Shown: positions 1-64,000 of the stretch, in pieces
Layout of the letters: each line of letters opens with the position of its first letter
Numbering within the stretch: position 1 is the stretch's first letter
Source of the DNA: Branchiostoma floridae
Lineage: Eukaryota > Chordata > Leptocardii > Amphioxiformes > Branchiostomatidae
NCBI RefSeq assembly: GCF_000003815.2
Contig: NC_049986.1
Span: forward strand, 11,734,706-11,798,705
Length of the DNA: 64,000 bases
Direction of reading: 5' to 3'
Notes under the pieces: model-generated
What the model was told of the DNA's origin: nothing
The model's input: the letters and a program-made list of their open reading frames with translations, nothing else
Database searches by the model: none
Made by a program: the position numbers and the translations under genes

Positions 1-345
1 AAATAGACTTCACGGCGTCCTTGCGCCACTGCGGCATGGGATATTTGCTTCTTGAATGTTGGTATGGAATGGAATGGAATAGAGTTGATTCATCTTATTC
101 CGTAAAAAAGTGCCCCCAAAAAATTGCCTTTGATAATTGAAGTTCTACAACCCTTTCTCAGGCTAATATTGCTTAGGTTACCTTTAATAAACCACTGGTT
201 TTCTTGTTTGGAAAATCTTGAAAACCACGAAATGCAGAAACAAAGAGTACGAAGTTATGACCTATAGCGACCCTCGAACGTCTGTGTACCACTCCTTACC
301 ACTAAACAATAGACGAGTGACAGTCAGGTCACACGTGTGTCTCGT

Positions 346-452
346 GNNNNNNNNNNNNNNNNNNNNNNNNNNNNNNNNNNNNNNNNNNNNNNNNNNNNNN
401 NNNNNNNNNNNNNNNNNNNNNNNNNNNNNNNNNNNNNNNNNNNNNNNNNNNN
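346..452. other. assembly gap (N run)
   Basis: Run of undetermined bases about 200 bp upstream of the first laminin start codon. Any promoter of the upstream first exon may lie partly inside it. Confidence 0.99.
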
Positions 453-649
453 TTCGTAATATTAGTATCACCCATTGTTGTTTTTATTTGGTCTCTTTCA
501 TACCACCCCTTGTTGCAAGTGTATTCTTTACTGACCTCATAATTAGTAGGTTAGCAACGTGATTATCGAAGATTAAAATTGCCTCAGGATTAATGCAGGA
601 GGCTCCAGGTACTACAGCACAACTTGACAATGCAGTAACAGAACGCAAA

Positions 650-3600
650 ATGGCCGTCTGCAAGATTTCTCTCTATTACGTGTTAGTTGCGCTTTTCTTA
701 GATCCGTGCAGTGGTTACTATTATGACATGGACTGGATTTGGGACACCACCGATGTATTCGGTGAGGCGGATGAAAATTCTATTCCTGAAGGTTAGTCAC
801 CAGCGTTACATATCTTGAACGCCAAATGTCAGCCACGTAAAACCAAGACCTACAGTGTATAAGTGCTCCACGAAAGGAAATACTGTATTGACTAAGGGAT
901 GTATGTTGTTGTTCACCTTGTAGTACCTTGTGGCAAATACGCATGTACTGGTAGGTCATCAAGTTCCCTTGCTGTTTCAGTAGCCGGGTATATATTTGCA
1001 GGGAGGCACCTACCCGGACAGGGGTATACATTTCTTTAAGCCCCTCCAAAAGGCGAGTGCAGCCCCAACCGAGTTGCCCTTTCCAGGATAGAACCGGGGT
1101 CTCCCACTTACCAACTAAATGTTGCACCCAGCTGAGCTACTAATACGGGCAATGAAAATCGCACGACGATGGAGAAATTTTGAATATGTTAAAAATCCAT
1201 TTCAGCTATATTTTTGATCGTAGAACGTTCATTGGTGGCTAATTTTACCCACAATTTACTGCGATTGACATATGTAAGCTCAGCCATAAACCCCAATCGT
1301 ACGTTGACACACGATGTTTTTCACAACGACTTTATATAACGTTACTATTGCATCCGGTGTCCCCATATGTGTGATGTACGGCGTTATTACCGCGCATGAA
1401 ATCGCCATCGCGGGAAATCGAGCAATATATATAGGTGACGTGACCTTCCAATATCCATAAGGTTTATAGAGATAAATAAGCTGTACCTATATTTTCAATT
1501 CGACTAGAACCGTGCTTTTCATAGATGTGCAAAAATCTTGTCTGCCATTCTCGATTGAATGGCGATTTGTTGTTTCATAACGAGCACACAAGTCATAGCC
1601 ATGAAATGTAAAACAAGACCAAACTGCAACCTCTCTCTCACTCTTTTGGGTAAACTGAGAATGTTGGTAGACAATCTTTATCTCTCTATCACGAAAAGTT
1701 TTTAATTCAAAATCCGGTTGACCACAAATACAAGATGTGTGACTCAAACGGGGGTAGGTCACACGTGCTTCTCAAAGGTTATATTTGAACTAATTAACTC
1801 ACTCATTACAAGGACGTTACAAGCAACAGTAGCAAGATCACATTTTATCATCACTTTGTCATCATCTCCTTTACATGTCAATTCATAGTTAGGGTATAAA
1901 ACCTGCGCTGTTCAACAAAATCATGTTCAGTTGCTTGTCAAGAATAACTGTTATTTGGCATATCTTATTACCTAGACGTCTTACGTTAACCTGTGTATTG
2001 CAATTCCAAGCAACTCAGCAATCTGAATTAAAATGATTTTTTTCCTGATGATACCACATCTTCCTACAATTGCATTTCTGTCTTCGGTGGTGGTGACACG
2101 TGAAAATATGACAATCTCCTATATTGTTGCGTCGTCCACAAATATGGAAGATCAGAATAAACAGGTGGGTTTAAATAATACGAGAATGACACATGTTCTC
2201 GACTGCGTCATGATCTACGCAGTTGCCCCCTCCCTGCATCCTCCATACGGGAAGCAAAACCACAGCCCGTGACTGTCAAAGGTGTGTTCCCACCTCCACA
2301 GGATGGTCCTAGGTGCGCTCCCACCGACACAGGATGGGCGCCATTACACCTAGCCTGACGTCATCCACACAGGTAGAACCCATGCCTATATATGGGGTGG
2401 ACAATTTCATCATAGGTGAATGACTGCCGACAACACCCCCTACTTATGACTTGGTCAACTTGCTTCAGGCACAACAAAACAAAAACTTGACAGAGCAGTC
2501 GGTTTGGGTCAGACGGTGAAAAGAACGCAAGATGGCCGCCTGCAAGATTTTTCTGAGCAGTTTGTTAGTGATGCTTCTGTTGAAGCAGAGCAGCGGATTT
2601 TATGACATTGACTGGCTATGGGACAGCATTGAGGACCCAAACAAGGCGGATACTGACGACACTAAGCAGCAAGGTAAGTAGTTTTGCTATGGGACGACAT
2701 ATCTCCAATATAAGATGGCAATTGCTTTAAGGTAGATTCCATCTTCATTCTTCCAGACTACGATCATGGTTTCTGCCGAGGACAAAGCTAAAAGTCACTA
2801 TGAATATGGAAGAATCCCGTCCCTTTGAGGATGTTGCGTTTGCTGCCGTTACGCCGTGAATAGGATCAACAAGTAAAGCTGATAGAAGAGACTAACATTT
2901 TAGTATTCCTGCCAAGCCCAACCCATTCCAATCCAGTTGTTCTTTACATTACACGTCCTTGACGAACCTTTGAGTACAAAGTTAGAAGCTAACCGTCTTG
3001 ACGAACTGACTAGAAAAAGCCTGTCGAAGCAATCATTATACTGATACTAACAGACCTACGAGACCAGTCTTGTTTGAATTATCAGACAGTGATTTCCGGA
3101 CCTTCTTCTTTAAAAGAAAAAAAGCCACACACAAACAGGAAGCAAAACAACTAAGAAAAGAACTATTATCATACGGCAACGCTTCAGTGGAAATATCCAA
3201 GTTTGTACTTGGACAGTTTCAGACATTTAAGTCGGGACCATTGCACCTGGAACCCGAAAACCTTCCAGAAAGTGTAGACGCAGTGAGACGTGATAATAGC
3301 ATAATTGTGACTGTGTGACTGTACTTTTGTTCAGTCCAGGGACGTGTCAGATTGCGACGTGCTCTTTTGACCTCCGATGTCCTTCTTTTGAGTATATTAC
3401 AGGCCGGTCATATCTTCCGGCAAGCCTTCTTATATTCATTTCAGTCCAAAAAGTAAGTAGTGAGCTCAAGCCATTTGTCAAAAGAGCCGCGCTGTCGCCT
3501 TAAGGCATAAAGCGAAAGCCTAAACTATGTAAGACCTTAAGCAACCTACTCCTTATAGATAAAGAGACTGTCCCCCTGAGCAGACCCTACACTTAAAATC

Positions 3601-4683
3601 ATTACAACTGCAATATAGTGTGACAGTGCAGATGATTTCGCGTCCTACAATAACCGGTATTGCCGAATGTGTACTTGATATGTGTAGAAAGGTGGCCGAC
3701 ATGTCGGACTTTCATCACCATAATTGCACAGGTGATTGGTTAGCCTGACAAGAATGCTCTCCGGGCTGTTCGTGCCTGCTGAAGCGTTACGGTAACAGTG
3801 GAGGGAGATAGAGCTGTGTATTGACCATGAAGGCTTGTGACCGCATGGTAGTCTTCTAATTAGTGGGTTGACTTGAGGTGGCCTGCTGCTGCACATAACG
3901 ACATGTACGCTCGACGATAGAACCGTGTTACAAAGGAGAAGAACGCTAGGCCCTGGCAGGAAAATGCATTTGCGCATTGTGCCGATGCATTAGTCACTAT
4001 GCATGGATCAATAGGACTTCAATGCCAAGATTATTCCACTAGATTCTTGTGTGGAAAGGTGAAAGGAGTGGTATGTGGTGTGGGAGGCATCACTTCCTCT
4101 GCCATTTCCTGGGCGAATCGAGTCGTGAGTAAAGCACAGAGGAGTGCCGAACAACACCCCGGAAAAAACAATGGAATTAGATCAACTTTTCAGAAAACAA
4201 ATGCTCAAATTCGACTATTACCTCATGTCCACAAATAATCTATAGCATTCTTCGGACAACATGTCATCACAATTACCGTCATTTAAATGATATCTCACAA
4301 ATGCAAACCATGTTGACAAATATCATAATAGATATGATAACTTATCTATGGACGAATACTCAGCATATACGATGAGATAAGAACACCTTGACAACGTTCC
4401 AGGCCATTGTACAACTAGTCTTTAAAATGTCTTAAATTTTGCGTAAACCCAGACAGTGCATTAAATATACGACCTATCGCCCGAGGCGCTGCACATTCCC
4501 CTGCGAAAAAAAACAACGCATCACCTCACTCTCCTAGCGTTTGGCTGGTCCTTACAATACTTGCAATTGGTGACCCTCACGTAGAGAAAGCAGTTGTTAT
4601 GTACATTTGGTTCATACAGAAATTCATGGTAGAGACAACTTTGTATACCAATTAAAGATGTCAGTGTGTGTGTGTGTGTGTGC

Positions 4684-4714
<31 letters not shown>

Positions 4715-7700
4715 TGTGTGTGAGTGCTCAGCTAGACAGCAACTGAGAAAAGGTCTTCAACAGTCGACAGAACTTGAAGTCATACCATTGCGCTGATGTG
4801 GGTTGCAAGCTATTTGATGTACGTTTGATGATATTCTAATCATTCCTAATTCTGGCTTTCAGACTGTGGATGCAGCCAATACGGCAGCGAGTACTGGAAG
4901 GGTTGTGACATCTTCGGCCAGTGCTCATGCTTCGACAACGTCCAGGGAGAGTAAGGATTGTTTCTTCTTTAATTTGCAGCCAATAGACCCTGTAATGCAT
5001 TGGTATTGTGTGGAGCAAAAGATCACACCGTGTGTCATATTGTGACTTTAGAAAGTTCGATATCAACTGAATAGTCTCTGTAGCCTCATAGTTGAGCTTT
5101 TGGTTCTAATTAGTTGGTAAACTGGGAAACCCTGGTTCAATCTTAGGTGGGGCATCTCGGTTTGGGCTGCACCCGTCTTTCGGAAGGGACGTAAAACAGG
5201 GTTTCAGTGTAAAGGGGAAGGGCTAAACAACCCCTCCCTGTAGAAAATACACCCTGCTACTGGAACAGCAAGGAAACTTGCTGCCCTATGTGCCACCAAA
5301 CACTCCTGACTCGATGGAATATTCAATGTATCTTGTGTTAAAAGTTTAAAATGTTTATTTAGTAATGGAAGTATTTCAGCTTGGATATCTATGGAAGTAA
5401 TACGCGATGTTTCTTAACTCGTTTGTAGGAAATGTGACCGGTGTATCTACGGGTACTGGAACATCATGAGCGGACTCGGGTGCCAGAGCTGTGGGTGTGA
5501 CCCTGTGGGTGCGCTGGACAGTGCGTGTGACCAGTCCACTGGTCAGTGTAACTGCAAGGAGGGCTTCGGCGGCACGAACTGTGGTACCTGCGCCCCGAAC
5601 TACTACGGGTCAACTCAGGACGGATGCAAAGGTAGGTTCCATTAATTAGATCTGACTCATACTTATATAATTTCTAATTTGTTTAAAGAGATCACGAGGC
5701 AGTAGTATTCGCGGTGGTCATGATAATGTATGCTTTGTTTAAAATGCTTTTGAATATGTTTTGATTTGTTCTGTTTTGGGGAAGAAATACCCGAATTTCT
5801 TCCTTGTCATTTGAAATGTCCGTGTACTTGCACTTGCTTGTATATGTACTTTTTAAATTGCGTTTTTCGCCATATCCGAATACTGACCCTGATTCCGTTC
5901 CAGCGTGTGAGTGTAACTCTGACGGCTCCGCCACCCAGCAGTGTACCGCTGACGGCACGTGCTCCTGTAAGTCTGACATCTTCGGAGACAAGTGCGACAA
6001 GTGCCGCGAGAACTACTACGACGTGACCCGTGGCTGTCTAGGTAGAAATCAATTAAATCATTCAATGACCTGGCAATAAGGTATTCTTTTATATAAACAT
6101 TTGTTTTCCAGCCAGGATCGGATCTTAACGTTTCATGAACAATTATGAATCATATTCAGAATCAGTTTTCTTGAGCCTAGTCAACTTACTCGTATACTTC
6201 AGTTAGTTAGGAAAGCTTTTCCAGTCTCTTTCCAGTCAATTCAAGTTAGAAGTTAAAATCTGATGAATCTAAGGACTGCGCTGCCTGGCAAGCCGTACCT
6301 GTCGTGAGCACATGGTCATGGGCAAGTCCGAGTTTAAGGCTATGTCGACGTTTCCAAACCAGGGCCCGACCGGGCTGTTTGTGGAAAAGAAAAATAGACA
6401 TGCATACGTAAAAGTATACGCAAATATAATGCCCACGACTATTCTCTTAAGCTTTACGTCTTGTGTAGTTTGGTGTCTTTTATATCATACTTTTCGTCTC
6501 CGAAAGCTGCGCGGCCGGGCCCCGGTTTGAAAATGTGACGTAGGCCTAAGCTTTAGCGAACACGATCAGAAATGTATGTATTAAACACTGTATGTATCAA
6601 CAGTAGATTAAACACTGACCCGTGATCCCTACAGAGTGCCCGGCCTGCTACAGCGCCATTAAGGACCAGGTGGCGAACCTGCGGGCCATGATCCAGCAGC
6701 TGCAGCAGCTGATAGACCAGGCCTCGGGCGGGACCTCCATCACCGACCCCACGTTCGAGGCGCGGCTGGCGCAGACCGAGAAGGATGCCGAGGATCTGCT
6801 GGAGCAAATACGGGGAGGTAGGCCTCACAGGCACTTCAACGTGCGCGCATTACTTTTGACTATTCTCCAACAAAAAATCACCTCCTCCGAGGCTCCACGC
6901 AAGTCGCAAGTTCGGAACTTTGACTATCATGTTACAGCAAAAGGCCAGCATGTGCCGGTTTGTTGTAAAACACGTTACTCGGAGTATTTTTATCAGTCCG
7001 ATATACCAACCACGGAGCCGTCGCTTGTATACAACTATACTACGAGGCTGACATTGTTTATAAAATTTCTCCTCTGTATTTCATAGAGAATTGAGTTAAA
7101 ACTCAAGAAAAAAGTAAAAACCTATTAATTTTTTACGTCTATGACTCAGGAAGGGGCAAGAACAGTTATTACAAATTTTGAGCAACATTTGCACGTAACA
7201 GTGGTCTTCGGCTGTTCAGTCAAGATACTATAGACTGTGGCAAATCATCCTTTGACTGAAACCAGTGAAAACATGATTAACTAAGGTGAGCGTCGCGTAA
7301 ATCGTACCTTTATTTCTCTAACAAATTCACCCCTGCACTTAGGTGGAACTGGGACAGGGGGCGCTGTGGACGAACTGAAGGATTTGCTGAACGACCTGAG
7401 GGCCAAAGTGAGCGGGATTCAGAACAACGTGGACAACGGACGGCGGGACGCGAACGACGCTGCTGATAAAGTACTCAGCATCCGGGGTATCATCGCTCAG
7501 ATCACCACGCTGATGGGCGACATGAAGGATTACATGGAGAACGAGGTCAGTTTGCCGATAGTGACGAGAAGAATTCAGTCATACTGATGGTAGATCAAAT
7601 AAACCTGCAGGACAGCGATGGCAACTCCATAGCACAAAGCCAAACTGACGTTTTCTCGTATAAAACGAAACTGCTGATTACCTTAATAATACTGTTATAC

Positions 7701-10700
7701 GTGCCCATGATATATGATGGCAACCCTTGGGACTTAAAAAAATTGTGACTTTTGGCAAATATTTCTAAACCATATTCTGAACATATCCGAACCTCCATTT
7801 CGAGCCAGCATCTTGACAGAAGCCCCCTCTGATTTCTGTTGAGTACACAGTGTTGCTGAAGGGATTGTCTACATACAACTTGATGATGTTCTCTCTATCA
7901 GGGTAAGGCTATCATCGACAAAGCCGGGGGTGACACGGGAGCAGCGGCAGGCGATTTTGACGAGTTGGTGAAGAAAGCTCAAGACTTGGCCAGCGAGTAA
8001 GCTTTGCACACATGTTGTGGGTTTCAACTAAGTCAACTTCATTGGGTTGTGATAAAATTCTAGATATATTCAACCATCCATTTTCGTGCAACTTACGTTT
8101 GGCAAAGTTTATGTGGGTTGGTGTCATAACGCCTGAAGAAACCTGTAGATTTATTAGCGCTGATACTGTACAACAGCGGACTGGGGGTCCAGTTCATCTA
8201 CTAGTATCATTTTTATATCACAAGTATATAAAAAGAAATTCATAATTTGTCTTTTCGTCTCTTCCACAGGCAAGAGGGAGACGCCCAGAAGATCGAAGAC
8301 GTCTCGAACAACGCCTTAAGTATCGCTAAGGAAGCGCTGAAGAGGATCAAGGGTGCCCTGGACCCCGACGGTGGAACTGACACTAGTGCGGCCGCACTTG
8401 ACGACCTGAAAGCAAAGTAAGTACGGTAGAATGGAACAGGGATGATAGAAATGTCATTTTGGCTAATAAATTGTTAACACATTGATTTTTTAAACATCAA
8501 CAGATCCCACGTTGTGTTGCAGATTGCAAAGGGACACGTGTCTGTCGGTTTGTTTACAGATGAATCCTGCGGAAAACAATCTGTTGTAACAGAAGAACTC
8601 AGTTAATTTCACAACAGATTACCGAACGCTTCTGTTAATTGCACTGAATCCCCAAGTCCCAAACCTGTGCGGTCCAGCCAGTGAATAACTTCGCAATATT
8701 GTACCTCCTGGATGATTGCACAAACGCTGGCAAATGGGGTGTGCAATTAAACGCCTTTTTCTGTACTACTGCATTTCTGTAAACATTGGCAGAATAAACA
8801 AAAAGAGTTACCAGAGTTCAGTTAGTTTTCATCATTGTGAAACACATTTCTATGTCCTCCCAGACTGGACCAGGCTGCGGCGGATCTGGAGCAGGTGAAG
8901 CGGGAGGCGGACGCCGCTCTGCAGAAGGCGGAGACCACGGACGCTAACGCCCGCAGGATCCTGGCGAACGCCGAGGCGAGACAGTCCAACATGGACGTGG
9001 ATGGACTGAAAGCTCAGGCCAACACCATCAAGAGTGATGTATGTATGACCTCTCTCTGTTCTTTCCTTTGCACAGACACAACTGACTCTTCTTGACTGAC
9101 TTTACTGCATCCTAATTTTGATCTGTTGTCAGCATGTCTGTGATATCGTTTTTGTTGTCGTTGCAGTCGGATGGTTTGCTGGGGGAGATCAATAAGTTGG
9201 ACACTGACGGCACAGCTGTGGTGAATGACGTCACCACCAATCATGACGAGGCATCGAAGCAACTCCAGGATGCGAAGAAACAGATCCAGGTGTGTTAGAA
9301 ACCCTGTTTCTAGATTAGGTTGGTACGTAGCTACTGCGTTAGTTTTCGCTAACGTTCTCCTAACACAGATTCCCTGTCAAAAGTGAGCAAAAGTCTACAT
9401 TTCGGTTACCATTTCCTTTTAGTATGAATATCAGCTTGATGAATCTTTTCCAAACCACTGTACATACTAACTGTCGATGAGTACGTGATGTTATCACATG
9501 TCATCTTATTGTGTTATTTCAGCGCACAGACGAGCTGTTGGCTCGTGTCTATGCAGCACGACAAGGCGCAGACGACGCCGTGAAAAGTGCCGAGGAGATT
9601 TTGTCGGACGCACAGAAGACACTGGAGACTCTCAGCGGTAGGTGCCAGTATTACAGCTATTCAGTCGCCAAGCGTGTTGTAGAGTCTGCTTTTCAGCAAA
9701 TTTAGGAACATTACAAACAACAGTAGCCTCTACCAGGCCGTCCTACAGGGGTACGTGGATACAACGTAGTAGAATTCGGCAAATAAATCGGGAAAAGCGC
9801 GCGGCCGACCAACTCTCCTGGTAGCAAAACTCTCCTGGCAAATCATTTTCCCTACAATAACCAGCGTAGTCAGTCTGGTAGGGACTAAAACAGCCTGCCG
9901 TTCACATTAGTATTACTATGATTCTAAAATACGTCAATGAGACGCCCGCGTGTTGCTGCTTTAGTTTCCAAGTGATGACCTTGCTTAAAAGTTCTGATCC
10001 TCTGCCACTACTTGTTTTTCTTATGATTTAAGTACATCTGTAAGTATTACAGCAAGTTTTTTTTTGTATTATATTAAAAGTTATTGTTAATTATTGTTGT
10101 ACTTTCATTATTTGTCCATACTACCAGACTTCGCCAACAAGGTAGCCAAGGCGGAGACTGACGCGAAGGCCGCCCTTACCAAGGAGCCCAACATCCGGGC
10201 CATCATAGTGGAGGCTGAGACTGCCACCACGGACGCCAACACCGCGCTGGGGTCCGCCAAGACTGACGCAGATGATGCCAAGAACACTGCTGAGAGAGCG
10301 AAGCGAATTGCCGACAATACCAAAACAGTGAATATGATACTCCGCTTTACATTACATAATACATGCACGTAGAAATAGCCAATCAAAATAGTTATGAATG
10401 GCCAAAACCAAACCGTTATCAATGTTCAGTCGTTGCTTTTATCCGTTCTGTTCATACTTGAGGCCTACGTCACATTTCCGGTGTCCAGCCGGGCAGCTTT
10501 CGGGAACAAAGTATGATGCAAAAGACACCAAACTACACAAGACGTTAAGAGAAAAAATGTATTCGAGGGCATAACTTTTGTTTTTTTTTTTATTCGGAAA
10601 AGTGACATTAGCCTTACACGTCTTTGGAGGCTACCATTGCTCTATTGTATCATTCGGTAAGATTTTGCTAATATTATCTTCTTATCAGTCGGCAGCCCAG

Positions 10701-12618
10701 GAGAAGGAACGTGCGGACCGACTGGATCAGAAAGCGACGGATCTCCACAATCAAGCCAAGACGCTGCAGGTGGACGTCAACAATTTCCAGAACACTGGAG
10801 GTCTGTGGGACCGGAAGAAGAAACAGGCTGACAGGGACGAAGCTATCATTGCAGAGGTAAAATGCTCTTCGTTATCACTCAATTTCACCATTCCCATTAG
10901 ATAAACACTGATAAACAACTGATATCATTCTCGGATGCTGTTCCCTCGTTGTCAGTTTAAAGCCCCCTTTACAAATCAAGAATTTAGCTCGGCCGAGTTG
11001 TCAGCGAGCTCTAAGGCAAGCTTCCANNNNNNNNNNNNNNNNNNNNNNNNNNNNNNNNNNNNNNNNNNNNNNNNNNNNNNNNNNNNNNNNNNNNNNNNNN
11101 NNNNNNNNNNNNNNNNNNNNNNNNNNNNNNNNNNNNNNNNNNNNNNNNNNNNNNNNNNNNNNNNNNNNNNNNNNNNNNNNNNNNNNNNNNNNNNNNNNNN
11201 NNNNNNNNNNNNNNNNNNNNNNNNNNNNNNNNNNNNNNNNNNNNNNNNNNNNNNNNNNNNNNNNNNNNNNNNNNNNNNNNNNNNNNNNNNNNNNNNNNNN
11301 NNNNNNNNNNNNNNNNGAGCTAAATTTCTTGTTTGTAAAGGGGGCTTTACGAGGATTCATAATCAACGATGGTTTTGAAGTGCATGGGCCGACCCTGTAG
11401 CTCAACTGGCAGCAGTACTAAGCCGCGCCCCACACCTGATCTCCTAGTTCCTTGACCTCCAGGTCGTTGGGAGGACGAGGTAGCTATGAAGATGGAGATC
11501 TGTTTTCTGGTTTCATTCATTGCCTCATTGGGAGACCCCGGTTCAATCCTGTGAAGAGCATCTCAGTCGTCGGGACTGCAACCGTTTCAGCTGGGAAGAG
11601 ACGTAAACATGATGGGGGTCCCGTGCTCAAGGAGCTGTCGCGAGCACGTTAAATGCGAAGGTCCAGTAACTAGAATCTACTCTGCTACTGAAACAACAAG
11701 AAAACTTGCCATCCCATTGCCACGGGCACTAGGCACTACACGTATCCCAAAAAATGAACGAACAGATTTAAAGGTCTCGTTGTTTTCTGCAGGCGACGAC
11801 AGAGGCACAGAGGATTCAGAAGGAAGCAGAGGACACCTTCAACCTGATGGTGGACACGGATCGCAGACTGCAGGCTATCCTGGACAAGTTAGGTGAGTAC
11901 AGAACAGAAGCAGTCATCTAGCGCGTACCGAGTGGGAATCCACAAACAATGATTCTGTGCTGTATTATTGCTGTGATATGAAATATCTACTGACAGAACA
12001 AAAGTACAGAGGCTTTCGTAAGGTCTATTTCAAGTACACATTCTACAGACAAGTGTATGCAAAAGTTTGGCCAACATGTATGAATATCTATAAACATGAA
12101 TAAGTCAACATGTTGAATCTAGCGCGTCATTTGCACTATCGGTTTTAAGGTACAAACATTCTTTGATATATTTACCTATTTGTACACAGTACGAGTAATC
12201 TCGTCCAAGAATGTAGTTAGATTTATTCATCGAACGGAAAGTATTAAATTCTTTGGAGCAAGCGGAAAGAAACTTTGTGAACAGCCTTGCATGATATACT
12301 AGTAATTCACACATACATAACCGCATCTGTTAACACCATTATGGTTCCGCTTCCTGCCCAGCCGACGGATCCAGTGCCCCAGACGCGGACACCATGAAGA
12401 CGCTCCAGCAGACGTACGACAACCTCCAGGGGCAGTGGAACACCCTCAACATCGCGCAGATCGTCTTTAACATCAATGCGTGGATGGAGCGGAATGTTGT
12501 CGGGGTGGCCGACGTGAACATAGACGAGTTACGGGCCGAGGTGGACAACCTGGAGGCCATCAAAAACTCCCTGCCCGACGGCTGCTTCCGCGCAGAGGCA
12601 GGCGTGGAAGGCACTTAG
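650..12618 (+). CDS. short laminin gamma-like chain, 15 coding exons, about 778 aa
   Basis: Spliced model: 650-791, 4863-4950, 5429-5631, 5904-6041, 6635-6817, 7343-7545, 7902-7996, 8270-8416, 8864-9038, 9167-9289, 9523-9637, 10128-10327, 10689-10856, 11793-11892, 12362-12618 (TAG). All junctions are GT-AG and phases close to 2337 nt. Order: signal peptide (MAVCKISLYYVLVALFL), short acidic segment, three cysteine-rich laminin EGF repeats (about residues 48-191), an ECPACYSAIKDQ motif like the gamma-chain junction, then a long alanine-, glutamate- and lysine-rich coiled coil. It ends in LPDGCFRAEAGVEGT, matching the gamma C-terminus whose cysteine bonds the beta chain. Known role of the family: secreted basement-membrane trimer subunit. 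Odd: typical gamma chains are about 1200-1600 aa. This one lacks the LN domain, the L4 domain and most EGF repeats, and I see no NIDPNAV-type nidogen site. It is most like gamma1 in the coiled coil. Assembly with alpha and beta chains is inferred. Confidence 0.88.
895..1147 (-). repeat. tRNA-derived SINE
   Basis: Read on the minus strand, an A-box (TAGCTCAGCTGG, 1139-1128) is followed by a B-box (GGTTCTATCC, 1095-1086), the spacing of an internal RNA polymerase III promoter. The tail (GCTACTGAAACAGCAAGG) is shared with the copies near 5077 and 11398. It lies in the intron after the first laminin exon. Confidence 0.75.
1148..2386. other. intron or promoter stretch, nothing recognised
   Basis: Mostly AT-rich single-copy-looking sequence between the two alternative first exons of the laminin gene. 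At 2280-2340 a short motif around ACAGGATGG occurs twice. No convincing gene or element. Confidence 0.5.
2387..2393 (+). promoter_or_regulatory. TATA box before second first exon
   Basis: TATATAT followed by a GGGGTGG stretch, about 140 bp upstream of the ATG at 2532. This fits a transcription start near 2415-2420 for the downstream alternative laminin exon. Position and motif are seen; promoter activity is inferred. Confidence 0.45.
2532..2673 (+). CDS. alternative first exon of the laminin gamma-like gene
   Basis: A second signal-peptide exon paralogous to the one at 650-791. Both are exactly 142 coding bases, end in phase 1 before a GT donor (GCAAG then GTAAGT here), and start alike (MAACKIF here, MAVCKIS upstream). 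Both encode a hydrophobic leader followed by an acidic segment containing W-x-W-D (DWLWDS here, DWIWDT upstream). The 5' UTRs also share a CTTGACA...GCAGT element and AGAACGCAA just before the ATG. Either exon can splice in frame to the exon at 4863. The likeliest reading is tandem duplication giving alternative promoters. A separate truncated paralog upstream is less likely, because no other EGF exon lies between them. Confidence 0.75.
2674..4663. other. laminin intron, no gene recognised
   Basis: Intron between the second alternative first exon and the first EGF exon. An open frame at 3070-3318 gives a lysine-rich peptide that I do not recognise and that has no supporting splice context. 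Confidence 0.5.
4664..4722. repeat. alternating purine-pyrimidine microsatellite (TG)n(CG)n(TG)n
   Basis: 59 bp of uninterrupted alternating purine-pyrimidine with a (CG)8 core flanked by TG tracts, in the intron about 140 bp upstream of the EGF exon at 4863. Such sequence is a classical left-handed Z-DNA former. Confidence 0.95.
5077..5330 (+). repeat. tRNA-derived SINE, degraded A-box
   Basis: B-box-like GGTTCAATC at 5134-5142 and the same downstream body as the SINE near 11398 (a CATCTCGGTTTGGGCTGCA block, then CTACTGGAACAGCAAGG). The A-box region is eroded. Lies in a laminin intron. Confidence 0.65.
6441..6552 (+). repeat. dispersed repeat, copy 1
   Basis: About 110 bp (ACGTCTTGTGTAGTTTGGTG ... 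AATGTGACGTAGGCCT) that recurs in opposite orientation at 10457-10552 in another laminin intron. Family unknown; no coding content. Confidence 0.75.
9747..9895 (-). repeat. dispersed repeat with TCTCCTGG motifs
   Basis: Its reverse complement matches 30735-30820 in a DHX9 intron (ACCAGACTGACTACGCTGG, then a GCCAG(G/A)GGAGTTTTGC block and GGAGTTGGCCGGC). This is an interspersed element fragment lying in a laminin intron. Confidence 0.65.
10457..10552 (-). repeat. dispersed repeat, copy 2 (inverted relative to 6441-6552)
   Basis: Reverse complement aligns along its length with 6441-6552. The two copies lie in introns on either side of laminin exons 6-12. Confidence 0.75.
10959..11348. mobile_element. 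inverted-repeat element containing an assembly gap (N 11027-11316)
   Basis: The gap is flanked by inverted arms: AAAGCCCCCTTTACAAATC at 10959 and its near complement TTTGTAAAGGGGGCTTT ending at 11348. Both arms continue through an AATTTAGCTC/GAGCTAAATTT block. This is a terminal-inverted-repeat element whose palindromic interior was not resolved. It lies in a laminin intron. Confidence 0.7.
11398..11760 (+). repeat. tRNA-derived SINE with intact A and B boxes
   Basis: A-box TAGCTCAACTGG (11398-11409) and B-box GGTTCAATCC (11540-11549). The spacing is longer than usual, so there may be an insertion between the boxes. The body and tail are shared with the copies at 895 and 5077. It abuts the inverted-repeat element on its left and ends just before the laminin exon at 11793. 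Confidence 0.75.
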
Positions 12619-12694
12619 GTATAGAAACAGTTTTTAGAATAAGACACATGTTCATCTGTTTTGATAGGTACTGTTTTTATGGACATGACTTGGA

Positions 12695-12850
12695 CACACA
12701 CATACATACAGACACATGAACACGGACGCACGCACAAATACACACACACAGAAACACACGCGTGCGCGCACACATGCACACACGCACACATAAACAATCA
12801 CAGACACTAACACATACACACAGAGACAGACAAACGCACACACATAGGTT
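12695..12850. repeat. CA-rich low-complexity tract in laminin 3' UTR
   Basis: Imperfect (CA)n with CACACG and CACATA variants just after the laminin stop codon. Confidence 0.85.
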
Positions 12851-13898
12851 ACTCTAACATTTGGTGAGTGACGGGGACTGCTTTGATGTCAAGAATCAAA
12901 TTTGTATATTCCGTTGTTTAACCAAGGTTCTAAAAAGGTGTAGCGTGAACTACTATTATTTATTTTCATTTATCATTTTGTGATATGAATTATATGAATT
13001 TCGCTTTGTTCGTTTCATATGTTTCTGCATTGTTTTCCTTGTTCGTGGTAAGTTATTATTTTGGTGTTTACAAATTTATCTTGATAGATTAAGTTACAAA
13101 TTCGCCACAGAAGCACACCTGTTAAAAACAAATACACCAGAAAGCAACTTCATTCTGAAATACAAATGATACCATCGTCAGACAAGTTTTAACTATATTT
13201 GTTTTTGAAGATTTAGTAATTCCTTATCTTGCACAATATTACCGCGTACGGACGATTGAAAACATGGGTGTCTTGACCACATACGTGGCAAGTTTTAAAA
13301 GTGATGTCTGTAACATGCTGTACTTAAAGGTAAAGTTTACTTTGTTTCATAATGCTATATTTATTACGTTACCATCCGTTTCATGTATGGACATTGACAG
13401 TTTTAGCCAAATGCCGAAATACTAATATTCAAGACTACATGTACATGTATCATTGAACAGTGATTGTCTTTATTTCTTGAATATCGTTCTTAGTTCAGAC
13501 TTAGAATATGGTACACACATTGTGATGGAAGCCACTAAGTGACTTTTAAAAATGAGTTTCAAGTGTTTTTTGTTCAAAATGTAACGTTAAGTCTTACAAA
13601 GGTTGGATCTGGTGTATATATAATGTTTGGCAAAACTCTGGTACTCAGGTGCTATATGAACGGTTCAAGTGTTATTAATAAATTTTGTAATTCTCCCGGT
13701 AATCGTCTATTCTTCCACCGCTGTGCTGTGATTCAATCCTTGTTATGTTATTTTGTGGTCTAGTATTGAGATATTTCCCATATAAGCAGATGAAGAGTCA
13801 AGTAAATGATGTTTCCATTGGAAATTAGCTAAGATGAAATGGATAAATAAATCTTCAGAACGCCACGTTAGTTATCCATCTACAGCGTGAAATGGGCC
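12851..13898 (+). other. laminin 3' region with candidate poly(A) signals
   Basis: AT-rich sequence with AATAAA at 13676 and again at 13846, consistent with a long 3' UTR of the laminin gene. No other gene seen. Confidence 0.45.
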
Positions 13899-14080
13899 AA
13901 AACGCCAAGTTCATTTACACACGCATGGATCAAAAGCGACCTCTATTAATCATTTACATTATTGCAGCACTGCCATAGGTAACTACAGAACGAAGTGCCA
14001 AAGCCGTAGTACTGCACTACTGCAGCGAACTAATAGAGGTCGCTTTTGATCCATGCGTGTGTAAATGAACTTGACGTTTT
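13899..14080. mobile_element. 182-bp MITE with about 50-bp terminal inverted repeats
   Basis: Left arm begins AAAACGCCAAGTTCATTTAC and continues through a GCATGGATCAAAAGCGACC block. The right arm is its complement with one obvious difference (ending ACTTGACGTTTT). The short unpaired centre has no coding capacity. Confidence 0.9.
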
Positions 14081-14623
14081 ATTCACCACCTCGGTTGTTT
14101 TCACTACCTTGGAAAAGAGAGTCGTTCCTATGGTATTTTCCGTCTCTCACAGGAACCAACCTTTTTTGAATTTGAAATAAAGCTAAATTTCAAGATCTAG
14201 TGCATGTGACTTACAAATAGTGTTTCCAGAAGAAGTATGTTTCTTGTGCAAGGCCACAATACTTTACTAGTGATATGTTTTTTTTTTTTTAATATAATCT
14301 TAATTCATTTGGAAGACGACAAAGAAACCAGACAGAAGAGAAGCTAAAATCTCCCTTATAATATTGGCAGCGAAGTTTATCTTTTGTCACACCTAACATA
14401 AGCTCCAACTGTTTTCATGTTACAATACCAGTCTCTACCTACTTTATTGTTACACCTGGCAATCCTTAAAACATAACTATCACCGAGTAATCAGACATAA
14501 TAATGATGATAACAGAGACCAAAAAAGGACACTACGTTGTTACTGTGACAAAACAGTAGAGCTAGACACTACTATTGGGCCTAGTCCTACTGTCTAAGGT
14601 GGTTTTATCAAGACTTGATAAAT
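14081..14623. other. intergenic, nothing recognised
   Basis: AT-rich sequence between the MITE and the palindrome below. No gene or RNA motif seen. Confidence 0.5.
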
Positions 14624-14684
14624 GCTGAACAGCACAATCAGGTTTTATATACTTAGTATATAAATCCTGATTGTGCTGTTCGGC
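14624..14684. repeat. 61-bp near-perfect palindrome
   Basis: The arm GAACAGCACAATCAGG pairs with CCTGATTGTGCTGTTC through an AT-rich centre (TTTATATACTTAGTATATAAA) that is itself nearly self-complementary. One T/C mismatch lies near the base. RNA from it would fold into a long hairpin with almost no loop. That is more like a palindromic element end than a typical microRNA precursor. Confidence 0.85.
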
Positions 14685-16177
14685 ACTACCATATTATCTT
14701 CTCATATGTCAGTAAAACACTGCACTAAGATGCATAACACTATGTAAAAATGGCTTTCTTGTTCCTAAGAATACTGCATACACCACACATCACCATGCAA
14801 CATACAATATAGCAACTGGTTCTTAGAGATACGGCAAGTTCATAGAAAATGCTAAGTCACTACACAGTACTGTGATTGTCATTACTAGAAGTCAGCATTT
14901 TATAAATCTTTCTCTTTAAAAAAAAGGCAAACCATATATAATGAGTGTTTGCTCTCAAGTTGCTTTTGTCAGCTGTGATATCAAATGGAAACATGGTATA
15001 CAGTCATGACATCCATGGATTAACCACTGCCAGCTACAAATTCATGTTGATACAAGCCTTACACACTGAGCTCTACCTTGTTGGTTAAAAAGTCTTAGAA
15101 TTCACTGCAAAATGTACTACAGTCTAACAGAATTCAAATTTTTTGTTGCTGATGAATGTCTTGGGTAAGATATTTTATTAAAAAATAAACTGTATGTTTC
15201 AGAAGCTCCATAACCACTGACCAACTGAATACATCATACATGGTCCCTAGTTCAACATGATTGTGTTCACCCTTACACATTACTGTTTATGTATGTCTAC
15301 GTTCAGACACAGGCATATTCTATTTGTAGTACCCAACAACCCACCTCTTGTAGAATATTGTGAAGTAAATTACAAATGATTGTAAACCAGTTTGTTTACC
15401 ATTATTGCTGAAAAAGATTGTCAATAGCCTCAAAGAAAAGCCAAAACTATTGTGTCATTAAAGTGCTTGTGCCACAAATGATTCTAAAATATTCTAAAAT
15501 ACAATGGTTTCAGATTACCTTAAACCATACTAGGTATGATTCGTTGAACATAGACATGTTTTTTTTACAAAATATACTCCCCTTAAAATCATACTTCCAG
15601 TTCTTGATTTCTGCCGCCAGGTAATCAAGTTAAATGGATTCCGGACCTGATCCCAGATATTCACTGTGATGTCATTGTTGTGAGTGAGTCAACCCCCCTA
15701 CAAGTTTGTGAAATGGTAGGACCCAAAGGGGGTCAGATAGAGAGGACAGCTGGACAGGGGAGTCTGTCAGGAACTGCTGTGAGGCCAGGACGTGAATAAA
15801 ACGTGGAAAAGCATATATCTGGTGTGCTGAATGATTACTTCTAAACGAACCTTCTATCAGTCATGGATGGAATTTATCTTTATTACCTGATGGCAGGAAT
15901 CAAGAACTCGAAATAAGATCTGTAAGGTTTGATGTTCACTAACATCAGAAGAGTGTACCTGTTGTACAAACAACAATTTTATTGCTGAATGTAAGCAGGA
16001 TCATAGTTTCATTGGTGGCACAAGCACTTTCATAAAGCAATGCAAAACTCCCTGATCCTGATTACATTTCTTCTTGATTTGCCAATGCTATAAAAGTCTT
16101 CAGTAGATCTACTTTGTGATTGTCTGATTCCTCTTGTGATGTTGGGTAAGGATCCCAACTGATGACCGCATGCCACC
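14685..16177. other. 3' flank of the multipass membrane protein gene
   Basis: Downstream (minus-strand sense) of the stop codon at 16180-16178. Contains candidate minus-strand AATAAA signals (for example TTTATT near 15889), consistent with a 3' UTR. Nothing coding recognised. Confidence 0.4.
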
Positions 16178-19100
16178 TTAGGCTGCCTTTTTCCCAGTAG
16201 GTGCCAGGTAGCCATATGCCAACAGGCCAATGTTTCCAGCAGTAAAGGCTAACAAGGATAACCCAGTAGTCGAGAAGGCACTCCACATGTAGGGCAAGGT
16301 GGCCATCAATATCAGGACATTTTGCTGAAATCAAAAAATTGTCACTGAAAATTCAGACTAACTTGAGGGAATATCTTTAATATTGGGAATAACTGTGTCA
16401 TAACCACACCAACACACAAGAATATCAGTGCATATACAAATGTACAATACAGTCAAACCTGTATTAGCGGCCACCTTTGCATAGCAGCCACCTGTCCATA
16501 GTGGCCACATTTTGTCGGTCCCTTGGATTCGTAATGATTAAGAAATAGGCTTAGCGGCCACCTGTCCAACGCGGCCACGGCCACACGATTTCCGGTCCCG
16601 TTGATACAGAAACACTGCCTATTTCAACCATACTGCAGCCTTATGTCACCCTGCACCGAGTTTAAAATTGTAATTTGCGAGGATTTGGAGTTCTTGACAG
16701 GGTCATTTTGGCGGTAGCAGAAGGTGTGCATGCCTTGAGCATTAAAGTGCAGTCTTTGTCGGTGAATTTACCGATCGAGACAATGTTACTTGGTGAGAAA
16801 GATTAGTGGGAGCTGAAATTATGTGTAGCTTGCTCATGGTCAATTGGTCAACATTTTCTCTATAGTGGCCACCTGTCTATAGTGGCCATATTTCTCCAGT
16901 CCCTTGAGTGGCCGCTATAGACAGGTATGACTGTACATATATTGATTTTATAGAATGGTGACTTTTCTCCAGTACTATATATCAGAACCTAATGACACAA
17001 AAGCAGACTAAATTCAGGACTGCTTTCTTCAGGCTGCAGGTTAACACACATCCACTAGCAGCTGTCCAATATTAATAAATGCTGAAAACTCACCACAATC
17101 CTCCCCAACAGTACGCTCTTCTTGTCCTCGTCTTTCAGGAAGACTGGAGCCCAGCTGGACACCAGGCCTGACATGAACATGACAGCAGCGGTACATCGGG
17201 TCATGTGCAGGTGGATGCCATCAGCCTTCACATCCATCTGTGGGAGAGATAGGGAGAAACTATTGTACACAGTCACGCATCATGGGAAAGGACTTTGTAC
17301 ACCTGAACTTACTTGACTGTAACAGCAGATTAACAAAAACCTCACACAAAAAGGGGTCTGACAATATAGTAATATCTAAAAGTTGTTCTTTTAAGGTATT
17401 TTACCTGGCTAAATTTGCATTTTGACTTTCCCTTGTTTTCTCATTAATGAATTAAGAAAGAATGGAATTGTAACGAGTATTGATAGATGGGCATGAAAAA
17501 TGACTTTTTGGACCATATGAATGTTGTCATCAAGTTTAATTGCCCCTGATGTTATTTTTTCGTATGAGAAAATATAGCACTTTGGTACAGTAAGTCTTAC
17601 AATAGTTACTTTTATGCCCATCTATCAATATTCGTCATGAGTCTATTCTTTCATTAATTCATTAATGAGAGAACAACGGAAGGTCAAAACACCAATTTAG
17701 CCAGGTAGGAAACCTTAACTCTAAGCCTCCTAAGTAGCTGTTTGGTACAAATCTGTATTAGTTATGGGGTTACACAGCAAGGAGAAGGTTACATTATCCT
17801 GGAAGGAGCTAACCCTGCTGCTTAACACCAGAACCAATACAGCATTGGTGCCAAATGGCTACCTTTATATAGCAGACAGAGGGTTACAAAATCAAACAGC
17901 TTTAGGTACGTTCAGAAGAAATGAGAATATTACCATGAAGGACAGGGACAAATCGGCGAAGGCAAAGTCAAACAGGGCCCCCAGCAGGGTCATGAATCCG
18001 TCCAGGCGCAGGACGAATGACAGGCGGTCATTCCGCTGGCTGTAGCAGCCAAACTGGTCACTCCTAGCGCTGTGGTACAGGTTCCCTAACAGCCATACCC
18101 CTCCTCCAAAGAGGCCGTACCACACTTGCTGAAAGGAGGAAGCTCAGTGCATATATTTGGCATGCAGGAAGATGACTCTTTGTATCTTAGATTTGAAAGA
18201 CATTGTGTGTAATAAGTAATGACATAAATAAACTTTAAGATAAGCCTAGATGAGTCATAAATGTTTTTTGAAAGCTAACTGTACATTTAGGAATGATTAT
18301 GACGAATAAGGCTTGAAGTTGATTTGATATCCGACCTAAATTCTCTGTGTCTTCAAATTGAAAGAGGATGTTATGAGACAGTGTATTTGTCTCTACTGAC
18401 AAATTATTTAGGATCAGCCATCCTTTTATAATATAAGGAGGGAATGACATCAGATAGGACCAGTTGAGACCAACTGATATGATCATGCCATGTAATTGAA
18501 GGAGTCTGAATTACCTCACTTGTCCAGCCACCCTTCTCCAGGTCCCTGTAGTACATCTGGCCATAGCCAACAGCCATCAGCTGCATGGAGATGCCCTGCA
18601 ACAGATTTACACAACTTGAATGTCATGTCCAGGCATGACCATCATAGGTCACTAAACACTCAGGCCTAGGAAAAAAATTTTTTAATGTGTTTCCTGTTTC
18701 CATACCAACCCTAGAAAAACCTGGCCAACCCTAGACTTTTTTGGGGGGTGGTCAGTGGAGTCACATAGCTCCCAGTTATTTTTCATTCAGCTTGCTTTCC
18801 ATTGAAGTCAAAACATTGCTTGTCGTTATTATTATTTTTTTTATTGGTGGGCCGACTACTCACTCTTTGCAGGCAGGGGCTGAATTGCGAGGAGCTTACA
18901 ATAGGCGGGGCTAAATCGCAAGGATCTGGAGCGAGCTGCCATTCGGCGCCACTCAGGTGACCTCAATACGACTGTCGCAAGTGTCTGGAGTGAGCTGCCA
19001 TTCGGCGCCACTCAGGTGACCTCAATACGACAGTAATTGCCCCAGGTGCGGCCAAGGTACTGTAGTTTTTTTTTTGACCACTCACACCACACCATTGCAT

Positions 19101-21034
19101 GTGTGGTGGGTTCTTTAACGTGCCTGGGGTATGGCTCTCCCCAGACACAGTTTATTTTGCTTACGGTAACTCTATTTTAATATGTATCACTAGACTTTTG
19201 ACCAGCCTAAAAAGAAACAAGAAAAAAAAATCCCTACCTACTGACCCTAATTTTTTCTGGACTAAAACAGGAAACATTTTTTACCAAGGTATCAGGATAT
19301 TAAGCACCTTCTCCAGACAGGTTTTACAGTTTTCTATTCATCACATTCCAATATACATGCACAAATGTATTAGATACTATCTTATGCTACCATGGGATCT
19401 GCTTGGAGATTAAAGGAAACACACACCATAACGCGGGAGTACAGCAGGACGTTGGACACGGTGACGTCACCAGAGTTGCGGGTCTTGTAGAAGGTGACCA
19501 CGGACCCAATCAACATGGCGCCAAACAGGCGACTCAGGGACATGTGGAAGGCATCCAGAGGACCTGTTGTCTGCAATAGAGAGTAGATTTCAAGAGTCTT
19601 CGATTGCATTTTGAGTTCAGCTATTATGAAGGCTTTGTCATACCACATTCATTGCATACTAAAACTCTTCAGGCAGACTTGGTCAGAAATAAATACATGT
19701 ACCTGTAAATGGTAATGGCACGTTATGTCACATAACATTAAACTTTTTTTGCATACAATAAGTGTTTATGCATTATTCATCTTTAATGCTATAATAGTCA
19801 GAAGACTATAATTACTCTTTTCACATAGGAAACAAGATTGTTGACTCTTCTCACATAGAAAACATGGTCGCCGAACCTCAGGTTAATGACCCTGAGGTTA
19901 TTGACCGCCTGATGTACTGTAAATGTGAAAATTTTTGAAGTGGTTTAATGTTTGCAGTTTTTGTGGTGACCTTAGTTCTCCATGAACATCGTAAAAAAAA
20001 TCCTTGTTTTGTTTGCTCACTGCAAATAGTCCATTTTCTCCCAATGGCATAATCAAATCCATACAAACCCAGGGTTGGACAAGTTTTCTAAAATTGACTT
20101 GTCCTATCGGGCAAGTACTTAAAAAATTTACTTGCCCGAACCAACTTTTCACTTGCCCGAAATCTAAATGACATTTTTCTATGTATATTCATGGCCTTCA
20201 ATGGAATTTTTGTAATTGGCTCTATTTTCTGTGTTAATCAATGCTTGATGTCATGACTTTGAAAAGTAGCAAGTACATCAAAATCTCACTCAATGGAGAA
20301 AAGCTAACTTGTCCGATCGGGCAAGTGGAGAAGGACATGCACTTGCCCGATTGGCATTTTCACTTGCCCGGGACTATAGGGCTAGTGGACTTGTTTATCC
20401 CTGCAAACCATACAAGGAATTTAATATCCATTCACAGTAACTGTATAGGCTAACAAAATGTGCATGACATGTGCACTGGTGTCATCAGTCCAGGCTGAAA
20501 CATATACAAACACTACCAACAAATATAAACTAAATGTCAGAATATCTGCTTGGTACCATACTGGAACAAGTGCTCCTCTTGTACACTGTTTATTTTTGCC
20601 TAAAACCCTAAAAGACAGAAATAGGTTAAAAACACACAGCTTGCTTTCATCTGTAGAGCAGAGTGTGAGGGGAAAATACTTAAATTTCAAGAGACAGACA
20701 AAGACAAGGAGTCATACTGGAAACAGACTATTACCTGCAACAACAGTTACTGTTCTTACTCTTAAGAGATGCAGCATGTTTCAATCTTACAGGGCAGACA
20801 GAACTGAGTGCCAATGATAATACATGTAAGTACAGAGCATGCTAGAGAAAGACTTAGTTAGGAAACAATGTTTACCATCTGGCCCAGGAGAACCCCAGGC
20901 ATGACCAGCCATGCCACCCCAAACAACAGGACGGCTCCCGCGTCGGCCATCATCCAGATCTTACGTCCTCGGCTCACGGCCACGGCAAACGCCACCAGCA
21001 TGGCGCCGGTGCGGATTATCTCACTGGTCTCCAT
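16178..21034 (-). CDS. multipass membrane protein, 6 coding exons, 289 aa, family not recognised
   Basis: Model, in minus-strand order: 21034-20876, 19570-19427, 18595-18515, 18128-17934, 17237-17094, 16324-16178 (TAA). All exons are phase 0 with GT-AG borders and total 870 nt. The product has about eight hydrophobic segments, such as AGAVLLFGVAWLVMPGVLL, RLFGAMLIGSVVTFY, VWYGLFGGGVWLLGNLY and NVLILMATLPYMWSAF. Two halves look alike: DAFHMSLSRLFGAMLIGS..LLYSRVM in exon 2 resembles DGIHLHMTRCTAAVMFMSG..LLGRIV in exon 5, each followed by another membrane segment. This suggests an internal duplication of a four-pass unit. No catalytic or transporter motif that I know is visible. The ATG at 21034 is chosen because it opens the first hydrophobic exon; a further upstream non-coding exon is possible. 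I do not assign a function. Confidence 0.8.
16450..16933. mobile_element. 484-bp pogo/Tigger-like MITE flanked by TA
   Basis: Terminal inverted repeats CAGTCAAACCTGTATTAGCG (left) and the complement of CGCTATAGACAGGTATGACTG (right), each followed by GGCCAC and bounded by TA dinucleotides (16448-16449 and 16934-16935). Several internal copies of TGGCCAC...CTGTCCATA occur. The CAGT start with TA target duplication is typical of pogo-type elements. There is no transposase. It lies in the last intron of the membrane-protein gene. Confidence 0.85.
17391..17718. mobile_element. 328-bp MITE with TTAA ends
   Basis: Arms of about 115 bp. Left TTAAGGTATTTTACCTGGC and right GCCAGGTAGGAAACCTTAA are inverted, as are the inner TATTGATAGATGGGCAT blocks at both sides. 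TTAA at both ends would fit a piggyBac-type target. A truncated relative occurs at 50510-50556. Confidence 0.8.
18928..19035. repeat. two-copy tandem repeat of about 60 bp
   Basis: The block AGCTGCCATTCGGCGCCACT...CTCAATACGAC occurs twice (18928-18974 and 18988-19035) with minor changes, in an intron of the membrane-protein gene. Confidence 0.8.
20091..20400. repeat. cluster of ACTTGCCCG / CGGGCAAGT motifs
   Basis: At least seven copies of CTTGCCCG or its complement, several arranged as short palindromes (CTTGTCCGATCGGGCAAG). They lie in the first intron of the membrane-protein gene and look like an eroded interspersed repeat. Confidence 0.65.
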
Positions 21035-21932
21035 GATGGGTCCACTCGACTAGATCGTGCTGCATCAAGAGGATAAGAAAAAGATCTGTACGTGTTATAA
21101 ATATATGCATTGCTGAGTCATGACATTTCCAAAAGTTTCCATGTACAATCAACAACAAAATTCTTTCAGCAACATACATGTATTGTGAATCACTACTTGC
21201 CTGGATGCTACACTGTTTCCATGGCTTACGCAGGCCTTGGACATAACAATACAGTCTCACTTACTGTTAACTACTCTGTCAGCCCAGTTTGACAGGTCCA
21301 AGATCACAACCTCACCATGTTTCCTACATTGACTAGTCATGTGAGCAGTTAGGCATCACTTCATCTCTCTTCTATAGATAATCAGCCTCACATGAAGTAT
21401 TTTGCTCAACAGTTGACCTGAATGTAATCATTGGGCATTTAGGTCATAACAAGTGTCAGAATATTTGGCAAAATGGCTCAGCTGTGGGTTCTCTCCTTAA
21501 AGGCACAGCCAATAGGTAACAATCAGTTCAGTCTTACAAAATGTACTGTAGGCCTGACGTGAACTGGAGTCGGAAGTCACCCCGATTGGCACACTGAGAC
21601 TTTACGATAGCTAAAAGCTTTGAAAAATTCAGATATGGTATGATTATTTAATGAGCACCCATTAGACATCCCACCACAATTCATCATCATCGGCGTCAGC
21701 TCGTGACCGAGCATTGGTTCATGTCCAATTAGACCCTGGGAAAACCACATTAGAGCGTACATGGAGACAGAATCTAGGGGAACTGGAAAGGGTCCAAAAC
21801 TCATGTCCAAAAAATTTATAAATTTTTTTAATAAGCTATGAAATGTAACCATAGGGAAAATCAGTTAAAGGATTTTAGAATGAGAGGAAAAATGCAACAA
21901 CAGCAAAAAAAGAAAAGTAATGCAAATTAGAC
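21035..21932. other. upstream region of the membrane-protein gene
   Basis: Lies 5' of the minus-strand gene. A promoter should be here, but I see no distinctive core element. Nothing coding recognised. Confidence 0.4.
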
Positions 21933-24900
21933 CTTAAGAGCAAATGTCTGTAAGGATCAAACAATGGTGGCAAAGGTCAAAAAATAGATTTGGCTCATAT
22001 TTTGCACAGTGATAGTACTTGGTCCACAACCCCTCAAAATAGCTTTCTTTTAGATCAAAACTCCTTGTTGCCATGGTAACGGGCAAACATAGTTTTCTGG
22101 CCATTTTCCCCAATTTTCGCATCTCAAAAACACAGAAATCAGCATATTTTACGGCACTGTCTCGGCAACACCTTTAAACCTGTCATCAAAACAAAACAAG
22201 ATCTAAATAGACCAACATTTTGGCTTTCTGAAAATTGTTGTGAAATTTCCAAAGTCGTACATTTTAGTTCTTGGGCAGCCTGAAAACAGTGTGATGTTTC
22301 AAGCTTCACAAAAATTTGATTTTTGGCCCAACTTTGTAACGCTATAAGTGCCAAGCTGGTAATTTTTTTGGCTTGAAATTTGTACCATATATAGATCATT
22401 AGAATATCTATCAAATGCATTGTTGCAAAGTTTGGCGTCTTGTTTGGTTGTCACGTGACTGTCCCTTAAAGTAGGCCATTTTTTGTGTTTGGCGAAAATT
22501 GTGAACTTTAGCCATGTTCAAAGTACGCTACATGACGAAGTAAAATATATTTCTAAATCAACTTCTTATAAAAGGTGGATCTATGTATTGCCTATCAAAT
22601 AAATGCTTGTAGAGTTTCGGGTCATGACGTTCAGTCACGTGGTTGTCCCTGAAAGTAGGCCATTTTTTTGCATTGCTCGAAAATTGTGAATTTTAGCCAT
22701 GTTCAACGTACGCTACGTGACGAAGTAAACAAGGATTCTTATTCAAGTTCTAGTCAAATGTACATCTATGTATTGTCTATCAAATAAATGCTTGTAGAGT
22801 TTCGAGTCATAACGTAAAGTCACGTAGTTGTCTCGAAAGTAGGCCATTTTTTGCATTTCACGAAAATTGTGACCTTTAGCCATGTTCAACGTACGCTACA
22901 TTACGAAGCAAAAGAAAATTCTGATTCAACTTCCTGTCAAAGGTAAATCTATGTACTGCCTATCAAATGAATACTTGTCGAAAATTAGATAATGAAGTAA
23001 AGTCACGTGGTTGTCCTTGAAAGAAGGCCACTTTTTTCATTGGACGAAAATTGTGAATTTTCAAAGTACGCTACGTGTACCCTGGTATATCCAGCCGTAT
23101 TATAGTTCCCGAGTCTCTTTTGTCCTCTTCGCAGATACATATTTCACTCGTTCTCATTGAAATGTAAAAAATGGCCTCATTGACTACATCATTTAGGTAT
23201 AAGAGGATGTCCCTAGGGACACTTAAAAAGTGGGCAGCTTTTTTACACCAGGTCAAATAGAAAGCTTAGAAAGCATCGAACAATGGTAACGTTTGTTACA
23301 ATTCTGTACAACATTTTGTAAGCAAGGTGGGATACAAATGGCAGTCAACAACCCTTCCTTGTTTCTTTAGAATGCCAGAAAAACTGTGCAGCGTCATAAA
23401 AAACGGTCATTTCTTGTCTTCTACGTGGATAATATAACCGTGGCAACCATCAAAATGGTGGTGGTAACGTTTGTTACCGAATTTGGCAACAGGAATAACC
23501 CACCTCACACAGCCTCATCAGTGACAGTAGCGATCTGGCGTGATCGGGCAAAGGGCCTGCTCAGCTGGTTTCACCTACCGAACAATCATTCTGGGAACTA
23601 AATTGTTATATTTTTGGCTACTATTTGAATTCTTCGTTTGTTCTCAGGCGACAGCCATTTTTTAGGGGGTGAAATTCCACCCGTGGCTAAGATAATCTTC
23701 CAAGCCATCAACCAAAATGAATCTTTTGTAAAACATTCCAGGGATTGTGGAAAAATTAAGGAACCTGTGATTTTGTCTAAAATTTGCTACATATCAAGTC
23801 GCAAAAGTAGGCGACAGCATTTTTTACATTTAAATGAGAACGAGCCATTTGCGAGGAGGACAGAAGAGACTCGGGAGCTATAATATGACTGGATACGCTA
23901 CGTGACGAAATTAAGAAGGATCCTGATTGAACTTCTGGTCAAATGTACATCTTTGTATTCTTTAATTTTCTTTCTTCGAATAAATGCTTGTAGAGTTTCG
24001 GGTCATGACAATTAGTCACGTGGTTGTCCTTGAAGCCAGGTCACTTTTTGTGCTCGACAAAAATTGTGAATTTTAGCTACTAGCCTAAGGTAGGCATTGT
24101 TACCTATCAACTAGATGCTTGTAGAGTTTTTGGGAGTGACTTTTAGTCCCAGGAAGTCTCTTTAAGCAGACCATATTTAGACATTATGTATCCACACGAT
24201 GATACACAATGAACTTTTGTTCCCGTGTTAGTGTTCCTTTTAATACACATTATAGAACATAGCTGAATTTAAAACGACATCTTAGTTACTTTATTACAAA
24301 TTGATATTTACAATTATAACAGAGTCATCGCTTAAGTAAACTTTAATTTAACACTGTAAGCCCATTATCAGTCATTGTAGTACCGATATGATATGCATTG
24401 GACATTGACAATGTTAAAAGAAAGAAGCTGTTCAAGAGACATCTTCTCCAAAGTAACAGAACCTCCTAACAGCATTTAGCTAACTATCTGCCCTACTTTA
24501 GGGAGCAACTGCATCGCAAAGAAAGACGACCCCAAGCCTTACTAACACTCATTCAACAGACAATGTTAAGGGCTACATATAATCAGAATCAGTGCCAGTG
24601 AAGTATTTCAGTTCCACAATTCGACAGATTTAACTACAGCCCTAAATGGCGATTTCTGGCCAAAAGCAAAATTTGACCTACTTTCAGGGACAATCACGTG
24701 ACTAAAGGTTATGACCCGAAACTCTGCAAGCATTCATCTGATAGACAATACCTAGATGTACATTTGAATAGAAGTTGAATAAGAATCCTTATTTACTTCG
24801 TCACGTAGCGTACATTGGACATGGCTAAAATTCACAATTTTCGTCAAATGCAAAAAATGGCCTACTTTCAAGGACAGCCACGTGACTGAACGTCGTGACC

Positions 24901-25586
24901 CGAAACTCTACAAGCATTTATTTGATAGGCAATACATAGATCCACCTTTTATAAGAAGTTGATTTAGAAATATATTTTACTTCGTCATGTAGCGTACTTT
25001 GAACATGGCTAAAGTTCACAATTTTCGCCAAACACAAAAAATGGCCTACTTTAAGGGACAGTCACGTGACAACCAAACAAGACGCCAAACTTTGCAACAA
25101 TGCATTTGATAGATATTCTAATGATCTATATATGGTACAAATTTCAAGCCAAAAAAATTACCAGCTTGGCACTTATAGCGTTACAAAGTTGGGCCAAAAG
25201 TCAAATTTTTGTGAAGCTTGAAACATCGCACTGTTTTCAGGCTGCCCAAGAACTAAAATGTACGACTTTGGAAATTTCACAACAATTTTCAGAAAGCCAA
25301 AATGTTGGTCTATTTAGATCTTGTTTTGTTTTGATGATAGGTTTAAAGGTGTTGCCGAGACAGTGCCGTAAAATATGCTGATTTCTGTGTTTTTGAGATG
25401 CAAAAATTGGGGAAAATGGCCAGAAAACTATGTTTGCCCGTTACCATGGCAACAAGGAGTTTTGATCTAAAAGAAAGCTATTTTGAGGGGTTGTGGACCA
25501 AGTACTATCACTGTGCAAAATATGAGCCAAATCTATTTTTTGATCTTTGCCACCATTGTTTGATCCTTACAGACATTTGCTCTTAA
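21933..25586. mobile_element. 3.65-kb foldback element with long inverted arms
   Basis: The left arm (from TTAAGAGCAAATGTCTGTAA at 21933 to about 22840) is the near-identical reverse complement of the right arm (about 24650 to 25586, ending TTACAGACATTTGCTCTTAA). A matching 93-codon open frame reads outward-to-inward in both arms (22420-22139 minus, 25100-25381 plus) and is a consequence of the symmetry, not a gene. The inner parts of both arms consist of tandem units of about 180 bp (GCCATGTTCAA(A/C)GTACGCTAC ... GTAGAGTTTCGGGTCATGA). More units lie on the left (to 23077) and around 23895-24160. TTAA lies at both tips. A second inverted-repeat element sits between the arms. No transposase seen. 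Confidence 0.88.
23089..23894. mobile_element. about 806-bp TIR element nested in the foldback
   Basis: Inverted ends ATCCAGCCGTATTATAG (left) and the complement of CTATAATATGACTGGAT (right) continue through a GAGTCTCTTTTGTCCTC block. ACGCTACGTG occurs on both sides (23068-23077 and 23895-23904) and may be a 10-bp target duplication in the host tandem repeat. However, 11 extra bases separate it from the left end. No coding potential recognised. Confidence 0.75.
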
Positions 25587-25766
25587 AAGGAAAAATCTGC
25601 TCAACAAACAATTTTAATAGCCTCCCCAAACACATCAGTGGTGTGTCCCTAATGCCTGTGCATAATTGCTACTCGTGCACTTGTAGAAAGGTGAAAGGTG
25701 TTAGAAGAAATTTCAGGCACTTTGGCCTGACACTTTTATCTATCAGTCTCTATGATCTCCAGGTTT

Positions 25767-26722
25767 GGGTTCGCTTAAAAGGCTGGGCTGTCTACCAGGC
25801 CAGGCTACCTGGCCTGTCTACCTGGCCTGGCTATCACGTCAGGCTACTCAGATCCCCAAATTCATACCCCCATCATGTGGCACTCAGCCAAAATAGCTGA
25901 TTGACAATTTTCAAGTAATTGCTAATTTTCAACCCTGCCAGTGGGAGGCCTTCCTTGCAGCTGTCAGGAACACATTCAAGTACTGAACCAGTACTGTGTT
26001 CGGTAAATGCTTTAGCGTGTTAGACATAGAAAACAGAGGTCCTGGGTTCAAATCCTTTGACATGTCACAAAATCTGTTAACAGTACTTTCCCCACTCCAA
26101 CTTGTACAAGGGGGTTGGAGAGATTATTGTCAGTGGAAGGAGAGGATTGGGCTCTGTCCTGGACACTAAAATTGTACAGTGAATAACAATCCACAGCCTC
26201 AAAAATGCTATGTGACTACTAAGATTGTATATGTCAACATGGCATACTAGCATAGAGAACAAGGAGGTACATGGAATTATACAGTACCCTCCTTGGTCAA
26301 TACAAGTTTAGCTTTACAGTGAGCAAGTGATTTATGCTCTCCCTTCTTGTTGCACAAGCTGAGATAGTTTCTGTTCTAGAAGATAGATATTCAATAAAGA
26401 AACAAATTTCTGTTGCTGGCACACACCCACAAACATACACAAACACAGTGCTGGTACTTGTGTTCCTGACATGATGCAAGCAAGGCCTCCCAGACACATT
26501 CCCAAAGGGCCCGGCCAGTGGTGGACAGGGCAACCTTGGGTCACTGGCACTAGCAGGGTTGGAGATCAGCAATTACTATGCCTGTCAATCAGCTATTTTG
26601 GCTGAGTGCCATATGATGGGGCTATGAATGGGGGCATCTGAGTAGCCTGACGTGATAGCCAGGCCAGGTAGACAGGCCAGGTAGCCTGGCCTGGTAGACA
26701 GCCCAGCCTTTTAAGCGAACCC
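25767..26722. mobile_element. 956-bp non-autonomous DNA transposon with perfect 10-bp target duplication
   Basis: Ends GGGTTCGCTTAAAAGGCTGG and the exact complement at 26722, with about 140-bp inverted arms containing repeated CCAGGCCAGGTA motifs. CTCCAGGTTT is directly duplicated at 25757-25766 and 26723-26732. Long arms plus a 9-11 bp duplication suggest a Mutator-like MITE. No transposase. Confidence 0.92.
26008..26130 (+). repeat. tRNA-like SINE fragment inside the transposon
   Basis: B-box-like GGGTTCAAATCC at 26044-26055 is preceded at tRNA-like distance by TTTAGCGTGTTAGACA. It is a tRNA-derived insertion or capture within the 25767-26722 element. Confidence 0.5.
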
Positions 26723-26732
26723 CTCCAGGTTT

Positions 26733-27688
26733 AGTCCAAAGGTAAGAATGTCAGGTAGAACTTTGACATTTTCTTGTGCAATTACAAATGCTAATGTTGT
26801 CCATAAAAGTACAGTAAATGTAAGGAAACATTCACAAAACCATTCAAGCTATGCTGCCTCCCCAAAGCTGCAGGAACGACAAGAAAAAAACCCAGCTGTT
26901 CTTAAGTTCAAATAATCTCAGAAAAATACCAAGTGATCTGTAATTTGAATTCCTCCCGAGGTAGATGCTGTGCTTCAAATGAAGAAAAAAACAACAACAG
27001 TTGTTTCCTTGGGATACAAAAAAATTGTAATGGTTGCACCTTGACCAGAATCATATGTTTCTATCCTCTCAATCTACATAACGTTATATCTTAAGTTTGT
27101 CCTCGGAAAAGTTTTTACTGCAAATCTTATAACCTTTGCAATGGTTTTATTATTTTTTTTCAGATGTTTGCAGTTACTCCTCCACCACAAACTCATAACA
27201 CCACAAAAATGTATAGCATTATGTTAAAATGTTAACCCAATGCAGAATTGTCCCAAGCAGCTGGTCCCAAGTGCGAAAAGCAAAACAGCATTTGTTGACA
27301 TAAATCACAAATGGGGGTGTGTCCGTTTCGAGGAGACACGACAGGGCAGACCCCAAATTCCAAAAGACTGTGTGACTGCACTTTTTATAGTCACCAGCAA
27401 CTTGACATTGTGACTTCTTGAATTCCATGTCCTTTCTTGACATCCTTTATTTCTTTTGGTAGGTACTTATGTTCAGCTGTATATAGTCATCTCTTTCCAG
27501 AAAGGTGTTCACAAATTTTTGCAGGGCGCTTTGAGGGAGGAATGCCCTCGGGGCAAACATAACTTCAAGGTGCGGAGGGCATGAGAACAATAGAACCCCC
27601 TAATGGTGTGAAGACGTGAGGAGAATTGCTGATCTATTAACGTCTTCCACACTTGCTAACAGGATGTCACAGAAAAGCCACAAAAACA
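26733..27688. other. intergenic, nothing recognised
   Basis: AT-rich sequence between two DNA transposons. No gene, RNA or clear repeat seen. Confidence 0.5.
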
Positions 27689-27697
27689 CAATTTTAG

Positions 27698-28485
27698 TAG
27701 ACTCTACCAGGCTTCGTGGATCGGTGGTCTAATTGTAGAAATTGGACAAATAGAATCTATAGTACGCTAGGGGAGTTAGCCGGCCAGAAGAGTACGTTTC
27801 CTCACCACGAAGACTGTGCGGGGTCGCTATGTTCTTTGAAGTCCACTAATCGCTATCTAATAGGTGCGAAGTAGTTTATTGCTTTCCGACTCGCCCGTGA
27901 CGGGTGTTGACAGCAGCGGCCGGGACTTCTCACGGGGGCCTGCAAAACATTTTATTTTCAAGCCATCCCGTACTGCATCAAACGTTTGTTATCGTCATAA
28001 GCCCTCGGGTCGGCCATTGCATCCCAAAATGAGTCCTATTTGCCTCCAAACTTCACCAAAAAGGTACAGCTTGGTGACACTCAACAGGGAAAAAATGCGA
28101 TCTCTTTTCGCGACCGATTGCTGCAGACTGACCGCACAGGAATTTGCCTATAGCGTAAACTGTTATCATGTTACATTTCATCGCAAAATTAACCTCACTA
28201 TAGCCTACATTGTTTCAAAAGCATTTATATTTAAGCAAAAAACGCCGTCCAAAACATCATTTTTGCCGCGTTTTGTTGTCGATCCCAGTTTGACCTTGTC
28301 CCAAACCAAGCTGTTTCCCACTGGGCGCTGGCCGATTTATGACTTAAATTATCTCCAGCGCTGAGCTACTTCCTTTGTACAAATAACGGGGGGATTCATT
28401 CTATGTCGTTTGTTCTTAGCGACCCCGCACAGGCTTCGTGGTGAGGATAATGATTCTACCGATCCACGGAGCCTGGTAGAGGCTA
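27698..28485. mobile_element. 788-bp inverted-repeat transposon with perfect 9-bp target duplication
   Basis: CAATTTTAG is directly duplicated at 27689-27697 and 28486-28494. Inverted arms begin TAGACTCTACCAGGC / TAGCCTCTACCAGGC and continue through CGTGGATCGGT and CACCACGAAG...GTGCGGGGTCGCTA. This again fits a Mutator-like MITE. The 166-codon open frame inside shows no recognisable domain. Confidence 0.9.
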
Positions 28486-28494
28486 CAATTTTAG

Positions 28495-29614
28495 AGGAAT
28501 CACGTTTTTCGTGATGTGCACAACGCACAAAAGTCGACGCGACGGCTGGTGTCCTTGACTGTGGTAAAACCGTACAAAGCATGAAGCATGATATTAAACG
28601 CAAACAGATTGAGTTCCGATATGTAAAACGCACGTTCCGATATGTAAAACGCACGTTCCGATATGTAAAACGCTTGTTGAAAAGGCGCACCTACCGCAGT
28701 AAAAGATGTTTTGAGTGCAGGTAATGGGAAGGACAGGCCGAAGTTTGCCCAGCTGAGGAGCTGACCAGTCCAGCGCTGTGTGATGATCACTTGTTTTTCC
28801 CTCCGCACTAGACGCTAACCTCTGACCTCCAGAAGCGTCTGTAGCTACTAGTAGGAGGAAAGACAGTATAAAAGGAGACAGAAAATGCAACAGCTATGTG
28901 TACTTTTTGCTTTAAGTGAACAGCAAAAGTTATCAATACAAAGTTAAACATTATTTTTATACATTGTAAATTACTTTTTTTAATCGATATGATGTATCAG
29001 CTCATTCATATGACATCATTTTGAGACTATGGTACGAACAGAGCGTTTTGTTGCTGAAGTAAGGTTTTTCCTCCTTTAAATTTGCATATGGGGACCACAA
29101 TGCCCTCCGGCTCAGTCGGACGTGGACACGCCGGGTCGTGGTGTTCCTGCAAAAATGTAGGTCACAAAATTTACAAAGCGTGCAAAAGCTACGGGTTTTC
29201 CTTAAAAACGATGAGCCGTACTATATTGTCTAGTATACATGGAAGCTCTAGATAAATAGTTTTTGGTCACGGATATCGTTTTTACTAGATGCATTGAGGT
29301 AAAGAAAATGGGTGCGTGCACGCAACATTTTTGCATGGGGAGGGGGGCGCAACATCTAATCAGTGAATTAGTGAAGGTTCATCAGCAGGAGTTTAAAAAT
29401 TATTCCTCTATAAAAGTCTGGACGGGGATGAAATATAATATGTACGGAAACGTTTTGATAAACGAATATGGCTTCTTTAACTGTCAGGTAAATTTCACTT
29501 TGGACCATAAGATATAGTTTTTCATGAAAAATTAGGAGAGTAGAGGCATCTTTCACAGCAAATTATTCATATAATTTTCATGATGTGATCACAATTATCT
29601 TCTTCTAGTTGCAG
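28495..29614. other. region upstream of DHX9 coding start
   Basis: Probably contains the non-coding first exon and promoter of DHX9, because the ATG exon begins at an acceptor (TTGCAG then GCATGG). I cannot place the promoter. A 21-bp unit (CGTTCCGATATGTAAAACGCA) is repeated three times at 28611-28675. Confidence 0.45.
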
Positions 29615-29616
29615 GC

Positions 29617-32600
29617 ATGGCGGACCTGAAGAATTTCCTGTACGCCTGGTGCGGGAAGAAGAAAATTACTCCCAACTACGACTTCAGAGCAGCTGGGTCT
29701 AAACAGAGACAACGCTTTGTGTGTGAGGTAGATATCACAGGCCTTGATGAAAATATTGAATAAAATGGTATTCGTATAATCTCGGGGTCATTTGTGCAAA
29801 AATTATGAGCCGTTTTCTCCCAAGAGCTTCTCGATAAGTATTCATTTCTTTTGTCCGTCAATGTAAAGATCTGATGAGTAGTGAAATAATTATTTTATTA
29901 TTACAATACCAACAAAGATAGCTTTTGAAAAAGGAAAAAAGAAGCTCTTTAGTGAACATTAACTGACAAATGCCTTTTTACATCTGCATCACATTTTAGG
30001 TGCGGGTCCCAGGTTATGACTATGTTGGTGCTGGTAACTCGACAAGCAAGAAGGACGCACAGACGAACGCTGCCCGGGACTTTGTCATGTTTTTGGTGCG
30101 CACTGGTGAAGTCAGCCAAGCTGAAGTCCCTGCTGTAGAGGTACATTCACTGGAGGAATTTGGATCTTAGTGCTATAGTAATATTTGCTGCAGGCTTTCA
30201 TCTTTTTTGTTTATATCAAATCTGTATCTGTCTATGTGTAGAGCTCGTGCAACTGCCCCTGCAAATAACAAATGACATGACAGAGTCCTCCCCAGAGGAT
30301 GGAATAACGGAGGCCCTCCATTATACTCCTGGCCCAGCTCCACTATAATACTTTTGGAATTTAGTGTGTTTCTTCCTATTTTCTTGGTTAGTTTTGCTAA
30401 AATTAATGACAATTCACAGAATCTTGTGCCAAGTGACATCACTCCTCCAGTCATTCAGCATTGTCTGCAAAAACTTGTGAATTAGTGATGATCAAAACAA
30501 TAGTCGTTTTGCTACCTCACAACAAAGGAATCACTATAATAATGTTATATTTGTAGTATTTGACACCCTCTGTCATTACAAAATGAACCCATTTCATGAA
30601 ATCGCAACGCGTTGGTCCGGGTTATTTTTACCAGCCCCTCCACTATACTGAAAAATTCTGGGGAGAACCCTGCATGAGCTTCGTAGGTAAGCGGCATGGT
30701 ATCAGGTAGTTTAATTACTACTACTTGTTTATACCAGACTGACTACGCTGGCTACTATGGGGAGAATAATTTGCCAGGGGAGTTTTGCTTCCAGAGGAGT
30801 TGGCCGGCTGGAGGGGAAACATGAACCTTAGTGTGGACTGACTCCCCTGGCCAATTTCCTGATTTTTTGCCCAGTCTATTGAGGATACCTCTACTGTCCT
30901 GTACTTATTCTATGCTTTTTAAAGTTTTTGTTCTATATTGTGAAATCAACAGTGAAGTTTGAAATGTTATAAAGATAAAAGTGGCTCCTTCTTGCCAGGT
31001 TCCAACCTTGCCAGCTGTAGAGACGGATGGAGCAGGACCGTCAGGTGCAGGGCCAGGTGGGCTGCCTGCAGGTGCTCCACCTGCACCACATCTGGCTGTA
31101 GCAGGGGAACGGGGTAAGATATGTGTGCATATGGTGCAAACTAAGTCTCATTTTGACTTTTGCAGCATTAACTGTTCAAGTTCAAATTTCATGTTACTTA
31201 GGTAAATGAGATCTATTCTTATCCTTTGCATCATGTTGGTGGGATAACAGAAGGTTGGTCAGATATTATAACAAAATTGATTACTTCGAGTACGTTAAGG
31301 CAATTTAGGTAGTAGATTTTCAGGGCTCAAAATTCATTTTTGCGGCGCACCTAACCTAAAAGTAAAACTGTAGGTGCGTAGAAAAAGATTAAGGTGCTAA
31401 ACATAAAATGAAGTAGATTGTTAGTAAAAAGTGATTACGAATCTAACTGCCTTTCTTCTTCTGTTGATGTTGGTATTCTATATGTCACTTCAAAATTTCA
31501 AACAAGTATGGGCATTTAGCTGATAAATTATTTAATGATGTTGGTACCTAAATACTTAAACCTTTCCAAGCATTGACAGACTGTAGTTTGCCGAAAAAGT
31601 GTGATTATCTTGATTGATATGTCTTTTTTCCATCTACTGTTTTGTGCATGATTTCAGGTGGTAGTCAGGTGTACGAGTACAACAAGCCCTACTCTGGCCG
31701 AAGTCAAGACTACCAGGAATACTTTGAGAGAGTGGACAAGAGAAAAGTGGAAGAGGTACATGGTTCTTCTTTTTTACCGTGCTCAAAATAGGACATGTAA
31801 AAATAGGATCTCAGAATCGCTCATGATAACCTCTTTTTTCCCCATGAAATAAGTTTTGTTTCCAAGAAAAAAATTAAGCAATAGTTACAACAAAGCTGAA
31901 AGACCTTTGTCATTTTTATGCTACAACGTTCAGCGATAGGTGTGAATGGCGTGGTTGAACCAAAACATGACATGAATGGTTGTGAAGCAAGCTGGTGTAA
32001 AATATTAGGATGTTTTTAATCATAATTTTGTACCTTTATTCAGGCTGAAACCATGGATCTGAATGCTGGTATCCATGGCAACTGGACCCTGGACAATGCC
32101 AAGCAGCGTCTGCACCAGTTCATGCAACAGAACAGGATCCAGGCAGACTATAGATACTCTCCCACTGGGCCTGACCACAACCGGTAACATAGCTGTGGAA
32201 CACATGATATCTTCATTCTGTTATCTTTACTACTAGTGCTTATCTCAAGTACATAACAGAGAAGCTATCATTTCTCTGTACACTCTGGCTTCACAAGAGC
32301 TGTTGAAATTTCATACCATCACTATGTCAAATTTTGCTCAGTAAAATTTGACTCACTTTGTGTAAGGCACCATCTATATGTATAATCAATATCACAGATT
32401 TTTTTAATAACTGTGTTGTGTCTGATAATTTCAATTTTTGTGTGTATTGTTCAGCTATAGTTTTCAAGCTTTTGTGTAACTTAGTAAAATATCATTGATT
32501 TACTCAGTATTTAGAAATATGCATTTAGATCAAAGCGTATATTTTGATGCAATTGTGTGTGTGGTACCCATCCACCTTCCGTGGGCACAGGTTGAGCTTT

Positions 32601-35600
32601 CACATGGCCAGTGGGTGTTTATTTCAGCATTCTGACTGACCAAGCTGTTTGGGCAGGCTGAATGTGACAGATCTTATTCATACATGCTTAAGCATGTGAC
32701 TAGCATGCTTTAGCAATGTATATACATAAAAAACTTAAATGCAGCTAGAACAATTCAACACTTCTGTAATCACAATTCATGAGAACTTGCTTGTGATATA
32801 TGTCAACTGCATACACTGTAAGATGTTAGTGACACATTTCTAAAGTGTGCTTGAAATTGCCAAGCTTTCTACCATTGTCGTCCTATTTGGAGTGTATGTT
32901 TATTAAGAGAAACATCAGGGAGACTGCCATGCCTTGCAAAGAGATGACAACAAAGTCTCACAGTTCCAACAGCATGCAAATAAGTCACAACTACCACATA
33001 GGCAGATTCCTTTGAATATTGCAATTCTAAAGGATTCTGTCCATGGTTTAAAGCCTGTTTTCATGAAACACTGTCTTCGAGTTGATTTCACTGAAACACA
33101 GAGAAAGCAGAGCAGTAATTGTTCTGTGGTCTCTGGGTGAGAGATTTCATGCTGTTGTAATGACTGTGATGATACTGGTCTATATGTGGTCAGTGGACTT
33201 CATCATGACAAGTCACAGACCACGTTAGACTCTTCTAAGGTCTTTCTGCTGTCGTTTCTGTGCAAGGCTTGGCAGTAAAGCGCAAGTTATGGCCATGTGA
33301 AAGATCACACGTGAGAGAGCCAGTGTAGTACAGGCCCACAGAAGGTGGATGGTGCTACATATAGCAGTGTCAGGTTAGTGTGGGAATTGCCAGTATGGTA
33401 GATAGTCTATGTGTTTGGTGTTAGATGTACGTGTAGTTTGAAGTATCCTGGTATTACAATATATAGAGGACAGCTGCTTTACTTCAGAATATAATGAATG
33501 TCCCTGTGTATTTTTGTGAAGTCTTGAGCAGGCATGATTGCTAAGTGATGTGATGTTATGTATTTGTGTACAGAAACCAACTGTTAGCATAACGCAGAAT
33601 TACCTCCTGTGACATGATTTAAAAAATACAGTGTAAGTGAGGTAGGAAAGGACTGAAATGTACCTTTGTGTAGTTTCTTAACTTTAGAGTGAGTGTTGGT
33701 TTCAAGAAAGACCAAGATAAAGATTGAAATATTTAATCGTATATGCTGATAGAAGGCATTAGGAAGTATCCAGAGAAATTATTGTGTTCTAAAGCTGTTC
33801 AAAATTCGTCTTGTAGGAGTTTTGTTGCTGAGATGACTATCTTTGTCAAGCAGCTTCACCGAAGTAAGTGGGTTGTTTCGTTTTCTAAATCTTGATATAC
33901 TTTTGTAAGAACTCAAATGAGTACAGCAATTGCCAACTTTAAAGTCTTTTTGGATTGGATTTTGCGATATGTAAGATTGTTCCTGCACGTTTTCAGACAT
34001 CAGTGCCCGTGAGCACGGCTCCAACAAGAAGATAGCTGCCCAGTCGGCTGCCCTGTCCCTTGTGCGCCAGCTCTACCATCTCGGAGTGCTGGAGGCCTAC
34101 ACAGGGATCACCAAGAAAAAAGAGGCAGAAAAGGTGACTTGATTTAGTAAATTTGTTTTTTCTTTGATGATTGGTTTTATACATTCCATCTGACTAATTT
34201 TTCCCTCTGCTTGCAGTCTAGTTTATAAAAACATTTTCCCTACTGTGGCCTCATTGACTCGGTTACTTGTTTATTTAGTAGGGATAATGACAAAAGTTCA
34301 GCAACATTTGTAGTTTAGATAGATATGGTGTTGATCTTCATATAACTACCCTTGGAATGATGATGCAGTAGCTGAGTAACCTTATGAATAGTTTCATCAG
34401 GTTGGTATGCCAGTGAATAAGGAGACTCTTTTTATAAAACCACAACCTTATTTTCACTGGCACCTATCGTACAATGTGAACCAGTCAGAATTGCCCTGGG
34501 GTAGGTGACAGACAGTCACTGAAACATTGGTGAAAATAAAGTTGTGGTTGTGTAAAAATTTATTCAGTAGCATAGTAAGACTAGTATGCCAATATGTACA
34601 TCTCCCTTGTGCATAAGATTGGCAATGATTTACAAGGGAGCTTTCAGTGAAATGTTTGATTTTCCCCATGTGCAGGTGGAACACCATGTGGTGTTGAACC
34701 CCCAGGTAGAGCAGCAGCTGATGGGGGTACTACAGGAGATGGAGCTGCATCCTGTACCACCGGTGAGAACCACAAACATGTTACATCATGGAAATGTCAA
34801 GTTGTTGGCTAGAAAAAGTCTCGTCTAATACTTTCCGTATTGAGAAGGAATGCACATTTCAATGTCTAAATCTTATAATGTTTACAACCATTCTTGTACA
34901 CCCTTCAGGGTTTGAAACATCATTTTCTTCAAGCAAACAATCTTTTAGAATACCGGTATATCACCCACTGGAAACTAACTTCAAGTTGCCTTATGTTTGA
35001 TGACTTCAGGAATTGTTACAAGAACTGTTACAAAAACTTTTTATGGAGAATGATTGTGGAAATGTAACTTACAGTTAAAAAGAACTTTTATCAATGGTTT
35101 ATTTGGACAAAAACACAAAGTGTCCCACAGTAGAAGCCAACTGTCTGCTTTAACTGTTGTAAGGACATAACAACATTAAGATCATATCATAGTAAAAAGT
35201 AAATTGTACTTGGAGGAGTCAGTGAAAGTTTCTTCATTAATATTCCATATTTGTAATATGTTGGCATTGTCTTCACATGTGATTACAATATTCTAATGTA
35301 ATGAAATGCCTGTTTCCAAAGCCTGCAGATCCCACCCAGGAGCTGAGTCTCCTGACAGAGCAGAAGGAGCGTTTTGAGCCCAGTCTGAACAAGTCTGCAG
35401 CAGGTGTGGTGCCGTGGTCCCCTCCCCTGCAGAACTGGAACCCCTGGGCTGGGTGTAACATTGATGAGGGTCCACTAGCACATGTGAGTTACCAGAGATC
35501 AAAATACTGCTGTCTGTTGTTCGCTCTTAGCTCTATGCTATGGTTATATTGCTCTTAGCTCTATGCTGTGGTTATATTGCAAGATGATTTATATAGCCTG

Positions 35601-38600
35601 GTCATTCAGAAACATTTGTTCTGAATCAATGAAAAGCTTACTCTTTATATAACTATGATGGTTAGACTATGACATAAAACGTATATGTTTGCTGATGAAT
35701 AGTTACTTTGTTGAAATAATTATTGAGAAAGAAAAAACCTTCTAAAATGCCAATTCTGTTGTTATTCCAGATGACTTTAGAGCAGCTGAACCATGATCTT
35801 CTGAACCAGTTACAAGACCAGAGGAACCAGGACCAAACCCTGCAGAAGGTTAGCCATGACAAGATCAATCAAATTTCATCAGTTTAACAAGGAAACAAAC
35901 CAGTTATAATCCAGTAACTGAGTAGTATGATGTATTGTAGACCCATGTGTGATGCACAATGGAAATGATGCCAACCTTAAGTATGGGTTCCAGTGGGATA
36001 CTTAATTGCTTCAGGGGTCAAGTTACCCTTGAACTTCAGAGAACACTTAGTATCCTGCCAGGGAAAGTTTTGCACTTCTCAGAGAAGTTTTTGTTTTATT
36101 TTGAGAACATTTTTGAGTCAATCATCACTCTTAGACACTTTTAGTAAATATTTCTAAGCAGTTAAGGATAAAACCTGTAGCTTCAATTGACCCTATTGTT
36201 GTTTTAGATGCTGAAGGACAGACAGGCCCTGCCCATCTGGGAGTCAGTGGACCAAGTCATGAATGCCATCGTCAACAACTCAGTAGTCATCATCAAGGGG
36301 GAGACAGGCTGTGGCAAGACTACACAGGTAACTTACAGCCACAGGCAGGAGTTTCTTTCCGCTGTCTTATCTTACTTTGTTGTGGGACAATTTTTTTATA
36401 TTGCAGAACATAACAGATACATTTCTTCTACTCATGTAGAAACAAAATAATAGCTAAAACAAGGACCACAAAAGCTATTAATTTTGCTGTTGTTGGGTCA
36501 CTATTGTTGATTCTTATGATTTTAGAGTTGGTAACTGTTTAAAAGATGGGCTTGGATTGGAGTGTAGACTTGCCTATAACATTATAGTAGAAATGTGTAT
36601 AGTGTCGTGGGTATATTTATTTGAAACTTGTGATATAAGAAGTGTTTTGACTTGTTCCAGGTGCCCCAGTACATCCTGGATGACATGATCATGAAGGGTA
36701 AGGGTGCGGAGTGTAACATCATCGTGACGCAGCCCCGCCGGATCAGTGCCGTGTCCGTAGCGGAGAGAGTCGCGCAGGAGCGAGGGGAGGACCTGGGCCT
36801 CAGCACTGGCTACAGCGTCAGGTTTGACACTGTCTTCCCCAGGCCTTATGGAGGGATCCTGTTCTGTACTGTTGGTAAGCTCCGTGCAGATTTGCTATTT
36901 CATCCAATTTTGTCTCTAAATATATACCCCCTTTCTCCCAAATATGTGTAAGAAAATCAATAAAAATCAATATGTATGAGTGAATTGTAAGTCAAATTCT
37001 TTTATTTTCATCTTGCATTCAGTCTATTACTAGCAGTTCGAGATATGTACAACTCTTCATTTGAACTTTTTGACTTAAGACCCACAGAGGCCAACTTTAG
37101 ACCGACTACAGTTACGTATTTGTGCAATTGTTGTTGATCGTGACATCTCCGACGACAGTATTTTTAGGCCGTCTAAAGAGGAGCAAAATAGATGTGCAAC
37201 CATTCCTCAAATCACTGTGCAGCCACGTCGGACCTGGTCAATGCAACCCTTCAACCTTGCTTGTGCTCTTGTAGATTGATTGGTTGACTGATTGATTGAT
37301 TGGTTTGTTTAATGTCTTGCCTTGTTCTTGTCCCAGGTGTTCTCCTGAGGAAGATGGAGGGAGGGATGCGAGGGCTGTCACATCTGATCGTGGACGAGAT
37401 CCACGAGAGAGATCTGAACGTGAGGCTGCTGTCATAACTCCCACTCACCGTGTATCATTTGTACTTCAATCAACTGCAATGATGATGATCTCTTGTTGAG
37501 TGTCATGGACACAATGAATACATCTAACAACACTTCAACTGAGCAGCTCAAAATTGGAATGTGTTGCATGATTATTCTTCAACAATGATGGATTCATATT
37601 GCATGTAAACATAAAGAAATTTATTTAATCCTTATTTAGACTATAAATGTAAATATTATTGAGAGAAAACAGTTGTCTATTTTGCAAGGAGAATATCTTC
37701 CTCACTAGAAATTGTAATTAAATCTTGGTACAACAGAAGATGTTTGTGCTTTTCAGTCAGATTTCCTGCTGGTGGTGCTACAAGGTATGGTGAGAGCCTA
37801 CCCTGACATGCGTATCATCCTCATGTCTGCCACCATCGATACCAGCCTGTTCTCTGAGTACTTCGGGAACTGTCCTGTTGTGGATGTTTACGGCCGGACC
37901 CACCCTGTGCAACGTAAGAGGACTCTATTCTAGTACCGTATAGAAATTGAAGAAGACGATGATGAGATTTTGTCAGCCTTGTGCAAAATGTTATTCTTAT
38001 ACTTGTGCAAATTGACTGTAGAGTAAAGGAATGATACACAATTAGTCTTAAGAAAGGATAAGGCTCTCCCTGCTACTACTGATGTAAGAGTACAAATAAG
38101 TACAAATGAATGGACCTTGAGATAGGTTAATGATCCTATCTGAGAAGAGATTACCAGTAACGCAGCTTGTCGCAACTGCTACATAAGATGTACTTCTTGA
38201 TTTCCACTGCACCCTCAAAAGTTCCGGTGTCCAGTAATACTAAATTGTAGATAGAATGAACTACTGGAGGCTTTATCTTACTAAGGACATTTTGTGCCGA
38301 CACACAGAGTATTTCCTGGAAGATTGTATACAGATGACCAACTTTGTGGCTGCGCCCCAAGAGAGGAAGAAACGTAAAGAGAAGGATGATGATGATGCAG
38401 TTGGAGATGACGACAATGTAAGGCACTCTTCACTGCTTGTGTCTGTTTTATCATGGTACATTAAGGGGACAAGCCCTGTGCTACCATGTTAAGTGCCCAG
38501 GTTGACGATTGAAAGCTATTTGTCCCATTGTTTCCCGATTACTTTTGGTTCTAGAAGAATTGACTTAGGCTTGATGCTCATTTGCCAAGTGGTAGATATA

Positions 38601-41600
38601 AAGAGATTTATGAGATTTACTGTATTAACTCTTGATACTCTTTCTTTTTTGCAGGAGAACCTGAACATGGTTTGCTCCAACGAATACTCAGACCAGACAA
38701 AGAGGTCCTTGTCAATGCTCAGTGAGAGAGAGATGTCCTTTGAGCTCATTGTGGTAAGCCATTCAGTGTTTCACTGTTAAAATAACTTACCAGTATTAAG
38801 TTCTTTGGTTCTCAGTATTTAATTAATGTTAGACTTAGTGATGTTCTTTATGGATAGAAGTTATTCAGTTGATGCTGCAGGTAGACTGTAATGAGTTGTT
38901 ATATTTCCCAGGTTCTCCTGCAGTACATCAGAAGCCTGGAAGTACCAGGAGCGATCCTCATCTTCCTGCCAGGGTGGAACCTCATCTTTGCACTCCTCAG
39001 ATATCTGCAAGAACACCCAGAGTTTGGAGGTACGATATGTGTTTTGGTGTCTAGAGAAATGTCCATTTCACTTTCTACCATTGGACAATTTGTTTATTGG
39101 TTATGGCTGTGAAAAATCATCGTGCTACTCTTGAAACACATGAGATGATCTTATTGCTGTGATGATTTGCCTCTGACACCTCTTGTGTGAGTGTCACAGA
39201 CACTTTGAACACACTGTGCAAAGGACTGAGCAATAGATTTGACAATATAGTTGAAATTGGCTTTTGCGCTACACACACACTAGAGTAGGTGCCTGAGATA
39301 CACAAATGGTTGCAACCATAAACGTGTATCTAATAAAGTGTTCTACTGTTTGTGACATGGTTTTGTATTAAAACACCCAACTGTTGTATGTCTTCCAGCC
39401 TCTGGGAAGTACCAGTTGTTACCCCTGCATTCCCAGATCCCCAGAGAGGACCAACACAGGGTGTTCCTGTCTGTACCCTCAGGCATCACCAAGGTACAGG
39501 AGTCCTTTCAATATGGAGGTTCTATTGTTTTGTATTGTGGTACCTTTAAATGTTAGTTAAATATGTTATGGATGGAGCACCATGATATTTTTTTTTTCTA
39601 TTTGCTTATGGACAGACAAGTACAATGTGGTACTGCACTCAAGTTAGTAACTTATATTAACAGTGCCACATACACAGTACAGACAGAAGGTAAAGGTAGT
39701 CTTTGGACACTCACAGATGGTAAAAGTATGATATTTCATACTGGGATACGACTTGTCTCAATGCAGAAAATACTATGTATTAGCTTTCACTAGTATTCCT
39801 AGACCTTACAATGAACACTAGACATAGACATGTTGTGATGATATTGTGAACAGCCTCCTTTCAAAGGCGTGCTTGACTAATCCTTTGGCAAGTGTGCTAC
39901 GCAGTGGAGGCAGAGGAACTGGGGACTCAGTTCCGATTCAACCAGCTGTTTCTGCTGAGTTGAGCAACCTCAAGGGTCCCCACAATCTGGTCATGTAGTA
40001 TAATGAAATATAAATGTTTGCAACTCCTTCCATTAAACATCATCAATGAAGGTTTTGATGCCTAGTTCATGTTAGCATACATTGCATGATTGTAAATTGT
40101 AAATTGACATTGGACCTCTTGTTGCTAGGTGATCCTGTCCACCAACATTGCTGAGACCAGCATCACCATCAACGATGTTGTCTATGTTATAGACTCCTGC
40201 AAGTAAGTTGGCTTGTTAAATTGAAATTTCATGATACATAAGATAGAAGTAAAATCACTTGATGTTGTCCCAATGAACCTACTGGGGTAAATCACTTTGG
40301 GAAACGTCACTGTGCATTACCTATCACCATTGTGTTATGTCAGAGTTAAAATGTTTATCTGTATGTTCCAGGGCCAAGATGAAGCTGTTCACATCCCATA
40401 ACAACATGACCAACTACGCCACAGTGTGGGCATCTAAGACTAACCTGGAGCAGCGGAAGGGACGGGCAGGTCGTGTCAGACCCGGCTTCTGCTTTCACCT
40501 CTGCTCAAGAGCCAGGTTTGAAAAGTAAGCACTGTAACAGCACCTGTTATTTCTTTATAACAGATTTCCTTGTCATACTGTTTCAATCAGTGTAATTTTT
40601 GTTGTCGTATGAGCAGGAAAGCCTTAAATGCTGGCAATCATTTGAAACAGTGGTCAGGATATTTCTGGATATTTCTCCACCTTGGAAATCGTTAGCTGGA
40701 TTGCTGTGATGACCCTTCAGATGTGATGCCTGGTATAAAGGCACTTGAACGTACCAACCAAAACATTGTGACTAGTGCGGTCTGAGCACTCCAGCTTGAT
40801 GTTCCATTGTTGCAGTCCAGATTTGTTGTTTAGTTCATGTTATGCAATCTATGAATTTCCTGTGTAGCGTGTGTAGTCTAGTGGTTAGTAGCCCTCTGGA
40901 ACTAGAAGCCGTGAGTTTGATTCCGGCTGTGTTGATCAACCGACATGCATGCTACCGGAAGAGGTTACAGTCCTTAGGACAGGACATTGAGCCGTTGTCC
41001 ACTGTTCATTTTGCTTGTCGAAAAGAGCTATGGGAATTTCCCCGGTACAATAAACCTGTAAATACTGTACCTAGTGTCTGTCTTCTGTCACAACTAGTGG
41101 AAGACTAGCTCTTCAGGGAGCTGAAGTTGGATTAATATCACTTTTCTTTTCCTGTTCGTTAGGCTGGAGACCCACACAACCCCTGAGATATTCCGCACAC
41201 CTCTCCATGAGCTGTCCCTCTCCATCAAGCTGCTGCGACTGGGAGCCATCGGGCCCTTCCTGGCCAGGGCCATCGAACCTCCACCCCTGGACGCTGTCAT
41301 TGAGGCAGAGGCTCTCCTCAGAGGTGAGTCATTTGAACACTGGTGCTCAAGAATATGTAAATCTTATCTGACTCTTTGGTTTTCTCTTCATTTAAAGTTT
41401 CTTCAATTCGTTTCTTGGAAGTTACTTTATTGTCAATATTAAACTCTAAGTTTTCTGAAAATTATGTAGTAGGGATATTAGAACACTGTTTGCAGAAAGT
41501 TGTTTTGAAGTAACCTTATTGCTGTGATGATTTGCCTCTGACACCTCTTGTGTGAGTGTCACAGACACTTTGAACATGATGTGCAAGGAACTGAGCAACT

Positions 41601-44600
41601 GTATCAAAAGTTCATTATGATAATTTATAATGGAAGTAGGTTTATAATAACTGTCACACTGAGGAGATACCTGTAATAAGTAGACACTGTTGCCTGTCAC
41701 AGAGATGGATGCTCTGGACTCCAATGATGAACTGACTCCCCTTGGCAAGATCCTGGCTCGCCTGCCTATAGACCCTCGCCTGGGCAAAATGGTCATCATG
41801 GGCTGCATCTTCAGGTATGTAGACTTACAGCAGTTGTCAGGGTATTATAGTAGGGTCAAGTCAACTCTGGATTTGTCATCAGCAAGTAAACTTTCCTCCA
41901 TTGTTGCCATGATGATTTGCCTCTGACACCTCTTGTTGGAGTGTTGTGTACACTATGAACGCAACATGCAAGGGACTGAGCAACAGTTTGAGATTAATCC
42001 CCTTCAGTATAGACTAAAGCCTATATTATATCTTTACCAAAATTAGTCTTGTGGACTGTATTCATTGACAGCTTGTACTGCAGTAAGTCTTTGTTTGAAT
42101 TTATCAAAACCATTACAACTTTGCTGAAGAATGCTAGTTGTGGAGATGCCATGTAAACTGTGTACCTTAACTTGTAGCTGTGGAGATGCCATGGCAGCCA
42201 TCGCCTCCAGCACATGTTTCCCCGAGCCGTGGGAGGTGCCAGTGGAGCGGAGGCGGCTCGGCTGGGTCCACAAGTCGTTTGCCGGGAGCCGCTGTAGCGA
42301 CCATGTCGCCATGCTGATGGCCTACCAAGGCTGGGAGGAGGCACGGTCAGTCTTACACTAGTTTTTTCTCTCTATAAGAAAGCAGACCAAGTCTTTTTGT
42401 CAGTCTTATTTGTGCCTTTCTGTATCCTTCTGCATTTATCCATATAAGTAATTGAAAATTAGTTCTTCCATTTTTTCTCGAAAAGTTTAACTCATGCCCT
42501 TTCCTCATTGGCACGTGTCTCTCTTGTGTCAGGATTAGGAAACATTTGCTCTACCCTATTGGAAAGTTTGAGACTGTTATATATATTGTTAGGCCCTACC
42601 CTTTTGATGTGTTTAGACTTGCAAACAATTGTCATAGTCAATGTTATTTTTTTCCATCACCCCACAGGTCCTATGGAGAAGACAGTGAGATGAACTTCTG
42701 CCAGCGCAAGTCGCTGAACATGGCCACCCTGCGCATGACGTACGAGGCCAAGAACCAGCTGAAGGACATCCTCCAGATGGCAGAATTCCCTGAAGGTAGA
42801 TACGAAACCTGGATGGAAAAAGATTATCCTCATTGTTGCCATGATGATTTGCCTCTGACACCTCTTGTTGGAGTGTTGTGTACACTATGAACGCAACATG
42901 CAAGAGACTGAGCAACATGGTAGGATAAGGATGTCAAAAACAGTCAAAATATTAAGATGTGTATAACTATTATAACAATGCTTTGTCCTGTTTCCCACAG
43001 AGTGCTTGTTGCCACACCACTTTGACCACACAGGACCAGACTCCAAGTTAGATATGGTGGGTGTTTAACTGTTAAATATACGATAAAGTACATTTTGTAC
43101 GGTGCCTTCTATCTGTGTCTATCCACACAATGACCCTGGCCAACCATATATGGATGTGAGCTTTGAATTCAGCTAAGACCAAAAGCTGTATCTAGTATGC
43201 TTAATACTTTGCAAACCGTTAATACATTATTTACCATACCTGCCAACATAGCTACCACTGAAGCTCTCTTTCTTATTGGCATATTAAATTTTCCAGTATG
43301 TTTAGAAAAAACAAAATATTCTGTTTATAGATGTATAATTTTAATAAGGATAGTCTTTATTAACACCTAAACTCTAACATTTTCTCCAGGTGATATCCCT
43401 GCTGACCATGGGTCTGTACCCCAACGTGTGCTTCCACAAGGAGAAACGTAAGCTGCTGACTACAGAAGGCCGTGCTGCGCTCATCCACAAGTCCTCTGTC
43501 AACTGTAGCAACAGGGAACAGACCTTCCCCTCACCTTTCTTTGTGTTTGGGGAAAAGGTGAGCTTGTTAGACAAATAGCCTCCTGGCTATCCATATTTAT
43601 TTTTAGCCCTGATATTAAGTGTTGGTACTGGTATGGTTTTTAAAAAAAGAAGTTTTTTCTTGTTTGACTGGTCCAGAAAAAATGGACCTAAAATTAGCGG
43701 ACAGGAGTTTGGACTGATTCGATAATACCAAGCGTTAAAGCATTTGGGGGCTTATAAGTAAAAGAAAAATTACTAGACTGAAGTGGAAGAGAGTTGATAG
43801 TCATTTTTGCCAAGTTTCTAGAGTCAAAATTAGTTTAAAACAGAGGTAGTTAGTGTTTTTTACATGAGGATAGGATATTCAAACACCAATGGATGTTGGA
43901 TACTCCACCAAACAGAATCCTTTGTACTGAAATGGACCATTGTTCTCAGTATCGCCCATTCACATGTTTTCACAGATAGTTAGGTCCACTTTTAGGTCCG
44001 GACCTGGACCTGATCCTCTGAACCTGGACCGTACCTGTAGCTGAATTTTCTGTACTGGTACAATTGGTACAGAAAATTACCCACCCCTACTTGACATAGT
44101 TCTTACAGATGTAACCATGTTATTGAATTTGTTCACAGATCCGAACCAGAGCAGTGTCAGCCAAACAGATGACCATGGTGTCCCCTGTGCAGCTGCTACT
44201 GTTCGGCTCCCGCACAGTCACCACAAAGGAAGGGGACATCAAGCTGGATGACTGGTAGGAAACATTTTTGTCAGAAAATTACTGGAAGATTGAGACCAGG
44301 ACTTCCGTTCTTAATGGAGAGTAATTCATATCAGAAGTTGTCTTTTTGTCATTTTTGCTGTGATGTGTGGATATATGGAGTACCTGTTCAAACAAACACG
44401 TTGAACATGCAAGGAACAGTGCAATATATTAAAGATGCTTTATGAAGTACATTATACTTCAATTTAAGTCTGTTGCTGTACAGTTTCATGTTTGTTTTTA
44501 TCCTACTTGTGATATGATACTTCATAATCACTATCCTAGATTGTTATTGAAGCATTTCATTCTTATTGATGAACTATAACATAAGATTTGCAATGTTATG

Positions 44601-46021
44601 TTTATGAATTTTCTTTTTTTTTTCCATAGGATCACCTTAAAGATGTCCCACACGTCTGCGGCAGCCATGTGCGCTCTGCGACCATCTATGGACCGCCTGA
44701 TCGTGCAAGCCTGCAGCCAACCAGAGACCATCTTGGAGCCACAACCGCTCGATGAGAAGCTGATTGGCTTAATCAGGAGCCTGTCTAAGGCCAATGTTGG
44801 TCAACCAGTTAATGAGGATGGGGAGGGGTCATCTTATGCTGGGTAAGTCTCTTTGGGCTTTCTCAATAATCAATGTGAGGCAAATTAGCACATACGTCAG
44901 TTGACATTTTGCATGTTTCCGTATTGAAATATTGTGTAATATATGGAATATTGTGTAATATTTAAAAGTAGGTAGATGTAGTAAGGCTGTTAGTGCTGGC
45001 TTTTACATCAGCTCTTGTATGATAAAAGGTGGTCAGCATAACTGTTATCTGTAAGAGGTAGCTTTCTATACATAATTGTAAAAATATGCCTGAAACAGAA
45101 CCATGGCTTTGAAAATCTCCTTTTGGTCCTTCAAACACTTTAAGTCTGAATGTGCCTTATCAATTTTATAAGTCTGGCGATGAAAATGCCAAAATTGTTT
45201 TTTTGACACTTTTCAGCTCAACATATGGTGGTGACTACAGCGGTCCTCCACGCAAGAGGTACCGGTTCAACACCCCTGATGGTAGGAACGGAGGGGGGTT
45301 CCGTGGTGGTGACAGAGGCGGCTTCAGGGGGGGTCCAGGAGGAGGGGACTTCCGAGGGGGTTTCAGGGGCGGGTTTGGCGGTGGGCCACGTTTCGGTGGC
45401 GATCGGGGAGGATTCCGGGGCGGATTTAGAGGAGGATATGGTATGTGTCAACTTATAGTACTTCATAAATGATATATTGTGATCTTATGTTACTTGATAA
45501 ATGACCATGATATATTACATTGTAGATAATAAAGGAGTTATGTGCAGAACGATGCATAGAACTTCTCTTAACTCTCTTAACCTTGCAGTTGTATTTTAGA
45601 AATGGAATGAAACTGGCACACTATTCTATAATCCTTTATATGTATAATGTCAAATGTTAGACTTAACGTAGGACTTGTCAATTTTCTCTGAAAAAAAGCG
45701 CTCTAGTCATGGCTTGATTTTAAATATTATGGTGGCAAATCCATACTTCAACATACCGGTGACCAGACATTCTGAAGTGCCTACCAAAGTCTGACTTTGA
45801 GTGCAACTGTTGACTGAACATCAAAGCTTTTCCCAATGACCTGATGTTCCTGCTGGGATGAATCTGTGATGTAACCAACATGTGTCTTGTTTTCCATAGG
45901 TGGTGGAGGCGGCGGGTATGGAGGAGGCAGGGGTGGGGGATACGGAGGGGGCAGGGGTGGTGGATTCCAGCGGGGCAGGGGAAGGGGTGGATTCAGGGGG
46001 CGGCCTAGTGGGGTCTACTAG
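29617..46021 (+). CDS. DHX9: ATP-dependent RNA helicase A (DHX9), 30 coding exons, 1268 aa
   Basis: Exons: 29617-29727, 30000-30140, 30999-31113, 31658-31755, 32044-32183, 33817-33863, 33997-34133, 34676-34762, 35322-35483, 35771-35848, 36208-36327, 36661-36874, 37337-37419, 37757-37913, 38308-38417, 38655-38753, 38912-39029, 39399-39493, 40129-40202, 40372-40524, 41163-41323, 41703-41814, 42178-42345, 42668-42795, 43001-43056, 43390-43557, 44139-44254, 44630-44842, 45217-45440, 45900-46021 (3807 nt, in phase). Domains: dsRBD1 (starts [16 protein letters not shown]), dsRBD2 (about 155-265), Walker A GETGCGKT (about 403-410), DEIH (about 503-506), [11 protein letters not shown] (about 756-763), HA2/OB region, and a C-terminal Gly/Arg-rich RGG tail. 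Length and motif order match vertebrate DHX9 (about 1270 aa), a nuclear helicase that unwinds dsRNA and R-loops. Several introns carry snoRNA genes. An acidic insert ([14 protein letters not shown]) occupies the same place as in vertebrates. Confidence 0.97.
30735..30835 (+). repeat. dispersed repeat fragment (relative of 9747-9895)
   Basis: ACCAGACTGACTACGCTGG followed by AATTTGCCAGGGGAGTTTTG, the inverse of the laminin-intron copy. Lies in DHX9 intron 2. Confidence 0.65.
32184..33816. other. long DHX9 intron 5, no RNA gene accepted
   Basis: The 1.6-kb intron holds a hairpin-rich stretch at 32570-32670 and an isolated GTGATGA at 33165, but no complete snoRNA. No coding content. Confidence 0.5.
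35521..35577. repeat. 28-bp tandem duplication
   Basis: GCTCTTAGCTCTATGCT(A/G)TG followed by GTTATATT occurs twice head-to-tail in DHX9 intron 9. Confidence 0.9.
37474..37546 (+). ncRNA. candidate box C/D snoRNA in DHX9 intron 13
   Basis: C box ATGATGA (37479-37485), D box CTGA (37539-37542) and closing stem CTGC/GCAG. Inside lies a GTGTC-ATG-GACAC hairpin followed by a C'-like AATGAATAC, the same architecture as the snoRNAs in introns 17-24. A TCTCTTGTTGA stretch before the hairpin resembles the CTCTTGT(G/T) of those copies. Size 73 nt, 210 nt upstream of the acceptor. Such RNAs normally guide 2'-O-methylation. The target is not identified. Confidence 0.72.
39152..39235 (+). ncRNA. box C/D snoRNA, family copy A, DHX9 intron 17
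   Basis: C box GTGATGA (39159-39165), D box CTGA (39226-39229) and a 7-bp closing stem TATTGCT/AGCAATA. Internal GTGTC-ACA-GACAC hairpin, then a C'-like TTTGAAC. Length 84 nt. The sequence between C box and hairpin (TTTGCCTCTGACACCTCTTG) is shared exactly with the copies in introns 21, 22 and 24, while the segment just upstream of the D box varies (ACTGTGCAAAGGA here). Intronic, sense orientation, one per intron, as usual for animal snoRNAs. Target not assigned. Confidence 0.88.
39851..39987 (+). ncRNA. box H/ACA snoRNA, DHX9 intron 18
   Basis: Two hairpins. Hairpin 1: lower stem GCCTCC (39853-39858) with GGAGGC (39906-39911), 8-nt loops on both sides forming a pocket, and a 9-pair upper stem GCGTGCTTG/CAAGTGTGC with three G-U pairs. 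It is followed at once by an H box AGAGGA (ANANNA, 39912-39917). The pocket lies 14 nt before the H box, as expected for a pseudouridylation guide. Hairpin 2: lower stem GGGGAC (39921-39926) with GTCCCC (39976-39981), upper stem TCAAC/GTTGA, followed directly by ACA (39982-39984) and three final bases. Total about 137 nt. The second pocket spacing (18 nt) is slightly long. Target uridines not identified. Confidence 0.8.
40694..40796 (+). ncRNA. box C/D snoRNA, divergent, DHX9 intron 20
   Basis: C box GTGATGA (40706-40712) and D box CTGA (40782-40785), enclosed by a 12-bp stem AGCTGGATTGCT/AGCACTCCAGCT with one mismatch. Internal TGCC/GGCA hairpin followed by CTTGAAC, matching the hairpin-plus-C' layout of the neighbouring copies. 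Guide sequences differ from the intron 17-24 family. A mature RNA would be about 85-100 nt. Confidence 0.8.
40866..41100 (+). repeat. tRNA-derived SINE in DHX9 intron 20
   Basis: GTAGTCTAGTGGTTAG (A-box, from 40873) and GAGTTTGATTCCGGC (B-box, from 40913) at tRNA spacing, resembling a tRNA-Glu type head. A non-tRNA body and an AATAAA-containing 3' part follow. It sits just 3' of the intron's snoRNA. Confidence 0.7.
41519..41598 (+). ncRNA. box C/D snoRNA, family copy B, DHX9 intron 21
   Basis: C box GTGATGA (41524-41530), D box CTGA (41591-41594) and closing stem TTGCT/AGCAA. Identical to copy A from the C box through the GTGTC-ACA-GACAC hairpin and TTTGAAC. The region before the D box differs (GATGTGCAAGGAA). 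It lies 104 nt upstream of the acceptor. Confidence 0.88.
41902..41985 (+). ncRNA. box C/D snoRNA, family copy C, DHX9 intron 22
   Basis: C box ATGATGA (41909-41915), D box CTGA (41976-41979) and closing stem TGTTGC/GCAACA. Shares TTTGCCTCTGACACCTCTTG with copies A and B, then has GTTGGAGTGTTGTGTACAC and a C'-like TATGAACG. The guide segment before the D box is CAACATGCAAGGGA. Confidence 0.88.
42834..42917 (+). ncRNA. box C/D snoRNA, family copy D, DHX9 intron 24
   Basis: C box ATGATGA (42841-42847), D box CTGA (42908-42911) and closing stem TGTTGC/GCAACA. Nearly identical to copy C over the whole 84 nt, with CAAGAGA replacing CAAGGGA before the D box. The intron is only 205 nt and the RNA ends 83 nt from the acceptor, close to the spacing favoured by intronic C/D snoRNAs. 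Confidence 0.9.
43885..44095 (+). repeat. dispersed repeat (GGTCCGGACCTGGACC type), copy 1
   Basis: ACCAAACAGAATCCTTTGTA, then a TGGACCA...TCAGTAT block, and a tail CTGAATTTTCTGTAC. The same order recurs at 56745-56915 in a GPCPD1 intron. It lies in DHX9 intron 26. Confidence 0.8.
44352..44427 (+). pseudogene. decayed C/D snoRNA copy, DHX9 intron 27
   Basis: TTTGCTGTGATG at the 5' side and TTGAACATGCAAGGAACAGTGCAA at the 3' side resemble copies A-D (compare GAAC..GTGCAAGGAACTGAGCAA in copy B). The C box reads GTGATGT, the D box CTGA is lost and the middle is unrelated. Probably a dead copy. Confidence 0.45.
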
Positions 46022-48127
46022 AGACCCGGGACTTACTCCCAAACCATGTTTAATACTCAGTATCATGACAAAAACTGGAGTGCAGTTTTAGTCTACTATA
46101 GTAGATGTAAGTACGTTTTAGTCTAGTAAGGTTTACATGTTACATTGTATATTAAACTGGAATTACCCTACCTAGTCTATAGAAAGTTTGCACATTTGGG
46201 GTGCTTTATCTATGTATGTTTTCTCAGCATAGATTAATTTTGGTGGTAAATTTTGTAACTATGTAAAATACATACACAAGGGTTTGTAGACTCCATTGTT
46301 CTCATTGCAAGCATAAACAATTTAAGACGGCGACATCTTTGCTCCAAGTTATTTATTTTTAGTTTTAACTTGTTTTATTGTTTTGTGGTGTTGTTCTTTT
46401 TCCTTTGTAACTTCATGCTTAAAGAAAAGTGGAAATCTCCTAGTATCATGAGTTCACTTTCCTATGTTTGCAATATACATAGACTGACGATGATTCAATA
46501 CTTAAGTTTTTGTAAGCGTATTGGCTTTCTAGTATTGTAAGGCCAGTGAAAGTATTAAAGGAGCAACTAGAAGGAAGTTATGTGTTCAATCAGAGTAGAA
46601 ATAGGTTTTCCTTTTAATTCATAATGAAATTTAACTGCTAGTATTAAAATCTGTTAAGGAATCACTTTTGAGCAAACTGTATCAGTGTTGTTAGCTGGTA
46701 GAATGCAGACCCTCTCCTTTTGTACAGTTGTTGTACAGTGGGGTTGGGTCAGTTTTTATGTTTTCACAGCTAATTATGTTGTGCCAACATATGGTGAAAC
46801 AAACATTAATCAGTAATCATATCCTACATAAATGGTAGTAAATTTGAATGAAATAGGAAACATATGACCTGTTCCCAAGCCTGGTATAGGAGATTAAAAG
46901 AAGTCCCATACAGCCAAAATGTCTTTGTGTTCCATGATTGGAAGTTGATTTTGTCATTGCATTAAGTTGAAGACTTAAAGTTCAACAATACCAGTTACAG
47001 TATGCAGAGACCCACAATATTGTATCCATATACCCAGTGTAACCACCCTTCAATGTACAAAAATGTAACACCAGTATCACAAGCATGTGGCAGCAGCTGG
47101 TCACAGTATATTCTACTGAATGACTTTTTGTACATCTACATATAGGCACAGTTTAAATCTATCTAATGAGGTTGCTCCTAAAGTACTCTGTGACAAGTTC
47201 CACTTCAAACTGATAGTTATGGGGAAAACACCTGACTTGATGATAACTCTGGTACTGTAAGGCATGGATTTTTCTTGTATTGTACATGTATCAGATGCTT
47301 GACAGTGCTCCCTCCTTTTCATCTTCAGCCTTGCCCCTGGCTACTATGTCACCATGACGTTTTTTGTCTGACAGGATGATGATATGTGGTGCTGTAGCAT
47401 TACAATTTGTCTCGGTACAGGTAATTTTAATCAGGGTTTGATGATAATTTGCACTCAACATTAGTTTCTTTTGCACCGACCCAGACTAGTTCTTACTGGC
47501 CTAGACCAGTATAAGTCTAGCTGTCAGTTTATCTGCGACTGTGAGTGTAAACAACCCCACGATCCGCTGCGTGATGCGGTAATTCATCTATCAACTGCTT
47601 TCAAAAGCTTAGATACATCTTCAAAGAAAGAACATGCGTTACAGGAAACGAACTTCCAATCCATATGCATCAGTCTACGGGCGGAAGAGTACAAAGACGT
47701 CCCAGGGACGCTATAATTACATGTACCGTGGGGAACAAAGGCAGCTTCCCTGTTGTTAACTACGTTCTCAATCGTGAGATCGGTTGCTTAGCGACCCATC
47801 TTTATAGTAACTCATAAATTGACCATTTAAGCATGTGCATGATTTAATTTCCCTTACTCGATTCAGTGTGTTTTGAGGAATCGACTGAGCTTGGTGACGA
47901 ACATCTTTAGAAGATCAGAAAATACAAATGACAGTTTGTGTTCAGCGTCGGCATATGCCGGTGTTACGCATCCTCTGAGAGCTACGTCGTCTATGTGGAG
48001 GCATTCCTGATTATGTGTTTCTTACAATTCAATATTCAATACGGATACAACAAGCATGACCGAAAGTTGGTTTTGAAGTAACATTGGTGTAGCACTACAG
48101 AAGTAGTTCCTATCTTAGACCGTCGGT
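46022..48127. other. DHX9 3' UTR and intergenic region
   Basis: AT-rich. The first several hundred bases are probably DHX9 3' UTR, with no strong AATAAA (ATTAAA-type candidates near 46152 and 46553). The promoter of the downstream membrane gene should lie near 47800-48120, without a recognisable TATA box. No other gene seen. Confidence 0.5.
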
Positions 48128-51100
48128 ATGCCTGCGTTTCCATTCGGCACGGCCAAGGCGCTGAGCGCCCTGCATCTGGTGGTGGGAGTGGCTGGTATCG
48201 TGCTCGGTGTGGCTGAGCTGTTTTTCAAGACCAGGGAAGACGCCCGGAACCAGCACAACAAGGCCATACAGCTGTCCGTGGGAGATGTAGGGACGCCTAT
48301 CATCGGTGGACTGTGGGTAGGTGAAGATTGAAGTATTACATGTAGCATCAAAATACCTGTAATTCGTCAATCATGAAAGTAACGTTACAGTGTTGTCCTT
48401 GCGAACCACTGGTTTATGCAAGTTTTCATAAAGAAGAATTTTCTAAGCTTTATTATCAAGATAAGAAAGCGAGACATTTCCGAACGCTTTCAAGAGATGG
48501 CCAATTCAGCACCAAGGGGAGAAACCGTCTGTTAAAGCCCAGTTGTACAACGACAAAGCATATGAGCTTCACTTCATTGATAGATACTGTTTATTATTAT
48601 TATTTCTTTATTTCAGGCTCTCACTGGCCCATATGACATAGGGACAAACATGAAAAACAAAGAATATGTACAACATTTTAAGACAAGCTGACAATATTAT
48701 GGCTATGTGTAGAGGCGGCGCCAGAGATTGGTTAAAAATGAATACTGGTGTTTGAAGTGATGAACTTACGGACGTCATTACAAAAAGATTTGGTACTTTG
48801 GTGTTGGTTTCTGTGATCAGAACGCATTTATAAAATGTAGAATTCATGTTAATTGTCATATTTCAGTAGACAAGACAACAGCAATGTTCTTTTTCGGATC
48901 ATCTCTTCGGGAAAACTGACGTTAACAACATGATGCCGCTTTGACTTTCACTTTTTGCCTATTTTTCCATAATCCTTTTTAACCTCTACGATAGTTTCTC
49001 CTAGTCGGTAGTGTTGGTGCCTCCCTGGAACCTGGCGGTCCAAACAATAAGTGCAAGGTAAGATTGATGAAATAAAATAAAATGGTTGCGCTTGGAACTT
49101 GTGAGCCATATTGAATGGGACTTCCCCATTGAGAATAGCTGTTACGTAAAATTCATAATTGTTCATATGAGACGTTAGCAAGTTTGTGCAATCTAACGTT
49201 GAATGTCCGTCTTGTGATTTCGAATATGTTAACATGTGATTTGGTTTTGACAAGTCCTTTTCACGACATCTTTAGTGTAGTGACGTTCATATCTCCCTGG
49301 TAACTACAGATAGCTGCCTACCATGTCTTGTCCGTTGTCAGCGGTGTTCTGTTCGCCCCAGCCATGGGAATTATCGCCGCTAACAGCATCTCACAGGTAC
49401 CAATATGCGTGTGCGTCATTAACATAAGCGTGGAGCAGTCACTAAATTAGAATAATGACGTCAAGCTATAGAGAAACAATTAGACTTTTTAAACGAGATT
49501 ATGAGCAACTCTTCGATACGTGTTATATGACAACTTAAAATTTTCAAGCTTGTCAATTTGCAACTATTGAATTGAATGGAAAAGAACAGTGTATAGTTCA
49601 CCGATTTGAAGGTTCTGATGTAGTAAGCTATGCCTATGAAGGAGGTATTGTAGTTACATTGGGTGTAGGCCGTCGTACGATTTCGACATCGTAGAATTTT
49701 CAAGCAGCAGTCTGTGAAAAAAATAAACCACCGACAAGACCTACTAGAAGTTTACTCTCCAAGCAGCTCTGGGTACTTTCTACGTATTTTTGGGCGTTTT
49801 TATCGGGCTTTCTACTTTGTACCGTTTTCTTCATGTCTAGCGGACCAATAAAAACGCCTAAAAACGTAACGCGTTAAAAAAACAGCCGGAGCCTTAACTC
49901 CGCTTGGAGAGTACTTATTAGCTGCACTTAGCCCTTTCCGTAACAACACAGAATTTTGTACGACCATGATGTGTACTTCTATTCCAAGAATATTACCATA
50001 TTTTGCCATCATATGGCGATAGCGCGACATATTTGGCCTCACCCCTTATTTGCTACCTCCTGTTTCCCCACAAAGCGCCATGACGCGCCCTGCACGGCAG
50101 AAACCTGCGCGGAAGCGTCAGGCATCCTGGGTATCCAGGCAGCGGTGATCGCCGCGGCAGTGGTGGAGGTGTGTCTGTCCGTTACCACGGCAACCATCTG
50201 CTGCTGCTGGGCCCCGCCAAGTACGGCCCAGGTAATGACTAAATAAGGGCATTATAGAGTGACATCATGCAGACATGAAGGTCAATTATATACTAGTACC
50301 CTATCACACTTATCTGTGATGAAAGAAAGTGCGGCAAATATCAGAATCACTTGTTCTCATTTTTGCTTCCCTGACGACTTTTGTTGCTGAAATCCTGGAG
50401 CGGAGTAAACCTTTGTGCCCATACAAAACTAATGATTCACAATACATGCCTTACATACTGACCCAACATGATAACGGGAAAGTCACATAAAAAGTTAGGA
50501 AAATGGAATTATAGAGGAAGGTCAAAATGCCAATTTAGCCAACCTGAATACCTTAACGCTAGGGACAAAATGACGGAAACTGTCTATCAAATTAAATATT
50601 TGTACAATTGCTATTCTTTAATATGACACGAAAAACATTTTTCTTTGTCTACTTTTCATTGCACTGCATACTCTGTTGATCTCTTACCCTGCTGTACCTG
50701 GTGTGTACCTGACAGGTGATGCCGATGTCAGTGCCCTACACCATCCAGGTGGTGCCGCAGTCCCCTAACCCCGCCCAGCCCGGAGGGAGGTTACTGGTAC
50801 CGCAGCCTCAGTTCTACCTGCCGAACCAGGTCATCACTGAGGACATCGACTTCAAGAAGACCACAACTGATGAAGGTGAGATTTGTCTGACTCAGCGCTT
50901 AGGCACTAGTACTATTCATTCATTCGTCAGTTCCCGCCGGTTTTCCATACTGTTCCGGTCTTTCATTATATTTTCCATGCTGTTCCCGGCTCCCAATGTG
51001 CCCTTACCTTACCTTACCTTACCCACAAATAAACGTTGGTCACTAAATAAACCGGAGTAATGTTGAACATGGATAAGTTTTGTTCAGTAGCTGCCAAAGA

Positions 51101-51714
51101 GATCTGGTAGCCTATAGTCTTATATACTGTCTTATATAATTCAGAATCTACATATGTTTATAAGATGATTCATAGATTGCCGATGGAGAACCCAACGCAA
51201 TGTTAGCCCAAGGGCGTATATAACGTCCTCAGTTAGCTAATACCCAATTTTAGTACAAGTTTGCAAACCATATGATACAGGAATCGTTGCGAGGGAAGAT
51301 GTGAAGAAAAGCAGCTCCTCACAGACGCCCCCTCCCGCCCGTGACGTGGGCTGCAACACGCAGGACAAGCTGATCCCCTGGCTGGGGATCTCCGCGGAGG
51401 AGCTGGAGAACGCCCGGGCGACCCTGCGCCCTCCCCCGACCAAGAAGGCGTGGGCAGCAGCGCCGAGAGCGATCCTCAGGAGGTTCACCAAGCAGCAGAA
51501 CGGGCACGTCTGGCCGCTAGCGATTCCCAAACGTCATGCGACAGAGAAGAAAGAGGACGGGTCTGGCTATGGGAATAGCGGTCCCAATCCATCTACTTCC
51601 AAGGGCATCGACTTTATGGATATTGGGAGCTCCAGTGATGATAAAATGGAGTCCAAACCCCCCACAGCACCATCCCCTCCCCCTTCCCCGCTCCCTGGGG
51701 TTGTGATTGAATAG
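48128..51714 (+). CDS. MS4A/CD20-like four-transmembrane protein, 6 exons, 362 aa
   Basis: Model: 48128-48316, 48995-49057, 49310-49396, 50076-50231, 50716-50875, 51281-51714 (TAG), total 1089 nt in phase. Four hydrophobic segments: ALHLVVGVAGIVLGVAELFF; TPIIGGLWFLLVGSVGASL (spanning exons 1-2); AYHVLSVVSGVLFAPAMGII; and GIQAAVIAAAVVEVCLSVTT, followed by ICCCW, a likely palmitoylation cluster. The GG.WFLLVGS...L....NK.K pattern and the exon-per-membrane-segment layout resemble the MS4A/CD20-like family. The N-terminus is very short. The cytoplasmic tail of about 200 aa is proline- and serine-rich (AQPGGRLLVPQPQFYLPNQV; end APSPPPSPLPGVVIE) and much longer than in most MS4A proteins. The family call rests on topology and short motifs; other tetraspan families are possible. 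Confidence 0.78.
50510..50556 (-). repeat. truncated copy of the TTAA MITE
   Basis: GGAAGGTCAAAATGCCAATTTAGCC...TACCTTAA matches the right end of the 17391-17718 element. Lies in the fourth intron of the MS4A-like gene. Confidence 0.6.
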
Positions 51715-53190
51715 TGGTAAAAGAATGTGTGCAGTAGTGACAAATCCGCCTATGAATGTCAAATGCTTAACTTATATTGGCTTGCGGTATTGATACCATA
51801 TTATGTTATGTTGCATTATGATGATATTTTGGTAAAGTTTTGTGTGTACACTTGTCATCTAGTATCTTTCAAAGTTGTAGGTATGTATTATCAGTATCTA
51901 TGGATTTTGTTCAAGCCAACATCTATTAGTCGTAAAATATTGACACTGCTGAAACATATGAGGAATTTGCAGAACAAGGTTTTGAAAGGTGTTAGGAAGT
52001 CACAATAGCTGTTTAAAACATGTTTAATTATGTTCTGAAACAACTCTGGCATTGCCATTGTATTGTAGAGAAATTCATATTCAATCATAGATAGCATTCA
52101 GTCATTTTTCTCTATGAGGTCTTGGCATGATTATGTATTTCACAAGTTAAAAATTGATGTTGCTCTAAAAATCAATGTTTTCATGTTATAAAATTGTGCC
52201 ATGTAAGTCTGAGTAAATGCATGAAGGCCTGACACAGGCCATACATAAAATACCATAAATAAAAAAAGATGCCAGCATACCTTTACAATATGGCACCTGA
52301 AATGTGAATTTGTTGCTCTTGAGGGAACGTTTTTCCTTTTAAAAAGAGCCTAGTTGTATGTATACAAAGTAGAGGTAACTGTTCCCCCACACCATTTGTA
52401 CCTAATAGTAATGATAAATATGGAACATGGGTGAACCATCACCAGACAAGGTTAAAGTGTGATGGAAACTACATGAACTCCACCCTTTCTGATTAAGTTG
52501 GTCAATGTGACCAATCAGAATGTCTATGTTAAAAATGAGGCAAGCCCATTGGCTAACAAGCTTTTCACACTGTATAACAATGATCATTTCTGAATGACTA
52601 AGATATACAGCAATACCTTACCATAACTATCACCCTGAGCAGTAACAAATCTGTACCTGTGGTACTAAAATATCGTAGACAAACATAGTTGAAACTTCAC
52701 TACATGTTGGTATTCTCTGTATCACTCTTAAAAATATAGCAAAAAATAGCAGCACCTTTGTCTAAACCTATAGCTTTCACTGGTCACATGCTATACAAAA
52801 ATATACAACAAAACATGGATAGAGTATTGACATAGAACATGGCTATAGTGACCAAGTTATGATGTATTACTAAAACACATGAGTGTAAGCAGCATATACT
52901 TCTATAAAATAGCCAGCACCATTGCATTCTGAAGAAGGTATTCTTGACACAACTTTTACTTAAGAAATTCCTGAAGGTACTCTTAGCATGAATTGAGGTT
53001 AAAATACATTGTCTTACATGTACAAGACTCCGTGTGGGCAAAGCTTAGGATGCAGTTCATCACTACTGTGTCATACACTGTATCTAAAATAAGCACACTG
53101 GAGGGATTCAAAAGAAGTTGCAGCACAGTATGCAGTACCAAAAGATGTCACAGTGAGGCGTTGAAGACAACGCCAAACTAGCGGCTGTTT
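51715..53190. other. convergent 3' ends: MS4A-like 3' UTR, GPCPD1 3' UTR
   Basis: AATAAA at 52257-52262, followed by an A-rich run, is a good poly(A) signal for the MS4A-like gene. The GPCPD1 3' UTR enters from the other side. No additional gene seen. Confidence 0.5.
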
Positions 53191-56100
53191 TCAGTGGTGT
53201 GTGTGTTGAGAGATGCCAGCAAGGAATGGTCCATTCTGTTTTTCAGTCTCAAACTGGTACAGACCTGGTTCTCTATGGTCAGACATTCTGTGGGGAGGGG
53301 GCAGAAAGTGTCAGAGATTTGAAGCTCTTACCAGTAACTAGTTAACTGTACTGAACACCAAACTGCACTGCATGCCTTTCCAAGCTAACACATGCTTAAT
53401 TCTGTCGCTCCAGATTGTAGGTATTGACAGACTTTTCTTGTAGAAAACAAAGAGATATTACATATCATTCGGTAGATATATTACTCTTAAAATATATATT
53501 CCTATTCACATCATGTTGATACATGTAGTACTTTTACGTTATGACAATATACAGTGTAGGTTAATCCACATCAACAAGATTGAAAAGTTTAAAGAAGTTA
53601 GAGACAAGACAAGTAAACAGCAGACAAACCCCCGGACAAATCTCTCCCTCATAAGCTGAGGATTCTTCTTTCTAAAAAATAATCAGACTGGGGTCCCTAT
53701 GTTCATACATTCTGGTAATTTGAAGACACAAGAAGAGACAAGTTGAAACAAGAAGAAACGGGACAGAAGGAGCAAATAATACAAACAAAGTAGAACTTGA
53801 TATAAAGAACAGACGGGAATATTTTGTAAGGCCTCAGAAGTGAAGAAATTTGTACATAAAGCTGTTTCTGGAAATTGCCTTATTTAAAACATAATCCCTA
53901 GCTTTTTTGCTGTAAGAAAAAAATGTTTACTTTGGTGGGCCTTGCAAACATTGATACAACTACTGTCCTTTCTAATCCAATGACATGATACCTGTCATAT
54001 ATGATGCCATCCACCTCCATGGACCTCAGCTGGCTCATGTTGGCTGGGTCGTTAATGTCTTCTCCCCAAACAAAACAAACCAGCTTCAGTTTTGCAATCT
54101 CTTCAACAAAGGAAGGATTCCTCAAGATGTCTTCTGCATGGATATCTACACCCTGGGAGTGGGAATACAGACATTGAAATCATTGTATTTTTTAGGAAGG
54201 AGTTGCTCTTAAGAATTTAATATTTTTTTCATACAAATAAGAGTTTCACACGAGCCTCTCTGCTCCCTATATTGGCAAGTAAGAAAGTGTTGGCTCAATT
54301 TGGTTATATAGAAGAATCCAATGACCTGCCAAATAGATCATGATGCTACATATCTAAAGGAACTTTGGCAAAAGTTGGGGTAGGTGCATGACTGTATGAA
54401 TGGCAGTATCTTTTTAGTACAACAGGAGTCATTGAGTTTGTTTTGCTTCGTTATCAAAACCAACATTTTTAAACCGTTTCCAAAAAGCTTTCCAAAATGG
54501 CACACTAAGAAGTAATGAAAATACCAACCAGGAGACCCTCTGCCAGGGTAAAGTTCATCGCCATGGGAACCGTCCGACACCTGACGTCCATCATCTCCTC
54601 CCAGCGCTCTGTCACACCCTGGGACAGGAACAGCACTGGGTACTTGTTCTGCTTTCTACGTAGTCTGGGGTTATAACAAATAATGTACAAACATTAAGTT
54701 AGCCACTGTAGGGTAATCAATGACATTGTGATGAAATTTTTCATTGCAAATGGACAAAGTGGAAAACATTAGTACCGAGTGTTGGTAATTACTAGGAGCT
54801 GTGATAGATTCGTAAAGCTATAGTTCATACACTGAAAGAAATTTGGAATTTAGACATATTCAGAAGCATTTATTCAACTAGATGTTTAACAATATTGGCA
54901 GAGGGAAAATCAGTAGTCTGACTAAAATCACACTCCTAGTGGCCAACCCTACAGTCTCGAGAGGGGGTCATTAACCCCAGCTAGCGAGAGATTGTGTAAA
55001 CACAGGCAGGATGACAATTTTATTAATACATATAGAGTGTACATGTAATAGGAAACATTATGAACACAAGAAAGAGAAGGACTGACAGAACGCAGCAGTC
55101 TGCATCAAATGAGGACAGCAGGATTCTTCTCTTCCCTCCGTTCTCCAACACCTCCCGCATGATGATGTCAACTATCTCATTACGGTCGAAGTAGGTGTCC
55201 ATCTCTTCTTCCCATGCACCGTCCTAACATCACCAAGAAAAACAATGGTTAAATGTAGGTCTTATTGTAGAAAATCAAAGAGAAGAAGGCTTGTGGTACA
55301 GATGCAAACATGAAATACGGGTAGAATTATGCAGGGTGGGCGACATCATTTTACTGAATACAGTTAGCATAATTCAAACATCCATTTATACAACAGAAGA
55401 AAGATTTATTCCTCAAACCAATGGTATCTTATATATGTACCCAATTTGGGTATTCTATGATTGTACCTCTAATTCATTACTTAAAGTACAGGATTGTCAT
55501 TGAGTTCAATCTTGAATGTTCATAATCTTGATCACCTGTTCTAAAATGAACCCACCTGTTGTAATAGGGGGAACTTGACTTCAATGTTGAGGTTGACATG
55601 CTCTGGAAGGGTGCTACAGACCTGGGAACCAAACACAATGGATCATTGACTGGCCAAGACTTTATTGTCATCACACAAAGGCAATATTACCAGTATGTTA
55701 TGAAATTATATATTTCATTGGAAGTTGCAATATTTTGTAGTTCATGTCCATTTCTCTATTTCACTAAAAGTCGCAATCTTCATTTCTCATGTATATGAAA
55801 TGAAGTTATTTGTATCAATTATACAAAAACAGAGACAATTTTAAATCATAATTTCAGTATGATAAAGTGTCACACCTTCCTGAGAGTTGGGAAGGGATGG
55901 AGATCAGGGGGCTCCTCATCATCAATACTTGCTTCTGAAAAGTTGTATAAGATCTTTAAGTAACGTTACATGTATTTCTCAAATGAATGTGAAAATTGCA
56001 GCCATGTAAAATAAACAGAATAAAAGAAAAGAAAATTTCGAAGCACGAATCAACATTCAGGATGCAAGCCTATAAGAATTCCAGGATCACGCCATACCAT

Positions 56101-59100
56101 ACTTAAGATCACGAACTGAATGTTTCTATCACATTATACAAACCTTTTTCAGCTGGAAGTTTCTTAGCGGTCTTGTGATCAAGCTGTAGAAACAACATTA
56201 TAGTTGAATTTTAACTTGATTCCATACTCTTAGAAGATAGAGGCTTGATGCCTGCTGTGAAATACAAAATAAAACTGGATAGAAAATTTCTGAAAACATG
56301 CAGCTATACAATGTACTGATTATTAGCTGTCTAAAGTACTATGACTGACTCCAGACCTTTAAACTTTGCACATCCTCCAGTGTTAGCTCCATGACAGCTA
56401 TCTCCATCAACTGGCTACCACCTGTTACTCCCTTCTGCAAAGGAAAAGGACAAACAGTCAGCATCTCATTGTAAAAGATTTGCATTTTTTTTAATACCAC
56501 ATTTTTTTTTTACAAATGTAGGTTTGCCTATACAGAAATGAAAATTAAGTGAGGTATACCAAAAAGTTACCGTCTTGGTAGAAATGCAGGTCTTGTAGTC
56601 GTGGTATACAATGGGGACTTTGTCTTTAGTAAGCTGGACATCAAACTCCACAAAAGCAGCTCCCTGTGGACATAGCAACAATGCAGGTCTCACTGATCAA
56701 GTACTAAATACTAAAATAATAAAGAGTCAAAATTGTTATGTGATGTAACTAGGGCTGGGTACCAGCAGTTGAAGTCACCAAACAGAATCCTTTGTAGAAA
56801 AATGGACCAGTTTTTTCAGTATGATAAGTTCACAGATAATTTAAGGTCCAGGGTCAGTTCCAGACCCTGTACTGACCTGCGACTGAATTTTCTGTACCGG
56901 CACCCACCCGGGTAGATCATAGATTATATATAGACACAATTTGACATATCTTAAGATGTAGATGTTACATTTTACAACTTAAATATAGGCACATATGGTC
57001 AAGGTTGTATGTTGACTTACATGGTTGGCAGCACTCAGGAATGATGCTATGGTATTCTCTCGTATATGTGCGACTCTGTAATAAAACAATGTTTTGTGAT
57101 GATTGCAGAAAGCCCAACATCTGAGAATACAGAAACAACTACCGGTATGGCAAGTGTAAAGCAAGATGTCATAGAAAAATAGTACAAGGGCCTCTGTACA
57201 TATGGTGTATCAAACATGCAACGTTATACATCCAGTTCAAAATTTATTTTCCACAAAGGAACAGGAGGTATATGAAATTGTCAGGAGCAATTCTCAGGTC
57301 ATACATTGAGAAAATTCAGGCTCTTTTTTATTCTAGTTTATAATTTTTCATGTTGAATAGAACATTTTCTGGTCCAAGCAGCTGATCATGATTTTGGAGG
57401 GTTTGAAGACTCACGAGGCAGCAGTGTAAGAGTTGCCCATGCCCCTGTGTCCAACATCCAGAGTTTTCCTCTTCTTCCAGTAACGAGCGAACGACACCTC
57501 AGCAGTGCACACTTCTCCAGTCATGGGGGTGATGATCAGGTAATCAACTGGAAATGAAACATCAGTCCATCGAGATTGCTTTTCATAAATTATGTTTCTT
57601 TAACTTTAATTCACCTTATTAAGCTTCAGCACACATTGACAAGCGATTATCATACATGAAATAAATCTGGGTTTCATTTGTAAGGGGGGCCGATGTTCCG
57701 TGCCGAAGTCGCGGCCCGCACTCTGACAATGGTGTCGGCCGCCGTCAGTCCTGCCGCCACGTGCCGAGCCTTGGAGTTCACGGCTTCCCCAGCACTCCAG
57801 CCATGGTCCTGCAACCTCCTATCCTGGTCAGCCTGCCGTGTCCTGCCGGTAGCCTCTCCACCTCGCGGCCTTCCTGCCCTCCCGTGCGCATCTCCTGGCA
57901 CGGCTCCTGGTCCTGGCGTGTCTCCGTCCCGCAGCGTCCCTCTAGATCTTGGTTACGCAGCATCCTGCCTCGACAACGCCAAATGTAAGGGGGGCCGATG
58001 TTGTGGCCCCAGGTTCTTTGAATGCTACACGAGGAACGTTTAAACTACAGGGCTAAGAAAGCACACACAGGACGCAGTCATGCCGTTAGACACGCACGGG
58101 AGCTGTTCGTCGGGACCCTCTCTCTGCTCTCTCTGTCCAACTGTCCCCAACTTGCAATTCCCGGCTTTCTTTATTCCAAAAACCCAGACACAGATTCAGA
58201 CACTGTCTACAGCTATGCATGACACTAATTATAACATGTACCTGCTATTGGCTTTGTTGTTCTTTTCATCTTCAGTTCATCAAAGAACAATACAAAGGAT
58301 AACACCTTGTCAGCAGTTATCACACAACGATAACAGACTAATTACAGTTACCAGGTGGGCTGTCTGTAGCTTCTCAGAGCATGTACATGACAAAATGATA
58401 ACCATAACATCTTGCTTTAAATGATACGACAATTTCTTCAAAACAGTGCATTTTTACCCCTCCTACACATTCAAGAATGTCAGATTTTCTATTTTGAAAG
58501 TTTTTTTGCAGCAAAATTTGCCATACAAATGAATTGACAACGCCTATATCAATGCATTACCTATGTTACTGTAGTGTTGAGTCTTCTTATGGAATGCATA
58601 TCTGCACCTTTTTATAGAGTATCTATCTGTTTCTAAAGGGCACTTACCATTTATCTGTCCGACTAGCCTGTTGTGGTTGTTATGTAGGGGGGCAGACACC
58701 ACACCTGTGGACCCTGTCATGTTAGTGGGCAGGACTGTTGCCTTGGCAACAGGAGGGGTGTGGCTGTTTGACTGAGCATCGCTGATCTCAGACTCTGCAT
58801 AGAGCAATATATCAAAGGCCTGCACAGAGAGACACAAAATTACAAAATCACAAAAACTGCTTACTTTCTAACTTTTGAAACATGCAATATTCATAACTTT
58901 TGGCAGTTTATGGGTGCAATTTGAAGTAGATTTGCATTGAAACAGTGTCAAAACAGTGTAACTACAGTTGACAGAGTCACACAATTATCATAGCCTAAAT
59001 CTCACAGTTCATAGATTTCACTTGAGAAATTTAAAGCTTTTGTAAAATTAAGACACTTCTGCCTTACCCATTCCTGAGGGTTGAACACCTGAGTGGTGAA

Positions 59101-62100
59101 GATGAGGTAATTGTCATTCTCCAACAGGTGGCCCCACTGGTCCTGAAACACTGGGCACCACTGGGTGTCATTCAGTACCTGCAGGGGGATCATCAACACT
59201 GTGGTTAGATAATGAAATTATTGTGACATTGCAATGTCTTCCCCATAGCATGGTCTTACATTGTAGTCCATTTAGCAATGTAGAGGTTCAGAAACTGTAT
59301 TTCTGAAACAGCATTTCAAACAAGTGCTTTACATTATGTTTCATTTGAAGTTCCTCCCTGCTTCAAATCTTTGGCAAAAAGTAATCTATGTCTTAGGGAA
59401 TGCACACTGATACTCACCTTACAAGTCACAGGAGTTTCTTCACAGGTAGGACTGTTGTATTTCCCATCTACTGTTTGTTTCTGAGACAAGAAGAATATTC
59501 ATTTTGGTACCAACATGACATAACATTTTTTTTGTAAATTGAAGTACAAACCACTTCTGAAGTTCAGGTCTTTAGATTTAACAAACTTTTAAAGTAAAGT
59601 AACTTTTCATTTGAGTCACCATTTTGTGCATGCATTTTAAAATCTATCATCGCAGAACTGATACAGGGGTGGTCTTCAAACCCTAACCAATGCATCCAAC
59701 TTTAAGGTATCTGAATATCAAGAATATCTAGTACCTGCAAGTTCTGTATGTTGATAGGCATGACTTTGATAAAGAATTTTCTGTTGACATTCTCCTGGTT
59801 GAAGATGATGATGGGAGGAGACTTGGAGGAATGGAAGCGGAGCCGGATCTCTGTCTCATCTACTAACCATCCCTGGTCAACAGCACAGCCGGAACCATCT
59901 GGGGAAGGGAAGTCAGTGCTATTACATGCCCGTAGCCAGGGGGGGTTCGGGGGGTGCGGACGCACCCCCCCATGCGCGCTCGAAGGTCCGCTTTTTTCTC
60001 GAAGGTCTGTTTTTTTAATGCACAATATTTTTAAAAGGCGGACTAATTTGTATTTCCAACGGGTCTATCACCCCCGTTGAACTCCAGCTCCGGCCCGCAC
60101 AGTCCGGTCCAGCTCCGGCCAGCACTGATTCCAGCTCGGAGCTGGACCGTGCGGGCCGGAGCTGGGACGTGTGGATTGGAGCAGCTGGGACGTTCGGGCC
60201 GGAGCTGGAATCAGAGCGGGCCGGAGCTGGACCGTGCGGGCCCACAGTGGTGCGGGCCGGAGCTGGAGTTTAACGGGGGTGGCCATGAAAGTGGCTGACC
60301 GTAGTAAAAAAAGTAAGCCTAATGCTATTGCTATGGTAAAAGGCGCCCGGAAGTCTCAAATGGCGGTTTGTGGATGACAGCGCCAACACAAGTTATAGAT
60401 AAGCTATAGAACTGTAGTTAATTGATAACTGTAGAAGCCATACTTTTTATCTTGTACAAATGTTGTGCAACAAAGGTATACACAGTGATAGAGCCTGCTG
60501 ATGGGCACGATGTGGTTTCACCCATTTCTAAGAGGAAAAACATTTCAAATACAAGAGCATTGTAAAGCATCCAGTTTTCGTGTTGGTGGTCGTATACAAA
60601 TTGAATGGGGTTTCAGAGCCAGTTAAAAGTTCGCAGAAGTGATCACGGGCCATTTCATAACTGATGTACTCAACCTTTCGTTTTCGTCAAATAGAATAAT
60701 GTCTGATTAGACTCTGAAGCAGTTATGTGAGTGTCTCTGACTCTTCCTTTGAAATCCTCTCAAAAACGCAGGAAATGCCATTTCAGAGAGTTCAATTTTC
60801 AAAATTTCCCGGGGGAGCATGCCCCCGGACCACCCTAGGAAACTCGCGCCTTTGGCGCTCGGCTCGGCACTCGTTGGTCCACCAAAGAGTAAAACGAACC
60901 CCCCCAGGCAAAATCCTGGCTACGGGCATGCATTATACCAGTGCCATGTTCAAAAAATGTTCAATTTTCAACTTAAGATATGGTCTATCTTTGATACTAT
61001 TAGTATGTTAGAACAACCAACAGAGAGGAAAATGTGGCTCTGAATATGACATATATCTGACTCTACAAAAAAAAAATACATATATGAGTAATATCTTTGC
61101 TCTCTTTTTCTGTGAAGATGCAAGGCTGCCTACTATACTATTTTTTAAGATGTGAAACATATCAATTTCTTAGTTATTTTGTATTTTGTACTTACAAGTG
61201 TTTGGAAGCTCGTCTGGTTAAACAACTGAACATAAGTTATAAGTGAACTCTTCCTTCTCTTCAAATTCTTACTTTAGACAAATGTCATACACAGGTATAT
61301 GTTCCATAAAATTCATACAAAAAATGTGTACATACCGTAGCTTCCAAAACTCCCACCATCAGCAACACAGCTTTTCCCTATCATGCAAACGAGAAGCACT
61401 TAAATTAGTTTTAATTCTAGAAGGCGAATAAGTACACATTTAGAAAATATAAACCTTGAGAGCAAGGAAAAATTATAACATTTGTTTCATCACACTTTGC
61501 CATTACAACTGCTACCTACCATTGGGTGTGAATGTTCGAGGTTGTCTGTACGTCTCCCACTTGATGATCCTAAGTTTCTTCTGTGTCTTGTCTTGTCTGA
61601 TATCACACACCATGTACCTGTACCGTACAGGTGTTCCCTCAGGTAAGGGCACTGTACAGCTCCACACATCACTGCAACAGATAGGAGAAAACTGTTGTAA
61701 GAAATGCCTTATTCTGCTGCTTAAGAGCTATAACGGTATTAGAAACAGTAACATATATATAGGTTAAATCTTAGATATAATTCAAGTAGATAGTACACTA
61801 GCAGACAGATAAGAATATTGATTTAATATAGGTTAAATCCTAGATATAATACAAGTAGATAGTACACTAGCAGACAGATAAGAATATTGATTTAATACTG
61901 AAGTTCATTCATTGCTTTACTTTAAATAGAAAATATTACAGCTGATACGATTATGTGGATGACATCCATGCGGGCATCGCTTTTTATCCGTTTCCAAGAA
62001 AGAAAGAAAAAAGTTTTTCGACCTTGCGTTTAAAAAAAAGTTAGATTATAGCCTTAAATGATGAGACTTACTTTTCTTCTCTCTGTAGCTCCACAGCCTT

Positions 62101-62202
62101 ATGAGGGTCCCATCCACCCAGTGATGGACAGTCTCCTACCACAACCACACAGTGGCGGTCAGACACAGCAACCTTCACTCGGAAAGTGACCTGGGATGTC
62201 AT
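53191..62202 (-). CDS. GPCPD1: glycerophosphocholine phosphodiesterase GPCPD1, 18 coding exons, 629 aa
   Basis: Minus-strand exons: 62202-62072, 61671-61520, 61377-61336, 59898-59735, 59480-59418, 59178-59068, 58819-58648, 57547-57415, 57075-57021, 56663-56571, 56434-56357, 56183-56144, 55934-55876, 55621-55556, 55223-55087, 54664-54529, 54152-53992, 53287-53191 (1890 nt, in phase). N-terminal CBM20-type starch-binding fold (VVVGDCPSLGGWDPHKAV; DETEIRLRFH), then a GDPD domain: VGHRGMGN (catalytic His near residue 312), RENTIASF, AAFVEFDVQLTKD, YHD, LNIEVK, LSSFDAD, FVWGEDINDP, IIYDR. The family hydrolyses glycerophosphocholine to choline and glycerol-3-phosphate in the cytosol. The start is set at MTSQVTFRVKV because it aligns with the vertebrate N-terminus; the frame continues upstream (FPLAGWPVSV...) without family similarity. 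Human is 672 aa, and the difference lies in the linker and C-terminus. Confidence 0.95.
56745..56915 (+). repeat. dispersed repeat, copy 2
   Basis: Matches 43885-44095: ACCAAACAGAATCCTTTGTA, TGGACCA...TCAGTATG, a GGTCCAGG...CAGACC block, then CTGAATTTTCTGTACCGG. Lies in a GPCPD1 intron. Confidence 0.8.
57679..58002 (+). repeat. GC-rich block bounded by 19-bp direct repeats, possible retroelement remnant
   Basis: TGTAAGGGGGGCCGATGTT occurs at 57679-57697 and 57984-58002, with a GC-rich, AT-poor segment between, unlike the surrounding intron. The purine run before TGTTG... could be a polypurine tract beside an LTR edge. No reverse transcriptase or integrase sequence is present, so the class is uncertain. 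Confidence 0.5.
59926..60929. mobile_element. 1-kb TIR element inserted next to a GPCPD1 acceptor
   Basis: Inverted ends ATGCCCGTAGCCAGG / CCTGGCTACGGGCAT, each followed by a run of C or G (GGGGGGTTCG). I see no clean target duplication. The left end lies 27 bp from the GPCPD1 exon edge at 59898, so the splice acceptor and branch region are squeezed against it. The interior holds a GC-rich palindromic block (60069-60281). Confidence 0.85.
60069..60281. repeat. 213-bp GC-rich palindromic block
   Basis: CACCCCCGTT at the left and AACGGGGGTG at the right enclose many copies of GGCCGGAGCTGG / CCAGCTCCGGCC in both orientations. GGAGCTGG-type units repeat about every 20-30 bp. Confidence 0.85.
61761..61898. 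repeat. 69-bp tandem duplication
   Basis: AGGTTAAATC(T/C)TAGATATAA ... AAGAATATTGATTTAAT occurs twice head-to-tail with two visible differences, in a GPCPD1 intron. Confidence 0.92.
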
Positions 62203-62766
62203 GTTACTTTTGTTAGCTCCTTTGTCCTGTTGTGTGCTGACTGACACTGGCCATCCAGCTAGAGGAAACCTGTAGAAATCCCAAAGATTAACAACTACAT
62301 GTACATGTAGTATGAAATGTAAAAATCTATCTAACTGTCTGCACATATTGTTGACGGAGCAAAATAAATCATCACAAACTTTTCAATATTAGAGTAAGGA
62401 CGTTACATCAACGGCATGCATCCTCAACCATATTTGTACCTCCTAGTTAAGATTCTACTTCTTTTTTACTACTAAGTGTCATGTATCTAAAGTGCCCAGC
62501 ACATTTTTCCAGACCAAGAATAAACTGGTTTTTTAAACTTTCTAAGCCAGACAGGAAACCTCTCCCACACCAGAGACATTTACATGTATTGTATTGTATG
62601 GTTGTTTTAATTGCTTAATTGTGATGTTAGGCAGTGTGTATTGAAGACAAACCAAAGCAACCCAATTATGTGCAGCTCCCACGGGAGGAGTTTCTGGTAA
62701 AACCAAGGAGTCTTGTCTGGAATCTTTATAAAATCTCCTTGAGTTCGTAGTTTAACTAAAGAGCGA

Positions 62767-63735
62767 GGCTATTGACACACCCAGTGTGTCAATAGCCTAA
62801 CAGGCTACTGACACACTGAGTGTGTCGATAGCCTGTTTAGGCTATTGGCACACTGAGTGTGTCGATAGCCTGTTAGGCTATTGACACACCCAGTGATAGA
62901 AACCACTAAAATGAGGAAATCTTACGATTATATTTGACAATCAACACTCTGAAAAATACAAATGGCATCCTGTGTCCATTATCAACCCAAAATACGATCT
63001 TTTTCACGTGTTTACGGCACAATTTTAAACATCGGAATCTGCTATCATATAGGGTGCTAGTTTTACTGTCACCGCATGTGATCATGGCAGCCATGTTGGA
63101 TCCGTTAGGAACACGTTTTCAGCTGTGTTTACCGACGAATTCCTGCCGTATTGGAGAATTTTCGGCCTCAAAACTTATATCACTAAGGAAGCGAAGTTAT
63201 AGTTGTTGTTTTACCTCCGTTATTTTTAATGTGAAAGAAATATTCTTCCGAGTCGCTGCCGATAGCGCCGGAACCACACGGCCGAAACTTATGACATGTT
63301 TTGTGGTCAGTGTTATTTTTGGTTTATATTGTTAACAGAAACTTTAAAAGTTGTTTGTTTATATATAAAATATTCTTATATCAAATGGATGTTTAAAAAG
63401 GGACAAGAAAAATTGAAAAAAAAAAAAAAATTAAAAAAAACTCCGGCGCGGACTCAACGCTCTATCCACTACGCTACGTCATACATACACGATGATGGCT
63501 GTATTACTAGTATTTGGTATCCAGATGTAGGGCATAACTTGAAGACGTCCGTTCATTCCAAGATTCAAAGATTCCAATGTCTAATCTTCCGAACAATGTC
63601 TAATCAACTATTGTTTGTATAAAATATTGCCGGAAAGGCATGTTACAAGCTCTGATTGGCTGGTTGGCATCTCGGTGTGTCAATAGCCTGTTTGGCTATG
63701 AGCAGGCTATTGGCACACTGAGTGTGTCAATAGCC
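62767..63735. mobile_element. 969-bp block bounded by clusters of 31-bp palindromes
   Basis: The palindrome GGCTATTGACACAC-(3 nt)-TGTGTCAATAGCC occurs at 62767-62797, 62803-62833 and 62840-62870 and partly at 62876. On the right it occurs partly near 63675 and fully at 63705-63735. Between them is AT-rich DNA with a poly(A) stretch (63415) and a minus-strand tRNA-like A-box region (63440-63480). Probably a non-autonomous element with palindromic ends, in the upstream intron or flank of GPCPD1. Confidence 0.7.
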
Positions 63736-63790
63736 ACAGCGTTAACTAAATAAGAAACAGATGTCTGCTCCTCATTGAAGGTCTACCAGG

Positions 63791-63827
63791 CCAAGGTGGT
63801 TGAAAAATTATTTTTCAACCTCCTTGG
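63791..63827. repeat. 37-bp near-perfect palindrome
   Basis: CCAAGGTGGTTGAAAAAT pairs with ATTTTTCAACCTCCTTGG with one mismatch and a one-base centre. Confidence 0.85.
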
Positions 63828-63976
63828 GTCTACAAACCAGAGTTCTGTACAGGGAGCATGGATCTGCTCATTTCAATTTACCTTAACTAGCTTCTGTCTC
63901 ACCAGGGACGTTACATAAAGACTTGTCCTTGGCCTCACAACAAATCATTCCCAAGTTGACAATACGAAATACTCAC

Positions 63977-64000
63977 TGTGCACCTGGCCTGGCCTGGGAA
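63977..64000 (-). other. possible upstream GPCPD1 exon ending at a GTGAGT donor
   Basis: On the minus strand, CCAGGTGCACA is followed by GTGAGT. It could be a 5' non-coding exon of GPCPD1 that runs out of the window. Only the donor-like motif supports this. Confidence 0.2.

Follow-up and report, generated by a model that had tools for sequence, protein, structure and literature searches.

Intronic box C/D elements of an amphioxus DHX9/MLE-type helicase gene as candidate guides for 2'-O-methylation in 28S rRNA helix 88

Results

Four introns of a helicase gene each carry a box C/D element

The window, meaning the whole 64,000-nucleotide stretch of DNA analyzed here, includes exons and introns of a DHX9/MLE-type helicase gene at 38655..43500 (+), which is part of the gene. 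Splicing of the 11 exons around the elements described below gave a single open frame of 425 aa. The product was best matched by DHX9/RNA helicase A (E 2e-208) and Drosophila MLE (E 1.5e-180), in agreement with the host named in the initial annotation.

That annotation also placed one box C/D element in each of four introns, numbered 17, 21, 22 and 24. Their relative order was borne out. The four elements were confirmed, each about 84 nt long with box C, box D and a hairpin. They are c1 (39152..39235), c2 (41517..41600), c3 (41902..41985) and c4 (42834..42917), all on the host-gene strand (+), as are their relatives described below. The 20-mer reported to be common to them, TTTGCCTCTGACACCTCTTG, occurs exactly at 39166, 41531, 41916 and 42848 (+). 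When up to 3 mismatches were allowed, the window contained these 4 matches only (mean 0 in 100 shuffles) and the genome 41, exact in c1-c4 only. The reversed pattern, a background control, had 36 genomic places at the same tolerance, thus the inexact matches represent background. A whole-genome DNA search recovered c1-c4 alone.

The run identical in all four copies is longer than annotated, 27 nt (TGATGATTTGCCTCTGACACCTCTTGT), and spans box C and the guide. The segment before box D was said to differ between copies; it does vary, but TGCAA within it is unchanged in 4/4. The cores of the copies are 77-99% identical. In each of the 12 pairwise comparisons between flanks, the observed identity was reached by 24 or more of the 200 shuffles. 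The flanks are unrelated to each other.

Box architecture and folding

In box C/D snoRNAs, box C (consensus RUGAUGA) lies close to the 5' end and box D (CUGA) close to the 3' end. In all four copies box C reads GTGATGA or ATGATGA and box D reads CTGA, and a hairpin GTGT..ACAC is present. In c1, box C GTGATGA is at 39159..39165, the D' guide TCTGACACCTCTTGT at 39172..39186, the proposed D' box GTGA at 39187..39190 (its position inferred by comparison with snoR1), the hairpin between D' and C' at 39191..39203, and box D at 39226..39229. The guide and box D are at 41537-41551 and 41591-41594 in c2, at 41922-41936 and 41976-41979 in c3, and at 42854-42868 and 42908-42911 in c4. The terminal stem is 6 bp in c1, c3 and c4 and 4 bp in c2, so that the complementary ends of 5-7 bp reported before were slightly generous.

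The D' letters are GUGA in c1 and c2 and UGGA in c3 (TGGA at 41937-41940) and c4 (42869-42872), and C' is UUUGAAC or UAUGAAC; both are degenerate when compared with the consensus C'/D' boxes (PMC5389607). They border a hairpin in 4/4 copies. The same D'-hairpin-C' layout was found in the snoR1 consensus, the SNORD60 consensus and a copy on another contig (C14), and the hairpin sequences are unrelated. CTGA inside CTCTGACA was rejected as box D', because it would shrink the guide to 7 nt and it sits within the conserved guide.

Several features fit a snoRNA less well. The D' letters UGGA of c3 and c4 count against this reading by their degeneracy, folding z-scores of the copies were only -0.65 to -2.20, and part of the guide was paired internally in the free fold of c3 and c4. 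The letters before box D of c1-c4 may pair as a short stem (TTTGC/GCAAA(G)) with the letters after box C. The length of this stem was matched by 9-13% of shuffles, that of the CACAG/CTGTG stem at the corresponding place in the C14 copies by 3-4%, and that of the equivalent stem in the consensus by 13% (snoR1) and 66% (SNORD60).

Rfam family

A default Rfam scan of the window found nothing. The covariance-type check for C/D families proposed in the initial annotation returned snoR1 (RF00345) as the best Rfam match of all four copies, with 48.4, 45.2, 41.5 and 42.8 bits for c1, c2, c3 and c4 (E 2.3e-8 to 1.6e-6 over 4.2 kb), but below the gathering score of 49 bits in every case. The copies are not filed as snoR1 family members, and scans at Rfam gathering scores overlook the entire set. 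SNORD60 is in the same Rfam clan as snoR1, CL00066, which includes snR48 (PMC3511168). The relatives of c1-c4 are SnoR1 of plants, snR48 of yeast and SNORD60, a family that the earlier reading did not recognize; the RNA kind is therefore old and known.

A SNORD60-type pattern had no match in the window. Matches to SNORA58 and SNORA38 at 39851-39987 (E 0.32 and 8.9) and to MIR821 at locus L038 (35.8 bits against a cut-off of 249) were taken as chance.

The D' guide is complementary to LSU helix 88

The D' guide TCTGACACCTCTTGT forms 15 bp with LSU helix 88 (14 Watson-Crick and one G-U), ending at D', in the sole LSU fragment found in the assembly, which may be a pseudogene; a functional 28S of Branchiostoma floridae was not found in the assembly searched. 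The annotation had thus pointed to the right guide, around ACAAGAGGTGTC. Apart from the 12-bp core of this guide, no 12-mer of c1 has a complement among the 12-mers common to two other eukaryotic LSUs, and 142 of 200,000 shuffled c1 sequences contained a 12-mer complementary to a shared LSU 12-mer. A guide to the LSU segment GAGGUGUCAGA is present, as in the clan CL00066 group (snoR1, SNORD60 and snR48).

Positions were numbered from human G4370; with a fixed offset, 14/14 published human Nm residues between 4370 and 4637 coincided with the correct letter in the fragment. The fifth-nucleotide rule, counted upstream from D', selects a G that corresponds to G2791 in yeast 25S, G2792 in Arabidopsis and position 4368 in human. 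The assigned target of Arabidopsis SnoR1 is 25S G2792 (PMC8053127), and yeast snR48 guides G2791 and G2793 (PMC5389607). Human SNORD60 is assigned to 28S Gm4370, two nucleotides on (PMC5597630), and the human table of PMC11542601 has no mark at the yeast Gm2791 site. In c1-c4, UU precedes the D' letters and differs from the SNORD60 register selecting human G4370, thus the strict target would be two nucleotides upstream of human G4370.

A mark may also fall on a second G located two nucleotides further on (yeast G2793, human G4370), because the six letters after CUCUU in c1-c4 (GUGUGA or GUUGGA) stand where the overlapping D' box AUGUUA of snR48 must stand by the fifth-nucleotide rule; this dual-site reading is modeled on yeast.

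No D-side guide was common to c1-c4: the best rRNA matches differed by copy, and shuffles reached most of them often. The D side of c2 matched a 5.8S (L049; 10 bp, 7 nt from D; 0/300 shuffles), an LSU (L050; 10 bp; 3/100) and an SSU (L049; 11 bp; 4/100), each in one rRNA only. For c1, both rRNA sets contained an SSU word with which the D side formed 10 bp (8/100 and 15/100 shuffles). A shared D-side guide was accordingly rejected, and the letters ahead of box D probably do not serve c1-c4 as a guide, although a single copy may have one there.

Two diverged relatives and a second set

The family had been described as four. Four copies do carry the exact 20-mer, but two further relatives in neighboring introns of the same gene, outside the annotated coordinates, had been missed; both are altered or worn copies. 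One, c0 (37468-37552, or 37472..37548 by narrower bounds, +; box C 37479-37485, box D 37539-37542), scored 31.8 bits (E 3.6e-5) and has lost the helix-88 guide. No Rfam family matched it significantly (best E 0.54), and it had no internal stem beside the C/D boxes. Its D side carries a complement at 37525-37537 that forms 12 Watson-Crick bp with a different LSU site, whose fifth nucleotide by the fixed offset is human 4572, adjoining Am4571; the human Um4620 site was rejected on the same offset. This target site would read TGAAGTGTTGTT in 28S. The other relative, c5 (44349..44430, +; 23.1 bits, E 0.0046), is decayed and lacks box D.

Contig C14 carries 5 copies with the guide core TTCTGACACCTC and a D'-C' hairpin. 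SNORD60 matched 4 of them (28.3-31.6 bits, E 0.0056-0.045; cut-off 42), and one of the five lacks box D. Their D' CUGA follows CUC at a distance of three letters, which makes a third register. A model of the DHX9 copies detected none of them. The regions contain eIF4G-like exons (weak matches), and this SNORD60-like set probably sits in an eIF4G gene. In the surroundings of 10 loci with near matches to the guide, two (L019 and L030) have the core without box C, and the near matches at L032 and L033 showed no snoRNA layout. The LSU pattern had no match in viral contigs.

Discussion

The boxes, the hairpin, the position in sense-strand introns, the likeness to snoR1 and the rRNA-complementary guide agree, and they support box C/D snoRNA as the right class for c1-c4, as first annotated. 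We consider it highly likely that c1-c4 are intron-encoded box C/D snoRNAs guiding a predicted 2'-O-methylation in 28S helix 88. They would be processed out of DHX9 introns after splicing, their D' guide UCUGACACCUCUUGU would base-pair with helix 88, and the fibrillarin snoRNP would then 2'-O-methylate the helix-88 G, in a segment expected to read GCARGAGGTGTCAGA in lancelet 28S.

The copies could instead be unprocessed relics of a helix-88 guide, with the C14 set or an unseen gene supplying the working guide, and all four scores below the Rfam cut-off, the decay of c5 and the existence of another set that shares the guide core would suit such an origin. Decay, however, should not leave exactly the functional parts intact, and box D and the 27 nt of box C and guide are identical in 4/4 copies between random flanks; we therefore hold this improbable. 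Some intronic snoRNAs are reported to influence host splicing (PMC10324135), and the fact that one gene carries several copies, each on the host strand, would fit a main action on DHX9 pre-mRNA through pairing. The conserved part, however, has its complement in rRNA and recurs in plant snoR1, which makes this very improbable.

We give equally little credence to a role of c1-c4 in guiding a spliceosomal snRNA or other RNA through the D side, with a target differing per copy. The D side does vary between copies, c0 has its 12-bp LSU complement there, and single matches of c2 were reached by only 0/300 and 3/100 shuffles, but no match is common to c1-c4.

Helix-88 guides encoded in introns thus remain our preferred reading. 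If it is true, DHX9 hosts snoRNAs in several copies in a chordate, and a yeast/plant-type helix 88 methylation, missing from the published human list, is predicted in lancelet 28S. No report of DHX9 introns as a snoRNA host, of this copy number or of these lancelet snoRNAs was found in the literature searched, outside of which lie many subscription journals. In the parts of the snoRNA-related literature found, DHX9 appears as a protein partner, and a passage of an amphioxus source concerns filtered elements (PMC4284660). The fifth copy with a different LSU complement, the sixth without box D and the SNORD60-like set on another contig are new. If c0 is real, it would be a compact case of a snoRNA switching its target once a copy had entered a sibling intron.

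A broader, speculative scenario, which we consider rather unlikely as a whole, is that DHX9 served as a nursery of rRNA guides. A yeast/plant-type helix-88 guide (for the Gm2791-type site, which the human list lacks) would have spread from intron to intron as precise snoRNA-sized copies; c0 would have lost the guide and gained an LSU target via its D side, and c5 would have decayed. The SNORD60-like set in another gene would serve the neighboring residue, so that two genes would share the work of one yeast snoRNA.

Human SNORD60 is hosted by SNHG19. SNORD60/U60 (RF00271) shares the clan, the guide core UUCUGACACCUC and the D'-C' hairpin with c1-c4, but its consensus is without the letters UU before the D' box, therefore its target shifts by two nucleotides. 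Yeast snR48 addresses the same helix-88 residues, also has no CUGA D' box, and has overlapping D' registers in AUGUUA (PMC5389607), whereas the D' letters of c1-c4 are GUGUGA or GUUGGA and dual action was shown in yeast alone. Plant SnoR1 has the guide core UCUGACACCUCUUGU, the D' register (AUGA after UUGU), the D'-C' hairpin and the CUGAGC end in common with c1-c4, which differ from it in scoring 0.6-7.5 bits under the gathering score; their segment from box C to the guide is also shorter.

The four DHX9 elements and their host gene

The intronic elements c1 (39152-39235), c2 (41517-41600), c3 (41902-41985) and c4 (42834-42917), each taken from terminal stem to terminal stem and all on the plus strand, look like real snoRNA genes as judged from their sequence. 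The 20-nt segment that the initial annotation described as common to them was found by pattern search to be exact in all four (39166, 41531, 41916 and 42848, plus strand), and no further match was present in the window at up to 3 mismatches (average in 100 shuffles, 0). The identical run spans 27 nt, from box C through the guide. Besides this run, box D and the letters TGCAA and GCAA were invariant, as were both arms of the hairpin (GTGT/ACAC); the hairpin loop and most of the remaining letters 5ʹ of box D varied. The variability claimed for the part before box D was thus confirmed for most letters, but not for TGCAA.

The 84-nt cores showed pairwise identities of 0.77-0.99. Their flanks (45 nt upstream, 80 nt downstream) matched no better than shuffles: in all 12 comparisons, 24 or more of the 200 shuffles equalled the observed identity, in agreement with the earlier statement that the surrounding intron is unconserved. 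Since c3 and c4 differ at 1 of 84 positions despite unrelated flanks, the copying or conversion would have been snoRNA-sized.

Eleven exons around c1-c4, spliced by sight with the last cut at 43500, gave a single open frame of 425 amino acids. The best solved structures for this frame were RNA helicase A/DHX9 (E = 2e-208) and Drosophila MLE (E = 1.5e-180), with a DHX36 structure far behind (E = 1.4e-92). The host introns of c1, c2, c3 and c4 measure 369, 379, 363 and 205 nt, and the elements end 163, 102, 192 and 83 nt, respectively, from the 3ʹ splice site.

Family assignment and structure

No match was reported by the Rfam scan of the window at gathering scores. Among the 21 matches of a permissive scan (4.2 kb), the top four were c1-c4, all to snoR1 (RF00345; 48.4, 45.2, 41.5 and 42.8 bits for c1, c2, c3 and c4; E = 2.3e-8 to 1.6e-6), and the next-best had E = 0.038. 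All four lie below the RF00345 cut-off of 49 bits and are not members by Rfam's threshold, and we filed them in the clan-level guide group rather than in RF00345. The clan label CL00066 is common to RF00345 and SNORD60 (RF00271), and a passage of PMC3511168 gives it to snR48 as well. Arabidopsis SnoR1 has been assigned to 25S G2792 as the apparent snR48 orthologue, without mutant validation (passage in PMC8053127), and a Neurospora guide of the same site has been paired with snR48 and U60 (passage in PMC2780460).

Between the proposed D' and C' boxes, each of c1-c4 has a hairpin; the snoR1 and SNORD60 consensuses and a copy of the SNORD60-like set described below have one at this place too, and the sequences are unrelated. 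Predicted folds of the whole elements differ among copies, and their z-scores (-1.70, -0.65, -1.84 and -2.20) give no support by themselves. Possible pairing of TTTGC, which follows box C, with GCAAA or GCAAG, which precede box D, into a short stem would account for the invariance of TGCAA; stems of this length were formed by 9-13% of shuffles of c1-c4.

Predicted target of the D' guide in LSU rRNA

The D' guide of c1-c4, which is complementary to LSU helix 88, is TCTGACACCTCTTGT. In the assembly (513 Mb, 431 contigs), two LSU patterns allowing 1 and 2 mismatches both located one single locus, L031, which scored 449.5 bits with the Rfam model LSU_rRNA_eukarya. In the larger stretch L046, the LSU match falls into two parts of 219.3 and 120.9 bits, and 1.2 kb beyond the 3ʹ LSU piece there is a diverged SSU piece (76.7 bits); the locus may therefore be a dispersed or pseudo-rDNA fragment. 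This site, at about 9.297 Mb of contig C4, was the sole LSU rRNA copy found by pattern.

Comparison rRNAs were taken from four contigs binned with bacteria, three of which (L048, L049 and L050) contain SSU and LSU. These three and L051 are eukaryotic rDNA contigs inside bacterial metagenome bins, and the LSU of L050 contains a group I intron.

The complementary segment of L031 reads GCAAGAGGTGTCAGAAAAG; of its 15 pairs with the guide, 14 are Watson-Crick and one is G-U. A 12-bp core, TCTGACACCTCT, is complementary to the LSU of both L049 and L050 at the same anchor. This core is the sole 12-mer of c1 complementary to any of the 226 12-mers common to the two LSUs, and shuffled c1 gave such a complement in 142 of 200,000 cases. 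When all of c1-c4 were scanned against the rRNAs of L049 and L050, some single rRNAs gave equal or longer helices, namely one of 17 bp including G-U pairs for c3 and c4 against L050 LSU and one of 13 bp against L050 SSU; these did not recur in the other rRNA set.

No rRNA match before box D was common to all of c1-c4. The strongest single matches, each in one rRNA, belonged to c2, with shuffles doing as well in 0 of 300, 3 of 100 and 4 of 100 cases, and c1 matched the SSU of both rRNA sets (8 of 100 and 15 of 100 shuffles).

Predicted target residue

With a fixed offset, all 14 human Nm sites listed from 4370 to 4637 in a part of PMC5597630 fell on the correct L031 letter, the anchor G4370 included. 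By this numbering, the G after two As in GCAAGAGG is L031 1505, equivalent to yeast G2791 and human 4368, and L031 1507 is equivalent to yeast G2793 and human G4370. By the fifth-nucleotide rule, the strict target of c1-c4 is predicted to be L031 1505 G, if D' is the four letters that follow UUGU. With CUC-GU-AUGA, the consensus of SNORD60 is two letters shorter before D' and so would select the second residue, L031 1507, in agreement with the assignment of human Gm4370 to SNORD60 (same part of PMC5597630). In a published table (PMC11542601), Gm2792 of Arabidopsis, Gm2795 of tomato, Gm2794 of tobacco, Gm2791 of yeast and Gm2623 of an alga share a row in which the human cell is empty; human Gm4370 stands beside yeast Gm2793.

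Relatives in DHX9 and elsewhere in the genome

A covariance model built from c1-c4 gave nine matches in the window at E up to 10, with c1-c4 at 109-116.7 bits. Two others, on the host strand, lie in further DHX9 introns: c0 (37472-37548, model match 37468-37552; 31.8 bits, E = 3.6e-5) in intron 37420-37756, and c5 (44349-44430; 23.1 bits, E = 0.0046) in intron 44255-44629. The remaining three scored 15.3, 14.4 and 14.3 bits, and eight other loci, 68 kb in all, gave 15.2 bits at best. The 14.4-bit match, at 35644-35711 in another DHX9 intron, is at background level and contains the box C-like TATGATGG.

The diverged c0 retains both box C and box D as well as a hairpin (GTGTC..GACAC) and a stem (CTGC/GCAG), and its helix-88 guide is shortened to CTCTTGT. 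Its D side, TAACAACACTTCA, is complementary to TGAAGTGTTGTTG of L031 (12 Watson-Crick pairs, one G-U); the duplex would lie one nucleotide from box D, and 0 of 300 shuffles equalled its score. No such match was found in the other rRNAs tried. Against the 513-nt LSU fragment of L031, 227 of 1,000,000 shuffled D sides formed a 12-bp duplex at a distance of 0-2 nt from box D. We estimate chance at about 0.1% counting five D sides, and at a few percent adding the other rRNAs tried. The fifth nucleotide corresponds to human 4572, next to but not at the listed Am4571, and the duplex would be weakened if the true 28S differs from L031 at the target. c5 is a decayed relative in a later DHX9 intron: CAGTG stands where box D is expected, box D being absent, and no guide was found in it.

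Whole-genome DNA searches returned four places with c3, all in DHX9, and only c0 itself with c0. The pattern TGATGA-N3..30-TCTGACACCTC was found at 11 genome places (3 for the reversed control): four in DHX9, five on contig C14 and two without snoRNA layout. On C14, boxes C and D are both present in four elements, and the fifth is missing box D. When all five were scanned, four matched SNORD60 (28.3-31.6 bits, E = 0.0056-0.045; cut-off 42) and the one in L040 did not. They went undetected by the DHX9 covariance model, within the 68 kb. The neighbouring frames look like eIF4G by sequence, with MA3 in one of four frames tried (E = 2.4e-4; 21.5 bits, cut-off 23.2) and E = 0.014 against eIF4G1 structures. 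Elements of this set in L043, L044 and L045 lie at about 4.27, 7.37 and 7.49 Mb of C14, which looks like a duplicated gene region.

Comparison with known guides

The RNA kind of c1-c4 is already known across eukaryotes. The literature searched reported no DHX9 host, within-gene expansion or altered fifth copy such as c0, and no yeast/plant-type helix-88 site in a chordate, which is probable here. A part of PMC3511168 argues that intronic snoRNAs often move between broadly expressed hosts; a new host alone is therefore unsurprising.

In the C14 set, D' is CUGA three letters after CUC, whereas the SNORD60 consensus has AUGA after CUC-GU. Yeast snR48 has a six-letter D' box, AUGUUA, whose overlapping registers direct both helix-88 sites (passage in PMC5389607). 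From the yeast sites and the fifth-nucleotide rule, we infer that this hexamer must start where GUGUGA starts in c1 and c2 and GUUGGA in c3 and c4. The letters at this position differ from those of snR48. Action of c1-c4 on both residues, by analogy with yeast, is possible.
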